A stretch of DNA of 47,524 bases from Gammaproteobacteria bacterium (GTDB lineage Bacteria; Pseudomonadota; Gammaproteobacteria; JAJPIJ01), in the NCBI GenBank assembly GCA_021324815.1, contig JAJPIJ010000010.1, positions 1 to 47,524 of the forward strand, in the 5' to 3' direction. Numbering within the stretch: position 1 is the stretch's first letter; each line of letters opens with the position of its first letter. Both the position numbers and the translations under genes were made by a program. This document shows positions 1 through 47,524 of this stretch, piece by piece. The notes below the pieces were generated by a model that did not search any database, had not been told where the DNA came from, and saw only the letters and a program-made list of their open reading frames with translations.

Positions 1-60
1 CACGAACGACACATGCGTATTGAGGACGAATATGGCAGATTGAAGCGCCACAAGGTGTAA
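1..60 (+). CDS. C-terminal end of an upstream gene (partial)
   Basis: Frame 1 is open from the first base and ends at TAA 58-60, giving 19 charged residues (HERHMRIEDEYGRLKRHKV). The stop lies 3 nt before the hsdR start, so this is probably the previous gene of the same operon. A restriction-system gene such as hsdS or hsdM would be expected there, but the tail is too short to identify and no family is claimed. Confidence 0.5.
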   Translation, partial: HERHMRIEDEYGRLKRHKV

Positions 61-63
61 CCC

Positions 64-3000
64 ATGTCTCCGGACTATTTTGTTACCGATGTGTCCGGCC
101 GCTCATTCAAGCATGACGCGGGGCTCCGGCTCCCATACCAGGACAATCTCTCCGCGTTGATTCACGAGCCGAGTTTCAAGCAGACGGCCGGCGAGGCGGT
201 ATTCAGCAAGGCGCGCGTCATCAACACGCTCGGCAATCGCGCCGTGCACAGCCACCGGCCCGTGCCCGAGGCGGACGCGCTCGCGGCGGTGCGCGAGCTG
301 TTCCACGTCACCTACTGGTTCGCGCGCACCTACGGGCGCACAGGTCGGCCTGCGCCGGGCCTCGCCTTCGATCCGGCCGCGCTGCCGCGGCCTGCGCACG
401 CCGCCGTGCAGACCGCCGAGCAGTTGCAGGCGCTGGAAGCGCGCCTGCGCGAGAAGGACGAGAACCTCGCGGCGCTGCTCGCTGACAAGACGGCGCTCGA
501 CGAGGAATTGAAGCGCCTGCGCGCCGAGGTCGCCAAAGCGAAGCAGGCGGCGGCCGCGCAGCCCGACACGCACGACTACTCCGAAGCAGAAACCCGCGAT
601 TACTTCATCGACCTGCTGCTGAAGGAAGCGGGGTGGCCGCTCGATCAGCCGCGCGATCGCGAGTTCGAAGTCACTGGCATGCCCAACCAGAAGGAAAAGG
701 GCTTCGTGGATTACGTGCTCTGGGGCGACGACGGCAAGCCGCTGGCACTGGTGGAGGCCAAGCGCACGCGCCGCGACCCGCGGGCCGGGCAACAGCAGGC
801 GAAGCTCTACGCGGACTGCCTCGAGCGGCAGTTCTGGCGACGGCCGGTCATCTTCTATTCCAACGGCTACGATCACTGGCTCTGGGACGACACCCGTTAC
901 CCGCCGCGACGGGTGCAGGGGTTCTATAAGAAGCCCGAGTTGGAGCTTCTGATCCAGCGGCGCGAGACGCGCCGCCCGCTTGCCGAGGCGTCGATCAGCC
1001 CGACGATTGTCGAGCGTCACTACCAGTCGCGCGCCATCCGCCGCATCGCCGAGTCGTTCGAGCGCGATCACGACCGCAAGGCGCTGCTGGTGATGGCGAC
1101 GGGCGCCGGCAAAACGCGCACTGTGATCGCGCTCTGCGATCTGCTGATGCGCTGCAACTGGGCCAAGCGCGTGCTCTTCCTTGCCGACCGCGTGGCGCTG
1201 GTAAACCAGGCGGTCAACGCCTTCAAACGTTTTCTCCCCGACGCCTCGCCCGTGAACCTCGTGACGGAGAAGGAGGCCGAGGGGCGCGTGTATGTCTCGA
1301 CCTATCCCACGATGATGGGGCTTATCGACGAGTCGGCCGACGGGCAGCGGCGCTTCGGCCCGGGGCACTTCGATCTCGTGATCATCGACGAGGCGCACCG
1401 CTCGGTGTTCCAGAAGTACCGTGCCATCTTCGACTACTTCGACTCGCTGCTGGTCGGGCTCACGGCGACGCCCAAGGACGAGGTGGACCGCAACACCTAC
1501 AGCCTGTTCGATCTCGAAGACGGTGTGCCGACCGACGCCTACTCCCTCGAGGAGGCGGTGCGCGACGGCTATCTCGTCCCGCCGCGGGCGGTTTCAGTGC
1601 CGCTCAAATTCCAGCGCGAGGGGATCAAATACGACGAGCTGTCGGAAGAGGACAAGGACCAGTGGGACGCGTTGGAATGGGACGAAGAAGGGAATGTCCC
1701 CGAACGGGTCGAGGCCGAGGCCGTCAACCGGTGGCTCTTCAACAAGGACACCGTAGACAAGGTGCTGGAACACCTGATGACCCGGGGACTCAAGGTGGCA
1801 GGTGGTGACCGGTTGGGCAAGACGATCATTTTCGCCAAGAACCAACAGCATGCCGAGTTCATCGCCGAGCGCTTCAACGCCAACCACCCGCACTACAAAG
1901 GCGAGTTCGCGCGGGTCATCACCTTCAAGACCGAATATGCCCAGAGCCTGATCGACGACTTCTCGAACAAGGAGAAGGGCCCGCACATCGCGATCTCGGT
2001 GGACATGCTCGACACCGGCATTGACGTGCCCGAGGTGGTGAACCTCGTCTTCTTCAAGCTGGTGCGATCGAAGACCAAGTTCTGGCAGATGGTGGGCCGC
2101 GGCACGCGCCTGTGCCCGGATCTTTTCGGGCCGGGTCAGCACAAGGAATTCTTCTACCTGTTCGACTACTGCCAGAACCTCGAGTATTTCAGCCAGGATA
2201 TCCCCGGGACCGAGGGTGCGCTCGGCGAGTCGCTGGGCAAACGGTTGTTCAAGTCGCGGCTCGAATTGATCGCCGCGCTCGACGCGCGAGCGGCGGCAGC
2301 CGGCCCGAAGGTTGAGGAGCCGCGCCAGGCTCCGTCCAGTCATCCGCAGTCGGAGGCAGACGTTCGCGCGCAGGTCGCGGCATTGCTGCACGGGGAAGTC
2401 GCGGCAATGAATCTCGACAACTTCGTCGTGCGGCCTCACCGGCGCGCGGTCGAGAAGTACGCACAGTCCGGCGCGTGGACGCAGCTGGGATCGGCCGAGC
2501 TTTCCGAACTGGCAGAGGAAGTCGCCGGCCTGCCGACCGAGCTCGACCCGGAGAACGAGGAAGCAAAGCGTTTCGATCTGCTGGTCTTGGGCTTGCAGAT
2601 CACACTGTTGCGCGCCGAACCAGGATTTGCTCGACTGCGCGACCGCGTCAAGGAGATCGCAGGACTCCTGGAAGAGAAGGCCGCCATCCCGATAGTGCGC
2701 GAACAGATAACGCTGATTCGCGATATTCAGACGGATGAGTGGTGGCAAGACATCACGGTCCCCATGCTGGAAGTCTTGCGCCGACGACTGCGAAATCTGA
2801 TCCAACTAATCGACAAGAAACAGCGCAAAATAGTTTATACCGACTTCGAAGATCAGATGGGAACTGAGAGTAACGTGGGATTGCCCAGCTTTACCACCAA
2901 AGACAATTTGGAAAAGTTTCGCGCAAAAGCACAAGCCTTTTTAAAGGCACATTTGGATCACGTAGCAATACGAAAATTGCACATGAACAAGCCACTTACA

Positions 3001-3378
3001 AAAACCGACCTTGCAGAACTGGAACGAATATTCGTAGAGAGTGGCATGGGGAGCATGGAAGAAATCAATCGCGCCAAAGAGACATCGGGCGGACTCGGAT
3101 TATTTGTAAGATCGCTTGTAGGACTGGATCGTGAAGCCGCCAAGACAGCACTAGCAAGTTTTCTAAATAATACTACGTTCAGAGCAAACCAAATTGAATT
3201 TGTAAACCTTATTGTGGATCATCTCACCGAGCATGGCGTCATGGATACTTCGCATCTATATGAGTCGCCATTCACCGATCTTACGCCGCAAGGCCCTGAC
3301 GGCCTCTTCAATTCAGCACAAGTGAACAAATTAATAACTACGCTCGAACAGATCAAAGCGACTGCAATTGCGGCATAA
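64..3378 (+). CDS. hsdR: Type I restriction enzyme R subunit (HsdR, EcoEI-like, with DUF4145 N-terminus)
   Basis: This is the motor and nuclease subunit of a type I restriction-modification complex, which translocates and cuts unmethylated DNA. Domains in order: a DUF4145-like N-terminus (about 1-110), a coiled coil (about 115-165), and an HSDR_N nuclease core with D216 and E231-A-K233 as the PD-(D/E)xK residues. The SF2 helicase follows, with Walker A GAGKT near 347-351, DEAH 442-445, LTATP 466-470, and motif VI (QMVGRGTRL) near 680. The last part matches the EcoEI R C-terminal region that docks to the methylase. The length, 1104 aa, is normal. HsdM and HsdS are not in the window and should lie upstream. 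Roughly the last 600 nt are clearly AT-richer than the first 2.7 kb, which suggests a mosaic gene. Confidence 0.95.
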   Translation: MSPDYFVTDVSGRSFKHDAGLRLPYQDNLSALIHEPSFKQTAGEAVFSKARVINTLGNRAVHSHRPVPEADALAAVRELFHVTYWFARTYGRTGRPAPGLAFDPAALPRPAHAAVQTAEQLQALEARLREKDENLAALLADKTALDEELKRLRAEVAKAKQAAAAQPDTHDYSEAETRDYFIDLLLKEAGWPLDQPRDREFEVTGMPNQKEKGFVDYVLWGDDGKPLALVEAKRTRRDPRAGQQQAKLYADCLERQFWRRPVIFYSNGYDHWLWDDTRYPPRRVQGFYKKPELELLIQRRETRRPLAEASISPTIVERHYQSRAIRRIAESFERDHDRKALLVMATGAGKTRTVIALCDLLMRCNWAKRVLFLADRVALVNQAVNAFKRFLPDASPVNLVTEKEAEGRVYVSTYPTMMGLIDESADGQRRFGPGHFDLVIIDEAHRSVFQKYRAIFDYFDSLLVGLTATPKDEVDRNTYSLFDLEDGVPTDAYSLEEAVRDGYLVPPRAVSVPLKFQREGIKYDELSEEDKDQWDALEWDEEGNVPERVEAEAVNRWLFNKDTVDKVLEHLMTRGLKVAGGDRLGKTIIFAKNQQHAEFIAERFNANHPHYKGEFARVITFKTEYAQSLIDDFSNKEKGPHIAISVDMLDTGIDVPEVVNLVFFKLVRSKTKFWQMVGRGTRLCPDLFGPGQHKEFFYLFDYCQNLEYFSQDIPGTEGALGESLGKRLFKSRLELIAALDARAAAAGPKVEEPRQAPSSHPQSEADVRAQVAALLHGEVAAMNLDNFVVRPHRRAVEKYAQSGAWTQLGSAELSELAEEVAGLPTELDPENEEAKRFDLLVLGLQITLLRAEPGFARLRDRVKEIAGLLEEKAAIPIVREQITLIRDIQTDEWWQDITVPMLEVLRRRLRNLIQLIDKKQRKIVYTDFEDQMGTESNVGLPSFTTKDNLEKFRAKAQAFLKAHLDHVAIRKLHMNKPLTKTDLAELERIFVESGMGSMEEINRAKETSGGLGLFVRSLVGLDREAAKTALASFLNNTTFRANQIEFVNLIVDHLTEHGVMDTSHLYESPFTDLTPQGPDGLFNSAQVNKLITTLEQIKATAIAA

Positions 3379-3395
3379 AGAAAACCATAATCATC

Positions 3396-3402
3396 GAGGA
3401 GG
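3396..3402 (+). promoter_or_regulatory. Strong Shine-Dalgarno site for the small membrane protein
   Basis: GAGGAGG lies 2 nt before ATG 3405 in the 26-nt hsdR-downstream gap. It supports the short reading frame as a real gene. Confidence 0.6.
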
Positions 3403-3404
3403 AA

Positions 3405-3668
3405 ATGCTGGAGACCTTGAAGGACATGCGCCAGACGCAGAAGAAGATGCTGACGCGGCAGGAACTGGCATTGGCAAAGCAGGATGAGGCGCTCAAATTC
3501 CTGAAGATGCAGACGGAACAGGCGGCCAGGATCAGCCGCGAATCCGTTGGATTGCAGCGGCTGGCGGTGGAACGCGTCAAACGAATCAGTCTGTTTGTTA
3601 TTCCCGCAATTCTGCTGTGTTTGTTCCTGATTGGTTATCTGATAAGCAAGTACCACCTTTTGTTTTAA
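3405..3668 (+). CDS. Small coiled-coil, single-pass membrane protein linked to hsdR
   Basis: This is an 87-aa protein of no family I recognise. Residues 1-60 are a highly charged, Gln/Lys-rich helix with heptad-like spacing, probably a coiled coil. Residues about 64-82 (ISLFVIPAILLCLFLIGYLI) are one strong transmembrane segment, followed by a short SKYHLLF tail. No signal peptidase site is seen, so a C-terminally anchored topology with a cytoplasmic coiled coil is likely. It starts 26 nt after hsdR behind a perfect GAGGAGG ribosome binding site at 3396-3402, so it is almost certainly co-transcribed and well translated. An accessory or regulatory role beside the restriction complex is inference. 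It could also be an unrelated small membrane protein. Confidence 0.75.
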   Translation: MLETLKDMRQTQKKMLTRQELALAKQDEALKFLKMQTEQAARISRESVGLQRLAVERVKRISLFVIPAILLCLFLIGYLISKYHLLF

Positions 3669-3679
3669 TTCTCTGCCCC

Positions 3680-3955
3680 CTCTCCCGCTGCCCTCTCCCT
3701 CCAAGGGAGAGGGGAATAAAGCGCCCGTTGCCCTTTGACAGGCTCAGGGCGAACGGCATATTCGACTAGATTCCGGCTTTCGCCGGAATGACGCCGCTCT
3801 CCCCCTTTCCCCTTCGATACCCTTCGTTACCTCAGGACATGCCTCAGGGTGAACGGAAGATTTCTCGCTGAGCTCGAAATGACAAACTACCTCCCACCCT
3901 TCGACAGGCTCAGGGCGGGCTCTGAGTAATGCCGAAGGGCTCGGAATGACAAACT
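3680..3955. repeat. Cluster of REP-like interspersed repeats
   Basis: This 365-nt stretch between genes (3669-4033) holds no gene, only repeat units. A perfect 10-bp stem with a 3-nt loop occupies 3691-3713 (CCCTCTCCCT / AGGGAGAGGG). The motif CCCTTYGACAGGCTCAGGGC occurs at about 3730 and again at about 3898. The unit at 3857-3886, ending in CTCGAAATGACAA, recurs nearly unchanged at 10258-10286. Such units are typical of repetitive extragenic palindromes. The short reading frame on the minus strand here is a by-product of the repeats. Confidence 0.7.
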
Positions 3956-4004
3956 GAGCCACTACCTGCGCTGCCGACGGGTAGCGGCAACCTCTTCATT
4001 TGGA

Positions 4005-4029
4005 TATAATTGTCCAATACATTGGACAA
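4005..4029 (+). promoter_or_regulatory. Promoter -10 and palindromic operator of the yefM-yoeB operon
   Basis: TATAAT at 4005-4010 is a consensus -10 box. It runs directly into a perfect inverted repeat, TTGTCCAAT-AC-ATTGGACAA (4010-4029), placed over the expected transcription start and ending 4 nt before the antitoxin ATG. No good -35 box is visible. YefM family antitoxins repress their own operon by binding palindromes, so this is very probably the autoregulatory operator. Confidence 0.75.
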
Positions 4030-4033
4030 GGCC

Positions 4034-4300
4034 ATGACCGAGACCATCACCTATTCCCGGCTGCGAAACGAGCTTGCCAGGGCACTGGACAAGGTAAACG
4101 AGGACCGTACACCGCTCCTGATCGTGCGTCAACGCGGCAAGTCAGCCGTCCTGCTTTCGGAGGAAGAGTACTCTTCGCTGGAAGAAACGGCGCACCTGCT
4201 GCGCAGCCCCAGGAACGCCGCCCGTTTGCGCGCCGCTCATGAAGAAATCGAAAAAGAAATCACACACCGTTCAGCCGCGCGCCGCTCCCGTCGTCGGTGA
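4034..4300 (+). CDS. yefM: YefM-type (Phd/YefM) antitoxin
   Basis: This is the antitoxin of a type II toxin-antitoxin pair. It binds and neutralises YoeB and represses the operon. The 88-aa product follows E. coli YefM closely: TITYSRLRNELARAL, then PLLIVRQRGKSAVLLSEEEY, then SLEETAHLLRSPRNAARL. The ATG at 4034 is chosen because it matches the YefM N-terminus; an in-frame TTG at 4010 lies inside the operator and is unlikely. The C-terminus ends in an unusual Arg-rich tail (AARRSRRR) in the part that overlaps the toxin gene. Confidence 0.93.
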   Translation: MTETITYSRLRNELARALDKVNEDRTPLLIVRQRGKSAVLLSEEEYSSLEETAHLLRSPRNAARLRAAHEEIEKEITHRSAARRSRRR

Positions 4301-4550
4301 GCCGTACTACACCACGCAAGCCAAGGAAGACCTTGCGTGGTGGCGCAAGCATAATCCCAGGATGCTGGCGCGCATTGAGTCTCTGATTGCCGATATTCGT
4401 CGTAATCCATTTATGGGTAGAGGCAAACCCGAGCCGCTGAAACATGAGTTACAGGGCTATTGGTCCCGACGCATCAGCGATGAGCACCGCCTGGTCTATC
4501 GTGTTGAGGCAGGTACACTTTATATCGCGCAAGCGCGCTACCATTATTGA
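4239..4550 (+). CDS. yoeB: YoeB-type mRNA interferase toxin
   Basis: This is a ribosome-dependent endoribonuclease that cleaves mRNA in the A site. The family motifs are all present: RRNPFMGRGKPEPLKHELQG, WSRRISDEHRLVYRV and the C-terminal RYHY. The E. coli catalytic residues Glu46, Arg65, His83 and Tyr84 have counterparts. The only in-frame start is ATG 4239, inside yefM, giving a 62-nt overlap. The result is 103 aa, about 20 longer than E. coli YoeB, with a Lys-rich N-terminal extension (MKKSKKKSHTVQPRAAP). The overlap implies tight translational coupling with the antitoxin. Confidence 0.93.
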   Translation: MKKSKKKSHTVQPRAAPVVGEPYYTTQAKEDLAWWRKHNPRMLARIESLIADIRRNPFMGRGKPEPLKHELQGYWSRRISDEHRLVYRVEAGTLYIAQARYHY

Positions 4551-4568
4551 CTCGTACAAATTGTGATT

Positions 4569-4613
4569 GCCCTTCGACAAGCCTGCCCTGAGCAAAGTCG
4601 AAGGGCTCAGGGC
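4569..4613. repeat. REP-like inverted repeat
   Basis: GCCCTTCGAC (4569-4578) pairs perfectly with GTCGAAGGGC (4597-4606). A nested GCCCTGAG / CTCAGGGC pair overlaps it. The unit belongs to the same family as the copies near 3730 and 3898. It sits between the convergent yoeB and DAHP synthase genes and may act as a shared transcript end. Confidence 0.65.
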
Positions 4614-4621
4614 GAGCGGCT

Positions 4622-5728
4622 TTAGGATTTGACGAGTTTGCGGCGGCGCTCGTAGGTGTCGCGCACGAGCTTCACGTCCTCCAGGAACCACGGCAGTTCC
4701 TCCAGCGTCAGCGCCTGCGGGCCGTCCACCAGCGCCTTGGCGGGCTCGGGGTGGAAATCCACCAGCACCATGTTGGCGCCGGCGATGACGCCCTGCGCGG
4801 TGACGTGAAACAGGTCGGGGATGCCGTCCGGCGCCGCGGCGCGGCTGCCGACGGAGTGCGAGGGGTCGATGCACACCGGCATGTGCGTGAGCCGCTTGAC
4901 CACCGGCACATGGGCGAAGTCGACGAGGTTCCTGTGCGGGTCGCCCATGTTGGTCTTCATGCCGCGCAGGCAGAAGATGACGTTGCGGTTGCCCTCGCTC
5001 GCCAGATACTCCGCGGCGTTCAATGATTCCTCCAGCGTGATGCCGAAGCCGCGCTTGAGCAGGATGGGAAAGCGGCGCTGACGGCCGGCGCTCTTCAGCA
5101 GTTCGAAATTCTGGGTGTTGCGCGTGCCGATCTGAAGCATGACGCCGGTCGGGTTGCCGGCGCGCTCCAGCGCCTCGCTGATCTCGGCGATGTGCGCGTC
5201 GTGGGTGATCTCCATCGCCACGACCTTGATGCCGTACTTGCCGGCGAGCTCGAAGACGTAGGGCAGGCAGTTTTTGCCGTGGCCCTGGAAGGCGTAGGGA
5301 TTGGTGCGCGGCTTGTAGGCGCCCATGCGCGTGCACACCTGGCCGTGCGCCTTCAGCGCCCGGCACATCTGCTCGACGTGCTCACGCGTGCTGACCGCGC
5401 ACAGGCCGGCGAAGACGTGGAAGTTGTCCTGGCTGAAGGTGACGCCGTTGTACTCGAAGCCGCCGGCGCGAGTGTCGTCCTTGTGGCGGCCGAGCACGCG
5501 GTATTCGCGCGACACGCGCACGACGCGGTCGACGACCTCGAAGGCTTCGATCTCCTTGCGATCCAGCGTGCTGGTGTCGCCGACGAGGTAGATTTCGGTC
5601 AGCGTCTGCTGCGTGCCCACCTCCTCGTGGACGCGGCATTTGATGTTCGGCAGTTGCGCAAGATAGTCGCTGAGTCGCCGGTAGGCCGTGCTTTTTTTGT
5701 CGGCGTCGGGCTTGAGGATGACGATCAT
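4622..5728 (-). CDS. aroF: Divergent type I-beta DAHP synthase (3-deoxy-7-phosphoheptulonate synthase)
   Basis: The family condenses phosphoenolpyruvate and erythrose 4-phosphate in the first shikimate step. An N-terminal ferredoxin-like domain (1-80) precedes the TIM barrel, as in the Thermotoga type. GAYKPRT 136-142, LLKRGF 223-228, DPSHS 288-292 and HPEP 326-329 are present. Two metal-site positions differ from the family norm. The usual A-G-P-C is A-G-L-C here (C110 kept), and the ligand Glu before HPEP is Asp (D324). H291 and D335 are retained. The ATG overlaps the acs stop (ATGA), so the gene is translationally coupled to acs. It may be a paralogue with altered metal use or substrate rather than the housekeeping enzyme. 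Confidence 0.85.
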
Positions 5729-7665
5729 TTATGCGCGCGGTTGGCGATGAGGTCCTCGACCACCGCCGGATCGGCGAGCGTGCTGGTGTCGCCGAGGTTG
5801 TCGAGCTCGTTGGCCGCGACCTTGCGCAGGATGCGGCGCATGATCTTGCCGGAGCGGGTCTTGGGCAGGCCCGGCGCCCACTGGATGACGTCCGGCGTGG
5901 CGATGGGGCCGACGGTCTTGCGCACGTGCTGCACCAGTTCCTTCTTCAGGTCATCGGACTGCCGCGCGCCGGCCTTGAGCGTGACGTAGGCGTAGATGCC
6001 CTGCCCCTTGATCTCGTGCGGATAGCCGACCACGGCGGACTCGGCCACGGCCGGGTGCAGATCGAGCGCGCTCTCCACCTCGGCGGTGCCGATCAAGTGT
6101 CCCGAGATCTTCATGACGTCGTCGACGCGGCCGGTGATCCAGTAATAGCCGTCCTGGTCGCGGCGCGCGCCGTCGCCGGTGAAGTAGAACCCCGGGTACA
6201 TCTTGAAATAGGTGTCGATGAAGCGCGGATGGTTGCCGTACAGGGTGCGCATCTGGCCGGGCCAGGAGCGCTTCATGCAGAGATTGCCCTCCGCGACGCC
6301 GTGCAATTCCACGCCCTTGTTGTCGACGATGGCCGGCTCGACGCCGAAGAACGGCAGCGTCGCCGAGCCGGGTTTCAACTCGATTGCGCCGGGCAGCGGC
6401 GTGATCATGTGACCGCCGGTCTCGGTCTGCCACCAGGTGTCCATGATCGGGCAGCGGTGCCCGCCGACGACGCGGTGATACCACTCCCACGCCTCCGAGT
6501 TGATCGGCTCGCCGACCGAGCCCAGGATGCGCAGCGACTGGCGGCTGGCGCGCGTGACGAATTCGTCGCCCAGCGCCATCAGCGAGCGGATCGCCGTCGG
6601 CGCGGTGTAAAAGATGGTGACCTTGTGCTTGTCGATCACCTGCCAGAAGCGGCCGGCGTCCGGAAAGGTGGGGATGCCCTCGAACATCAGCGTGGTGGCG
6701 CCGTTGGCCAGCGGCCCGTAGATGAGATAGGAATGCCCCGTCACCCAGCCCACGTCGGCGGTGCACCAGTGGATGTCGCCGTCGTGATAATCGAAGACGT
6801 ACTTCTGCGTCATGGCGGCGAAGAGCAGGTAGCCGCCGCAGGTGTGCAGCGCGCCCTTGGGCTTGCCGGTGGAGCCGGAGGTGTAGAGGATGAAGAGCGG
6901 CGCCTCGGCGTCGATGGGATCGGCCGGGCAGTCCGGCGCGGCGGCGGCCATGGCCTCGTGATACCAGACGTCGCGGCCCGGCGTCCACGGCGCGAGACCA
7001 CCGGTGCGGCGCACGACGATGACGGTGCGCACGTTCGGGCACCGGGCGAGCGCCGCGTCGGCGTTGGCCTTGAGCGGCACCTTCTTGCCGCCGCGCAGGC
7101 CCTCGTCGGCGGTGACGAGCAGCTTGCAGTCGGCGTCGAGGATGCGGCTCTCGAGCGCGCCCGGCGAGAAGCCGCCGAACACGACGGAATGGATGGCGCC
7201 GATGCGGGCGCAGGCCAGCATCGCCACCGCCACCTCCGGGATCATGGGCAGGTAGATCGACACGCGATCGCCGGCCCTGACGCCGTGGGACTTCAGCACG
7301 TTGGCGAATTTGCAGACCTCGGCGTGCAGCTCGCGGTAGGTGATGTGCCTGTGGACGTTGGGATCGTCGCTCTCCCAGATGATCGCGGTCTGATCGCCGC
7401 GCGTGGCGAGATGGCGGTCGAGACAGTTGTAGGCGACGTTCAATTGCGCGCCCTCGAACCAGCGGATGTGCACGTCATCCACGAAGGTCCAGTCGCACAC
7501 CTTGTTCCAGCGGCGCGTCCAGGTCAGGAATTTCCCCGCCTGCTCGGCCCAGAAGCCCTCGGGGTCCTTGATCGAGCGGGCGTACATCTGCTCGTACTGT
7601 TCGCGGTTGATGTAGGCGCGCGCCTTGAACTCCGGCGGCACCGGGTAGCGTTTGTCTTCACTCAT
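5725..7665 (-). CDS. acs: Acetyl-CoA synthetase
   Basis: This enzyme converts acetate, ATP and CoA to acetyl-CoA by way of acetyl-AMP. The length, about 646 aa, matches E. coli Acs. The P-loop [11 protein letters not shown] is near residue 265, followed by [11 protein letters not shown]. The hinge region runs through [20 protein letters not shown]. The acetylation motif [11 protein letters not shown] near the C-terminus carries the Lys that Pat/CobB-type systems modify. I take ATG 7665 because GGGGA at 7676-7680 (minus strand) is correctly spaced for it; the upstream ATG 7674 would add three residues. It overlaps the regulator gene upstream by 8 nt and the DAHP synthase downstream by 4 nt, so the three form one coupled operon. 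Confidence 0.96.
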
Positions 7666-8872
7666 TGCTGTCATTCCCCGTGGGGCGTCGCAGAATGCGG
7701 CGGTAGATGGTGCTGCGATTCACGCCCAGCCGCCTGGCGGCCAGCGTGATGGATCCGCCGGCGGCTGCCAGGGCCTGGCGGATGATGTCGTCCTGCAGTT
7801 CCCGCAGCCGTTTGGGAGCGCCGCCCGGCGGCGTATCCGGCGTTTCGCGGTGATCGACGGGCGCGGCGGGTCGATTTTCCGGGAACACGACCGCGTAACC
7901 CAGCAACTGGCGGCCGCGATACACCGGTTCGACGTGCAGGCGGAGCATGCCCCGCGGATTATCGACGTGGCCCATGGCCCCCGCCCCGCCGTCCTGCCAG
8001 CCGTGGCAGAGCGAACGCACGGTGCCCCACAGCTGCGGATGGAGGGCGTCGAGCATCCAGTTCGTCACCGCCGTCGCGTCCCAGCCGAGCCGGCGCGAGG
8101 CCCGCGGGTTCATGTCCAGCACGCAGCCGTCCCTGTCAAGCAGCAGCAGGCCGTCCGCGGGCCAGCGGCGTTCGAGGGCGCGGTAATGGGAGCGGAGGCA
8201 TTCACGATCATGCCAGGCCGCCAGTTGCAATTTGTGCTCGATCGCCTGGGCGACGGCGACGGTCAGCGCCATCGTTTGGATGTGCGCGTGGCGGGCCGGG
8301 CCGGTGATGTCGACGACCCCCAGCAGCGCGCCGCGGCCGGGCTCGCGCACCGGACTGCCGTAGCACACCCACGGCTGCCAGCCGCGGCAGTAATGCTCGG
8401 AGCCGAACACCACCTCCGGCCGCCCCAGCCACAGCGGCGTGCCGACGCCGTTGGGGCCGACGGTGTCCTCCGCCCACAACCCGCCGGGGCGGAAATTGAT
8501 GCGTTCCAGATGATCGCGCGTGTCGCGATCGCCGACGCTGTGCAGGATGCGGCCCTGCGCGTCGGCCAGCACGACGACATGACCGGAGGTCTCAAGCAGC
8601 CGGGCGTAGGTTTGCAGCACCTCGCCGCCCGCAAGCCCCAGCGCCTGGGTGGCGAGGATTTCCTCGATTTCCTCGATCGTGATGGGCGTGGGCGCGCGCT
8701 CGGCCACCGGATCGATGCCGCGCCGGCGCGAACGCTCCCAGCTTTCCATGATGACGGGACGTGGCGGGGTTTCGTCGCGGATCCGGCCGCTGCCTATGAA
8801 CTGCTCCCAGGCCCGGTTGATCTGGCGGTCGGCCCGTTGCGGATCGTGCGGGAATCTCACCCCCGGTTGCAT
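7658..8872 (-). CDS. AcoR-like transcriptional regulator: GAF, PAS and Fis-type HTH, without AAA+ domain
   Basis: The N-terminus carries the AcoR signature [16 protein letters not shown] (40-55). A GAF-like region (about 80-215, with [12 protein letters not shown]) and a PAS-like region (about 225-330) follow. A Fis-type helix-turn-helix closes the protein (about 355-400, with [19 protein letters not shown]). The sigma-54-activating AAA+ module expected between sensor and HTH is absent: no Walker A and no GAFTGA. It therefore probably acts without opening sigma-54 promoters, perhaps as a classical activator or repressor. It is the first gene of the operon with acs, so control of acetate activation is the likely job. 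Its ligand is unknown. Confidence 0.85.
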
Positions 8873-9045
8873 GCGGCAAGGCCTCCCAGGCGATTGGCTA
8901 ACTTTTTCAGAGGGTTGGTGCTTTTGAGATTGATTATAGTCTCAGTCCGGCCGGCGGACTGCAAGCCCGTGCTGCAATTTGCACTGGAATTCACGGGTGG
9001 ATCGTCTCAAAATGCAACATCCCTTAGTCGTCCCGGGTTTCGCCC

Positions 9046-9681
9046 ATGCGTCACGTTCCCGGCATCGTTTTACTGCTCATCACTCTCCCGGCCGCCGCCG
9101 GCAGGATCGACGTCGTCGGCCTGTTCAAGGACCGGGCGGTGGTGGAGATCGACGGCAGGACGGAGGTCCTCAAGGTGGGCGAGACGCGCCCCGACGGCAT
9201 CAGGCTCATCAGCGCCGACAGCAAGGAGGCGGTGATCGAGATCGACGGCAAACGGGCCACCTACCCGCTCGGCAGCCACAGCAGCATCCCGGCCATGACG
9301 GCCCCCAGGGGGACGATGGTGCAGATCGGGCCGGATTCGCAGGGCATGTATTTCGCCGACGGCACCATCAACGGCTACGCGGTGAGGTTCGTGGTGGACA
9401 CCGGGGCGACGACGCTGGCGTTGAACCGGCAGACCGCCAGGCGGCTGGGCATCGATTACCGGGTGGACGGCAAACCCGGCACCGCCCAGACCGCCTCCGG
9501 CATCGTCAGGGCCTACGGCGTGACGCTGAAGAAAGTCACCGTGGGCGACATCGCGCTGAACGACGTGGAGGCCATCGTCATCGACGGCGACAGCCCGTCG
9601 GAGCCGCTGTTGGGCAATTCCTTCCTCGGCCGCCTCGATATCAAGCGCAGCGACAAGATACTGCAGTTGATCAAAAAGTAA
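9046..9681 (+). CDS. Secreted retropepsin-like aspartic protease (clan AA, TIGR02281 type)
   Basis: A signal peptide (1-19, ending PAAAG) starts the 211-aa protein. A small beta-rich region (20-75) with IDGRTEVLKVGE and IDGKRATYPLG half-repeats resembles a type II secretion GspC-like fold. The protease domain begins near residue 95. It has a single catalytic D118-T-G-A motif in a FVVDTGATTLAL context, and LLGNSFL near the C-terminus matches the family's second conserved segment. One Asp-Thr-Gly per chain implies an active homodimer, as in retropepsins. It is probably periplasmic. The substrate is unknown. Its stop overlaps the convergent DUF6580 gene by 11 nt. Confidence 0.85.
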   Translation: MRHVPGIVLLLITLPAAAGRIDVVGLFKDRAVVEIDGRTEVLKVGETRPDGIRLISADSKEAVIEIDGKRATYPLGSHSSIPAMTAPRGTMVQIGPDSQGMYFADGTINGYAVRFVVDTGATTLALNRQTARRLGIDYRVDGKPGTAQTASGIVRAYGVTLKKVTVGDIALNDVEAIVIDGDSPSEPLLGNSFLGRLDIKRSDKILQLIKK

Positions 9682-10183
9682 TCGCCGCGGCGCGCGGGCG
9701 CAGCAGCAGGGCCGCGGCGCCGAACAGAAGCACGGTGTAAAACAAATCCCCCAGCAGGGTGTGGTGGAAGAACGGCAGCGCGGCGATGTAGCACTCAAGC
9801 AGTCCCGCCGCCGTGTGCGGATACATGCTTTGGGTCGCCCACACGCCATAGTTGGTGAGCACGAAAAAGAGCACCGAACCCGACAGGCAGGCGAGCAGAA
9901 TGTTGCCGGCGGCGTAATGGCGGGCCAGCCATCTGCCGAGGCCGACCATCAGCATGAACGCCGCGTAGACAAAAGGCAGGGTGGCGTGGAAGCCGAGCAC
10001 CACGTCGGTCGACAGCATGGCGATCAGCGGCGCGGCGTAGGCCCAGCGCCGGTCCGGCAGGTGGCAGCCGGCGAACAGCGCCATGGCCGCCACCGGCGTG
10101 ACGTTGGGCGGGTGCGGCAGCAGGCGCGAGAGCGCCGCAAGACCAATCCACATGAGCACGACCGCGAGTGTTTTGTTGTTCAT
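9671..10183 (-). CDS. DUF6580-type integral membrane protein, candidate cobalamin transporter
   Basis: This is a 170-aa hydrophobic protein with about five or six membrane segments. It resembles S components of ECF vitamin transporters: LSRLLPHPPNVTPVAAMALFAG near the start and TLLGDLFYTVLLFG near the end. The start at 10183 is fixed by AGGAGG on the minus strand just upstream. It lies downstream of btuB and the PduO-type adenosyltransferase in a riboswitch-controlled set, which points to a B12 role. No ECF ATPase or EcfT is visible. Solitary B12 carriers of the BtuM type are known in Gram-negative bacteria and use a cysteine to bind cobalt; C40, C99 and C131 are candidates here. Whether this protein belongs to that family is inference. 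Confidence 0.7.
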   Translation of the reverse strand: MNNKTLAVVLMWIGLAALSRLLPHPPNVTPVAAMALFAGCHLPDRRWAYAAPLIAMLSTDVVLGFHATLPFVYAAFMLMVGLGRWLARHYAAGNILLACLSGSVLFFVLTNYGVWATQSMYPHTAAGLLECYIAALPFFHHTLLGDLFYTVLLFGAAALLLRPRAAAITF

Positions 10184-10218
10184 GAGGGCCCTCCTATGAT
10201 CGTTGAAGCAAAACAAAC

Positions 10219-10285
10219 TGTCATTCCGAGGAGCCATATGGCGACGAGTAATCCTGCAAGATTTCTCGCTGCGCTCGAAATGACA
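10219..10285. repeat. REP-like element with TGTCATT / AATGACA ends
   Basis: TGTCATT (10219-10225) and AATGACA (10279-10285) are inverted ends. The right half (10258-10286) matches 3857-3886 with one visible mismatch. It sits in the gap between the adenosyltransferase gene and the DUF6580 gene. Confidence 0.65.
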
Positions 10286-10323
10286 ACTTGTCGAGTCTTT
10301 CCTTTGCCCCGATTTTAGCAGGC

Positions 10324-10872
10324 TTAAACACGACGTGGATTGCGCCACAGGGTTTCCGCGCCTTCGGCGCGGGCGAGGACGCGGGCGGCGATGAACAGCA
10401 GGTCCGACAGCCGGTTCAAATAAACGATGATGTCCGCGGGCGGCGGCTGTTGCCCGTGCAGGGCGCACACCGCCCGCTCGGCCCGCCGGCACACGGCGCG
10501 CGCGAGATGGCAGACAGCCGCCGCGCGGCTGCCGCCCGGCAGCGCGAACTCCTTGAGCGGCGGCAGGTCCGCGTTCAATTCCGCGATCGCCGCCTCCAGG
10601 CGTTGAATCTGCGCGCCGCCGATCAGGGATTCGCCCGGCAGCGACAGGCTGCCGCCCACGTCGAACAATTCGTGCTGCACCTCGGCGAGATGCCCGCGCA
10701 GGGTTTCCGGCAGGGCCTCGGTGAGCAGCAGGCCGAGCCAGCAATTCAACTCGTCCACCTCGCCGAGGGCCGTGATGCGCGGGTCGGCCTTGGAGACGCG
10801 CCTGCCGGAGGCGAGACCGGTGGTGCCGTCATCGCCGGTGCGCGTGGTGATTCTGGACAATCGATCGGCCAT
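10324..10872 (-). CDS. pduO: PduO-type cob(I)alamin adenosyltransferase
   Basis: This enzyme transfers the adenosyl group of ATP to cob(I)alamin or cobyrinic acid diamide, making the active coenzyme B12. The 182-aa protein has the family signature TRTGDDGTTGLASGRRVSK (10-28), then ALGEVDELNCWLGL (35-48), and the C-terminal LNRLSDLLFIAARVL. It starts 10 nt after btuB ends, so it is read from the same B12-controlled transcript. No corrin biosynthesis genes are visible, which suggests salvage of imported corrinoid. Cytoplasmic. Confidence 0.95.
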   Translation of the reverse strand: MADRLSRITTRTGDDGTTGLASGRRVSKADPRITALGEVDELNCWLGLLLTEALPETLRGHLAEVQHELFDVGGSLSLPGESLIGGAQIQRLEAAIAELNADLPPLKEFALPGGSRAAAVCHLARAVCRRAERAVCALHGQQPPPADIIVYLNRLSDLLFIAARVLARAEGAETLWRNPRRV

Positions 10873-10882
10873 GGGTGCCTGC

Positions 10883-12838
10883 TCAGTCGTAGGTATAGCT
10901 TACTGTAACCAGAAAATTTCGTCGGGGTGACGGGAACCGGGCGGTTTCGGGAAGGAACAGCGGCGCGCGGAAGCCGGTCTGCGCGTTGTCGAAATAATCC
11001 TTGTCGAGCAGGTTGTTGACGCGGAAATTGACATCCACCCCCCCGCCCCGCCAGCCCAGGTTGAAATTGGCGATCACGTAGCCGGGCGCCCCGGGCAGGG
11101 TGTCGTTGAAATCGCCGACGGCCGTGCGGTCGCTGATGCCATAGATGTCCAGATACGCCGTGAAATTGTACGGCAGGCGGTACTCGGCGGCGACCGAGCC
11201 GGTGTGCGCGGCCACGAAGGGGATGTCGAGTCCCCGCAGCGGCCCGTCGGTGATCACGGCGTCGACGAAGCCGTAGTGCACCGACAGGGTCAGCGGCGCG
11301 AAGGGCGTGCAGCGCGCATCGGCGATCACGCCGGTGCGGCGGGTGCCGCCGATGTTGGTGTTGATGAACTTGATCGGATCGAAGTCGATCTCATTTTTGA
11401 GATCGAGCACGTAGCCGACCACGCTCGCCGACACCGCCCGCCCCTCCCAGGCAGCGCCGAATTCCGACGAGCGGCCGCCCTGGGTGGCGGGGATTTCGCC
11501 GCCGAAGCTGGCGCTGGTGTATTCATCGGCGAGCACGAAGCGGTAGTTGGTCTCCACCCGCCCGAACAGCCGCAACGCCGGCGAGTATTGATACGTCAGA
11601 CCGAGTTCGTTGGCGGCGCCGCTGTCGTCGATTTCCGTGTGCGGCGGCAGCAGCGCGCCGAGGATGTCATTGGTCACGCGCGCCTGGCGGTGGCCCACGG
11701 TCAGCGACAATTCCTTGTTCAAGGGATAGATGAGCCGCGCGTAGCCGGAGTACTGGTTCTGGTGATCGTCGATGCCGCCCATGATGGAGTTGAGGAAAAA
11801 CCGCGTGGCGTAGACGTCGGCGCCGATCGTCAGCAGCGCCTCGCCGTCGCCGGTGTCCCAGCGGCGGTAGAGGCGCGGCGTGAATTCCTGGTGATGGCGC
11901 TTGGTCCGCACCGGCCCGCCCACGCCGCCCACGCTGAGCACGCCGGCGGCGCCGCTGTAGCGGTTGGTGATCTCCGCCTGCGCCTCCCAGTCGGAGGGCA
12001 GGTCAAGGGTGAAGCCCATCCGCGCCGCATCGGTGTGGGTCTTGATGAAGTCCCCGGGATTCAACGCCTGCCGGCGGTCGGCGGCGATTTGATCGAGGAA
12101 CAGCGCGCCGGGCGTTTGCAGGTTCTCGAAGACCGACTGGTATTCCAGAAACGCGCCGCCCCGCGCGCCCTGGTAGTCCAGCCTGCCGTTCAGGCTGTCG
12201 AAATCCAGGGCGTTGTGATCACGGTAATTGTCGCTGTCGCGCTTCACGCCCGAGAAACGATAGCCGACGCCGTTGTCGTGACGGTTTTCCATCGTGACGA
12301 ACTCGTCGTGGCGATCGTAGCTGCCCGCCTGCACCCCCGCCTGCGCGCGCAGCCGCTGTGGACGGCGGGTGATGATGTTGATGACGCCGCCCACGGCCTG
12401 ATCGCCGTACAGCGTGCCGGCGCTGCCCTCGACGATCTCGACGCGCTCGATGTCCTCCAGCGGAATGCTGTTGAGATCGGGATTGCCGAGGTCGGCGTTG
12501 TTGAGCCGGCGGCCGTCCACGAGGATGAGCGTGTTGGCCTGCGCGTTGCCGCCGAAGCCGCGCATGCTGACGGTCGGGAGGCTGCCGTCGCCGAACAGAT
12601 CGGAAATCTGAATGCCGGCGTGGCCGCGCAGCAGGTCGGCGAGATTCGTCGCGCCGCCGGCGTCGATTTCCGCGCGGTCGATGACGGTGATGTTCGCCGG
12701 CGTGCGGACATCGAATTCCCCGGAGCGCGTGGCGGAGACCACCACCGGCGTCAATTCCTCCGCCGGTTCCTCCGCCCGATCGACGAGCGGCGACAGGCCG
12801 AGCGCGCAAAAAAGCCAGGCCTTGAAACGCAATGACAT
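10883..12838 (-). CDS. btuB: TonB-dependent outer-membrane cobalamin receptor (BtuB-like)
   Basis: This is the receptor for active uptake of B12 across the outer membrane. A signal peptide (1-22) is followed by a TonB box-like LTPVVVSATR. The plug domain (about 40-150) contains ANITVIDRAEIDAGG and the VSMRGFGGNAQANTLILVDGR block, and a beta barrel runs to the end. The start at 12838 is chosen for the GGAGGGGGAG ribosome site just upstream; longer readings run into the riboswitch. The B12 assignment rests on the riboswitch in front and the adenosyltransferase behind. Energy could come from an ExbB/ExbD pair such as that at 29.4-30.5 kb. Confidence 0.9.
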   Translation of the reverse strand: MSLRFKAWLFCALGLSPLVDRAEEPAEELTPVVVSATRSGEFDVRTPANITVIDRAEIDAGGATNLADLLRGHAGIQISDLFGDGSLPTVSMRGFGGNAQANTLILVDGRRLNNADLGNPDLNSIPLEDIERVEIVEGSAGTLYGDQAVGGVINIITRRPQRLRAQAGVQAGSYDRHDEFVTMENRHDNGVGYRFSGVKRDSDNYRDHNALDFDSLNGRLDYQGARGGAFLEYQSVFENLQTPGALFLDQIAADRRQALNPGDFIKTHTDAARMGFTLDLPSDWEAQAEITNRYSGAAGVLSVGGVGGPVRTKRHHQEFTPRLYRRWDTGDGEALLTIGADVYATRFFLNSIMGGIDDHQNQYSGYARLIYPLNKELSLTVGHRQARVTNDILGALLPPHTEIDDSGAANELGLTYQYSPALRLFGRVETNYRFVLADEYTSASFGGEIPATQGGRSSEFGAAWEGRAVSASVVGYVLDLKNEIDFDPIKFINTNIGGTRRTGVIADARCTPFAPLTLSVHYGFVDAVITDGPLRGLDIPFVAAHTGSVAAEYRLPYNFTAYLDIYGISDRTAVGDFNDTLPGAPGYVIANFNLGWRGGGVDVNFRVNNLLDKDYFDNAQTGFRAPLFLPETARFPSPRRNFLVTVSYTYD

Positions 12839-12850
12839 GACTCCCCCTCC

Positions 12851-12867
12851 CAGTGCCCGCCGCACTG
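12851..12867 (-). other. Hairpin next to the btuB ribosome binding site
   Basis: CAGTGC (12851-12856) and GCACTG (12862-12867) form a 6-bp stem with a CCGCC loop. The stem ends right beside the btuB Shine-Dalgarno sequence (12841-12850). It may be part of the riboswitch output that hides or frees the ribosome site. In the minus direction the T run precedes the stem, so it is not a standard terminator. Confidence 0.4.
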
Positions 12868-12964
12868 AAAAACAAGCTTGTATTGCCGGCACGCGGGGGG
12901 ATGAAAGGCGGCGGAGGTGGAGATCGCGCCGCCTGTTCGCGTCGCCCGCCGTGACGGAATGGCA

Positions 12965-13185
12965 GGGGTCGGTTGACCCCGGTGCAGGCCGGTCTCCGGG
13001 CTTGCGAACGAACCCCGTTCCGGGTTCCGCGGACCGCCTTCCCACGCCCAGGGCGCAGTGGCTCAAATGATCCGCGTTTTTCGCCTACCGTTGCGGGGGC
13101 AGCGCCGGCCTTGTTGACTTGAATTCAACGCACCGGACTTCCCGTTTGACCCGCGGGATTGGCTTCCCGGCGGGCACCTGTCACC
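12965..13185 (-). promoter_or_regulatory. Cobalamin (B12) riboswitch upstream of btuB
   Basis: Read on the minus strand, the hallmarks appear in order: GGTGCC, CGGGAAGTCCGGTGCG, the core GCGCTGCCCCCGCAACGGT, GCCACTG (13056-13062), GGGAAGGC (13036-13043), and the B12 box AAGCCCGGAGACCGGCCTGC (12984-13003). A peripheral insert near 13115-13135 forms its own small hairpin. Immediately after the aptamer, GGGGTC/GACCCC (12965-12980) forms a 4-nt-loop stem with no U run. The 440 nt between btuB and the MgtC-like gene therefore hold regulatory RNA, not coding sequence. High B12 should switch the btuB unit off. Confidence 0.95.
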
Positions 13186-13192
13186 GGCCGGT

Positions 13193-13221
13193 ACTATACG
13201 AATCCGGTTTCGCAGCGTCAA
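13193..13221 (-). promoter_or_regulatory. Sigma-70 promoter of the B12 riboswitch-btuB transcript
   Basis: On the minus strand TTGACG (13216-13221), a 17-nt spacer and TATAGT (13193-13198) form a near-consensus promoter. The predicted start, about 13186, falls exactly at the 5' end of the riboswitch aptamer. Confidence 0.75.
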
Positions 13222-13278
13222 TTGATTCGGGTCAATGGCGGCGCGGGCCGGTTTGATTTTGTCTGCTAATATCAGTCC

Positions 13279-14559
13279 ATGGATCAGCCCCTGGACCTGG
13301 TCGCCGTCGAGAATTTCGGCACGGCGCTGCTCATCGGCGCGCTCATCGGCATCGAGCGGGAGAAACGCAAGAACGAGGACCAGGACATCTCGGGCAGCGG
13401 CCTGCGCACCTTCATCTTGGTCGCCGAGGTCGGCGCGGTGGCGGGCTGGCTGTCGCGCATCCTGTTCATGCCCTGGCTGCTGGTGGCGGCGCTCCTCGCG
13501 GTGGCGGCCTGCGTGCTCTCCGCCTACGTGCTCGGCGCGCGCGTGCAGCCCCACGCGCTGGGGCTGACCACCGAAATCGCCGCCATCACCGTCTGCCTGC
13601 TCGGCGCCATGGTCACCTTCGGCCACCGCGATCTGGCCATCGGGCTCGCGGTCATCACGGCGGCGGTGCTGGCCTACAAGCATCCGCTGCACAGCTTCCT
13701 CGACAAGCTCGGCTGGGACGACGTCTTCGCCGGCCTGCGGCTCATGATCGCCACCTTCGTCATCCTGCCGCTGCTGCCCGACCGTCCGATCGATCCATGG
13801 CAGGCGCTCAACCCCTACTCGCTGTGGCTGCTGGTGCTGCTGATTTCGAGCCTGTCGCTGGTCGGCTACGTGGCGACGCGCTGGCTGGGTGCCGGCCGGG
13901 GGACGATGCTCACCGGCCTGACCGGCGGGCTGGTGTCATCGACGGCGGTCACGCTGTCCTTCGCGCGCCAGAGCCGCGCGGACCGGCGAAGCGGCGCGCC
14001 GATGGCGCTGATCTGCGGCATCCTGATCGCCTGGTGCATCATGTTCGGCCGCGTGATTGCCATGGTGCTGGTGGTCAACCGGGCGCTGGTCGCGGAGCTG
14101 CTGATTCCCTTCATTGCCATGGGTTGCGTCGCGGGCGGCATGGCCTGGATGTTCTATCGCCGCGGCGCCGCCTCTCAGCGTGGAATCCCCAGCACCGGCG
14201 ATCTGCCGTTGAAAAACCCCTTCAGTCTCACCGAGGCGTCCAAGTTCGCCGCCTTTTTCGCGCTGGTGCTGCTGGTGATGAAAATCGTGCAGCTGTACTA
14301 CCCCGGCGAGGGCGTCTACATCGTGGCGGCGCTGGCCGGCCTGACGGACGTCGACGCGATCACCCTGTCGATGGCCGGGTACGCCAGGGCCGGCGACGCG
14401 GACGTGGCCGTTCATGCGATCGTCATCGCGTCGCTCTCCAACACCCTCACCAAGTGCGTCATGACGGCGGCGCTGGGCGCGCCGGCGCTGCGGTTTCCCA
14501 TCCTCATCGCCACTGCCGGGATTTTTCTGGCGGGTTTGGGTACGATCATGATGTTTTGA
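13279..14559 (+). CDS. MgtC/SapB N-terminal, DUF4010 C-terminal membrane protein
   Basis: The 426-aa integral membrane protein has about a dozen hydrophobic segments. The N-terminal 140 residues match the MgtC/SapB family, with GTALLIGALIGIEREKR at 14-30 and the LRTFILVAEVGAVAGWLS stretch. The rest matches DUF4010, including GLTGGLVSSTAVTLSFARQS and LTDVDAITLSMAGYA. The family's transport function is not settled. No ribosome site is visible before ATG 13279, while TAATAT at 13267-13272 could be a -10 box only 6 nt upstream, so a leaderless mRNA is possible. The gene points away from the B12 riboswitch. Confidence 0.85.
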   Translation: MDQPLDLVAVENFGTALLIGALIGIEREKRKNEDQDISGSGLRTFILVAEVGAVAGWLSRILFMPWLLVAALLAVAACVLSAYVLGARVQPHALGLTTEIAAITVCLLGAMVTFGHRDLAIGLAVITAAVLAYKHPLHSFLDKLGWDDVFAGLRLMIATFVILPLLPDRPIDPWQALNPYSLWLLVLLISSLSLVGYVATRWLGAGRGTMLTGLTGGLVSSTAVTLSFARQSRADRRSGAPMALICGILIAWCIMFGRVIAMVLVVNRALVAELLIPFIAMGCVAGGMAWMFYRRGAASQRGIPSTGDLPLKNPFSLTEASKFAAFFALVLLVMKIVQLYYPGEGVYIVAALAGLTDVDAITLSMAGYARAGDADVAVHAIVIASLSNTLTKCVMTAALGAPALRFPILIATAGIFLAGLGTIMMF

Positions 14560-14577
14560 CGGGGGGAATCGGAATCC

Positions 14578-14949
14578 ATGGGCAGTTACGTCAACAGCAA
14601 CCTCATCAAGGACGAGCGCGTCGTCTACGAAGCCGGACTGCATTGGATCAACTTCATTTCCCTGCGCGCGCTGTTCACGCTCTTCATCGCGCCGCTGATC
14701 GACAGGCTGACCAGCGAATTCGTCATCACCAACAGGCGCATCGTCATCAAGCAGGGCCTCGTCTCGAGGCGGACGCTGGAGCTCAACCTGTCGAAGGTCG
14801 AGTCCGTGAACGTCGATCAAGGCATCCTGGGCAGGATCCTCGATTACGGCACCATCACCGTGATCGGCACCGGCGGCACGCGGGAGTCCTTCGCCGACAT
14901 CGCCGCGCCGCTGGAATTCCGCAAGCAGTTCCAGCAGCTCTGCGCCTGA
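14578..14949 (+). CDS. Membrane-anchored PH-like (bPH2) domain protein
   Basis: This is a 123-aa protein. Residues about 27-43 (ISLRALFTLFIAPLID) are one hydrophobic segment. Residues 45-110 form a bacterial pleckstrin-homology domain of the YdbS/bPH2 kind, with SEFVITNRRIVIKQGLVSRR and KVESVNVDQGILGRILDYG. It starts 18 nt after the MgtC/DUF4010 gene behind GGGGGAATCGG, so both are probably co-transcribed. The function of such proteins is mostly unknown; a membrane-associated scaffold is plausible. Confidence 0.8.
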   Translation: MGSYVNSNLIKDERVVYEAGLHWINFISLRALFTLFIAPLIDRLTSEFVITNRRIVIKQGLVSRRTLELNLSKVESVNVDQGILGRILDYGTITVIGTGGTRESFADIAAPLEFRKQFQQLCA

Positions 14950-14962
14950 TCGTCAGCAGGAT

Positions 14963-15114
14963 GCTGAAAAAGTCCGTCCAGGACTTTTTCAGCCACGCAA
15001 AGCAAAAAACACGGTTTCGCCTTGCTTCATTTTCCAATCGCCTGGCGCGATTGAAAAACGGCGGTCGATCCCCCGACCGCGCCGCAGATTGCTGAAAAAT
15101 AGGTTTTTCAGCAA
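14963..15114. repeat. Two-hairpin extragenic repeat element, copy 1
   Basis: GCTGAAAAAGTCC (14963-14975) and GGACTTTTTCAGC (14981-14993) make a perfect 13-bp stem with a 5-nt loop. TTGCTGAAAAA (15089-15099) and TTTTTCAGCAA (15104-15114) make a perfect 11-bp stem with a TAGG loop. Two weaker stems lie between them. A second element of the same plan is at 42154-42341. Both resemble non-autonomous MITE-like or REP-like units. The hairpins may also end the transcript of the PH-domain gene. Confidence 0.7.
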
Positions 15115-15174
15115 CCGGTTAGACGTGCGTGCGACAATCCATTAGCATAAGTCACAACTCCAGGGGGACGGGAA

Positions 15175-16359
15175 TTGACCGGATTGCTCGAACTGCCGTG
15201 GTGGGCGGACGTGCTGGTGACGCTGGCGCTCACGCACGTCACCATCGCCGCCGTCACCCTCTACCTGCACCGTCACCAGACCCACCGCGCCCTGGATCTG
15301 CATCCGCTGGCGTCGCACTTCTTCCGCTTCTGGCTGTGGTTGACCACCGGCATGGTGACGAAACAGTGGGTGGCGGTGCATCGCAAGCACCACGCCTGCG
15401 TCGAGACCCGGGATGACCCGCACAGCCCGCTGGTTCTCGGCATACGCGAAGTGCTGTGGCGCGGCGCCGAGCTTTATCGCGCCGCCGCCGCCGATCCCGA
15501 ACTGCTCGCCAGGTACGGCCACAATACGCCGGAGGACTGGCTGGAACGGCGCGTGTACGCCGCCCACCCCACGGCCGGCGTCGCCCTGATGCTGCTCATC
15601 GATCTCGCCCTCTTCGGCGCGCCGGGGCTGACGATGTGGGCGGTGCAGATGATGTGGATCCCGTTTTTCGCCGCCGGCGTCATCAACGGCGCCGGCCACC
15701 ATTGGGGCTACCGCAATTTCGAGCTGGGCGACACGTCGACGAACATCATCCCGTGGGGGGTTTTGATCGGCGGCGAGGAATTGCACAACAACCATCACGC
15801 GTTTGCGAGCTCGGCCAAGTTCTCCTGCCGGCGCTTCGAATTCGATCTGGGCTGGTGCTACATCCGGCTGCTCCAGGTATTGCGGCTGGCGCGGGTGAGG
15901 AAGCTCGCGCCGGTGCCCCGCCTGCAGATCGACAAGAGCGGCATCGACCTCGACACCGTGCGGGCGTTGATGGCCGCCCGCCTGCACGTGATGGCGCACT
16001 ACGCCCGCGACGTGCTGACGCGCGTGTATCGGGAGGAGTTGCGCCAGGCCGCCGCCGAGTCGCGGGCCCTGCTGAAGCCGCTCAAGCAGTGGTTGAAGCG
16101 CGACCGCAGCCGCCTGGACGCCTGGGCGCGGGCCAGAATGGACCTGGGACTTGCCCACAGCCGCGCGCTGGCGGAGGTGTACCAGTTCAAGCTGCGGTTG
16201 CAGGCGCTGTGGACCGAGAAAACCATGAGCCACGAGGCGCTGCTCGCGGCCCTGCAGGAATGGTGCCGGCAGGCGGAGGCCACCGGCATCCAGGCGCTGC
16301 GGGATTTCGCCCTGTCCCTGCGGCGCTACTCGCTCCAGCCCTCGCCCGTCGGCGACTAG
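15175..16359 (+). CDS. Membrane fatty-acid (acyl-CoA/acyl-lipid) desaturase
   Basis: This is a di-iron desaturase that introduces a double bond into acyl chains. The three histidine boxes are clear: HRHQTH 32-37, HRKHH 69-73 and HNNHH 204-208, with GHHWGY 174-179 in addition. Membrane segments flank them. Residues about 250-394 form a long basic helical extension (RLHVMAHYARDVLTRVYREE and onward) seen in DesB-like enzymes of about 394 aa; I recall it resembling part of ISL3-type transposases, but cannot verify that here. The start is TTG 15175, chosen for the GGGGGACGGGAA purine tract before it and because no in-frame ATG fits. The product would adjust membrane fluidity. Confidence 0.9.
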   Translation: MTGLLELPWWADVLVTLALTHVTIAAVTLYLHRHQTHRALDLHPLASHFFRFWLWLTTGMVTKQWVAVHRKHHACVETRDDPHSPLVLGIREVLWRGAELYRAAAADPELLARYGHNTPEDWLERRVYAAHPTAGVALMLLIDLALFGAPGLTMWAVQMMWIPFFAAGVINGAGHHWGYRNFELGDTSTNIIPWGVLIGGEELHNNHHAFASSAKFSCRRFEFDLGWCYIRLLQVLRLARVRKLAPVPRLQIDKSGIDLDTVRALMAARLHVMAHYARDVLTRVYREELRQAAAESRALLKPLKQWLKRDRSRLDAWARARMDLGLAHSRALAEVYQFKLRLQALWTEKTMSHEALLAALQEWCRQAEATGIQALRDFALSLRRYSLQPSPVGD

Positions 16360-16371
16360 CGCGGGGCGCGC

Positions 16372-17139
16372 CTACTCCCCGCGCAGCGCGGCGAGGGTCT
16401 GGCGGGCGCCGTTGCCGAGAAAAATGGTGTCGCAGCCCGCGGCGATCAGCGTGAAGCCCTGCGCCAGGTGGGGTTTGACCGCCCCGGCGCCGACGCCGAA
16501 TACGCCAAGCTTCAATCCCGCCGCCAGCGCCGCATCGCGCACCGTGGCGATCGCCTTGTGCACTTCCGGATCGTCGACCTGTCCCGTCCTGCCCATGCTG
16601 GCCGAGAGATCGTAGGGGCCGATGAACAACGCATCGATGCCCGGCACGCGGGCGATGTCGCGAACGTTTCTCACGCCGTCGATGTGTTCGATTTGCAGCA
16701 CCACGGCCGTCTCCTCGTTGGCGCGGGCGACGTAATCCGCGAAGCCATGGCCGTAGCCATGCGCGCGGGCGATGCCGACGCCGCGCGTTCCCTGCGGCGG
16801 AAATTTGCTCCAGGCGATCACCCGCGCCGCCTGTTCGGCGGTGTTGACCTGCGGCACGATGACGCCGGCCGCGCCGGTGTCGAGCGCCTTTTTGATGGCG
16901 ACCTCCCCGCCGGCCGGCACGCGGATGAGACAGGGACAGCGATCACCCACGGCCTGCAGCAGCGGCTGCGCCTGCGCCGGCTCGAAGGCGCCGTGCTCGG
17001 CGTCGATGAACAGCCAGTCACAGCCCGCCGCGGCCAGGACCTCGGCGATTTCCGGCGAGGGCAGGCTCACCAGCGTGCCGATCAGCCGCTCGCCCGCCCG
17101 CAGGCGCTGACGGAATGTCCTGTCCATGCTCATGCCCAT
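16372..17139 (-). CDS. HpcH/HpaI family aldolase
   Basis: This is a metal-dependent class II aldolase of the 2,4-dihydroxyhept-2-enedioate or 4-hydroxy-2-oxoacid type, releasing pyruvate and an aldehyde. Conserved parts are GTLVSLPSPEIAEVLA, DWLFIDAEHGAFE, the RVPAGGEVAIKKALDTGAAGV run with the catalytic Arg, VVLQIEHIDG with the metal Glu, and DALFIGPYDLSASMG with the metal Asp. The length of 255 aa is normal. Three possible ATGs lie at 17139, 17133 and 17127, and none has a clear ribosome site. It starts 18 nt after icd and is probably co-transcribed with it. The real substrate cannot be told from sequence. Confidence 0.88.
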   Translation of the reverse strand: MGMSMDRTFRQRLRAGERLIGTLVSLPSPEIAEVLAAAGCDWLFIDAEHGAFEPAQAQPLLQAVGDRCPCLIRVPAGGEVAIKKALDTGAAGVIVPQVNTAEQAARVIAWSKFPPQGTRGVGIARAHGYGHGFADYVARANEETAVVLQIEHIDGVRNVRDIARVPGIDALFIGPYDLSASMGRTGQVDDPEVHKAIATVRDAALAAGLKLGVFGVGAGAVKPHLAQGFTLIAAGCDTIFLGNGARQTLAALRGE

Positions 17140-17157
17140 GCGGGGATTCCCGGGAGT

Positions 17158-18915
17158 TCACTCGGCCGTCCAGCCGAAACGCGCCACCATGCGGAAGATG
17201 TCGGTGTCGCTGACGATCCCCACCGGATGCGACGCGTCGCCGACGGCCACGCGGCGGATGTTGTGTTTGACCATGTGCTCGGCGCACTCGTGCAGCGAGG
17301 TTTCCGGCGGCAGCGGCAGCAGCGGCTTGCTGGCGATGTCCTCCACCATCACCCGCGCCGGCGAGCGGTTTTCAAACACGATCTTCTTGATGACGTCGCG
17401 CATGGTCATGATGCCCCAGCGGCCGTCGTTCCCGGGCTCGACGAGGATGCTGCTGATGCGGCGCTCGTTCATGAAGCGGATCGCGTCCAGCACCGTGGTG
17501 CCCGGCCTGACGGTCAGGACCCGGCTCATGAGATCACCCACCGTGCTGGGCGTGCGCCCGGAGGCCTCCATGGCCGTGTACGGCTGCGTCACCCGCTGCG
17601 TCTCGCGCGTCTTGCGCTCCTCATCGATGGCGCGCAGCCTCGCCCTGCGCTTGGCCTCGTAATCGACGCCGCCGCGCATCTGCTCGATGAGCGCGGTGGC
17701 GAATTCACTGGTCCTGACCGGCACCGCGCCCTCCATCTGGCGGGCGAAATCGTAGGTGACGATGCGCTGCTGGATGACCTCCGGGTAGGCGTAGGTGATG
17801 AGATCGGCCGCGTCCTTCCAGCCCATGTATTCCAGCATCATCACGCCGGAAAACAAGAGCGAGCCGGGATTGACCTTGTCCTGGTTGGCGTACTTGGGCG
17901 CGCTGCCGTGGGTGGCCTCGAACACCGCCACGAAATCCGACATGTTGGCCCCCGGCGCGATGCCGACCCCGCCGACCTCGGCGGCGATGGCGTCGGAGAG
18001 GTAATCGCCGTTCAGGTTGGGCGTGGCGATCACATTGAACTCGCTCGGCCGCAGCAGCATCAGCTGGAACATGATGTCGGCGATGCGATCCTTGATGACG
18101 ATCTTGCCCGCCGGCCGCTTGCCGCCGTGGGCGCTGAACAATTCCTCCTCGGTGATGGTGCGATCGCCGAATTCCTCGCGCGCCACCTCATAGCCCCAGT
18201 TGCGGAACGCGCCCTCGGTGAATTTCATGATGTTGCCCTTGTGCACCAGCGTGACGCTTTCACGGTCGTTGTCGATGGCGTACTGGATGGCCTTGCGCAC
18301 CAGCCGCTTGCTGCCCTTGGGGCTCATGGGCTTGATGCCGATGCCGCTGTCGTCGAACAGCTTCGCGCCCATGCTGTCCCTGAGGAAGGCCTCGACCTTG
18401 CGCATCTCCGGCGTGCCGGACTTATACTCGATGCCGGCATAGACGTCCTCGGTGTTCTCGCGGAAAATGACCACGTCGATGAGCTCCGGATTCTTCAACG
18501 GCGACGGCACGCCGGGGTAGTAGCGCACCGGCCGCACGCAGGCGTAGAGATCGAGGTCCTGGCGCAGCGCCACGTTGAGCGAGCGGAACCCGCCGCCGAC
18601 CGGCGTGGTCAGCGGCCCTTTGATGGAGATGATGAATTCCAGCAGCGCGTCGCGGGTCTCCGCCGGGAAGATGTCGCCGTAGATTTCCGCCGCCTTTTCG
18701 CCGAGGAACATTTCCATCCAGTGAATTTTGCGCTTGCCCTTGTAGGCGATTTCGACCGCCGCGTCCCACACCCGCAGGCAGGCCCGCATGATGTCGGGGC
18801 CGATGCCGTCCCCCTCGACGTAGCCGATGATGGGATTGAGGGGAACGTTGAGTTTGCCGTCCCTGACCGTGATTTTCTCGCCGCCGGCCGGCGGCCGGAT
18901 ATGCTGGTAGGTCAT
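17158..18915 (-). CDS. icd: Isocitrate dehydrogenase fused to a C-terminal CBS-domain pair
   Basis: Residues 1-418 are an E. coli-type isocitrate dehydrogenase. [16 protein letters not shown] carries S112, the counterpart of the Ser113 phosphorylated by AceK in E. coli. [17 protein letters not shown] and [12 protein letters not shown] keep the Lys-Tyr and Tyr/Arg positions linked to NADP use. Ordinary Icd is about 416 aa. Here a linker (418-455) leads into two CBS motifs (about 456-515 and 525-583), for example [20 protein letters not shown] and [20 protein letters not shown] pairs often bind adenine nucleotides, so adenylate control of the TCA/glyoxylate branch is inferred. AAGGAG precedes ATG 18915. 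No frameshift joins the parts. Confidence 0.96.
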
Positions 18916-18991
18916 CCGCCTGCTCCTTTCTTTTTTTTGGAATCAATAATTCCCTCCCCGCCGGACACGGGCGCGGGGTATTCCACGATTT

Positions 18992-20080
18992 TCACGCTGC
19001 GTAATCGGCCAGCCGCACCGGCACACGCCTGGCGCCCCACCGGCCGGGCCGGCCTTCGAACACGCCGGCGCAGGGCGCGCCGCAATTGCCGCAACGGCCG
19101 TCATCCGTCAACGCCCAATGGGTCATCACGTACCAGTCGCGGCCGATCAATTTGGTTCCACATCTATGACAGTAGGTGCTGCCGCCGCGTTCATCGTGGA
19201 CGTTGCCGGTGTAGCAGTAGTGCAGGCCGTTTTTGAGAGCGATGCCGCGCGCGCGGGTCAGCGTGGCGGGCGGCGTCGCGGGGTGGTCGAGCATCCTCCA
19301 GTCGGGGTGAAAGGCGGTGAAATGCAGCGGCACGTCCGGCCCCAGGTTTTCCATGATCCATTGCGTCAGCGCCTCCAGCTCGGCGTCGCCGTCATTCTCG
19401 CCCGGAATCAGGAGCGTCGTGATCTCGAACCACACCTTGGTTTCGCGCTTGAGATAGACCAGCGTGTCCAGCACCGGCTGCAAATGGCTGCCGGTGACCT
19501 TCCAGTAGAACTCCTCGGTGAAGGCCTTGAGATCGACGTTGGCGGCGTCCATGTGGCGGTACAGCTCCGTCCGCGGCTCCGGGCAGATGTAGCCGGCCGT
19601 GACCGCCACGGCCCTGACGCCGCGCTCATGGCAGGCGATCGCCGTGTCGATGGCGTACTCCATGAACACCACCGGATCGTTGTAGGTGAAGGCGACGCTG
19701 CGGCAGCCGAGCTGCTGCGCCACGCGGGCGATCTTCTCCGGCGAGGCGGCGTCGGCCAGCGTGTCGATCTCCCGCGACTTGCTGATGTCCCAGTTCTGGC
19801 AGAACTTGCAGGCCAGGTTGCAACCGGCGGTGCCGAAGGACAGCACCGGCGTGCCCGGCAGGAAATGATTCAGCGGCTTTTTCTCGATCGGGTCGATGCA
19901 GTAGCCGCTGGAGCGGCCGTAGGTGGTGAGCACGACCTGATCGTTTTCATTGGCGCGCACGAAACACAGGCCGCGTTGGCCGGCGTGCATTTTGCAGGCG
20001 CGCGGGCAGACGTCGCATTGCACCCGGCCGTCCTCCAGACGGTGCCAGTAGCGCGTGGGGACGATTGCAGACATTCCCAT
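18992..20080 (-). CDS. amrS: AmmeMemoRadiSam radical SAM enzyme (AmrS-type)
   Basis: The radical SAM cluster is GCNLACKFCQNWD (C-x3-C-x2-C, near residue 90). Upstream lies a Cys-rich motif CDVCPRACKMHAGQRGLCF. The C-terminus has a zinc ribbon, YCHRCGTKLIG followed by CGNCGAPC. The family is glycyl-radical-activase-like and usually travels with Memo (AmrB) and AMMECR1 (AmrA) genes; neither is in the window. Starts are possible at ATG 20080, ATG 20074 or TTG 20086, and I take 20080. The gap to icd downstream is 76 nt. The substrate is unknown. Confidence 0.88.
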   Translation of the reverse strand: MGMSAIVPTRYWHRLEDGRVQCDVCPRACKMHAGQRGLCFVRANENDQVVLTTYGRSSGYCIDPIEKKPLNHFLPGTPVLSFGTAGCNLACKFCQNWDISKSREIDTLADAASPEKIARVAQQLGCRSVAFTYNDPVVFMEYAIDTAIACHERGVRAVAVTAGYICPEPRTELYRHMDAANVDLKAFTEEFYWKVTGSHLQPVLDTLVYLKRETKVWFEITTLLIPGENDGDAELEALTQWIMENLGPDVPLHFTAFHPDWRMLDHPATPPATLTRARGIALKNGLHYCYTGNVHDERGGSTYCHRCGTKLIGRDWYVMTHWALTDDGRCGNCGAPCAGVFEGRPGRWGARRVPVRLADYAA

Positions 20081-20086
20081 ATTCAA

Positions 20087-20475
20087 TCGAGAATTTTTCC
20101 CAAGCCTTTATTTGACCCGGTCCAGCATGAAACTCATACATCATACTCCCTTCGCCGCAAGCGCCGGGTAAGCGGGTGGACGTATAATTATTTTATATTT
20201 ATTTACAATAAATTAACACTGATAATTAAAGTATATTATTATTTCATCGGCACACTTGGCGGCTCCATGACCCCCCGTGTCCACGCCGCCGTCCGGCGAC
20301 GGCGAATTCCGCCGCATCAGTCGAACCCGGATGGCGCCCGATAGACCATGGTTTCGGGGGCAAAAGGGGCTTTTCCAAAACCGTTAATTACGCTATTGTT
20401 GGCTTGGCGGCGTCCGACAGCTAGCCTATGTCTGGCGCCGCCCAAAGCAAAACAAACATCCTAGGAGGTTTCAAA
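20087..20475. promoter_or_regulatory. Divergent intergenic control region between amrS and the HvfA-like gene
   Basis: No gene is seen in these 389 nt. About 20183-20247 is strikingly AT-rich for this genome. On the minus strand TTGTAA (20203-20208), a 16-nt spacer and TATACG (20181-20186) could drive amrS. On the plus strand a weak TTTTCC-N17-TATTGT near 20370-20398 could serve the peptide gene. A perfect TAGGAGGT ribosome site (20462-20469) precedes ATG 20476. Confidence 0.4.
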
Positions 20476-20760
20476 ATGTTTAAAAAACTGACGACTGCAC
20501 TTGCAGTCACCCTGGTCGCAACCCCGGCCGCCTATGCCGCGAATCCCTTCTCCTCAACCGACCTGTCCACGGGTTACATGGTTGCCGAGAAAGGTCATGA
20601 CATGGCCGGCAACGAAGTGGAAATGCCTGCGGGCTTCACTTATGGCGGCGACCCGACGGGTGCCTATGCGGGTGGCAAGATTGGCACCGGCGCGAAGGAT
20701 CCGGCAGTGTGCGGCACCTTCTCCGAAGCCAAGTGCTCCATCACCTACGTCAAGAAGTAA
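20476..20760 (+). CDS. Small secreted peptide with HvfA-like N-terminal motif
   Basis: This is a 94-aa exported protein. The signal peptide MFKKLTTALAVTLVATPAAYA is cleaved before ANPF. The mature N-terminus NPFSSTDLSTGYMVAEKG closely resembles the conserved lead of HvfA-type low-complexity precursors (typically NPF...LSxGYMVA), which carry EGKCG repeats and are modified by DUF692 HvfB with HvfC. Those repeats are absent. The tail is Gly-rich and ends VCGTFSEAKCSITYVKK, whose two Cys and SEAKC could be a degenerate core. The strong ribosome site and terminator suggest a highly expressed single-gene transcript. No HvfB or HvfC is nearby. The metallophore link is inference; a structural or stress peptide is also possible. 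Confidence 0.85.
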   Translation: MFKKLTTALAVTLVATPAAYAANPFSSTDLSTGYMVAEKGHDMAGNEVEMPAGFTYGGDPTGAYAGGKIGTGAKDPAVCGTFSEAKCSITYVKK

Positions 20761-20819
20761 TCGTAGGTTCATAAAGAGCTTCACTGCTCGACAACAACAA
20801 CATCTCATTCATTCGAAAA

Positions 20820-20844
20820 CCCCGCGCAAGCGGGGTTTTTTTTT
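20820..20844 (+). terminator. Rho-independent terminator of the HvfA-like gene
   Basis: CCCCGC (20820-20825), loop GCAA, and GCGGGG (20830-20835) are followed by nine T residues (20836-20844). Four A residues before the stem would pair with the T run, making it bidirectional. Confidence 0.92.
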
Positions 20845-21038
20845 GCCCGCGGGATGCGGTTGAACGTCAAGTCTTCATTCGCCGTGCAATATGCGCCGCA
20901 ATTCACAAAAACCCGCCTGTTCATGGCGGGACGCGGATAATCCTGTGTTACGCTTAGCCCAAACTGACGCAAAATCCAGAGTCCACGGATCGCCGGGCGG
21001 CGCGGCGCCGCGTCTTGCGGCAGGCCGCCAACGAGAAG

Positions 21039-21524
21039 ATGCCACGAACACGCGCGGGTCTGTTGCTGTTTTTATATTGCGCCCCCCTTTGGGCGCAATG
21101 GCAGGTTGTTGACCCCACCAAGGAACTTCCCGCGTCCGCCGCCACTCGCAATACCAGTGGCGACGCACTGCGCATCTATCGGGACAAGGAGGGACGCGTA
21201 CATCTGCGGTTCCTCTTGCGCGCCGGATTCGACAGTCTGGCCGGCTGTCCCACGTTTCAGGTGGCCAGCGAGCCCGCCGAATATCAATCCTACGACGGCA
21301 CGGCCTGCACCACCGGCGATCACTGGGTTGAGTTCATTCTCGGACGCATCGAGGGCGGCACGCTGCATTCCGCGGCGCTGCACCGGCTGTTGAACGGCAA
21401 CAATGTCGCCTTTCGCTATGCCCTCAAGGATCATGGTTATGGCGAAACCGCCTTCGATCTCACCGGCTCCAAGCGTGCGGTCACGCGCATACTGGGCCGT
21501 TCAATCACCGTCACACCCGACTGA
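21039..21524 (+). CDS. Secreted hypothetical protein
   Basis: I do not recognise a family. The 161-aa product starts with a signal peptide (MPRTRAGLLLFLYCAPLWAQ). The mature part has an alternating beta-like pattern, with DALRIYRDKEGRVHLRFLLR and KRAVTRILGRSITV. It carries two Cys, in AGCPTF and TACTTG, that could form a disulfide. I prefer ATG 21039 over an in-frame TTG at 21015, since only the ATG puts the signal peptide at the front. The stop is 3 nt before the next gene, so it is the first gene of the acyltransferase-aat-bpt operon. It is likely periplasmic. Confidence 0.65.
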   Translation: MPRTRAGLLLFLYCAPLWAQWQVVDPTKELPASAATRNTSGDALRIYRDKEGRVHLRFLLRAGFDSLAGCPTFQVASEPAEYQSYDGTACTTGDHWVEFILGRIEGGTLHSAALHRLLNGNNVAFRYALKDHGYGETAFDLTGSKRAVTRILGRSITVTPD

Positions 21525-21527
21525 CGC

Positions 21528-22709
21528 ATGACCATCGTCCGCCCGGCCGCGACGGCGTCACGTTTGCGCATCCGGGTCTGCGCCGCCCTGGCGGACATCC
21601 CGGCGGCGGAATGGAACCGGCTGGCGGCTGACGCAACCCCTTTTCTCCGTCACGAATTTCTCGCGGGCTTGGAACGTCATGGCTGCCTGCGCGGCCACGG
21701 CTGGGAGCCTGCGCACATCCTGGCCTATGATCAGGGGCGCCTGGTGGGCGCGATGCCGCTGTATGTCAAGAGCAACTCCTACGGCGAGTTCGTGTTCGAC
21801 TGGAACTGGGCGGAGGCCTATCAGCGCGCGGGACGGAGTTACTATCCCAAGCTGGTCACGGCGGTGCCCTACACCCCCGTCACCGGCCCGCGCCTGCTGA
21901 CGGTGCCGGACGATCCGTCCGCCGATCGCGTGCGGGGCATGCTGGTGGAGCAGGCACGGGCCCTGATGTGCGATCGCGGCGCCTCCTCGTGGCACTGCCT
22001 GTTCCCCTCCGAGATGGACGCCGTCCGCCTGGGGGCCCAGGACGGCCTGCGGCGCATCGGCTGTCAATATCACTGGCACAACCCGGGCTATGCCGACTTC
22101 GAGGACTTCCTCTCGCGCCTCGACTCCAAGCACCGCAAGCAAATCCGCCGCGAGCGCCGGGAGGTGCGGGAGAGCGGGATCACGGTGGAGGTCCTGTCCG
22201 GCCCGATGATCAGCCCCGACATCTGGCGCGTGTACCACCGGTTTTATTGCTCGACCTTTCACCGCAAATGGGGGCAGCCGCGGTTGACGCTTGAATTCTT
22301 CATGCACCTGGGCCGCACCCTGCCCGATCAAACGCTGTTGTTCATGGCCAGAAGGCATGGCGAGTATGTCGCCGGCGCCTTCGCCCTGCGCGACGCGCAC
22401 ACCCTGTACGGCCGGCACTGGGGCTGCAGCGGGAGCCACCGCCACCTGCATTTCGAGGTGTGTTGCTACCAGACCGTCGACTACTGCATACGCCAGGGCC
22501 TGCGGCGGCTTGACGCCGGCGCCCAGGGCGAGCACAAGTTGAGCCGCGGCTTCACGCCCGTGCCCACGTGGTCGGTGCACTGGCTGCGCGATCCGCGGTT
22601 TGCACTGGCCGTCGCCGGTTTTCTGGAGCGCGAAACGCAGGCCATGCGCGAATACATGACGGCGCTGGAGCAGCACCTGCCCTACCGGCGGAGGACGGAG
22701 GCGGGATGA
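21528..22709 (+). CDS. FemAB-like GNAT-fold acyltransferase (COG3146 type)
   Basis: The 393-aa protein matches the family described as peptidoglycan-biosynthesis-related or DUF482 GNAT proteins. Conserved stretches are LVGAMPLYVKSNSYGEFVFDWNWAEAY, PYTPVTGPRLL, LDSKHRKQIRRERREV, and HFEVCCYQTVDYCI followed by AGAQGEHKLSRGF. FemAB relatives use aminoacyl-tRNA or acyl donors; the true donor and acceptor here are unknown. Its TGA overlaps the aat ATG (ATGA), so it is translationally coupled to two tRNA-dependent protein transferases. Cytoplasmic, with no signal peptide. Confidence 0.85.
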   Translation: MTIVRPAATASRLRIRVCAALADIPAAEWNRLAADATPFLRHEFLAGLERHGCLRGHGWEPAHILAYDQGRLVGAMPLYVKSNSYGEFVFDWNWAEAYQRAGRSYYPKLVTAVPYTPVTGPRLLTVPDDPSADRVRGMLVEQARALMCDRGASSWHCLFPSEMDAVRLGAQDGLRRIGCQYHWHNPGYADFEDFLSRLDSKHRKQIRRERREVRESGITVEVLSGPMISPDIWRVYHRFYCSTFHRKWGQPRLTLEFFMHLGRTLPDQTLLFMARRHGEYVAGAFALRDAHTLYGRHWGCSGSHRHLHFEVCCYQTVDYCIRQGLRRLDAGAQGEHKLSRGFTPVPTWSVHWLRDPRFALAVAGFLERETQAMREYMTALEQHLPYRRRTEAG

Positions 22710-23413
22710 AATCACAACCGTTGTACTGGTTCGGACGGCGGCGTTACGCGGCGGATTTTCCGCCGACGGCGCTGGCCCTCGAGGAGCCCGACGGTCTGCT
22801 GGCGGCGGGAGGGGATCTGGGCGCGGAGCGGCTGCTTTCCGCCTACCGGCGCGGCATCTTCCCCTGGTACGGCGAACATCAGCCGATCCTGTGGTGGTCG
22901 CCGGATCCGCGCTGCGTGCTGTTCCCGGAGCGCCTGCATGTCCCGCGGCGCCTGCGGCGCACCCTCCGCAGAGGGGGGTTCACCGTGAGCTGCGATCGGG
23001 ACTTCCAGGGCGTGCTGTCCGGTTGCGCCGGCCCGCGCCGCGGCGGCGGCGGCACCTGGCTCCATGCCGACATGCAGCGCGCCTACCTGCGCCTGCATCA
23101 GTTGGGCCACGCGCATTCCGTGGAATGCTGGCGCGCGGGCGCGCTGGCGGGAGGACTGTACGGCGTGGCCCTGGGGCGGGTGTTCTACGGCGAATCCATG
23201 TTCAGCCGGATCACCGACGCCTCCAAGGTGGCGCTGGCACATCTGTGCCGGTGGCTGGGGGAATGGGGATATGCGTTCATGGATTGCCAGGTGCATAATT
23301 CACATCTGCAGACCCTGGGAGCCGAAATGATCCCGCGCACCACCTTCATCGCCCTGCTGGACCGGCACTGCGAGCAGCCGCCGGCCGCGGGCGCCTGGCG
23401 GCTGCCCGCATGA
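22706..23413 (+). CDS. aat: Leucyl/phenylalanyl-tRNA--protein transferase
   Basis: Aat adds Leu or Phe from tRNA to proteins with N-terminal Arg or Lys, marking them for ClpS/ClpAP in the N-degron pathway. The family blocks FPPTALALEEPDGLLAAGGDL, YRRGIFPWYGEHQPILWWSPDPR, GGGTWLHADMQRAYLRLH, HSVECWRAG and GRVFYGESMFSRITDASKVAL are intact. The length of 235 aa is typical. ATG 22706 overlaps the previous stop, and its own TGA overlaps the bpt ATG. A GGAGG-like tract precedes the start. Confidence 0.97.
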   Translation: MKSQPLYWFGRRRYAADFPPTALALEEPDGLLAAGGDLGAERLLSAYRRGIFPWYGEHQPILWWSPDPRCVLFPERLHVPRRLRRTLRRGGFTVSCDRDFQGVLSGCAGPRRGGGGTWLHADMQRAYLRLHQLGHAHSVECWRAGALAGGLYGVALGRVFYGESMFSRITDASKVALAHLCRWLGEWGYAFMDCQVHNSHLQTLGAEMIPRTTFIALLDRHCEQPPAAGAWRLPA

Positions 23414-24135
23414 ATCAACCCACACGCACGGCCCTGCTGCGGTTCTACGCCACGCCGCCCCATCCCTGCGGCTACCTGCCGGAGCGGCAGGCCACCACGC
23501 TGTTCGCCGATCCGGCCGTGCCCAAGACCACGGCGCTGTACAGCCTGCTGTCGGCGCATGGTTTCCGCCGCAGCGGCGGCCATCTCTACCGCCCGCATTG
23601 CCATCCCTGCCACGCCTGCGTGCCGGTCCGTCTCCCGGTGCGTGAATTCCGCATGAAGCGGCATCAGGCGCGCTGCTGGGAGAAAAACCGGGACCTTGTC
23701 GTTGCCGAGCAATCGCCCGTCTACGATGCGGAACATTATGCGCTGTACCAGCGCTACCTGAAGCGCCGCCATCCGGGCGGCGGCATGGACGACGGCGACG
23801 TCCGCCACTACACCGAATTCCTGACCGCCGCCTGGGTGAACACGCGTTTTCTGGAGATGCGGCTCGACGGGCGGCTCATCTGCGTCGCCGTCATCGACGT
23901 GCTCGACGACGCCCTGTCGGCGGTATACACCTACTTCGATCCCGAGGCGTCCTCCCGCGGCCTGGGCAAATACGCCGTGCTATATGAAATCGCAAAGGCC
24001 CGCGAATGGCGGTTGACCTGGCTCTATCTGGGCTACTGGATCAGGGACTGCCGCAAGATGAGTTACAAGCACGACTACCAGCCGCTGGAATATTTCCGGG
24101 ACGGGCGCTGGATCCGCGATCCGCCCCCCGCCTAG
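23410..24135 (+). CDS. bpt: Aspartate/glutamate leucyltransferase
   Basis: Bpt transfers Leu from tRNA to proteins with N-terminal Asp or Glu, the second bacterial arm of the N-degron pathway. The 241-aa protein has CGYLPERQATTLF, the Cys-rich YRPHCHPCHACVPVRLPV, SAVYTYFDPEASSRGLGKYA and YLGYWIRDCRKMSYKHDYQP. It is coupled to aat by an ATGA overlap. With aat and infA this is a classic proteobacterial cluster. Confidence 0.96.
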   Translation: MNQPTRTALLRFYATPPHPCGYLPERQATTLFADPAVPKTTALYSLLSAHGFRRSGGHLYRPHCHPCHACVPVRLPVREFRMKRHQARCWEKNRDLVVAEQSPVYDAEHYALYQRYLKRRHPGGGMDDGDVRHYTEFLTAAWVNTRFLEMRLDGRLICVAVIDVLDDALSAVYTYFDPEASSRGLGKYAVLYEIAKAREWRLTWLYLGYWIRDCRKMSYKHDYQPLEYFRDGRWIRDPPPA

Positions 24136-24152
24136 AGCGGGCCCGGCGCGGA

Positions 24153-24182
24153 TTGTTTTTTGGCGGCCCGTTGGTGCACAAT
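24153..24182 (+). promoter_or_regulatory. Possible infA promoter
   Basis: TTGTTT (24153-24158), an 18-nt spacer and CACAAT (24177-24182) lie in the bpt-infA gap, 42 nt before ATG 24225. The match is weak, but infA commonly has its own promoter. Confidence 0.35.
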
Positions 24183-24224
24183 GCGCGCCTTGTCGACAAG
24201 CTCCCCGGGCCGCGGGCGTGAACC

Positions 24225-24443
24225 ATGCCGAAGGAAGAACACATTGAAATGGAGGGCAAGGTCATCGAGACCCTGCCCAACACCATGTTTCGCGTCCAGC
24301 TGCAGAACGGCCACATCGTCACCGCGCACATCTCGGGCAAAATGCGCAAGCACTACATTCGCATCTTGAACGGCGACATCGTCACCGTCGAACTCACGCC
24401 CTACGATCTGAGCAAGGGCCGCATCACCTTCCGCGCCCGTTAA
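24225..24443 (+). CDS. infA: Translation initiation factor IF-1
   Basis: This essential 72-aa S1/OB-fold protein binds the A site of the 30S subunit. The sequence is canonical: [37 protein letters not shown] and [16 protein letters not shown]. It lies 89 nt downstream of bpt in the usual order. Confidence 0.98.
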
Positions 24444-24521
24444 TCCCGGGAATCCCCGGCACGCCCCTGCCCGCCGGCCGGGCGGTGCGGCTACAATGTC
24501 CCCGTCGCAAACGGGAGGCCG

Positions 24522-26651
24522 ATGATGCTGCGGGTTTGTCTGCGCTGGCTGTGCGGGTTGCTGTTCCGCGTCCGCGTCGAGGGCAACGTCAACGCGGTTC
24601 GCGAGAACAGGCTGCTCGTCATCGCCAATCATGAGTCCTTCCTCGACGGGCTGCTGCTCGGATTGTTCCTGCCGCTGCGCCCGACCTTCGTCGTCCATAC
24701 GCAGGTGCTGAGGAACCCGTTGTTTCGCTTCATCCTCGGTTACGTCCCCCATCTGGCCGTCGATCCGATGAGCCCGCTGGCGATGAAAAAGGTCATCGTC
24801 CTGCTTGAATCCAACCAGCCCGTCGTCATCTTCCCGGAGGGCCGCATCACCGTCACCGGCAGCCTGATGAAGGTCTACGACGGCCCCGCCTTCGTCGCCG
24901 CCAGGACCGGGGCCACGCTGCTGCCGGTGCGGCTGGACGGCCCGGCGCGTTCCTATTTCAGCCGGCTTTCCGGCCGTCATCCGCGTTCGCTGTTCCCGCG
25001 CATCACGCTGACGCTGCTGCCGACCACCCGCCTGCCCATGCCCGAGGCCCCCACCGCCAAGCTGCGGCGCAAGAAGGCCGGCGAGGCGCTGCGCCGGCTG
25101 ATGCAGGAAATGATCTTCGCCGCACGTCCCGAACAGTCGCTGTTCTCGGCGTTCCTGGACGCCATTGCCGTGCACGGCCGCGGCACGCTGCTGCTGGAGG
25201 ACATGCGCCAGCGGGAGGAATCCTACGGTCAGCTGCTCAAGACCAGCCTCGCGCTCGGCCGCATCGTGTGCAGGTTCAGCCGCGAAAACGAATGCGTCGG
25301 CCTGCTGCTGCCCAACGCCAGCGCCACGGTGGCCCTCATCTTCGGCCTGAGCGCCTTCCGCCGCATTCCGGCGATGCTGAACTACACCGCCGGCAGGGAG
25401 GGGCTGCAAAACGCCTGCTTCGTCGCCCGCGTGCGCACCGTCGTCACTTCGCGCAAATTTCTCGAAGCCGCGAAACTGACCGGCACGATGGCCGCGCTGG
25501 AAAACGTCCGCGTGCTTTACCTCGAGGATCTCCGCGCCCTGCTGGCCTGGAAGGACAAATTCTGGCTGGCCGCCGCCCTCCTCTTCCCGCGCCTGGCGAC
25601 GCTGCAAACCTCGCCCTTTGCCCCGGCCGTGGTGCTGTTCACCTCGGGCTCGGAAGGCCGTCCCAAGGGCGTGGCCATCAGCCACAATGCCCTGCTCGCC
25701 AACATCGCGCAGATACGCGCCGTGATCGATTTTTCGCCGGCGGACAAATTTTTGATCGCCCTGCCGGTGTTCCACGCCTTCGGACTGACCTGCGGCGCCA
25801 TCATGCCGCTGGTGACGGGTTGCAGGCTGTTTTTGTACCCCTCGCCGCTGCACTACCGCATCATCCCCGAAATCATCTACGACCGCGGCTGCACGGTGTT
25901 GTTCGGCACCAGCACCTTCCTTGGCAATTACGCGAAGTTCGCCCATCCCTATGACTTCTTCCGCCTGCGCTACGTGGTGGCCGGCGCTGAGAAATTGAGC
26001 GACGAGGTCCGCAAACTATGGATGGAGAAATTCGGCATCCGCATCCTCGAGGGCTACGGCGCCACCGAATGCGCGCCGGTGCTCGCGGTCAACACGCCCA
26101 TGGCGAACAAGCCCGGCTCGGTGGGCATGCTGCTGCCCGGCATCGAGCACCGCCTCGACCCGGTGCCCGGCATCGCCGGGGGCGGCGTTCTCCAGGTGCG
26201 CGGACCAAACATCATGCTGGGTTACTTTCTCTATGATCAGCCCGGCACCCTGAAGCCGCCGCGCACGGAGCACGGCCTCGGCTGGTACAACACCGGCGAC
26301 GTGGTCGAGATCGACGGCGACGGCTTCGTCACCATCAAGGGCCGCGTCAGGCGCTTCGCCAAAATCGCCGGCGAGATGGTGTCGCTGGAGGTGGTGGAAA
26401 AGATCGCCGCGACGGTTTCGCCCGCGCACCAGCACGCCGCCAGCACGCGAAGCGACGCGAAGCGCGGCGAGGCGCTGGTATTGTTCACCACCGACGCGGC
26501 CCTGAGCCGCGAGGCGCTGGTGCAGGCGGCGCGGACGCAGGGCGCGCCCGAACTGGCCGTGCCGCGGCGGATCATGCCCATGAAGCAGCTGCCGTTGCTT
26601 GGCACCGGCAAGATCGACTATGTCGCGTTGAAAAAACTCGCGGATTCTTGA
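24522..26651 (+). CDS. aas: Aas-like bifunctional acyltransferase / acyl-ACP synthetase
   Basis: This enzyme re-acylates lysophospholipids and activates free fatty acids onto ACP at the inner membrane. The N-terminal PlsC-type domain (1-190) has NHESFLDG (HX4D) and VIFPEGRITVTG. The C-terminal AMP-forming ligase (about 210-709) has LFTSGSEGRPKGVAISH, EGYGATECAPVL and YNTGDVVEIDGDGFVTIKGR. The length of 709 aa compares with 719 for E. coli Aas. A GGGAGG site precedes paired ATGs at 24522/24525. With the desaturase at 15.2 kb it suggests active membrane-lipid remodelling. Confidence 0.92.
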   Translation: MMLRVCLRWLCGLLFRVRVEGNVNAVRENRLLVIANHESFLDGLLLGLFLPLRPTFVVHTQVLRNPLFRFILGYVPHLAVDPMSPLAMKKVIVLLESNQPVVIFPEGRITVTGSLMKVYDGPAFVAARTGATLLPVRLDGPARSYFSRLSGRHPRSLFPRITLTLLPTTRLPMPEAPTAKLRRKKAGEALRRLMQEMIFAARPEQSLFSAFLDAIAVHGRGTLLLEDMRQREESYGQLLKTSLALGRIVCRFSRENECVGLLLPNASATVALIFGLSAFRRIPAMLNYTAGREGLQNACFVARVRTVVTSRKFLEAAKLTGTMAALENVRVLYLEDLRALLAWKDKFWLAAALLFPRLATLQTSPFAPAVVLFTSGSEGRPKGVAISHNALLANIAQIRAVIDFSPADKFLIALPVFHAFGLTCGAIMPLVTGCRLFLYPSPLHYRIIPEIIYDRGCTVLFGTSTFLGNYAKFAHPYDFFRLRYVVAGAEKLSDEVRKLWMEKFGIRILEGYGATECAPVLAVNTPMANKPGSVGMLLPGIEHRLDPVPGIAGGGVLQVRGPNIMLGYFLYDQPGTLKPPRTEHGLGWYNTGDVVEIDGDGFVTIKGRVRRFAKIAGEMVSLEVVEKIAATVSPAHQHAASTRSDAKRGEALVLFTTDAALSREALVQAARTQGAPELAVPRRIMPMKQLPLLGTGKIDYVALKKLADS

Positions 26652-26662
26652 GGTCGCGGCGA

Positions 26663-27379
26663 ATGCACACCGTTCCGGTCATCGATGTCAAGGCGGGACA
26701 GGTCGTGCGCGCCGTGGCCGGCCGCCGCGAGGAATACCGGCCGTTGTGCAGCAAGCTTTGCGATTCCAGCGAACTGGGGACGGTCGTGGAGGCGTTGCTC
26801 ATCCTGCATCCCTTCGACACGTTCTACCTCGCCGACATCGACCGTATCATGGGTTGGGGCGACAACCGCGCGGCCATCGCCGCGCTTTGCAAGCAACATC
26901 CGCAATCCGAATTCTGGCTGGACGCCGGCTTTGCACGTCCCGCCGATCTCAACTGGCTTGCAGATCACCACAACATCACGCCGGTCCTGGGCAGCGAAAG
27001 CATGGGAGATCTGGATGAATACGAGGCGCTGCTCAAGGCCACGGGGCGAAATTGCATCCTGTCGCTGGATTACCAGCGCGGCCGCTTTCGCGGGCCGGTG
27101 GAACTCGGCCGTCGCCGGGATTTGTGGCCGGAGAGGATGTTGATCATGGAATTGGATCGCGTCGGCACCGGCAGCGGCCCGCATATTGACCGGCTGGCGG
27201 AGCATGCCGCGGAGCGGCGCCATTATCAGGTCTATGCCGCCGGCGGCGTGCGCGGCATCGATGATCTGCGCCGCCTGGAAGAGGCACACGTGGACGGCGC
27301 CTTGATCGCCACCGCCCTCCACGACGGCACGCTGAATCACCAGGCCCTCGCGCATTTCGAGCGCCGGCCGTCAGCCTGA
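26663..27379 (+). CDS. HisA/HisF-like TIM-barrel protein of unknown substrate
   Basis: The 238-aa product resembles HisA sugar isomerases. VIDVKAGQVVRAVAGRREEY places Asp8 where HisA has its catalytic acid, and CILSLDYQRGRF supplies a mid-barrel Asp. The C-terminal IDDLRRLEEAHVDGALIATALHDG resembles the phosphate-binding end. It is not in a his operon, and the phosphate loops look degenerate. Related stand-alone HisA-like proteins occur in methanopterin-linked pathways, but no such genes are visible. ATG 26663 is chosen over TTG 26648. It follows aas by 11 nt and overlaps the convergent kdsB by 9 nt. Confidence 0.75.
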   Translation: MHTVPVIDVKAGQVVRAVAGRREEYRPLCSKLCDSSELGTVVEALLILHPFDTFYLADIDRIMGWGDNRAAIAALCKQHPQSEFWLDAGFARPADLNWLADHHNITPVLGSESMGDLDEYEALLKATGRNCILSLDYQRGRFRGPVELGRRRDLWPERMLIMELDRVGTGSGPHIDRLAEHAAERRHYQVYAAGGVRGIDDLRRLEEAHVDGALIATALHDGTLNHQALAHFERRPSA

Positions 27380-28135
27380 ATTCAGCATCCGGCGCAGGCG
27401 CTCCAGATCGGCGGGGGTGTCCACGCCGAAGCCGGTGGGTTCCTCCGCCTCGGCCACCGCGATGTGCGCGCCGTAATACAGGGCGCGCAACTGCTCCAGC
27501 TGTTCGGTCTGCTCCAGCGCGCAGGGCGGCAGATCGGCATAACGTTTCAGAAAGCCCGCGCGATAGGCGTACAGGCCGATGTGGCGGAAGTACGGCTGGG
27601 CGACGGGCCACTTCGAAGCGGCGGCGGCCTGAAAGTGCGCACGGTCCCAGGGGATGGGCGCGCGGCTGAAATACAGCGCCCGGCCCTGCGCATCCATCGC
27701 CACCTTCACGACGCCAGGGTCAAAAACGTCGCGGGGTTCCGTGATGCGCTCGCAAAGCGTGGCCATGCTGGCGTCATGATCGGAGGCCAGCAACTCCGCC
27801 ACCTGCCGGATGGCGCGCCCGGGCATCAGCGGCTCGTCGCCCGGCAGATTCACGATGATGTCGTCATCGGGATACCCCTCCCGCCGCACCACCTCGGCGA
27901 TGCGATCGGCGCCGGAGGCGTGCGTGGCCGCGGTCATGCGCACGCGGGCGTTGAATTTTTCCGCGGCGGTGCGGATGCGCTCGTCATCAGTGGCGATCAC
28001 CACCGCCTCCGCACCACTGGCGCGCGCGCGATCGTAGACATGCTGGATGAGCGGCCTGCCGCATAAATCCAGCAGCGGCTTGCCGGGCAGGCGGGTCGAG
28101 GCGTGGCGCGCGGGAATGATGACCCTGAACTTCAT
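27371..28135 (-). CDS. kdsB: CMP-KDO synthetase (3-deoxy-manno-octulosonate cytidylyltransferase)
   Basis: KdsB activates KDO as CMP-KDO for the lipopolysaccharide inner core. The 254-aa protein shows FRVIIPARHASTRLPGKPL, IATDDERI, ASGADRIAEVV, NLPGDEPLMPG, YFSRAPIPWDR and HIGLYAYRAGFL. LPS production marks a Gram-negative host. It is the last gene of the lpxK-ycaR-kdsB run, 46 nt after ycaR. Confidence 0.97.
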   Translation of the reverse strand: MKFRVIIPARHASTRLPGKPLLDLCGRPLIQHVYDRARASGAEAVVIATDDERIRTAAEKFNARVRMTAATHASGADRIAEVVRREGYPDDDIIVNLPGDEPLMPGRAIRQVAELLASDHDASMATLCERITEPRDVFDPGVVKVAMDAQGRALYFSRAPIPWDRAHFQAAAASKWPVAQPYFRHIGLYAYRAGFLKRYADLPPCALEQTEQLEQLRALYYGAHIAVAEAEEPTGFGVDTPADLERLRRMLNSG

Positions 28136-28181
28136 GCATCCTCACCCCCGCCCCTCTCCCGCGTGCGGGGAAGGTCGATGG

Positions 28182-28373
28182 CTACCCGGCAAGACGTTCC
28201 ATCTCCTCGTCGGTCAGCGTGCGCGCCTCGTCCTCCAGCATCACCGGGATGCCGTCCTTGATCGGATACGCCAGGCGCGCCGATCGCGAGATCAACTCCT
28301 GTTTCTCCTTATCGTAAATCAAGGGCCCCTTGGTCACGGGGCAGACCAGGATCTCCAGCAGCTTGGCGTCCAT
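28182..28373 (-). CDS. ycaR: Trm112/YcaR family small protein
   Basis: A 63-aa Trm112-like protein: [23 protein letters not shown], then [28 protein letters not shown] in part. Such proteins have a small zinc-ribbon-like fold and act as partners of methyltransferases in other organisms; here only one Cys (C11) remains, so zinc binding is doubtful. AGGAGGAAGGG precedes ATG 28373. The gene begins inside lpxK, overlapping it by 65 nt. Confidence 0.93.
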
Positions 28374-29358
28374 ATCCCTTCCTCCTCAACAATTCAAGCA
28401 GACGCCGTTCAAAGACGGCGGGCAGTTCCGCCTCGATGGGCAGGTACCAGTGTTCCATGCCGGCGAAACGTTCGCATTTTACCGCGTCCTTCTCGGTCAT
28501 GATCACCGGCAGGTCGTCATTGAAATTGATTTCCTCGCGCCGGAAAACGTGGTGATCCGGGAACCGGTGGCAGTGCGGCTGGTAGCCCAGCACGCGCAGC
28601 AGATGGAAGAAGTCATCCGGATTGCCGGTGCCGGCCACGGCGTGCACCTGCTGCGGGCCGGGCGTGGCGCCCTGGCGCGATCGGGAGCTGGGCGCGACCG
28701 GCTGCGGGACGCCGGGCACGTATTTCATGGGGAACTCGCCCCGTCCGGCGATGCCGTGGGTCACGATGATGTCCACGTCCCGCAGCCGCGAGATCGGCTC
28801 GCGCAGCGGTCCCGCCGGCAGGCAGTAGCCGTTGCCGTGGCGGCGGACGCCGTCGATGACGGCGATTTCGAGGTCCCGCCGCAGCGCGTAGTGCTGCAGG
28901 CCGTCGTCGCTCAGGATGAGATCGCAGCCCTGGTGGCGGATGAGCGCCTCGGCGGCGGCGTGGCGATCCGGGCCCACGGCGATCGGCGCCCGGGTGTGGC
29001 GCGCCAGCAGCACCGCCTCATCGCCCACGGTGGCGGGATCGCTGTCCGGCCGCACCTGCTGCGGCCACTGCCGCGCGCGCCCGCCGTGGCCGCGGCTGAC
29101 GATGCCGGGACGGTAGCCCTGCGCGGACAGGAAGCGGTGCAGCCAGATCACCAGCGGGGTCTTGCCGGTGCCGCCCACGGCGATGTTGCCGACCACGATG
29201 ACCGGCGCGGGCAGCGACTCGGGATTGATCAGGCGCGTGAGATAGATCTGCCGCCGCAGCAGCACCACGCCGGTGTAAACCCAGGACAGGGGCAGCAGCA
29301 GGGCGCTTGTAGGATGCGGCTGATACCAGAGTTCCTGCAAGTAGTTTGACAACCCCAT
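28309..29358 (-). CDS. lpxK: Tetraacyldisaccharide 4'-kinase
   Basis: LpxK phosphorylates the lipid A precursor at the inner membrane. An N-terminal amphipathic/membrane segment (about 14-40) precedes the P-loop [19 protein letters not shown]. Further conserved parts are [40 protein letters not shown] and [11 protein letters not shown]. The start is ATG 29358, 10 nt after exbD; a longer frame reads back into exbD and is rejected. The C-terminal tail (about 25 residues after ELLRRKGYG) extends past the usual end, into the ycaR gene. Confidence 0.95.
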
Positions 29359-29368
29359 GATCACGCGA

Positions 29369-29803
29369 TCAGGGTTCGGACTGATCCGGCGGGGTTTCCG
29401 TGGCGAAGGAGATGTGCACCAGCCCCAGCTGGCTGGCCACGTCGAGGACACGGATGACGCTTTGATGGGTGGCCTGCGCGTCGGCCTGAACGACGATCGG
29501 CGGCTCCTTGAGATCCCTCGCCGCCTCGCCGAGGGCCCGCTTCAGCGTCGCGGGCTGCGAATTCACCAGCATCTGGCCATTGACCGCGTAACGCCCCTCC
29601 TTGTCGACGCTGACCTCGATGGTCCGCGGTTTTTCCCGCTCCGTGCTGCTGTTGCTGGCCTTTGGCAGCGTCAGATTGATGTGGCTGGGATTGAGAAACG
29701 TCGTGGAGACCATGAAAAAAATCAACAACAACAGCACCACGTCGATGAGCGAGGTGACGTTGATGTCGATGTGATCGTCGGGGGTGTTGCCGGTGAAATT
29801 CAT
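29369..29803 (-). CDS. exbD: ExbD/TolR-type biopolymer transport protein
   Basis: This is the partner of ExbB in a proton-driven motor. The 144-aa protein has one transmembrane helix (about 17-36) carrying the essential Asp in NVTSLIDVVLLLLIFFMVST, and a periplasmic C-terminal domain. It is 9 nt downstream of exbB. The location next to lpxK and comEC is a known gammaproteobacterial arrangement. It may power TonB-dependent uptake such as the BtuB receptor in this window, or a Tol-like envelope function. Confidence 0.95.
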   Translation of the reverse strand: MNFTGNTPDDHIDINVTSLIDVVLLLLIFFMVSTTFLNPSHINLTLPKASNSSTEREKPRTIEVSVDKEGRYAVNGQMLVNSQPATLKRALGEAARDLKEPPIVVQADAQATHQSVIRVLDVASQLGLVHISFATETPPDQSEP

Positions 29804-29812
29804 GGGCGATGC

Positions 29813-30520
29813 TCAACGTGGCTCCGTGGAGGCGGGCCTGCGCGCCCGCGGCGCGCGGCGCGCGGCGGGCGGCCGGGTCAGCGTTTCGTCCGGCTCGCCG
29901 TACACGCCCTCGCGTTCGCGATCGCCGTGCAGGATCTCGACCATCTTGATCGCCTCCTGCTCCATGTCCAGGACCAGGCCGTTCACCTTGCCGCGCAGAT
30001 AACGGTGGCACAGGAGCGCGGGGATGCCCACGCACAGGCCGGCGGCGGTGGTGATGAGCGCCATGCCGATGCCCCCGGCCAGCGCCTGCGGATCGCCGGC
30101 GCCGTGCAGGTTGAGCGCCGTGAACATCCGGATCATGCCGATCACGGTGCCAAGCAGGCCCATCAGCGGCGAGACGGCGGCGATCGATCCCAGCATGTCC
30201 AGATAACGGCTCAAGTCGTGCGCCACGTGGCGCCCGACCTCTTCGATGGCCTCCTTCATGACGGTGCGATCGTGGTGGCGGTTGAGCAGGCCAGCGGCCA
30301 GCACCCTGCCGAGCGGCGAGCCGGCGCGCAGCTCGTTGATGCGGCGGTTGTCCAGAACGCCTGACCGGGCCATCTGCCAGACCTGGCCCACCAGATTGTC
30401 GGGAAGCACGCGATGACGTTGCAGTGACCAGAGCCGTTCCACCACGATGGCCAGCGCGGCCACGGAACTGAGGACGATGAGCAGCATGACCCAGCCGCCA
30501 ACTTTGAGAATTTCAAACAC
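29813..30520 (-). CDS. exbB: ExbB/TolQ/MotA family proton channel
   Basis: The 235-aa protein has three membrane segments, at about 8-30, 110-135 and 150-175. The family stretch runs LGSIAAVSPLMGLLGTVIGMI and ALITTAAGLCVGIPAL. It forms the pentameric channel around ExbD. The C-terminal 30 residues are Arg/Pro-rich (RPPAARRAPRARRPAS), unlike the compact end of E. coli ExbB. It lies 74 nt after comEC and may have its own promoter there. Confidence 0.95.
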   Translation of the reverse strand: MFEILKVGGWVMLLIVLSSVAALAIVVERLWSLQRHRVLPDNLVGQVWQMARSGVLDNRRINELRAGSPLGRVLAAGLLNRHHDRTVMKEAIEEVGRHVAHDLSRYLDMLGSIAAVSPLMGLLGTVIGMIRMFTALNLHGAGDPQALAGGIGMALITTAAGLCVGIPALLCHRYLRGKVNGLVLDMEQEAIKMVEILHGDREREGVYGEPDETLTRPPAARRAPRARRPASTEPR

Positions 30521-30594
30521 CGGCGTGCAATCTCCCGTAGGTGGTGTCCCGCGCGCAGACCATAGCAGAGGATGACGCCGGCGAAAAGAGCCGG

Positions 30595-32931
30595 TCAGAA
30601 ATCATCGGAGTACCAATAGTGCCGGTGCGCGCGGCGGTAGCCGACCGGCGCCGCCGGCTCCGCGCCCAGACGCCACTCGATCGCGCCATCGGCGTCGGTG
30701 GAAAACGCCGCTGCGCCGGCCTCGCGATAGCGTTCGCGCACGCCGGGATGCGGATGGTGGAAGCGGTTACGGTAGCCGACGGGATAGAACACGTAATGCG
30801 GCGCCACCGCGGCGATGAAGGCCGGCGTCGAGGAGGTCCTGCTGCCATGGTGCGGCGCCACCAGCGCCCCGGCCCGCAGCGCCGCCGGCCGCGTGCGCAG
30901 CAGCTCCTGTTCGGCGCGGGCCTCGATATCGCCGGTCAGCAGCAGGCTCGCGCCCGCCGCCGCGGCGACGCGCAGCACGCAGGAGGAATTGTTCGCCGAG
31001 GAGAATTCACCCGGCGGCGGATGCAGCACCTCGAAATCGACGTCGTCCCAGCGCCAGCGCTGCCCGGCCTCGCAGGGACGCGCGCCGGCGTATGCCAGCC
31101 GCCCCGGCACGCTGCTCAGCACGCTGCCAACGGGGAATTCCCGCAATACGCTGGCCGCGCCGCCGATGTGATCGTTGTCGCCGTGGCTCACCATGAGCAT
31201 GTCGATCCGGCGCACGCCTTCGTGGTACAGGAATGGCACCACCACGCTGCTGCCGGTGTCGAAGCGCGGATGGAGCGCCGGTCCGGCGTCGAAGACCAGC
31301 GCATGGGCGTGCGTGCGCACCACCGCCGAGAGCCCCTGCCCCACGTCCAGCAGCGTGAACCACGCCTCGCCCGGCGGGGGCCGATCCTGCCCGGCCCAGA
31401 GCAGCGGCGACATCCACAGCAATCCCAGCGCGCGCCCCGGCACGCCGCGCGGCATCAGCAGCAGCGCCGCGCCCACGAACGCGCACGCGCCCATCCACGG
31501 CGCCGGCGCGGTCTGATGCCACACCGCGCCCGGCCAGGCCGCCAGCGGCTCCAGAAAATTCCACAAGCCCTGCAACGCCAGCAAGGCGCCGCTCAGGAAC
31601 CAGTAGCCGAGGAAAGGCCAGAGCAGCAACAGCGCCGTGCCGGCGAGCACCAGCGGCACGACCACGAAGCTGACCCACGGCACGGCCACGAGATTGGCGA
31701 GCGGCCCCAGCACGGGGTTCTGCTCGAACAACAACATCATGAGCGGCGCCAGCCCCACGGCGATGGCCACGTGCGTGCGGGTGAGCTTCCACCACAAGCC
31801 GCCCTGCCCGCGGCGGCCGCCGGTGCTGTAGAGCAGGATCGCCACGGCGACGAACGACAGCCAGAATCCCACCGCCAGCACCGCCGCCGGATCGAGGAGC
31901 AGCACCGCGATCAAGGCCGCCATGAGACAGTCCAGCTCGCGCCGGGGCCGCTCCGCCCACAGCATCCACATCGCGGCGCCGATCATGATGACCGTGCGCT
32001 GGGTGGGCACGGAGAATCCCGCGAGCAGGCCGTAGGCCAGCGCCGCCAGGAACCCCGTCAGCGCGGCCACGCGCGGCGCCGGGATCAAGAGCAGCGTGCG
32101 GCCGGGCAGGCGCCACAGCCAGCCGCCCAGAAAATAGCCGAGGCCCGCAAGCAGGCCGATATGCAGCCCGGAAATGGCGACCAGATGGCCGACGCCGGTG
32201 CGGAAGAACACGCGCCATTGCTCGGGGCTGATGCCGTCCTGGGCGCCGATCGCCAGCGCGATGACCACGCCCGAAAGCGGATGAAAACCGACGGCCTCGC
32301 GCAACCGCGCCTGCAATCCGGCGCGCATCGTGTCCACCGATAGGCCGGCTGCGGCCAGCCTGCGCGCGGGTGCCTCGTCGACCACGTAGCCGGTCGCGCG
32401 GATGCCCTGCTGGTAGAGCCATTTCTCGTAATCGAAGCCGCCGGGATTGGACAGGCCATGCGGCCGCTTCAGGCGCACCGCGAACCGCCAGCGCTCGCCG
32501 CTGCGGGGACCTTCCCGCGGGTGCGACCAGTCCAGCCGCACGCGGCCGCAGCCGGGCTGCGCCCCGCCATTCCCTGCCAGCGCTTCGATGTCGAACATGA
32601 AGCGGTCGCGATCCTCGATCCGCTCCGGCAGGCCGATCACACGACCCTCCGCGATCACCGTCTCGCCCTCCAGCGCCGGCGGGAGCTGCACCGCGAGAAT
32701 CCCGTGCGCGCGCAAAAGCGCCCAGCCAAAACCGGCCGCCGCCCACAACAGCGGCATCCAGGACGGGCGCCGCCACGCGACCAGGCCGGCGACGGGCAAA
32801 ACCAGCGCCCACGAGGGAGGGGGCAGATGCGCCTGCATCTGCAGGATCAGATCGCCCAGCAGAAAGGCCAGCGCCGCGACCGCCGGCGGATGCCGGCCTC
32901 CGTCGCGCGCGCGCCATGAAGACTGGGGCAT
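30595..32931 (-). CDS. comEC: ComEC/Rec2 DNA-uptake channel
   Basis: This is the inner-membrane channel for single-stranded DNA in natural transformation. The 778-aa protein has N-terminal membrane segments with a DUF4131-like region (about 20-200). The competence domain (about 215-480) includes VGHLVAISGLHIGLLAG. The C-terminal metallo-beta-lactamase-like domain (about 515-750) has LLDVGQGLSAVV, SHGDNDHIGG and LLTGDIE. All domains look intact, so competence is possible, though no pilus genes are in the window. It starts 13 nt after lolD. Confidence 0.95.
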   Translation of the reverse strand: MPQSSWRARDGGRHPPAVAALAFLLGDLILQMQAHLPPPSWALVLPVAGLVAWRRPSWMPLLWAAAGFGWALLRAHGILAVQLPPALEGETVIAEGRVIGLPERIEDRDRFMFDIEALAGNGGAQPGCGRVRLDWSHPREGPRSGERWRFAVRLKRPHGLSNPGGFDYEKWLYQQGIRATGYVVDEAPARRLAAAGLSVDTMRAGLQARLREAVGFHPLSGVVIALAIGAQDGISPEQWRVFFRTGVGHLVAISGLHIGLLAGLGYFLGGWLWRLPGRTLLLIPAPRVAALTGFLAALAYGLLAGFSVPTQRTVIMIGAAMWMLWAERPRRELDCLMAALIAVLLLDPAAVLAVGFWLSFVAVAILLYSTGGRRGQGGLWWKLTRTHVAIAVGLAPLMMLLFEQNPVLGPLANLVAVPWVSFVVVPLVLAGTALLLLWPFLGYWFLSGALLALQGLWNFLEPLAAWPGAVWHQTAPAPWMGACAFVGAALLLMPRGVPGRALGLLWMSPLLWAGQDRPPPGEAWFTLLDVGQGLSAVVRTHAHALVFDAGPALHPRFDTGSSVVVPFLYHEGVRRIDMLMVSHGDNDHIGGAASVLREFPVGSVLSSVPGRLAYAGARPCEAGQRWRWDDVDFEVLHPPPGEFSSANNSSCVLRVAAAAGASLLLTGDIEARAEQELLRTRPAALRAGALVAPHHGSRTSSTPAFIAAVAPHYVFYPVGYRNRFHHPHPGVRERYREAGAAAFSTDADGAIEWRLGAEPAAPVGYRRAHRHYWYSDDF

Positions 32932-32944
32932 CGCCGCCAGGACG

Positions 32945-33631
32945 TTAAAGCGTATGCGGGCGCAACCTGCCGCCCTCGAGCAACAGCACGCGATCCATCT
33001 GCCCGGCGAGCCTTTGATCGTGCGTCGCCACGACCAGGCTGGTGCCGAGCCTTTGATTCAACTCCAGCATCAGGGCGAACACCTGGGCGGCGGTATCGCG
33101 GTCGAGATTGCCGGTGGGCTCGTCGGCCAGCACGCAGGCGGGTGAATTGATCAGGGCGCGGGCGATGGCGGTACGCTGCCGCTCGCCGCCGGACAACTCG
33201 CCGGGCTTGTGCGCCAGGCGCGCGCCCAGCCCCACGCGCGCCAGCATTTCCGCGGCGCGCGCGGCGGCCGCGGCCGGCGGCCGGCCGGCGATCAGGAGCG
33301 GCATGGCGACGTTCTCCAGCGCGGTGAATTCCGGCAGCAGGTGATGGAACTGGTAGACGAAGCCGAGCGCGCGATTGCGCAACCGCCCGCGCTCGTCATC
33401 GGGCAGCGCGCTCATCGACCGCCCCAGGACCTGCACGCCGCCCGCCGTCGGCACGTCGAGGCCGCCCAGGAGATGCAGGAGCGTGCTCTTGCCCGAGCCC
33501 GAGGCGCCGACGATGGCCAGCCGCTCCCCGGCGGCGACGTCCAGATCGACGCCCAGCAGCACCGGCACCCGCAGCGGGCCGTCGCTGAAGGTCTTCTGCA
33601 ACTCCCGGCACGTCAGCACGACCTCACTCAT
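32945..33631 (-). CDS. lolD: Lipoprotein-releasing ABC transporter ATPase
   Basis: LolD powers release of lipoproteins from the inner membrane to LolA. The 228-aa protein has Walker [19 protein letters not shown], signature [15 protein letters not shown], Walker [12 protein letters not shown], and switch His in [12 protein letters not shown]. The start at 33631 overlaps the end of the upstream permease by 8 nt; a longer frame into that gene is rejected. Confidence 0.96.
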
Positions 33632-34901
33632 AACGCAGCGCCTCCGCGGGCTGGGTGCGGGCCGCGCGCCAGGCCGGATAGAGCGTCGCCAGCAGGCACA
33701 GCGCGCCGCCCACCGCCAGCACCACGCCGACGTCCGGCCAGCGCAAATCGGACGGAATGTCGCTGATGTAATACACCGTCGGGTCGAACACCTTGAAGTG
33801 CAGCGATTGCTCAAGCAATCGCATGATCGCCGGCAGATGCAGGGCCAGCACCACGCCGGCCGCGCCGCCCAGCAACATGCCGGACGCGCCGATCACGATC
33901 CCCTGGGCGATGAAGATCTGCATGACCTGCCGGGTGCGCAATCCCAGCGTACGCAGGATGGCGATGTCCGCCTGCTTGTCGATGACCACCATGACCAGCG
34001 TGGCTACGATGTTGAACACCGCCACCGCCACGATCAGCGACAGGATCACGAACATCATCACCTTCTCGGTCTTGAGCGCGTGAAAGAAGCTCACGTGCTC
34101 CTCGGTCCACGGCACGGCGCGATAACGACCGCCGGCGGCGGCGTTGAGGGCCGCGGCCACCTCCGGCGCGGCGAAGGCGTCGTCGAGCTTGAGCCGCAGC
34201 CCGCTGACGCCGTCCGGCAGGCGGAAGAATCGCGCGGCGTCCTGCATGTGCACCACCGCCGTCGCCGTGTCGTATTCCTGCGTGCCGACTTCGAACACGC
34301 CGGCCACGGTGAAGCGCTTCGAACGCGGCAGCACGCCGGCGGGCGTGGCGACGGGCTGCGGCGAGATCACCGTCACCTTGTCGCCCACGCCGGCGCGCAG
34401 CGCCCGCGCCAGGCCCCCGCCCAGCACGATCGCGAATTGCCCCGGCGCCAGGTCCTGCAGGCGCCCCTCCACCATCTTGTCGGCGAGCGACAGGGCCTGT
34501 GACTGCGCCGGCAGGATGCCGCGCAACCGCACCCCGTTGACGTAGCCGGCGTGCACGATCATGGCCTCGCCCTCCACCTCCGGGGCGATGGCCCGCACCC
34601 GCGGCTGGCGCTGCAGCCGCTCTTCCAGGCTTTTCCAGTCCGCCAGCGTCCCCCCCTCCGCCGCCGGCCGCACCCACACGTGCGCGGTCATGCCGAGGAT
34701 GCGCCCGCGCAATTCCCGCTCGAAGCCGTTCATCACCGAGAGGATCACGATCAACGCCATGATGCCGAGCGTCACGCCCAGAAGCGAGCTCAGCGAGATG
34801 AAGGAGATGAAGCGGTTGCGGCGCCGGGCGCGCAGATAGCGCAGGCCGATGCGCAGGGTCAGCGGCAGGTGCATGCGACGCTCAGCCGGGGGATTGCTCA
34901 T
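33624..34901 (-). CDS. lolC: Lipoprotein-releasing permease, LolC/LolE family (second of pair)
   Basis: The 425-aa permease has one N-terminal helix ([36 protein letters not shown] region, about 28-60), a large periplasmic MacB-like domain, and three C-terminal helices. It ends in the family tail [17 protein letters not shown]. It is coupled to its paralogue by an ATGA overlap and to lolD by an 8-nt overlap. Assignment as LolC rather than LolE is uncertain, because both paralogues share a LolE-like loop ([11 protein letters not shown]). Confidence 0.92.
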
Positions 34902-36145
34902 TCATAACGCAGCGCCTCCGCCGGCGGCGACGCCGCCGCGCGCCAGGCGGGATAAAGGGTGGCCAGAAGACAAAGCACGAGGGCGGTGATCACGATCACC
35001 GCCACGTCGAGGCCGTGGACGTCCGAGGGCACCTGGCTCAGGAAGTACACGTCCGGCGGCAGGAAGCGCACGCCCGAGGCCTGCTCGATAGAGCGGGCGA
35101 TGTTGTGGATGTGTCGCGCCAGATAGACGCCGCCGGCGCCGCCGGCGGCCGCGCCGACGCCGCCCACGATCATGCCCTGGGTGATGAACACCCCCATCAC
35201 CCGCCGACGCGCCAGGCCCAGCGTGCGCAGGATGGCGATGTCGGCGAGCTTGTCGCGCACCACCATGACCAGCATCGACACGATGTTGAAGGCCGCCACC
35301 AGCACGACCAGAAGCACGATGATGAACATCATCGACTTCTGGCTTTTGAGCGCCTTGAAGAAATTGACGTAAAACTGCGTCCAGTCGGCGACGGCGTAAT
35401 CATCGTCCAGCGCCTGCATTACGTCGTCCTTGAGCGCGGGCGCCGCCAGCGCGTCGTCGAAGCGCAGCCGCACGCCGCTCACGCCCCTGCCCATGTGGAA
35501 CAATCCGGCGGCGTCGTCCAGGTGCATCAGCGCCAGCGTCGAGTCGAATTCGTACATGCCGACGTCGAAGATGCCGGCCACCGTGAAACGCTGCAGCTCC
35601 GGAATGATCTCGTCCGGCCCGCCGCCGGGCTGCGGCGCGATCACGTTCAGGGGATCGCCCACATGCGCGTGCAGTTTTTCCGCCAGCGCCCGGCCCAGGA
35701 TCACGCGGCGCGATCCGGGCGCGAGATCCGAGAGCCGCCCCTGCCGCAGGTGATCGCCGATCACCGACACGCGCTCCTCCACGCCCGGCATGACGCCGTA
35801 GACCACGATGCCGTTGACGCTGCCCGCGTGCGTGACCATCGCCGCGGAGCGTATGAACGGGGCGGCGCCGGTGACGTGCGGCAGGCGCGACAGGCGCCCG
35901 GTCAGCGCCGGCCAGTCGGTGATGACGTGCACGCGCCGGAACACGGTGGCGTGCGCCAGCACGCCGAGGATGCGGCGGTGCAGTTCGCGCTCGAAGCCGT
36001 TCATCACCGACAGCACCACGATGAGCGCCGCCACGCCGAGCGCCACGCCCATGATCGAGGTGGCGGAGATGAACGAGATGAAGTGATTGCGGCGCCGGGC
36101 GCGGGTGTAGCGTGCTCCAATGTAGACCGGCAGGGGACGGAACAT
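34898..36145 (-). CDS. lolE: Lipoprotein-releasing permease, LolC/LolE family (first of pair)
   Basis: The 415-aa paralogue has the same plan: FISFISATSIMGVALGVAALIVVLSVMNGF near the start, a periplasmic domain, three C-terminal helices and tail [18 protein letters not shown]. It is the first gene of the lol-comEC run and is divergent from tsaB with only 50 nt between them. Order permease-permease-ATPase differs from lolC-lolD-lolE of E. coli. The LolC/LolE name is provisional. Confidence 0.92.
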   Translation of the reverse strand: MFRPLPVYIGARYTRARRRNHFISFISATSIMGVALGVAALIVVLSVMNGFERELHRRILGVLAHATVFRRVHVITDWPALTGRLSRLPHVTGAAPFIRSAAMVTHAGSVNGIVVYGVMPGVEERVSVIGDHLRQGRLSDLAPGSRRVILGRALAEKLHAHVGDPLNVIAPQPGGGPDEIIPELQRFTVAGIFDVGMYEFDSTLALMHLDDAAGLFHMGRGVSGVRLRFDDALAAPALKDDVMQALDDDYAVADWTQFYVNFFKALKSQKSMMFIIVLLVVLVAAFNIVSMLVMVVRDKLADIAILRTLGLARRRVMGVFITQGMIVGGVGAAAGGAGGVYLARHIHNIARSIEQASGVRFLPPDVYFLSQVPSDVHGLDVAVIVITALVLCLLATLYPAWRAAASPPAEALRYE

Positions 36146-36195
36146 GCGCGGATTATACGGAAAAAGCCTCGCCGGAGTTGTGGAATAATGGCGGC

Positions 36196-36900
36196 ATGCA
36201 CGCGGGGGACGTCAACATCCTGGCCATCGACACCGCCACCGACGCCTGCTCGGCGGCGGTGCTCGCGGGCGGCGCGGTGCACGAGCGCTTCGAAATCGCG
36301 CCCCAGCGGCATGCGGAAATGATCCTGCCCATGATCGAGGCGGTGCTGGTGGAGGCCCGCCTGCAACTGCGGGCCCTGCACGCCCTTGCCTTCGGCCGCG
36401 GGCCCGGCGCCTTCACCGGCGTGCGCATCGGCACCGCGGTCATGCAGGGCATCGCGCTCGGCACCGGGTTGCGGCTCATCCCGGTGTCATCGCTGGCGGC
36501 GCTGGCTTGCGGCTGCGGTGAGGCCGGCGATGCATTCATACTGGGCGCCTTCGACGCCCGCCGCGACGAGGTGTACCTGGGCGGCTACCAGGTCCATGAC
36601 CGGCGGGTGGCGACGCTGGTGCCGGAGCGGGTCTGCGCGCCGGCATCCGCGCCCGCGCTGCCGCCGGGGACATGGGTGGGCGCGGGGCCCGGCTTTGCCG
36701 CGATGGACGGCATGCTGGGCCGGCACTACGGCCGGCAGCTGAAATCCATCGCCGCTGATCGCCTCCCCCGCGCCCGCCACGTGGCGTTGCTGGCGCGTGA
36801 ACTCCACCTGGCGAACGACACCAGGGACGCCGCCGACGCCCTGCCTTCCTATATTCGCGACGAGGTGGCCCAGCCGCGCCCCGCCGGGGGATCGCCGTGA
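36196..36900 (+). CDS. tsaB: tRNA threonylcarbamoyladenosine biosynthesis protein TsaB
   Basis: TsaB partners TsaD and TsaE to make the t6A37 modification of ANN-decoding tRNAs. The 234-aa protein has NILAIDTATDACSAAVL at the ASKHA ATPase start, then HALAFGRGPGAFTGVRIGTA. ATG 36196 is chosen as the first start in front of the family's N-terminal beta strand. Its TGA overlaps the GTG of the methyltransferase gene (GTGA). Confidence 0.95.
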   Translation: MHAGDVNILAIDTATDACSAAVLAGGAVHERFEIAPQRHAEMILPMIEAVLVEARLQLRALHALAFGRGPGAFTGVRIGTAVMQGIALGTGLRLIPVSSLAALACGCGEAGDAFILGAFDARRDEVYLGGYQVHDRRVATLVPERVCAPASAPALPPGTWVGAGPGFAAMDGMLGRHYGRQLKSIAADRLPRARHVALLARELHLANDTRDAADALPSYIRDEVAQPRPAGGSP

Positions 36901-37559
36901 GCAACAAAACCATCTCCATGACGCCGCTGCTTTACGATTATCTGCTGGCGGTCTCGCTGCATGAGCCGGCGCTGCTGCGCGAGCTGCGCGAGGAGACCGC
37001 GCGGCTGCCGCAGGCCAGCATGCAGATCGCCCCGGAACAGGGGCAGTTCATGGGGCTGATGGTGAAATTGATGGGCGTGCGCCGGGCGCTCGAGATCGGC
37101 GTTTTCACCGGCTACAGCGCCCTGTCCGTCGCCTTGCGCCTGCCGGCGGAGGGCCGCCTCATCGCCTGCGATATAAGTGAAAGATGGACTACCATCGCCC
37201 GGCGTTACTTCACGCGGGCCGGCGTGGCGGAAAAAATCGACCTGCGCATCGCCCCCGCCCTCGATACCCTCAATGCATTGCTGGCGACCGGACAGGGCGG
37301 CAGCTTCGATCTCGCCTTCATCGACGCCGACAAGGAGAATTACATCGCCTACTACGAGGCCTGCCTCAAGCTGCTGCGCCGCGGCGGCCTCATCATGGCG
37401 GACAACGTGCTGTGGGACGGCAAGGTTGCTGATCCGATTCAGAACGACAGCGCGACCCTCGCCCTGCGCGCCTTCAATGCCCATGTGCACGCCGATGCGC
37501 GCGTCGAACTCAGCATGCTGCCGCTTGCCGATGGCCTGGCGTTGATTTTGAAATTATGA
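36897..37559 (+). CDS. Class I SAM-dependent O-methyltransferase (caffeoyl-CoA OMT-like)
   Basis: The 220-aa protein matches the cation-dependent O-methyltransferase family. The SAM loop is ALEIGVFTGYSALSVALRLP (near 62-81). Metal and catalytic parts are FIDADKENYIAYYE and GGLIMADNVLWDGKV. The start is GTG 36897 overlapping the tsaB stop, so it is translationally coupled. The acceptor is unknown; family members methylate catechols or other hydroxyls. After the stop, CCCCCTT-GCA-AAGGGGG (37581-37597) forms a hairpin without a T run. Confidence 0.9.
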   Translation: MSNKTISMTPLLYDYLLAVSLHEPALLRELREETARLPQASMQIAPEQGQFMGLMVKLMGVRRALEIGVFTGYSALSVALRLPAEGRLIACDISERWTTIARRYFTRAGVAEKIDLRIAPALDTLNALLATGQGGSFDLAFIDADKENYIAYYEACLKLLRRGGLIMADNVLWDGKVADPIQNDSATLALRAFNAHVHADARVELSMLPLADGLALILKL

Positions 37560-37600
37560 AAAACCACAAGCCTTAGTGATCCCCCTTGCAAAGGGGGGCG

Positions 37601-37678
37601 TTATCCACAGGGACTTCCCATTTTTCTGTAATCATTCTGTCACGCGGCCAAGCCCGTGTTATCCCCATGTTGTCCACC
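37601..37678. promoter_or_regulatory. DnaA-box cluster upstream of nrdA
   Basis: TTATCCACA at 37601-37609 is a perfect DnaA box. TTATCCCCA (37659-37667) has one mismatch and TTGTCCACC (37670-37678) has two. DnaA boxes upstream of nrdAB link nucleotide supply to replication in E. coli, and the same logic is inferred here. These lie about 70-150 nt upstream of the predicted -35 box. Confidence 0.6.
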
Positions 37679-37699
37679 CGCCTTCCCCAAATGTATTGA

Positions 37700-37736
37700 A
37701 TCTAATATATTCAGAATAATACACAACATATTGTGG
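37700..37736 (+). promoter_or_regulatory. Tandem NrdR boxes upstream of nrdA
   Basis: ACACAACATATTGTGG (37721-37736) is close to the NrdR consensus. ATCTAATATATTCAGA (37700-37715) keeps the central AATATATT core. The centres are 21 bp apart, two helical turns, as in known NrdR operators. No nrdR gene is in the window. Confidence 0.65.
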
Positions 37737-37748
37737 TAAAAAGGATAG

Positions 37749-37777
37749 TTGACCGCATCAGATTGTGGTGCTATGTT
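37749..37777 (+). promoter_or_regulatory. Predicted sigma-70 promoter of nrdAB
   Basis: TTGACC (37749-37754), a 17-nt spacer and TATGTT (37772-37777) form a plausible promoter just downstream of the NrdR boxes. The resulting leader of about 120 nt ends with GGGAGAG (37890-37896) before ATG 37905. Confidence 0.5.
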
Positions 37778-37904
37778 ACTTCCAGACTGCTTCCAGGCAG
37801 CATAAACAAGCGAATTCCGGCCGGGTTTCGCCGTTTCAAATCGGGGAACGTTGCGTCAGGCGGACCGGCAGAAGTTAGAAAAATTTCAAGGGAGAGAGCG
37901 AATT

Positions 37905-40805
37905 ATGGGTTTAGACAGCGCCACCGCCCGGCCCAAGATGGCAACCACGGTCGCGGGACAGACCACCGAACTGGTGGAGCAGACCGTAAACCTGAACATA
38001 CCCAGCGACACGGAATTAAGCGCCACCACCCCCGGGCAGTACCGCGTCATCCGCCGCAACGGCAAGCTGACCACCTTCGATCAGAACAAAATCGCCGTGG
38101 CCCTGACCAAGGCCTTCCTGGCCGTGGAAGGCGGCAGCGCCGCCGCCTCGACCCGCATCCACGAAACCGTCAGGACCCTGACCGAGCAGGTGGTGCGCGC
38201 CATCACCCGCCGGCTGCCCGGCGGCGGCACCGTCCACATCGAGGACATCCAGGACCAGGTGGAGCTGGCGCTGATGCGCGCCGGCGAACACAAGGTGGCG
38301 CGCGACTACGTGCTGTACCGGGAGGAGCGCAACCGCGCCCGCGCCGCGGAGAAGGCCGCCGCCGAGGAGGCGCGGCGGCCGCCGGCCCTGCGCGTGACGC
38401 TGGCGCACGGCGCCCAGACGCCGCTGGACGAGGCGCGCCTGGAACGCCTGGTGCGCGAGGCCTGCGCCGGCCTGGCCGAGACCCATCCCCAGGTCGTGAT
38501 CGAGGAGACCAAGCGCAATCTGTTCGACGGCGTCGCCGAAAAGGACGTCGCCAAGGCGCTCATCATGGCCGCCCGCACCTTCATCGAGAAGGAGCCGAAC
38601 TATTCCTACGTCGCCGCCCGCCTGCTGCTGGACAGTCTGCGGCATGAGGCGCTGTCCTTCGTGTTCGACCGGCCCATGGCCGCCACCCAGCAGGAGATGG
38701 GCGAGCGCTACGGCGAATATTTCAAGGCCTACATCAAGCGCGCCACCGATCTGGAGCTGATGGACAGGCGCCTGTGCAACTACAACCTGGACATGCTGGC
38801 CGCGGCGCTGAAACCGGAACGCGACTTCCAGTTCACCTACCTGGGCCTGCAGACGCTCTACGACCGCTATTTCCTGCACAGCAAGGGCGTGCGCTTCGAA
38901 CTGCCGCAGGTCTTCTTCATGCGCGTGGCCATGGGACTGGCCATCAACGAACTGGAGCCGGAGAAGCGCAGCATCGAGTTCTACGACCTGCTGTCCTCGT
39001 TCGACTTCATGTCCAGCACGCCGACGCTGTTCAATTCCGGCACGCTGCGGCCGCAGTTGTCGTCCTGCTATCTCACCACGGTTGCGGATGATCTGGACGG
39101 CATTTTCAATGCCATCAAGGACAACGCCCTGCTCTCCAAGTACGCGGGCGGGCTCGGCAACGACTGGACGCCGGTGCGCGGCATGGGCGCCCACATCAAG
39201 GGCACCAACGGCAAGTCGCAGGGCGTGGTGCCGTTCCTCAAGGTCGCCAACGACACCGCGGTGGCCGTCAATCAGGGCGGCAAGCGCAAGGGCGCCCTGT
39301 GCTCCTACCTCGAAACCTGGCACATCGACATCGAGGAATTCCTCGAGCTGCGCAAGAACACCGGCGACGATCGCCGCCGCACCCACGACATGAACACCGC
39401 CAACTGGGTGCCGGACCTGTTCATGAAGCGCGTGATCGAGAACGGCGAGTGGACGCTGTTCTCGCCGGACGAGACGCCGGATCTGCACGACCTCACGGGC
39501 CAGGCCTTCGAGGAGCGCTACCGCCATTACGAGGACAAGGCCCGGCGCGGCGAGCTCAAAAACACCAAGACCCTGCGCGCCGCCGATCTGTGGCGCAAGA
39601 TGCTGGGCATGCTCTACGAGACCGGCCACCCGTGGATCACGTTCAAGGATCCCTGCAATGTGCGCTCGCCGCAGCAGCACGCGGGCGTGGTGCACAGCTC
39701 CACCCTCTGCACCGAGATCACGCTCAACACCTCCAGCAGCGAGATCGCCGTGTGCAACCTCGGCTCGATCAACCTCGCCCAGCACATCCGGGACGGCCAG
39801 CTGGATCTGCCCAAGCTCGAGCGCACGGTGCGCACGGCCATGCGCATGCTGGACAACGTCATCGACATCAACTACTACAGCGTGCCCACGGCGCGCAATT
39901 CCAACCTGCGCCACCGCCCCGTCGGCCTCGGCATCATGGGGTTCCAGGACGCGCTGTACCAGTTGCGCATCCCCAACGAATCCATGGAGGCCGTCGAATT
40001 CGCCGATCGCTCCATGGAAGCGGTGAGTTTCTGCGCGATCATGGCCTCGACCGAGCTGGCCGAGGAGCGCGGCACTTACTCCAGCTATCAAGGCTCGCTG
40101 TGGAGCCGCGGCATCCTGCCCATAGACTCGATCCGCCTGCTGGAGGACAGCCGCGGCGGCTACCTCGACGTCGACCGCACCGCCACGCTGAACTGGAGCG
40201 CGCTGCGGGCGCGCGTCCAGCGCGTCGGCATGCGCAACTCCAACACCATGGCCATCGCGCCGACCGCCACCATCTCCAACATCTGCGGCGTGGTGCAGTC
40301 CATCGAGCCGACCTACCAGAACCTGTACGTCAAATCGAACCTGTCGGGCGAGTTCACCGTCGTCAATCCCTATCTGGTGCGCGATCTCAAGAAGCTGGGC
40401 CTGTGGGACGAGGTCATGGTGAACGACCTCAAGTACTACGACGGCTCGGTGTCGCCCATCGATCGCATCCCCGGGGACTTGAAGAAGCTCTACGCCACCG
40501 CCTTCGAGATCGATCCGCGCTGGCTGGTGGAGGCGGCCGCGCGCCGCCAGAAATGGATCGATCAGGCGCAGTCGCTCAACCTGTACCTGGCCGAGCCCAA
40601 CGGCAAGAAGCTCGACAATCTCTACAAGCTGGCCTGGGTGCGCGGGCTCAAGACCACCTACTACCTGCGCTCCATCGGCGCCACGCACGTGGAGAAGAGC
40701 ACGCTGGCCGAGGGCAAGCTGAACGCGGTCAAGAACGAAATGACGGACGGCGACGCGCCGAAGGCCTGCTCCATCACCGACCCCGAATGTGAATCCTGCC
40801 AGTAA
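37905..40805 (+). CDS. nrdA: Ribonucleoside-diphosphate reductase, alpha subunit (class I)
   Basis: The enzyme reduces ribonucleotides to deoxyribonucleotides. The 966-aa length and layout match the Pseudomonas type. A functional-looking ATP-cone (about 47-140, [17 protein letters not shown]) is followed by a second degenerate one (about 155-245). Active-site Cys are in LSSCYL, STLCTEI (C602) and AVCNLGS. The Tyr pair is in KTTYYLRS, and C-terminal shuttle Cys are in [12 protein letters not shown]. The residue two before the thiyl Cys, Asn437 in E. coli, is Thr600 here. ATG 37905 is chosen for the GGGAGAG site; longer frames read through the control region. nrdB follows after 14 nt. Confidence 0.96.
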
Positions 40806-40819
40806 GGAGACCAGAAACC

Positions 40820-42067
40820 ATGCTGAACTGGGAAGACCCGATTAGCGCGCTGAAGTCAAAACCCACCCCGCATTTCGATCCGCAGGTGGCGGGGCTGGCC
40901 GCCGAAGCCGTGGCCGACACCGCTTCGCAGGCGGCACCGGCGCCCGCGGCCGTGGAAATGCCGCAGTTCACGCCGCGCGTGACCGTCGGCACCGACGCCA
41001 ACGGCGAGCAACACGGCGTCACCGGCCTGGAGGAGGTCGAGTTCGGCGCCCACCGCCTGTCGGTCGACGACAAGCGCATGATCAACTGCCGCGCCGACGT
41101 CAACCAGCTGGTGCCGTTCAAGTACCAGTGGGCCTGGCAGAAGTACCTTGACGCCTGCGCCAACCACTGGATGCCGCAGGAAATCAACATGAACGCCGAT
41201 ATCGCGCTGTGGAAGGATCCGCACGGCCTCACCGAGGACGAGCGCCTGATCGTCAAGCGCAACCTCGGCTTTTTCTCCACAGCCGACTCGCTGGTGGCCA
41301 ACAACCTGGTGCTGGCGGTGTACCGCCACATCACCAACCCGGAGTGCCGCCAGTACCTGCTGCGCCAGGCCTTCGAGGAGGCGCTGCACACGCACGCCTA
41401 CCAGTATTGCGTGGAGAGCCTGGCGCTGGACGAGGCCGAAATCTTCAACATGTACCGCGAGGTGCCGGCGGTGCACGACAAGTCGGCCTGGGCCATGCGC
41501 TTCACCAACAGCCTGGGCGATCCGAATTTTCACACCGGCACCTACGACGCCGACCAGCGCCTGCTGCGCGATCTGATCGCCTTCTATGTCGTTTTCGAAG
41601 GCATCTTCTTCTACGTCGGCTTCGTGCAGGTGCTGTCCATGGGCCGCCGCAACAAGATGACCGGCGTCGCCGAGCAGTTCCAGTACATCATGCGCGACGA
41701 ATCGATGCACATGAATTTCGGCATCGACGTCATCAACCAGATCAAGATCGAGAATCCGCAGTTGTGGACGGCCGCGTTCCGCGACGAAATGACCCGGCTC
41801 ATCCGCGAGGGCGTGGAACTCGAGGTGCGCTACGCCCGCGACACCATGCCGCGTGGCGTGCTGGGACTGAACGCCGCCATGTTCGAGGAATACCTGCACT
41901 TCATCGCCAACCGGCGCTGCGCGCAGATTGGCCTGCCCGAGCAATACCCGGGGGCGACGAATCCGTTTCCATGGATGAGCGAGGTGATCGACCTCAAGAA
42001 GGAGAAGAACTTCTTCGAGACGCGCGTCACCGAGTACCAGACAGGCGGTGCTTTAAGCTGGGATTGA
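40820..42067 (+). CDS. nrdB: Ribonucleoside-diphosphate reductase, beta subunit (class I)
   Basis: NrdB holds the metal centre that starts radical chemistry. The 415-aa protein has ligands in MPQEINM, in [12 protein letters not shown] (Glu, His and the radical Tyr at the E. coli Tyr122 position), in [11 protein letters not shown] and in [10 protein letters not shown]. The Tyr argues for a tyrosyl-radical enzyme rather than the Tyr-less Chlamydia type. An Ala/Pro-rich segment (about 28-47) precedes the core. TAAGGAG provides the ribosome site. Confidence 0.97.
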
Positions 42068-42112
42068 CGGGGGCACCTCTCCTCTCCAGCTTCACAGGCA
42101 CCGTCTCCTTAC

Positions 42113-42139
42113 GCGCCCGCGCCCGCGGGCGCTTTTTTT
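42113..42139 (+). terminator. Rho-independent terminator of nrdAB
   Basis: GCGCCCGC (42113-42120), loop GCCC, and GCGGGCGC (42125-42132) are followed by seven T residues. The perfect 8-bp GC stem makes this a strong terminator. Confidence 0.92.
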
Positions 42140-42153
42140 GATTGGCTGTTTTT

Positions 42154-42341
42154 CTCTGAATAAGTCCATCCTGGACTTTTCAGAGCCGGGAAACAAAATG
42201 CGACCCGGACTCGTGGCCGCGGGACGGCTCTTTCGGGGAGGGGCGCAGCGGCTGCTCCCGCACCAAAGCTACGCTCACCACGTCGCAGCCGCGGATTTTG
42301 TTTCCCTCCGTTTCTCAGCAGCGGACATGCTGCTGAGAAAC
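42154..42341. repeat. Two-hairpin extragenic repeat element, copy 2
   Basis: The 322-nt gap between nrdB and htpX holds the terminator and this element. The left hairpin is CTCTGAATAAGTCC (42154-42167) with GGACTTTTCAGAG (42173-42185). The right one is GTTTCTCAGCAGC (42310-42322) with GCTGCTGAGAAAC (42329-42341), a perfect 13-bp stem. Between them GGGAAACAAAAT (42188-42199) pairs perfectly with ATTTTGTTTCCC (42295-42306), so the unit is a nested palindrome. The AGTCC-loop-GGACTTTT core is shared with the element at 14963-15114. Confidence 0.7.
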
Positions 42342-42389
42342 GCCGGTGCATCCATGTACCGGATACCCGATTTTTTGTATGGCCTACTC

Positions 42390-43283
42390 TCAAGCCGCAT
42401 TGCGCAGGGCGGCGATGCGTTCCTCGAGCGGCGGATGGCTCATGAACAGGCGCATGAATCCGCCGTCACGGCCGCCGGAGATGCCGAAGGCCGCCAGCTG
42501 CTGCGGCAGACGGGGAGGCTCGTAGGCCGCCTGCAGCCGCTCCAGCGCGGCAATCATCTTGTCGCGGCCCGCGAGCCGGGCGCCGCCGGCGTCGGCGCGG
42601 AATTCGCGCTGGCGGCTGAACCACATCACGATGATGCTGGCCAGAATGCCGAACACCAGCTGGGCCACCATCACCGTCAGCCAGTAGCCGGGGCCATAAC
42701 CATAATTGCGGTTGTCGCCCCGCGATAGCGCCTGATCAACGATGAAGCCGACCACCCGCGACAGGAAGAACACGAACGTGTTCAGGACGCCCTGGATCAG
42801 GGCCATCGTGACCATGTCGCCGTTGGAGACATGGGTGATTTCATGCCCCAGCACGGCCTCGGCCTCGGCCTGATCCATCTGCCGCAGGAGACCGGTGCTG
42901 ACCGCGACCAGCGCATGATCGCGGTCCATGCCGGTGGCGAAGGCATTGATGTCGGGGCTGTCATAGACGGCCACCTCCGGCATGCCGATGCCGGCGGCCC
43001 GTGCATGATGCGACACGGTTTGCAACAGCCACGCCTCGGCGGCGTTGGCGGGCTGCTCGATGACCCGCGCGCCGGTGGAAATCTTGGCCAGGAACTTGGA
43101 CATGGCCAGCGAAATGAACGAGCCGGTCATGCCGATGACACCCGCCGCCGCCAGTAAATTCATCAGATCGATGTGCACGCCCCGCTGGTACAGGGCGGTT
43201 TCAAGCCCCAGGACCTTGAGGACAAAGGAAATGACCACCATGACCGCGATATTGGTGGCCAGGAATAAAAGCAAGCGACGCAT
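42390..43283 (-). CDS. htpX: Membrane zinc metalloprotease HtpX
   Basis: HtpX degrades misfolded inner-membrane proteins under stress. The 297-aa M48 protease has two N-terminal helices (about 5-25 and 40-60), zinc site VLGHEITHVSNGD with downstream Glu in REFRADAGGARLAG, and two more central helices. The C-terminal SHPPLEERIAAL is a family mark. GAGAGGGGAC precedes the ATG. A sigma-32 promoter lies 36 nt upstream. Confidence 0.97.
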   Translation of the reverse strand: MRRLLLFLATNIAVMVVISFVLKVLGLETALYQRGVHIDLMNLLAAAGVIGMTGSFISLAMSKFLAKISTGARVIEQPANAAEAWLLQTVSHHARAAGIGMPEVAVYDSPDINAFATGMDRDHALVAVSTGLLRQMDQAEAEAVLGHEITHVSNGDMVTMALIQGVLNTFVFFLSRVVGFIVDQALSRGDNRNYGYGPGYWLTVMVAQLVFGILASIIVMWFSRQREFRADAGGARLAGRDKMIAALERLQAAYEPPRLPQQLAAFGISGGRDGGFMRLFMSHPPLEERIAALRNAA

Positions 43284-43319
43284 TGCAGTCCCCTCTCGTT
43301 GGAATATCCGGTGCAGATT

Positions 43320-43347
43320 AGATGGGGTTTGCAGCCTTTCGTTTCAA
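43320..43347 (-). promoter_or_regulatory. Sigma-32 (RpoH) heat-shock promoter of htpX
   Basis: On the minus strand TTGAAA (43342-43347), a 14-nt spacer and CCCCATCT (43320-43327) match the RpoH consensus (CTTGAAA, 13-15 nt, CCCCATNT) almost exactly. The position fits an htpX mRNA leader of about 30 nt. Confidence 0.88.
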
Positions 43348-43434
43348 TGGCGGTTTCATTGTATAATTCAAATTAATTGATATATATAATATATTGATAA
43401 TAAAACATAAATTATATCATCTTGAAGTAAAATC

Positions 43435-45684
43435 TCAATCGCAGATTTCCACACCATCCACGCGCCGGTAACCGCGCGGCAGTTTGTTGCCGCGCCGGCC
43501 CCGCGGACCACGGAAGGCGGCGAGGTCGGCGGATTTCAACGTCACCCAGCGCTGGCCGGAATGCAGCTTGAGGCTCTTGCCCGTGGGGATCACCGCGAGC
43601 GCGGCAAGGCCATCCTCGCCCGCCGCCAGCGCCTCCGGCTTGATGCTGATCAATTTCAGCCCCTTGCCCTTGTTCAGGACCGGCAGCTCCTTGACGGGAA
43701 ACAACGTCAAGCGCCCCTCCTTCGATACGACGGCGATTTCGTCCGTATCGGCGGCCTGTACTTCCACGGGACGGATGACGCCGGCGCCCGCCGGCGCTCT
43801 GAGCACGGCCTTGCCCGCCTTGTTCTTGGCGTACAGCGCTTCAAGCCTGGCCACGAAGCCGTAGCCGGCGCCGCTGGCCAGCACATAAAGCGCGTCCGGT
43901 GCGCCCAGCATCACGCCCGAGAAACTCGCCCCCTCCGGCGGCGTCAGCCGTCCCGACAGCGGCTCCCCCAGCCCGCGCGCAGACGGCAGGCTGTGGGCGG
44001 GCAGTGAATAGCAGCGGCCGGTGGAATCGATGAATACCGCCGTCTGGTTGGAGCGGCCGCGCGCATGGCCCAGATAGCCGTCGCCCGTGCGATAGCCGAG
44101 CTCGCCGGGATTGATGTCATGTCCCCGCGCGGCGCGCACCCAGCCCTTCTGCGACAGCACCACCGTGACGGGTTCGGCGGGAACGAGTTCGGACTCATCC
44201 AGCGCCTGTGCCTCCCCGCGCTGCACGATGGGCGAGCGGCGGGCGTCACCGTATTTCTCCGCGTCGGTTTCGATCTCCTGCCTGACCAGCGTCTTCAGCC
44301 GCGCCCGCGACTCCAGTATTTTCTTCAAATCCGCTTGTTCGGATTTCAGATCCTTCTGCTCGCCACGGATCTTGATCTCCTCGATTCTGGCCAGATTGCG
44401 CAATTTCAAATCAAGAATGGCGTCGGCCTGTTCGGCGCTGAGCTTGAAGCGCTTCATCAACACCGGCCTGGGCTCGTCCTCGCGGCGGATGATGGCGATC
44501 ACCTGCTCGATGTTGAGGTGGGCGATCAGCAAACCATCCAAAATGTGCAGGCGCGCGGCGACCTTTTCCAGCCGGTGCTGCAGCCGGCGCCTGACGGTTT
44601 GCAGCCGCCACTCCAGCCACTCGGCGAGCAGCGACTTCAAGTCCTTGACCTGCGGCAGACCGTTCGTGCCGATGACGTTGAGATTGACGCGACAGGATTT
44701 TTCCAGGTCGGTGGTGGCAAACAGATGAGCCATCAGGGCCCCGGCGTCGACGCGGCCGGAGCGCGGCACCAGCACCAGCCGCGTCGGCGTTTCGTGATCG
44801 GACTCGTCGCGGAGGTCCTCGATCATCGGCAGTTTTTTCTCCCGCATCTGCGCCGCGATCTGCTCGAGCACCCGCGCGCCGGAGGTCTGGTAGGGCAGCG
44901 CCGTGATGACGATGTCGTCCCCCTCCTTCTCGTACACCGCGCGCATGCGCACCATGCCGTTGCCGGTCTCGTACATTTTCCGCAATTCGTTGCGCGGCGT
45001 GATGATCTCGGCACGGGTCGGAAAATCCGGCCCCTTGACGTGCTTGCACAACTCGCGCACGGACGTGCCGGGATGTTCCAGCAGATGGACGCAGGCGGCG
45101 GCCACCTCGCGCAGGTTGTGCGGCGGGATGTCGGTCGCCATGCCGACGGCAATGCCGGTCGCGCCGTTCAGCAGCACGTTGGGCAGCCGCGCCGGCAGCA
45201 GCCTCGGCTCCGTCAGCGTGCCGTCAAAGTTCGGAATCCACTCGGTCGTCCCCTCCCCCAGTTCATCCAGCAGCAACTGGGAATAGGCCGTGAGTCGCGA
45301 TTCGGTGTAACGCATGGCGGCAAAGGACTTGGGGTCATCCATCGAACCCCAGTTGCCCTGTCCGTCGATCAGCGGGTAGCGGTAGCTGAAATCCTGCGCC
45401 ATCAGCACCATCGCCTCGTAGCAGGCGGCATCGCCGTGCGGGTGGAACTTGCCAATGACGTCGCCCACCGTGCGCGCGGATTTCTTGTGCTTCGCGCCCG
45501 CCGCCAGCCCCAGCTCGGACATGGCGTAGATGATGCGCCGCTGCACCGGCTTCAATCCGTCGGCGATGTGCGGCAGCGCGCGGTCGAGGATGACGTACAT
45601 GGAATAATCCAGGTACGCCCGCTCGGTGAATTCATGCAGCGGCTTGCGTTCGGCCCTGTCGAACAATGACAATGTGTTGATCAT
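43435..45684 (-). CDS. parC: DNA topoisomerase IV subunit A
   Basis: ParC decatenates daughter chromosomes with ParE. The 749-aa protein follows E. coli ParC along its length: catalytic Y126 in [44 protein letters not shown], and a C-terminal beta-propeller ending [10 protein letters not shown]. At the quinolone-determining site [11 protein letters not shown]86 replaces E. coli Ser80 while E90 (Glu84) is kept. ATG 45684 fits the family start, although no ribosome site is seen. A longer frame from 45774 adds an unlike leader and is rejected. parE is not in the window. Confidence 0.95.
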
Positions 45685-45840
45685 CGGGAGTCGATCCGTA
45701 AAGTTTGAGGAAAGAAACGCGGGCGGTCGCGGTGCCGCGGGTAAAGAGTTCAGGGTACTTATGACGTTGTTCAAAGTAAAGATTGACGGTGGCCGTCAAG
45801 CTGCCTCGACGGAAGCCGGATCGTCGCGCCCTTGTCGTCC

Positions 45841-46314
45841 ATGAGCGGGACACGGATCAGCGACATCTGCAATTACCGCCTGGTGGATGCGCGGCTGGCC
45901 GCCGCCGGCCAGCCGACGGCGGCGCAGCTCGCCGCGGCGGCACACGAGGGGTTCGAAGTCATCATCAACCTGGCGTTACACGACGATCCGCGCTACTCGC
46001 TCAGGGACGAGGCGGGTCAGGTCAGATCGCTGGGCATGGAGTACGTCCATATCCCCGTGCAGTTTGATGCGCCCAGCGAAAATGATTTGCTGGCCTTCTT
46101 CGCGGCCCTGGAGAAGCATCGGGATCAGAAGGTGCTGGTGCACTGCATGGCCAACATGCGGGTGACCGCGTTCCTGGGCCTGTATCAGGCCATCAAACAG
46201 GATAAATCCGATGAAGAAGCGTTCGCCTTGATGAAGACTGTCTGGCAACCCAATGCCGTGTGGTCGTCGTTCATCGCGGCGATGCTGGCGAAGCACCGCC
46301 GGGCGCCGGGTTAG
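45841..46314 (+). CDS. Protein tyrosine phosphatase-like protein (DUF442/DSP-related)
   Basis: The 157-aa protein has the fold pattern of small phosphatase-like proteins: NYRLVDARLAAAGQPTAAQL near the start and KVLVHCMANMRVTAFLGLYQ at the active loop. The loop is H101-C102-MANM-R107, a C-x4-R spacing rather than the C-x5-R of classical phosphatases. Related DUF442 sequences as I recall them also have x4. ATG 45841 is chosen over TTG 45832; no clear ribosome site is present. The substrate is unknown. Its end overlaps the convergent chemoreceptor gene by 4 nt. Confidence 0.8.
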   Translation: MSGTRISDICNYRLVDARLAAAGQPTAAQLAAAAHEGFEVIINLALHDDPRYSLRDEAGQVRSLGMEYVHIPVQFDAPSENDLLAFFAALEKHRDQKVLVHCMANMRVTAFLGLYQAIKQDKSDEEAFALMKTVWQPNAVWSSFIAAMLAKHRRAPG

Positions 46315-47429
46315 GCGCCGTCGTCGCCCAGGATCTCGCGGAAATTGACGTCAATGGCGACCACGCCGAGGATCCGCCCTGCGCGGTCGTTGAAGGTGGC
46401 GGATGCAGTGAGACAGAATTCATCGGTGGCCGCCGAACGGTATATTTCTGAAAGATAAACCCCGTCGGTGCGCAGCGCGCCGCGGAACCACGGACGTTGC
46501 GACCAGTTCTTGTGCAGGCCCGAGGTGCCGTAGGAAGCCTGAAAATCCCGGCGGGAGATGTTTTCCGTGATCTGGATGCCGCGCGCGTCGGTGGCGTACG
46601 CCAGCTCGACGAAGGCACAGCGCCGGACCGCCAGGCGCAGCGCGGCCGCCTGCCGTCCGGAATCGCCCGATCGCAAGCCGTGGTCCGCGCGCAATTCCTC
46701 CACCAGCCGTTCGACGCGGTTGTGCGCTTCCAGTTTGAATGATCCCACCGAGCGGATCATCTGCTCGCTCAACTCGCGCAGGCTGAGGCCGAGCTTGTTC
46801 AATTCGCGCGCCTCGCTGGCCTGGCGTGACGCGCTGACATCCGCCTCATCCATGCGCTCCAGCAGCCAGCCCAGCCCACGACCATTGCCAAGGCCGGCTG
46901 ATTCACCGCCCGCCTCCTCGAGGCCGATGGCCCGGGCGATGCGCAGGGTGTTTTCCTGAAGCCGCGCAACCTTGTTCTGCACGTCCTTCGTCGCCGCGGC
47001 CGCGTTCTCCGACAACATGCGGATTTCCTTCGCCAGCACGGCGAAGGCCCTCCCCTCCCTGCCCGCGTGCGCGGCGGCGATGCTGGTGTTGATGGCGATC
47101 ATGCGCGTCGCGTCCGCCATGGTGCGGATCATCGAACTGAGATCGCCGATTTCGTTCGTCGAGCTCCGCAACTGGCGCACGGTGTGGTCCAGCGTCGCGG
47201 TCATCTCGCGCGTCATGCCGACGATGTTGCGCACGTGGCTGGCCTGGCGTTCGGCCTCGGCCTGCCGTCCCGCCGCCATTTCACTAAGTTGGGGGGCGAC
47301 CTGCGAAAGGCCGATGGTGGCGTGCGCGAGCCGCAAAAGGGCGGTGTCCTGCACCGGCGCGGTGCGCTCGGCACCAACTGTGGCGGGATCGGCAATCAAC
47401 AAGCCGAGATTATTCAAGGTGATTAGCAA
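46311..47429 (-). CDS. Soluble methyl-accepting chemotaxis-type receptor with C-terminal Cache/PDC-like sensor
   Basis: The 372-aa protein has no membrane segment and no HAMP domain. The signalling region is near the N-terminus (about 45-165). It has a hairpin tip MIAINTSIAAAHAGREGRAFAVLAKEIRMLSENA in place of the usual QTNLLALNAAIEAARAGE form. A helical linker (about 170-255) leads to a C-terminal PDC/Cache-like domain (about 270-370, SQRPWFRGALRTDGVYLSEIY). This order is the reverse of ordinary receptors. The start is TTG 47429; no ATG or GTG is in frame upstream before TAA 47511-47513. A cytoplasmic stimulus is inferred. Confidence 0.82.
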   Translation of the reverse strand: MLITLNNLGLLIADPATVGAERTAPVQDTALLRLAHATIGLSQVAPQLSEMAAGRQAEAERQASHVRNIVGMTREMTATLDHTVRQLRSSTNEIGDLSSMIRTMADATRMIAINTSIAAAHAGREGRAFAVLAKEIRMLSENAAAATKDVQNKVARLQENTLRIARAIGLEEAGGESAGLGNGRGLGWLLERMDEADVSASRQASEARELNKLGLSLRELSEQMIRSVGSFKLEAHNRVERLVEELRADHGLRSGDSGRQAAALRLAVRRCAFVELAYATDARGIQITENISRRDFQASYGTSGLHKNWSQRPWFRGALRTDGVYLSEIYRSAATDEFCLTASATFNDRAGRILGVVAIDVNFREILGDDGA

Positions 47430-47509
47430 AGATCTGGCACTGGTTTTACCAAGGTATCGAGTATCAAGTCGAACAAATCTTTCTTTCGGTTGTTGTACCG
47501 GAACTGCAT
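47423..47509 (-). CDS. Short reading frame overlapping the chemoreceptor start
   Basis: ATG 47507-47509 opens a 28-codon frame (MQFRYNNRKKDLFDLILDTL and onward) ending at TAA 47423-47425. It overlaps the TTG start of the receptor by 7 nt. It could be a leader peptide that couples translation, the real N-terminus separated by a frameshift, or chance. The window ends 15 nt upstream, so no promoter or ribosome site can be judged. Confidence 0.3.
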   Translation of the reverse strand: MQFRYNNRKKDLFDLILDTLVKPVPDLC

Positions 47510-47524
47510 TTTATAAAGATACAA

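Follow-up and report, generated by a model that had tools for sequence, protein, structure and literature searches.

A two-cysteine peptide family with an HvfA-type lead, and the possible maturation in trans of a stand-alone member

Can a small secreted peptide that begins like an HvfA precursor, but carries no EGKCG core and has no maturation genes beside it, still be the substrate of an MNIO enzyme? The question is raised by a 94-amino acid ORF at positions 20476-20760 (+ strand) of the window, by which we mean the whole stretch of 47,524 nucleotides analyzed here: an entire contig (C50) of a 2.37 Mb gammaproteobacterial genome (G000) that is 98% complete. MNIO enzymes produce unusual cysteine-derived groups, and the HvfB-type substrates catalogued at present are mainly EGKCG repeats, DUF2282, and 6/12-Cys peptides. 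An earlier reading of the sequence alone had noticed the lead and the missing core and had proposed a new class of peptide that borrows a distant HvfB. We confirm the observation, and the interpretation is partly supported.

The window gene and its lead

Read from its sequence, the ORF is a real gene (20476-20760, including the stop codon), with a dN/dS of 0.08 against its orthologue in the related genome G001. A ribosome binding site, AGGAGG (20463-20468, +), lies 7 bases 5' of the ATG, and an intrinsic terminator hairpin followed by a T run lies at 20815-20840 (+; -18.7 kcal/mol, z -3.3); a terminator scan overlooked this hairpin, which RNA folding reveals. Both features are as good as the sequence-only reading had held, and the AT-rich region that it described is found at 20160-20260, about 220 bases upstream of the gene (32% GC vs 65% for the window). 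The high expression that it expected from them found no backing; a promoter scan returned only a site at chance level. A conserved block, GGGGCTTTTCCAA..TTAATTACGCTATTGTTG (20366-20401, +), is a candidate promoter, common to the region upstream of the G001 orthologue and in part to that in genome G002 (loci L003 and L073).

The protein opens with a putative Sec-type signal peptide, MFKKLTTALAVTLVATPAAYA (20476-20538, +), of typical appearance by inspection and matched by a signal-plus-lead profile, followed by the lead NPFSSTDLSTGYMVA (residues 23-37; 20542-20586, +) and then by EKGHDMAGNEVEMPAGFTYGGDPTGAYAGGKIGTGAKDPAVCGTFSEAKCSITYVKK. A lead-only profile, trained on 14 canonical HvfA peptides (the 17 residues of mature lead in each), picks out the window peptide from a set of 1255 sequences with E=8e-9, well clear of the background, and the resemblance is therefore not a matter of chance; judged by this profile, the NPF..GYMVA segment is a true, homologous HvfA-type lead. 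Run against the entire genome, the signal-plus-lead profile gives exactly three matches: HvfA on contig C44, the window gene, and a paralogue on contig C9, itself a second orphan peptide and 79% identical to the window peptide over the matched region. The description of the gene as an orphan thus holds for its contig, where it is alone, and fails for the genome and beyond, where it has this paralogue and belongs to a family with a module of its own.

The peptide contains exactly two cysteines (Cys79 and Cys87, spaced C-x7-C). The EGKCG motif is absent from it, and it has no match to the NCBIfam models NF050137/NF050188; the NCBIfam EGKCG models do recognize the L041 hybrid and canonical HvfA. 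The window peptide and its family match nothing in Pfam or NCBIfam, and AlphaFold2, given the peptide with 26 homologues, returned no confident fold (pLDDT 45, pTM 0.20). The window copy does not lie upstream of an MNIO/DUF2063 partner, and there is no HvfB or HvfC anywhere on the contig.

Among the neighbors, a 161-residue secreted-looking protein (21039-21524, +) is conserved in G001 and has no Pfam or NCBIfam match. An AmmeMemoRadiSam radical SAM gene (TIGR04337; 18995-20086, -) adjoins the peptide gene. We considered a functional tie between the latter and the peptide and do not claim it: the two adjoin in the window genus and are about 4 kb apart in G002, G003, and L059, with differing arrangements and genes between.

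A two-cysteine module and its HvfB-HvfC partners

The better conserved half of the peptide, which the first reading missed, is residues 42-94 (20599-20757, +), a 53-residue C-terminal module of the form DMxGNxV..FTYGGD..YAxGKxxTGxKDPxVCGxFxxxxC[SG], defined by a profile and by an alignment of 26 homologues. Invariant in all 26 are D42, G45, V48, G57, G58, D59, Y64, G67, K68, T71, G72, K74, D75, P76, V78, C79, G80, F82, and C87. Both cysteines, as in MNIO-matured precursors, are candidate modified residues (Cys79 in KDPAVCGTF, codon 20710-20712; Cys87 in EAKCS, codon 20734-20736; both +). Coding selection is strong, with dN/dS of 0.03-0.15 across all pairs tested and 0.05-0.15 in orphan module peptides. 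Homologues keeping neither lead nor cysteine pair had been named in advance as evidence against the first reading; since the pair is invariant in the 26 members, none of them is of that kind. The lead is conserved in HvfA-type peptides and in many family members, and is lost in some that retain both cysteines.

When 84,980 species genomes were scanned with a sequence pattern, 31 module loci were retrieved, all from Pseudomonadota and from gammaproteobacterial MAGs where the title is more specific; we take the few titled Klebsiella pneumoniae to be mislabelled. The module is matched in 10 of 369 genomes drawn from the class, weakly and with interrupting stops in one of them. The family is apparently uncatalogued. 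We found no name for it in the MNIO-RiPP literature, and some members may stand unnamed in the supplement of PMC12452194, since that supplement is where the paper places hundreds of unnamed small signal-peptide ORFs found before MNIO genes.

In 17 loci from uncultured gammaproteobacteria, the module peptide lies directly upstream of hvfB-hvfC, and the module is its only Cys-bearing core; the lead there, where the start is present, takes the form NPFQMVEFG..V.VA. One further linked locus is cut by a contig end, two (L058 and L077) have EGKCG repeats fused to the two-Cys module upstream of HvfBC, and the remaining 11 of the 31 are unlinked within the flanks examined. Gene order is common to most linked loci, which are flanked by ThiG, TrmB, and other genes at one end and by a biotin-dependent carboxylase at the opposite end. 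In genome G094, for example, Pfam identifies PF05114, DUF2063, and NGO1945_C, and both proteins score above the NCBIfam equivalog cut-offs (HvfB 376.9 vs 360; HvfC 222.9 vs 142). The peptide thus belongs to a precursor class without EGKCG that has HvfB and HvfC beside it in many relatives.

The HvfBs of these 17 loci form one clade (support 100/98, and 100/100 for concatenated HvfB and HvfC). The residue following their catalytic ERD is E in 16 of the 17 and L in the other, unlike the F of 14 EGKCG-type HvfBs. The position after the catalytic Asp has been reported to affect substrate specificity: the corresponding FonB residue is proposed to be F250, which touches both neighbors of the modified Cys, Lys on the N-terminal side and Gly on the C-terminal side, and which is replaced by Asp in Cys-Lys enzymes (PMC13097082); we equate ERD-F with FonB D249-F250 from the motif alone. 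On the substrate side, the residue before the second cysteine is always Ser in genomes with an E-type HvfB; in genomes with F-type HvfB only it is Lys (the window genus, G069, and G303) or Val (L075/L076). This pattern, drawn from few lineages, fits enzyme and substrate having changed in step. In the HvfB tree, the HvfB encoded on C44 of the window genome is sister to the two-Cys clade (99/92), a placement that is unsupported once HvfC is added (48/77); we accordingly rejected a grouping of the window and hybrid HvfBCs with the two-Cys clade.

In the window genus the lead persists, as it does in two other orphans, L070 and L072; their genomes carry a linked two-Cys hvfBC at another locus (L049 and L069). 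Module peptides of G002, G003, and G123 lack the lead, and in these genomes we found no HvfA-type HvfB. G069 and G303 have an HvfB, yet contain two lead-less orphans each, including lipoprotein-like copies of the module. We therefore do not claim a strict two-way rule tying retention of the lead to an HvfA-type HvfB in the genome, since G069 and G303 break it and few independent lineages bear on it.

Two remnants lie in these genomes. In G123, a dead hvfB start, SAGLGLRRARPGP, is found directly 3' of the module gene (L051, just downstream of 5165); shuffled sequences score as well in 0/300 and 2/300 cases for two queries, and the module peptide retains the family synteny. In G003, a gene on contig C24 (L043, about 9370-9620) has a signal peptide and a NPFAAQDLKGGYMVA lead followed by unrelated sequence with no core, and is apparently a decayed HvfA-type precursor.

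Proposed maturation in trans and competing explanations

The window genome encodes three DUF692/MNIO proteins, on C15, C4, and C44, all off the window. C44 carries HvfB and HvfC along with an HvfA that contains EF-hands and EGKCG, and its HvfB is of the HvfA type, so that the distant HvfB postulated from the sequence does exist. C4 encodes an MNIO, a DUF2063 partner, and DoxX, adjoining Buf1- and Buf2-like precursors. C15 (L044, 7844-9493) encodes an MNIO and a DUF2063 partner with no precursor beside them, and it bears ERDD, the signature of Cys-Lys (Buf2) enzymes; similar precursor-less pairs occur in G001-G003. Stand-alone Buf2 precursors are present in G000 to G003 (e.g., G000:C14:19958-20203), and the C15 pair, going by its signature, probably serves them. 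With these precursors apart from MNIO genes, a second RiPP system looks unlinked in this genome family, and stand-alone precursors are described as common for bufferins in PMC12452194.

Since the peptide has no HvfB or HvfC beside it in this genome, it is probably finished by a distant copy of the enzyme or works without one. On balance, we lean toward the window gene encoding a stand-alone precursor of the two-Cys family, related to HvfA and matured in trans by an MNIO, with the roughly 53-residue module as its core in place of EGKCG repeats. The peptide would be synthesized in the cytosol, and its signal peptide and NPF lead would be recognized by the RRE-bearing partner HvfC and the MNIO HvfB from C44. 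HvfB would then oxidize Cys79 (V-C-G) and/or Cys87 (A-K-C-S), most likely to 5-thiooxazoles (-4 Da each), and Sec would export the peptide to act in the periplasm, most likely by binding metal (copper). The -4 Da chemistry of HvfBC and the part that the Sec signal peptide of HvfA plays in recognition by HvfBC have been described (PMC13419390).

Several lines of evidence suggest maturation in trans: the 17 loci with the module as sole Cys-bearing core upstream of HvfBC, together with the two hybrids; the dedicated HvfB clade with E or L for F and the matching Ser or Lys before the second cysteine; the position of the window HvfB as sister to that clade in the HvfB tree; and the retention of the lead in L070/L072 against its loss in G002, G003, and G123. 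By analogy, the Buf2 precursors of this genome family are likewise unlinked from MNIO genes, and FonBC modifies NVCGG and AKCGA contexts once, which resemble VCGTF and EAKCS of the window peptide. Several observations count against it. Lead-less peptides in genomes without an HvfA-type HvfB retain both cysteines under purifying selection, so the module may function without that enzyme, unless another MNIO serves it; G069 and G303 own an HvfB and still hold lead-less orphans; the C44 HvfB already has an EGKCG/EF-hand substrate of its own; and the sister placement fails with HvfC, while the covariation comes from few lineages.

The same observations lend substance to an explanation that we regard as plausible though not probable, namely that the peptide acts in the periplasm as a small protein without being modified, through a disulfide or two thiols, its NPF lead being a relic of HvfA-type ancestry. 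The cysteine pair and the module have outlasted lead and maturase in G002, G003, and G123, in the last of which the dead hvfB start lies downstream; orphans remain under selection; lead-less copies in G069 and G303 look like lipoproteins; and the module also serves as a C-terminal addition to EGKCG repeats, as EF-hands do. A relic lead is harder to reconcile with 17 loci in which the module alone bears cysteines beside a dedicated HvfBC, with the retention of the lead by orphans of the window genus and by L070/L072, and with its loss where the HvfA-type HvfB has been lost. Maturation in trans could also be the work of the precursor-less MNIO on C15 or of the one on C4, which we think improbable: pairs like that on C15 do occur in every one of the four family genomes with the orphan, but C15 has a Buf2-type ERDD and each such genome has a stand-alone Buf2 precursor, C4 adjoins precursors of its own, and the window lead is of the HvfA type. 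That an ordinary, unrelated secreted peptide resembles HvfA by accident is hardly credible, for although the motif is short and databases give no match, it is refuted by the lead-only score and by the same module beside hvfBC and fused to EGKCG repeats. We also consider it rather unlikely that the module defines a new class of MNIO product, with a modification and/or metal unlike those of the 5-thiooxazole copper captophorins; here the dedicated HvfBs, with their changed specificity residue, would act on the VCGxF....C pair, and another metal or redox task would fall to the product or, once the enzyme has been lost, to the module in unmodified form. In one genus, the gene of a module peptide stands immediately before that of a lanthanide methanol dehydrogenase.

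If its members are HvfB substrates, this compact family with its own HvfB clade would offer a simple test of how HvfB chooses cysteines (the residue following the catalytic Asp being F or E), and the copies that stand alone or lack the lead would probe maturation at a distance vs precursors that outlive their enzyme.

Relation to known precursors and genomic context

As described in PMC12452194, PMC13097082, and PMC13419390, the HvfA/Buf_EGKCG oxazolin/captophorin precursors share with the two-Cys family a signal peptide (putative in the window copy), an NPF..GYMVA-type lead, and, in relatives, the partners HvfB and HvfC, and two loci combine EGKCG repeats with the two-Cys module. The window copy differs in having its own module instead of those repeats and no HvfBC beside it. 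HvfA proteins with EF-hands, such as that on C44, follow the same plan of an HvfA lead and then an accessory C-terminal domain; here the accessory part is the two-Cys module, which in the window copy is the only core. The CxxxxC family, as far as PMC12452194 describes it, has in common a signal peptide (again putative in the window copy), few cysteines, a PME-type 1 partner, and a Lactamase_B_2 gene, which many two-Cys loci have at a distance of about 4 kb. That description sets it apart from the present peptides, which have two cysteines at C-x7-C and no CxxxxC motif, no DoxX match at 1e-8 in the module loci, and a lactamase gene several genes off, beyond the paper's 10-bp operon criterion. 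The stand-alone bufferin precursors Buf1/Buf2 reported there are likewise unlinked from MNIO genes and belong to a different precursor sequence family.

In two loci (L042, 5436-7721, on G069:C75; and L075, 4776-7060), the gene of a peptide composed of lead, Ala-rich linker, and module precedes, by about 50 bases, a gene for a lanthanide methanol dehydrogenase of the XoxF type (best PDB match 6dam), which a TonB receptor gene adjoins. Upstream of two-Cys operons (e.g., L062, L064, and L068), we further find a conserved promoter-like TAGACTT...TACCATC and, farther upstream, a shared GTAGCGATAGCGTTACGC element before a GC-rich terminator.
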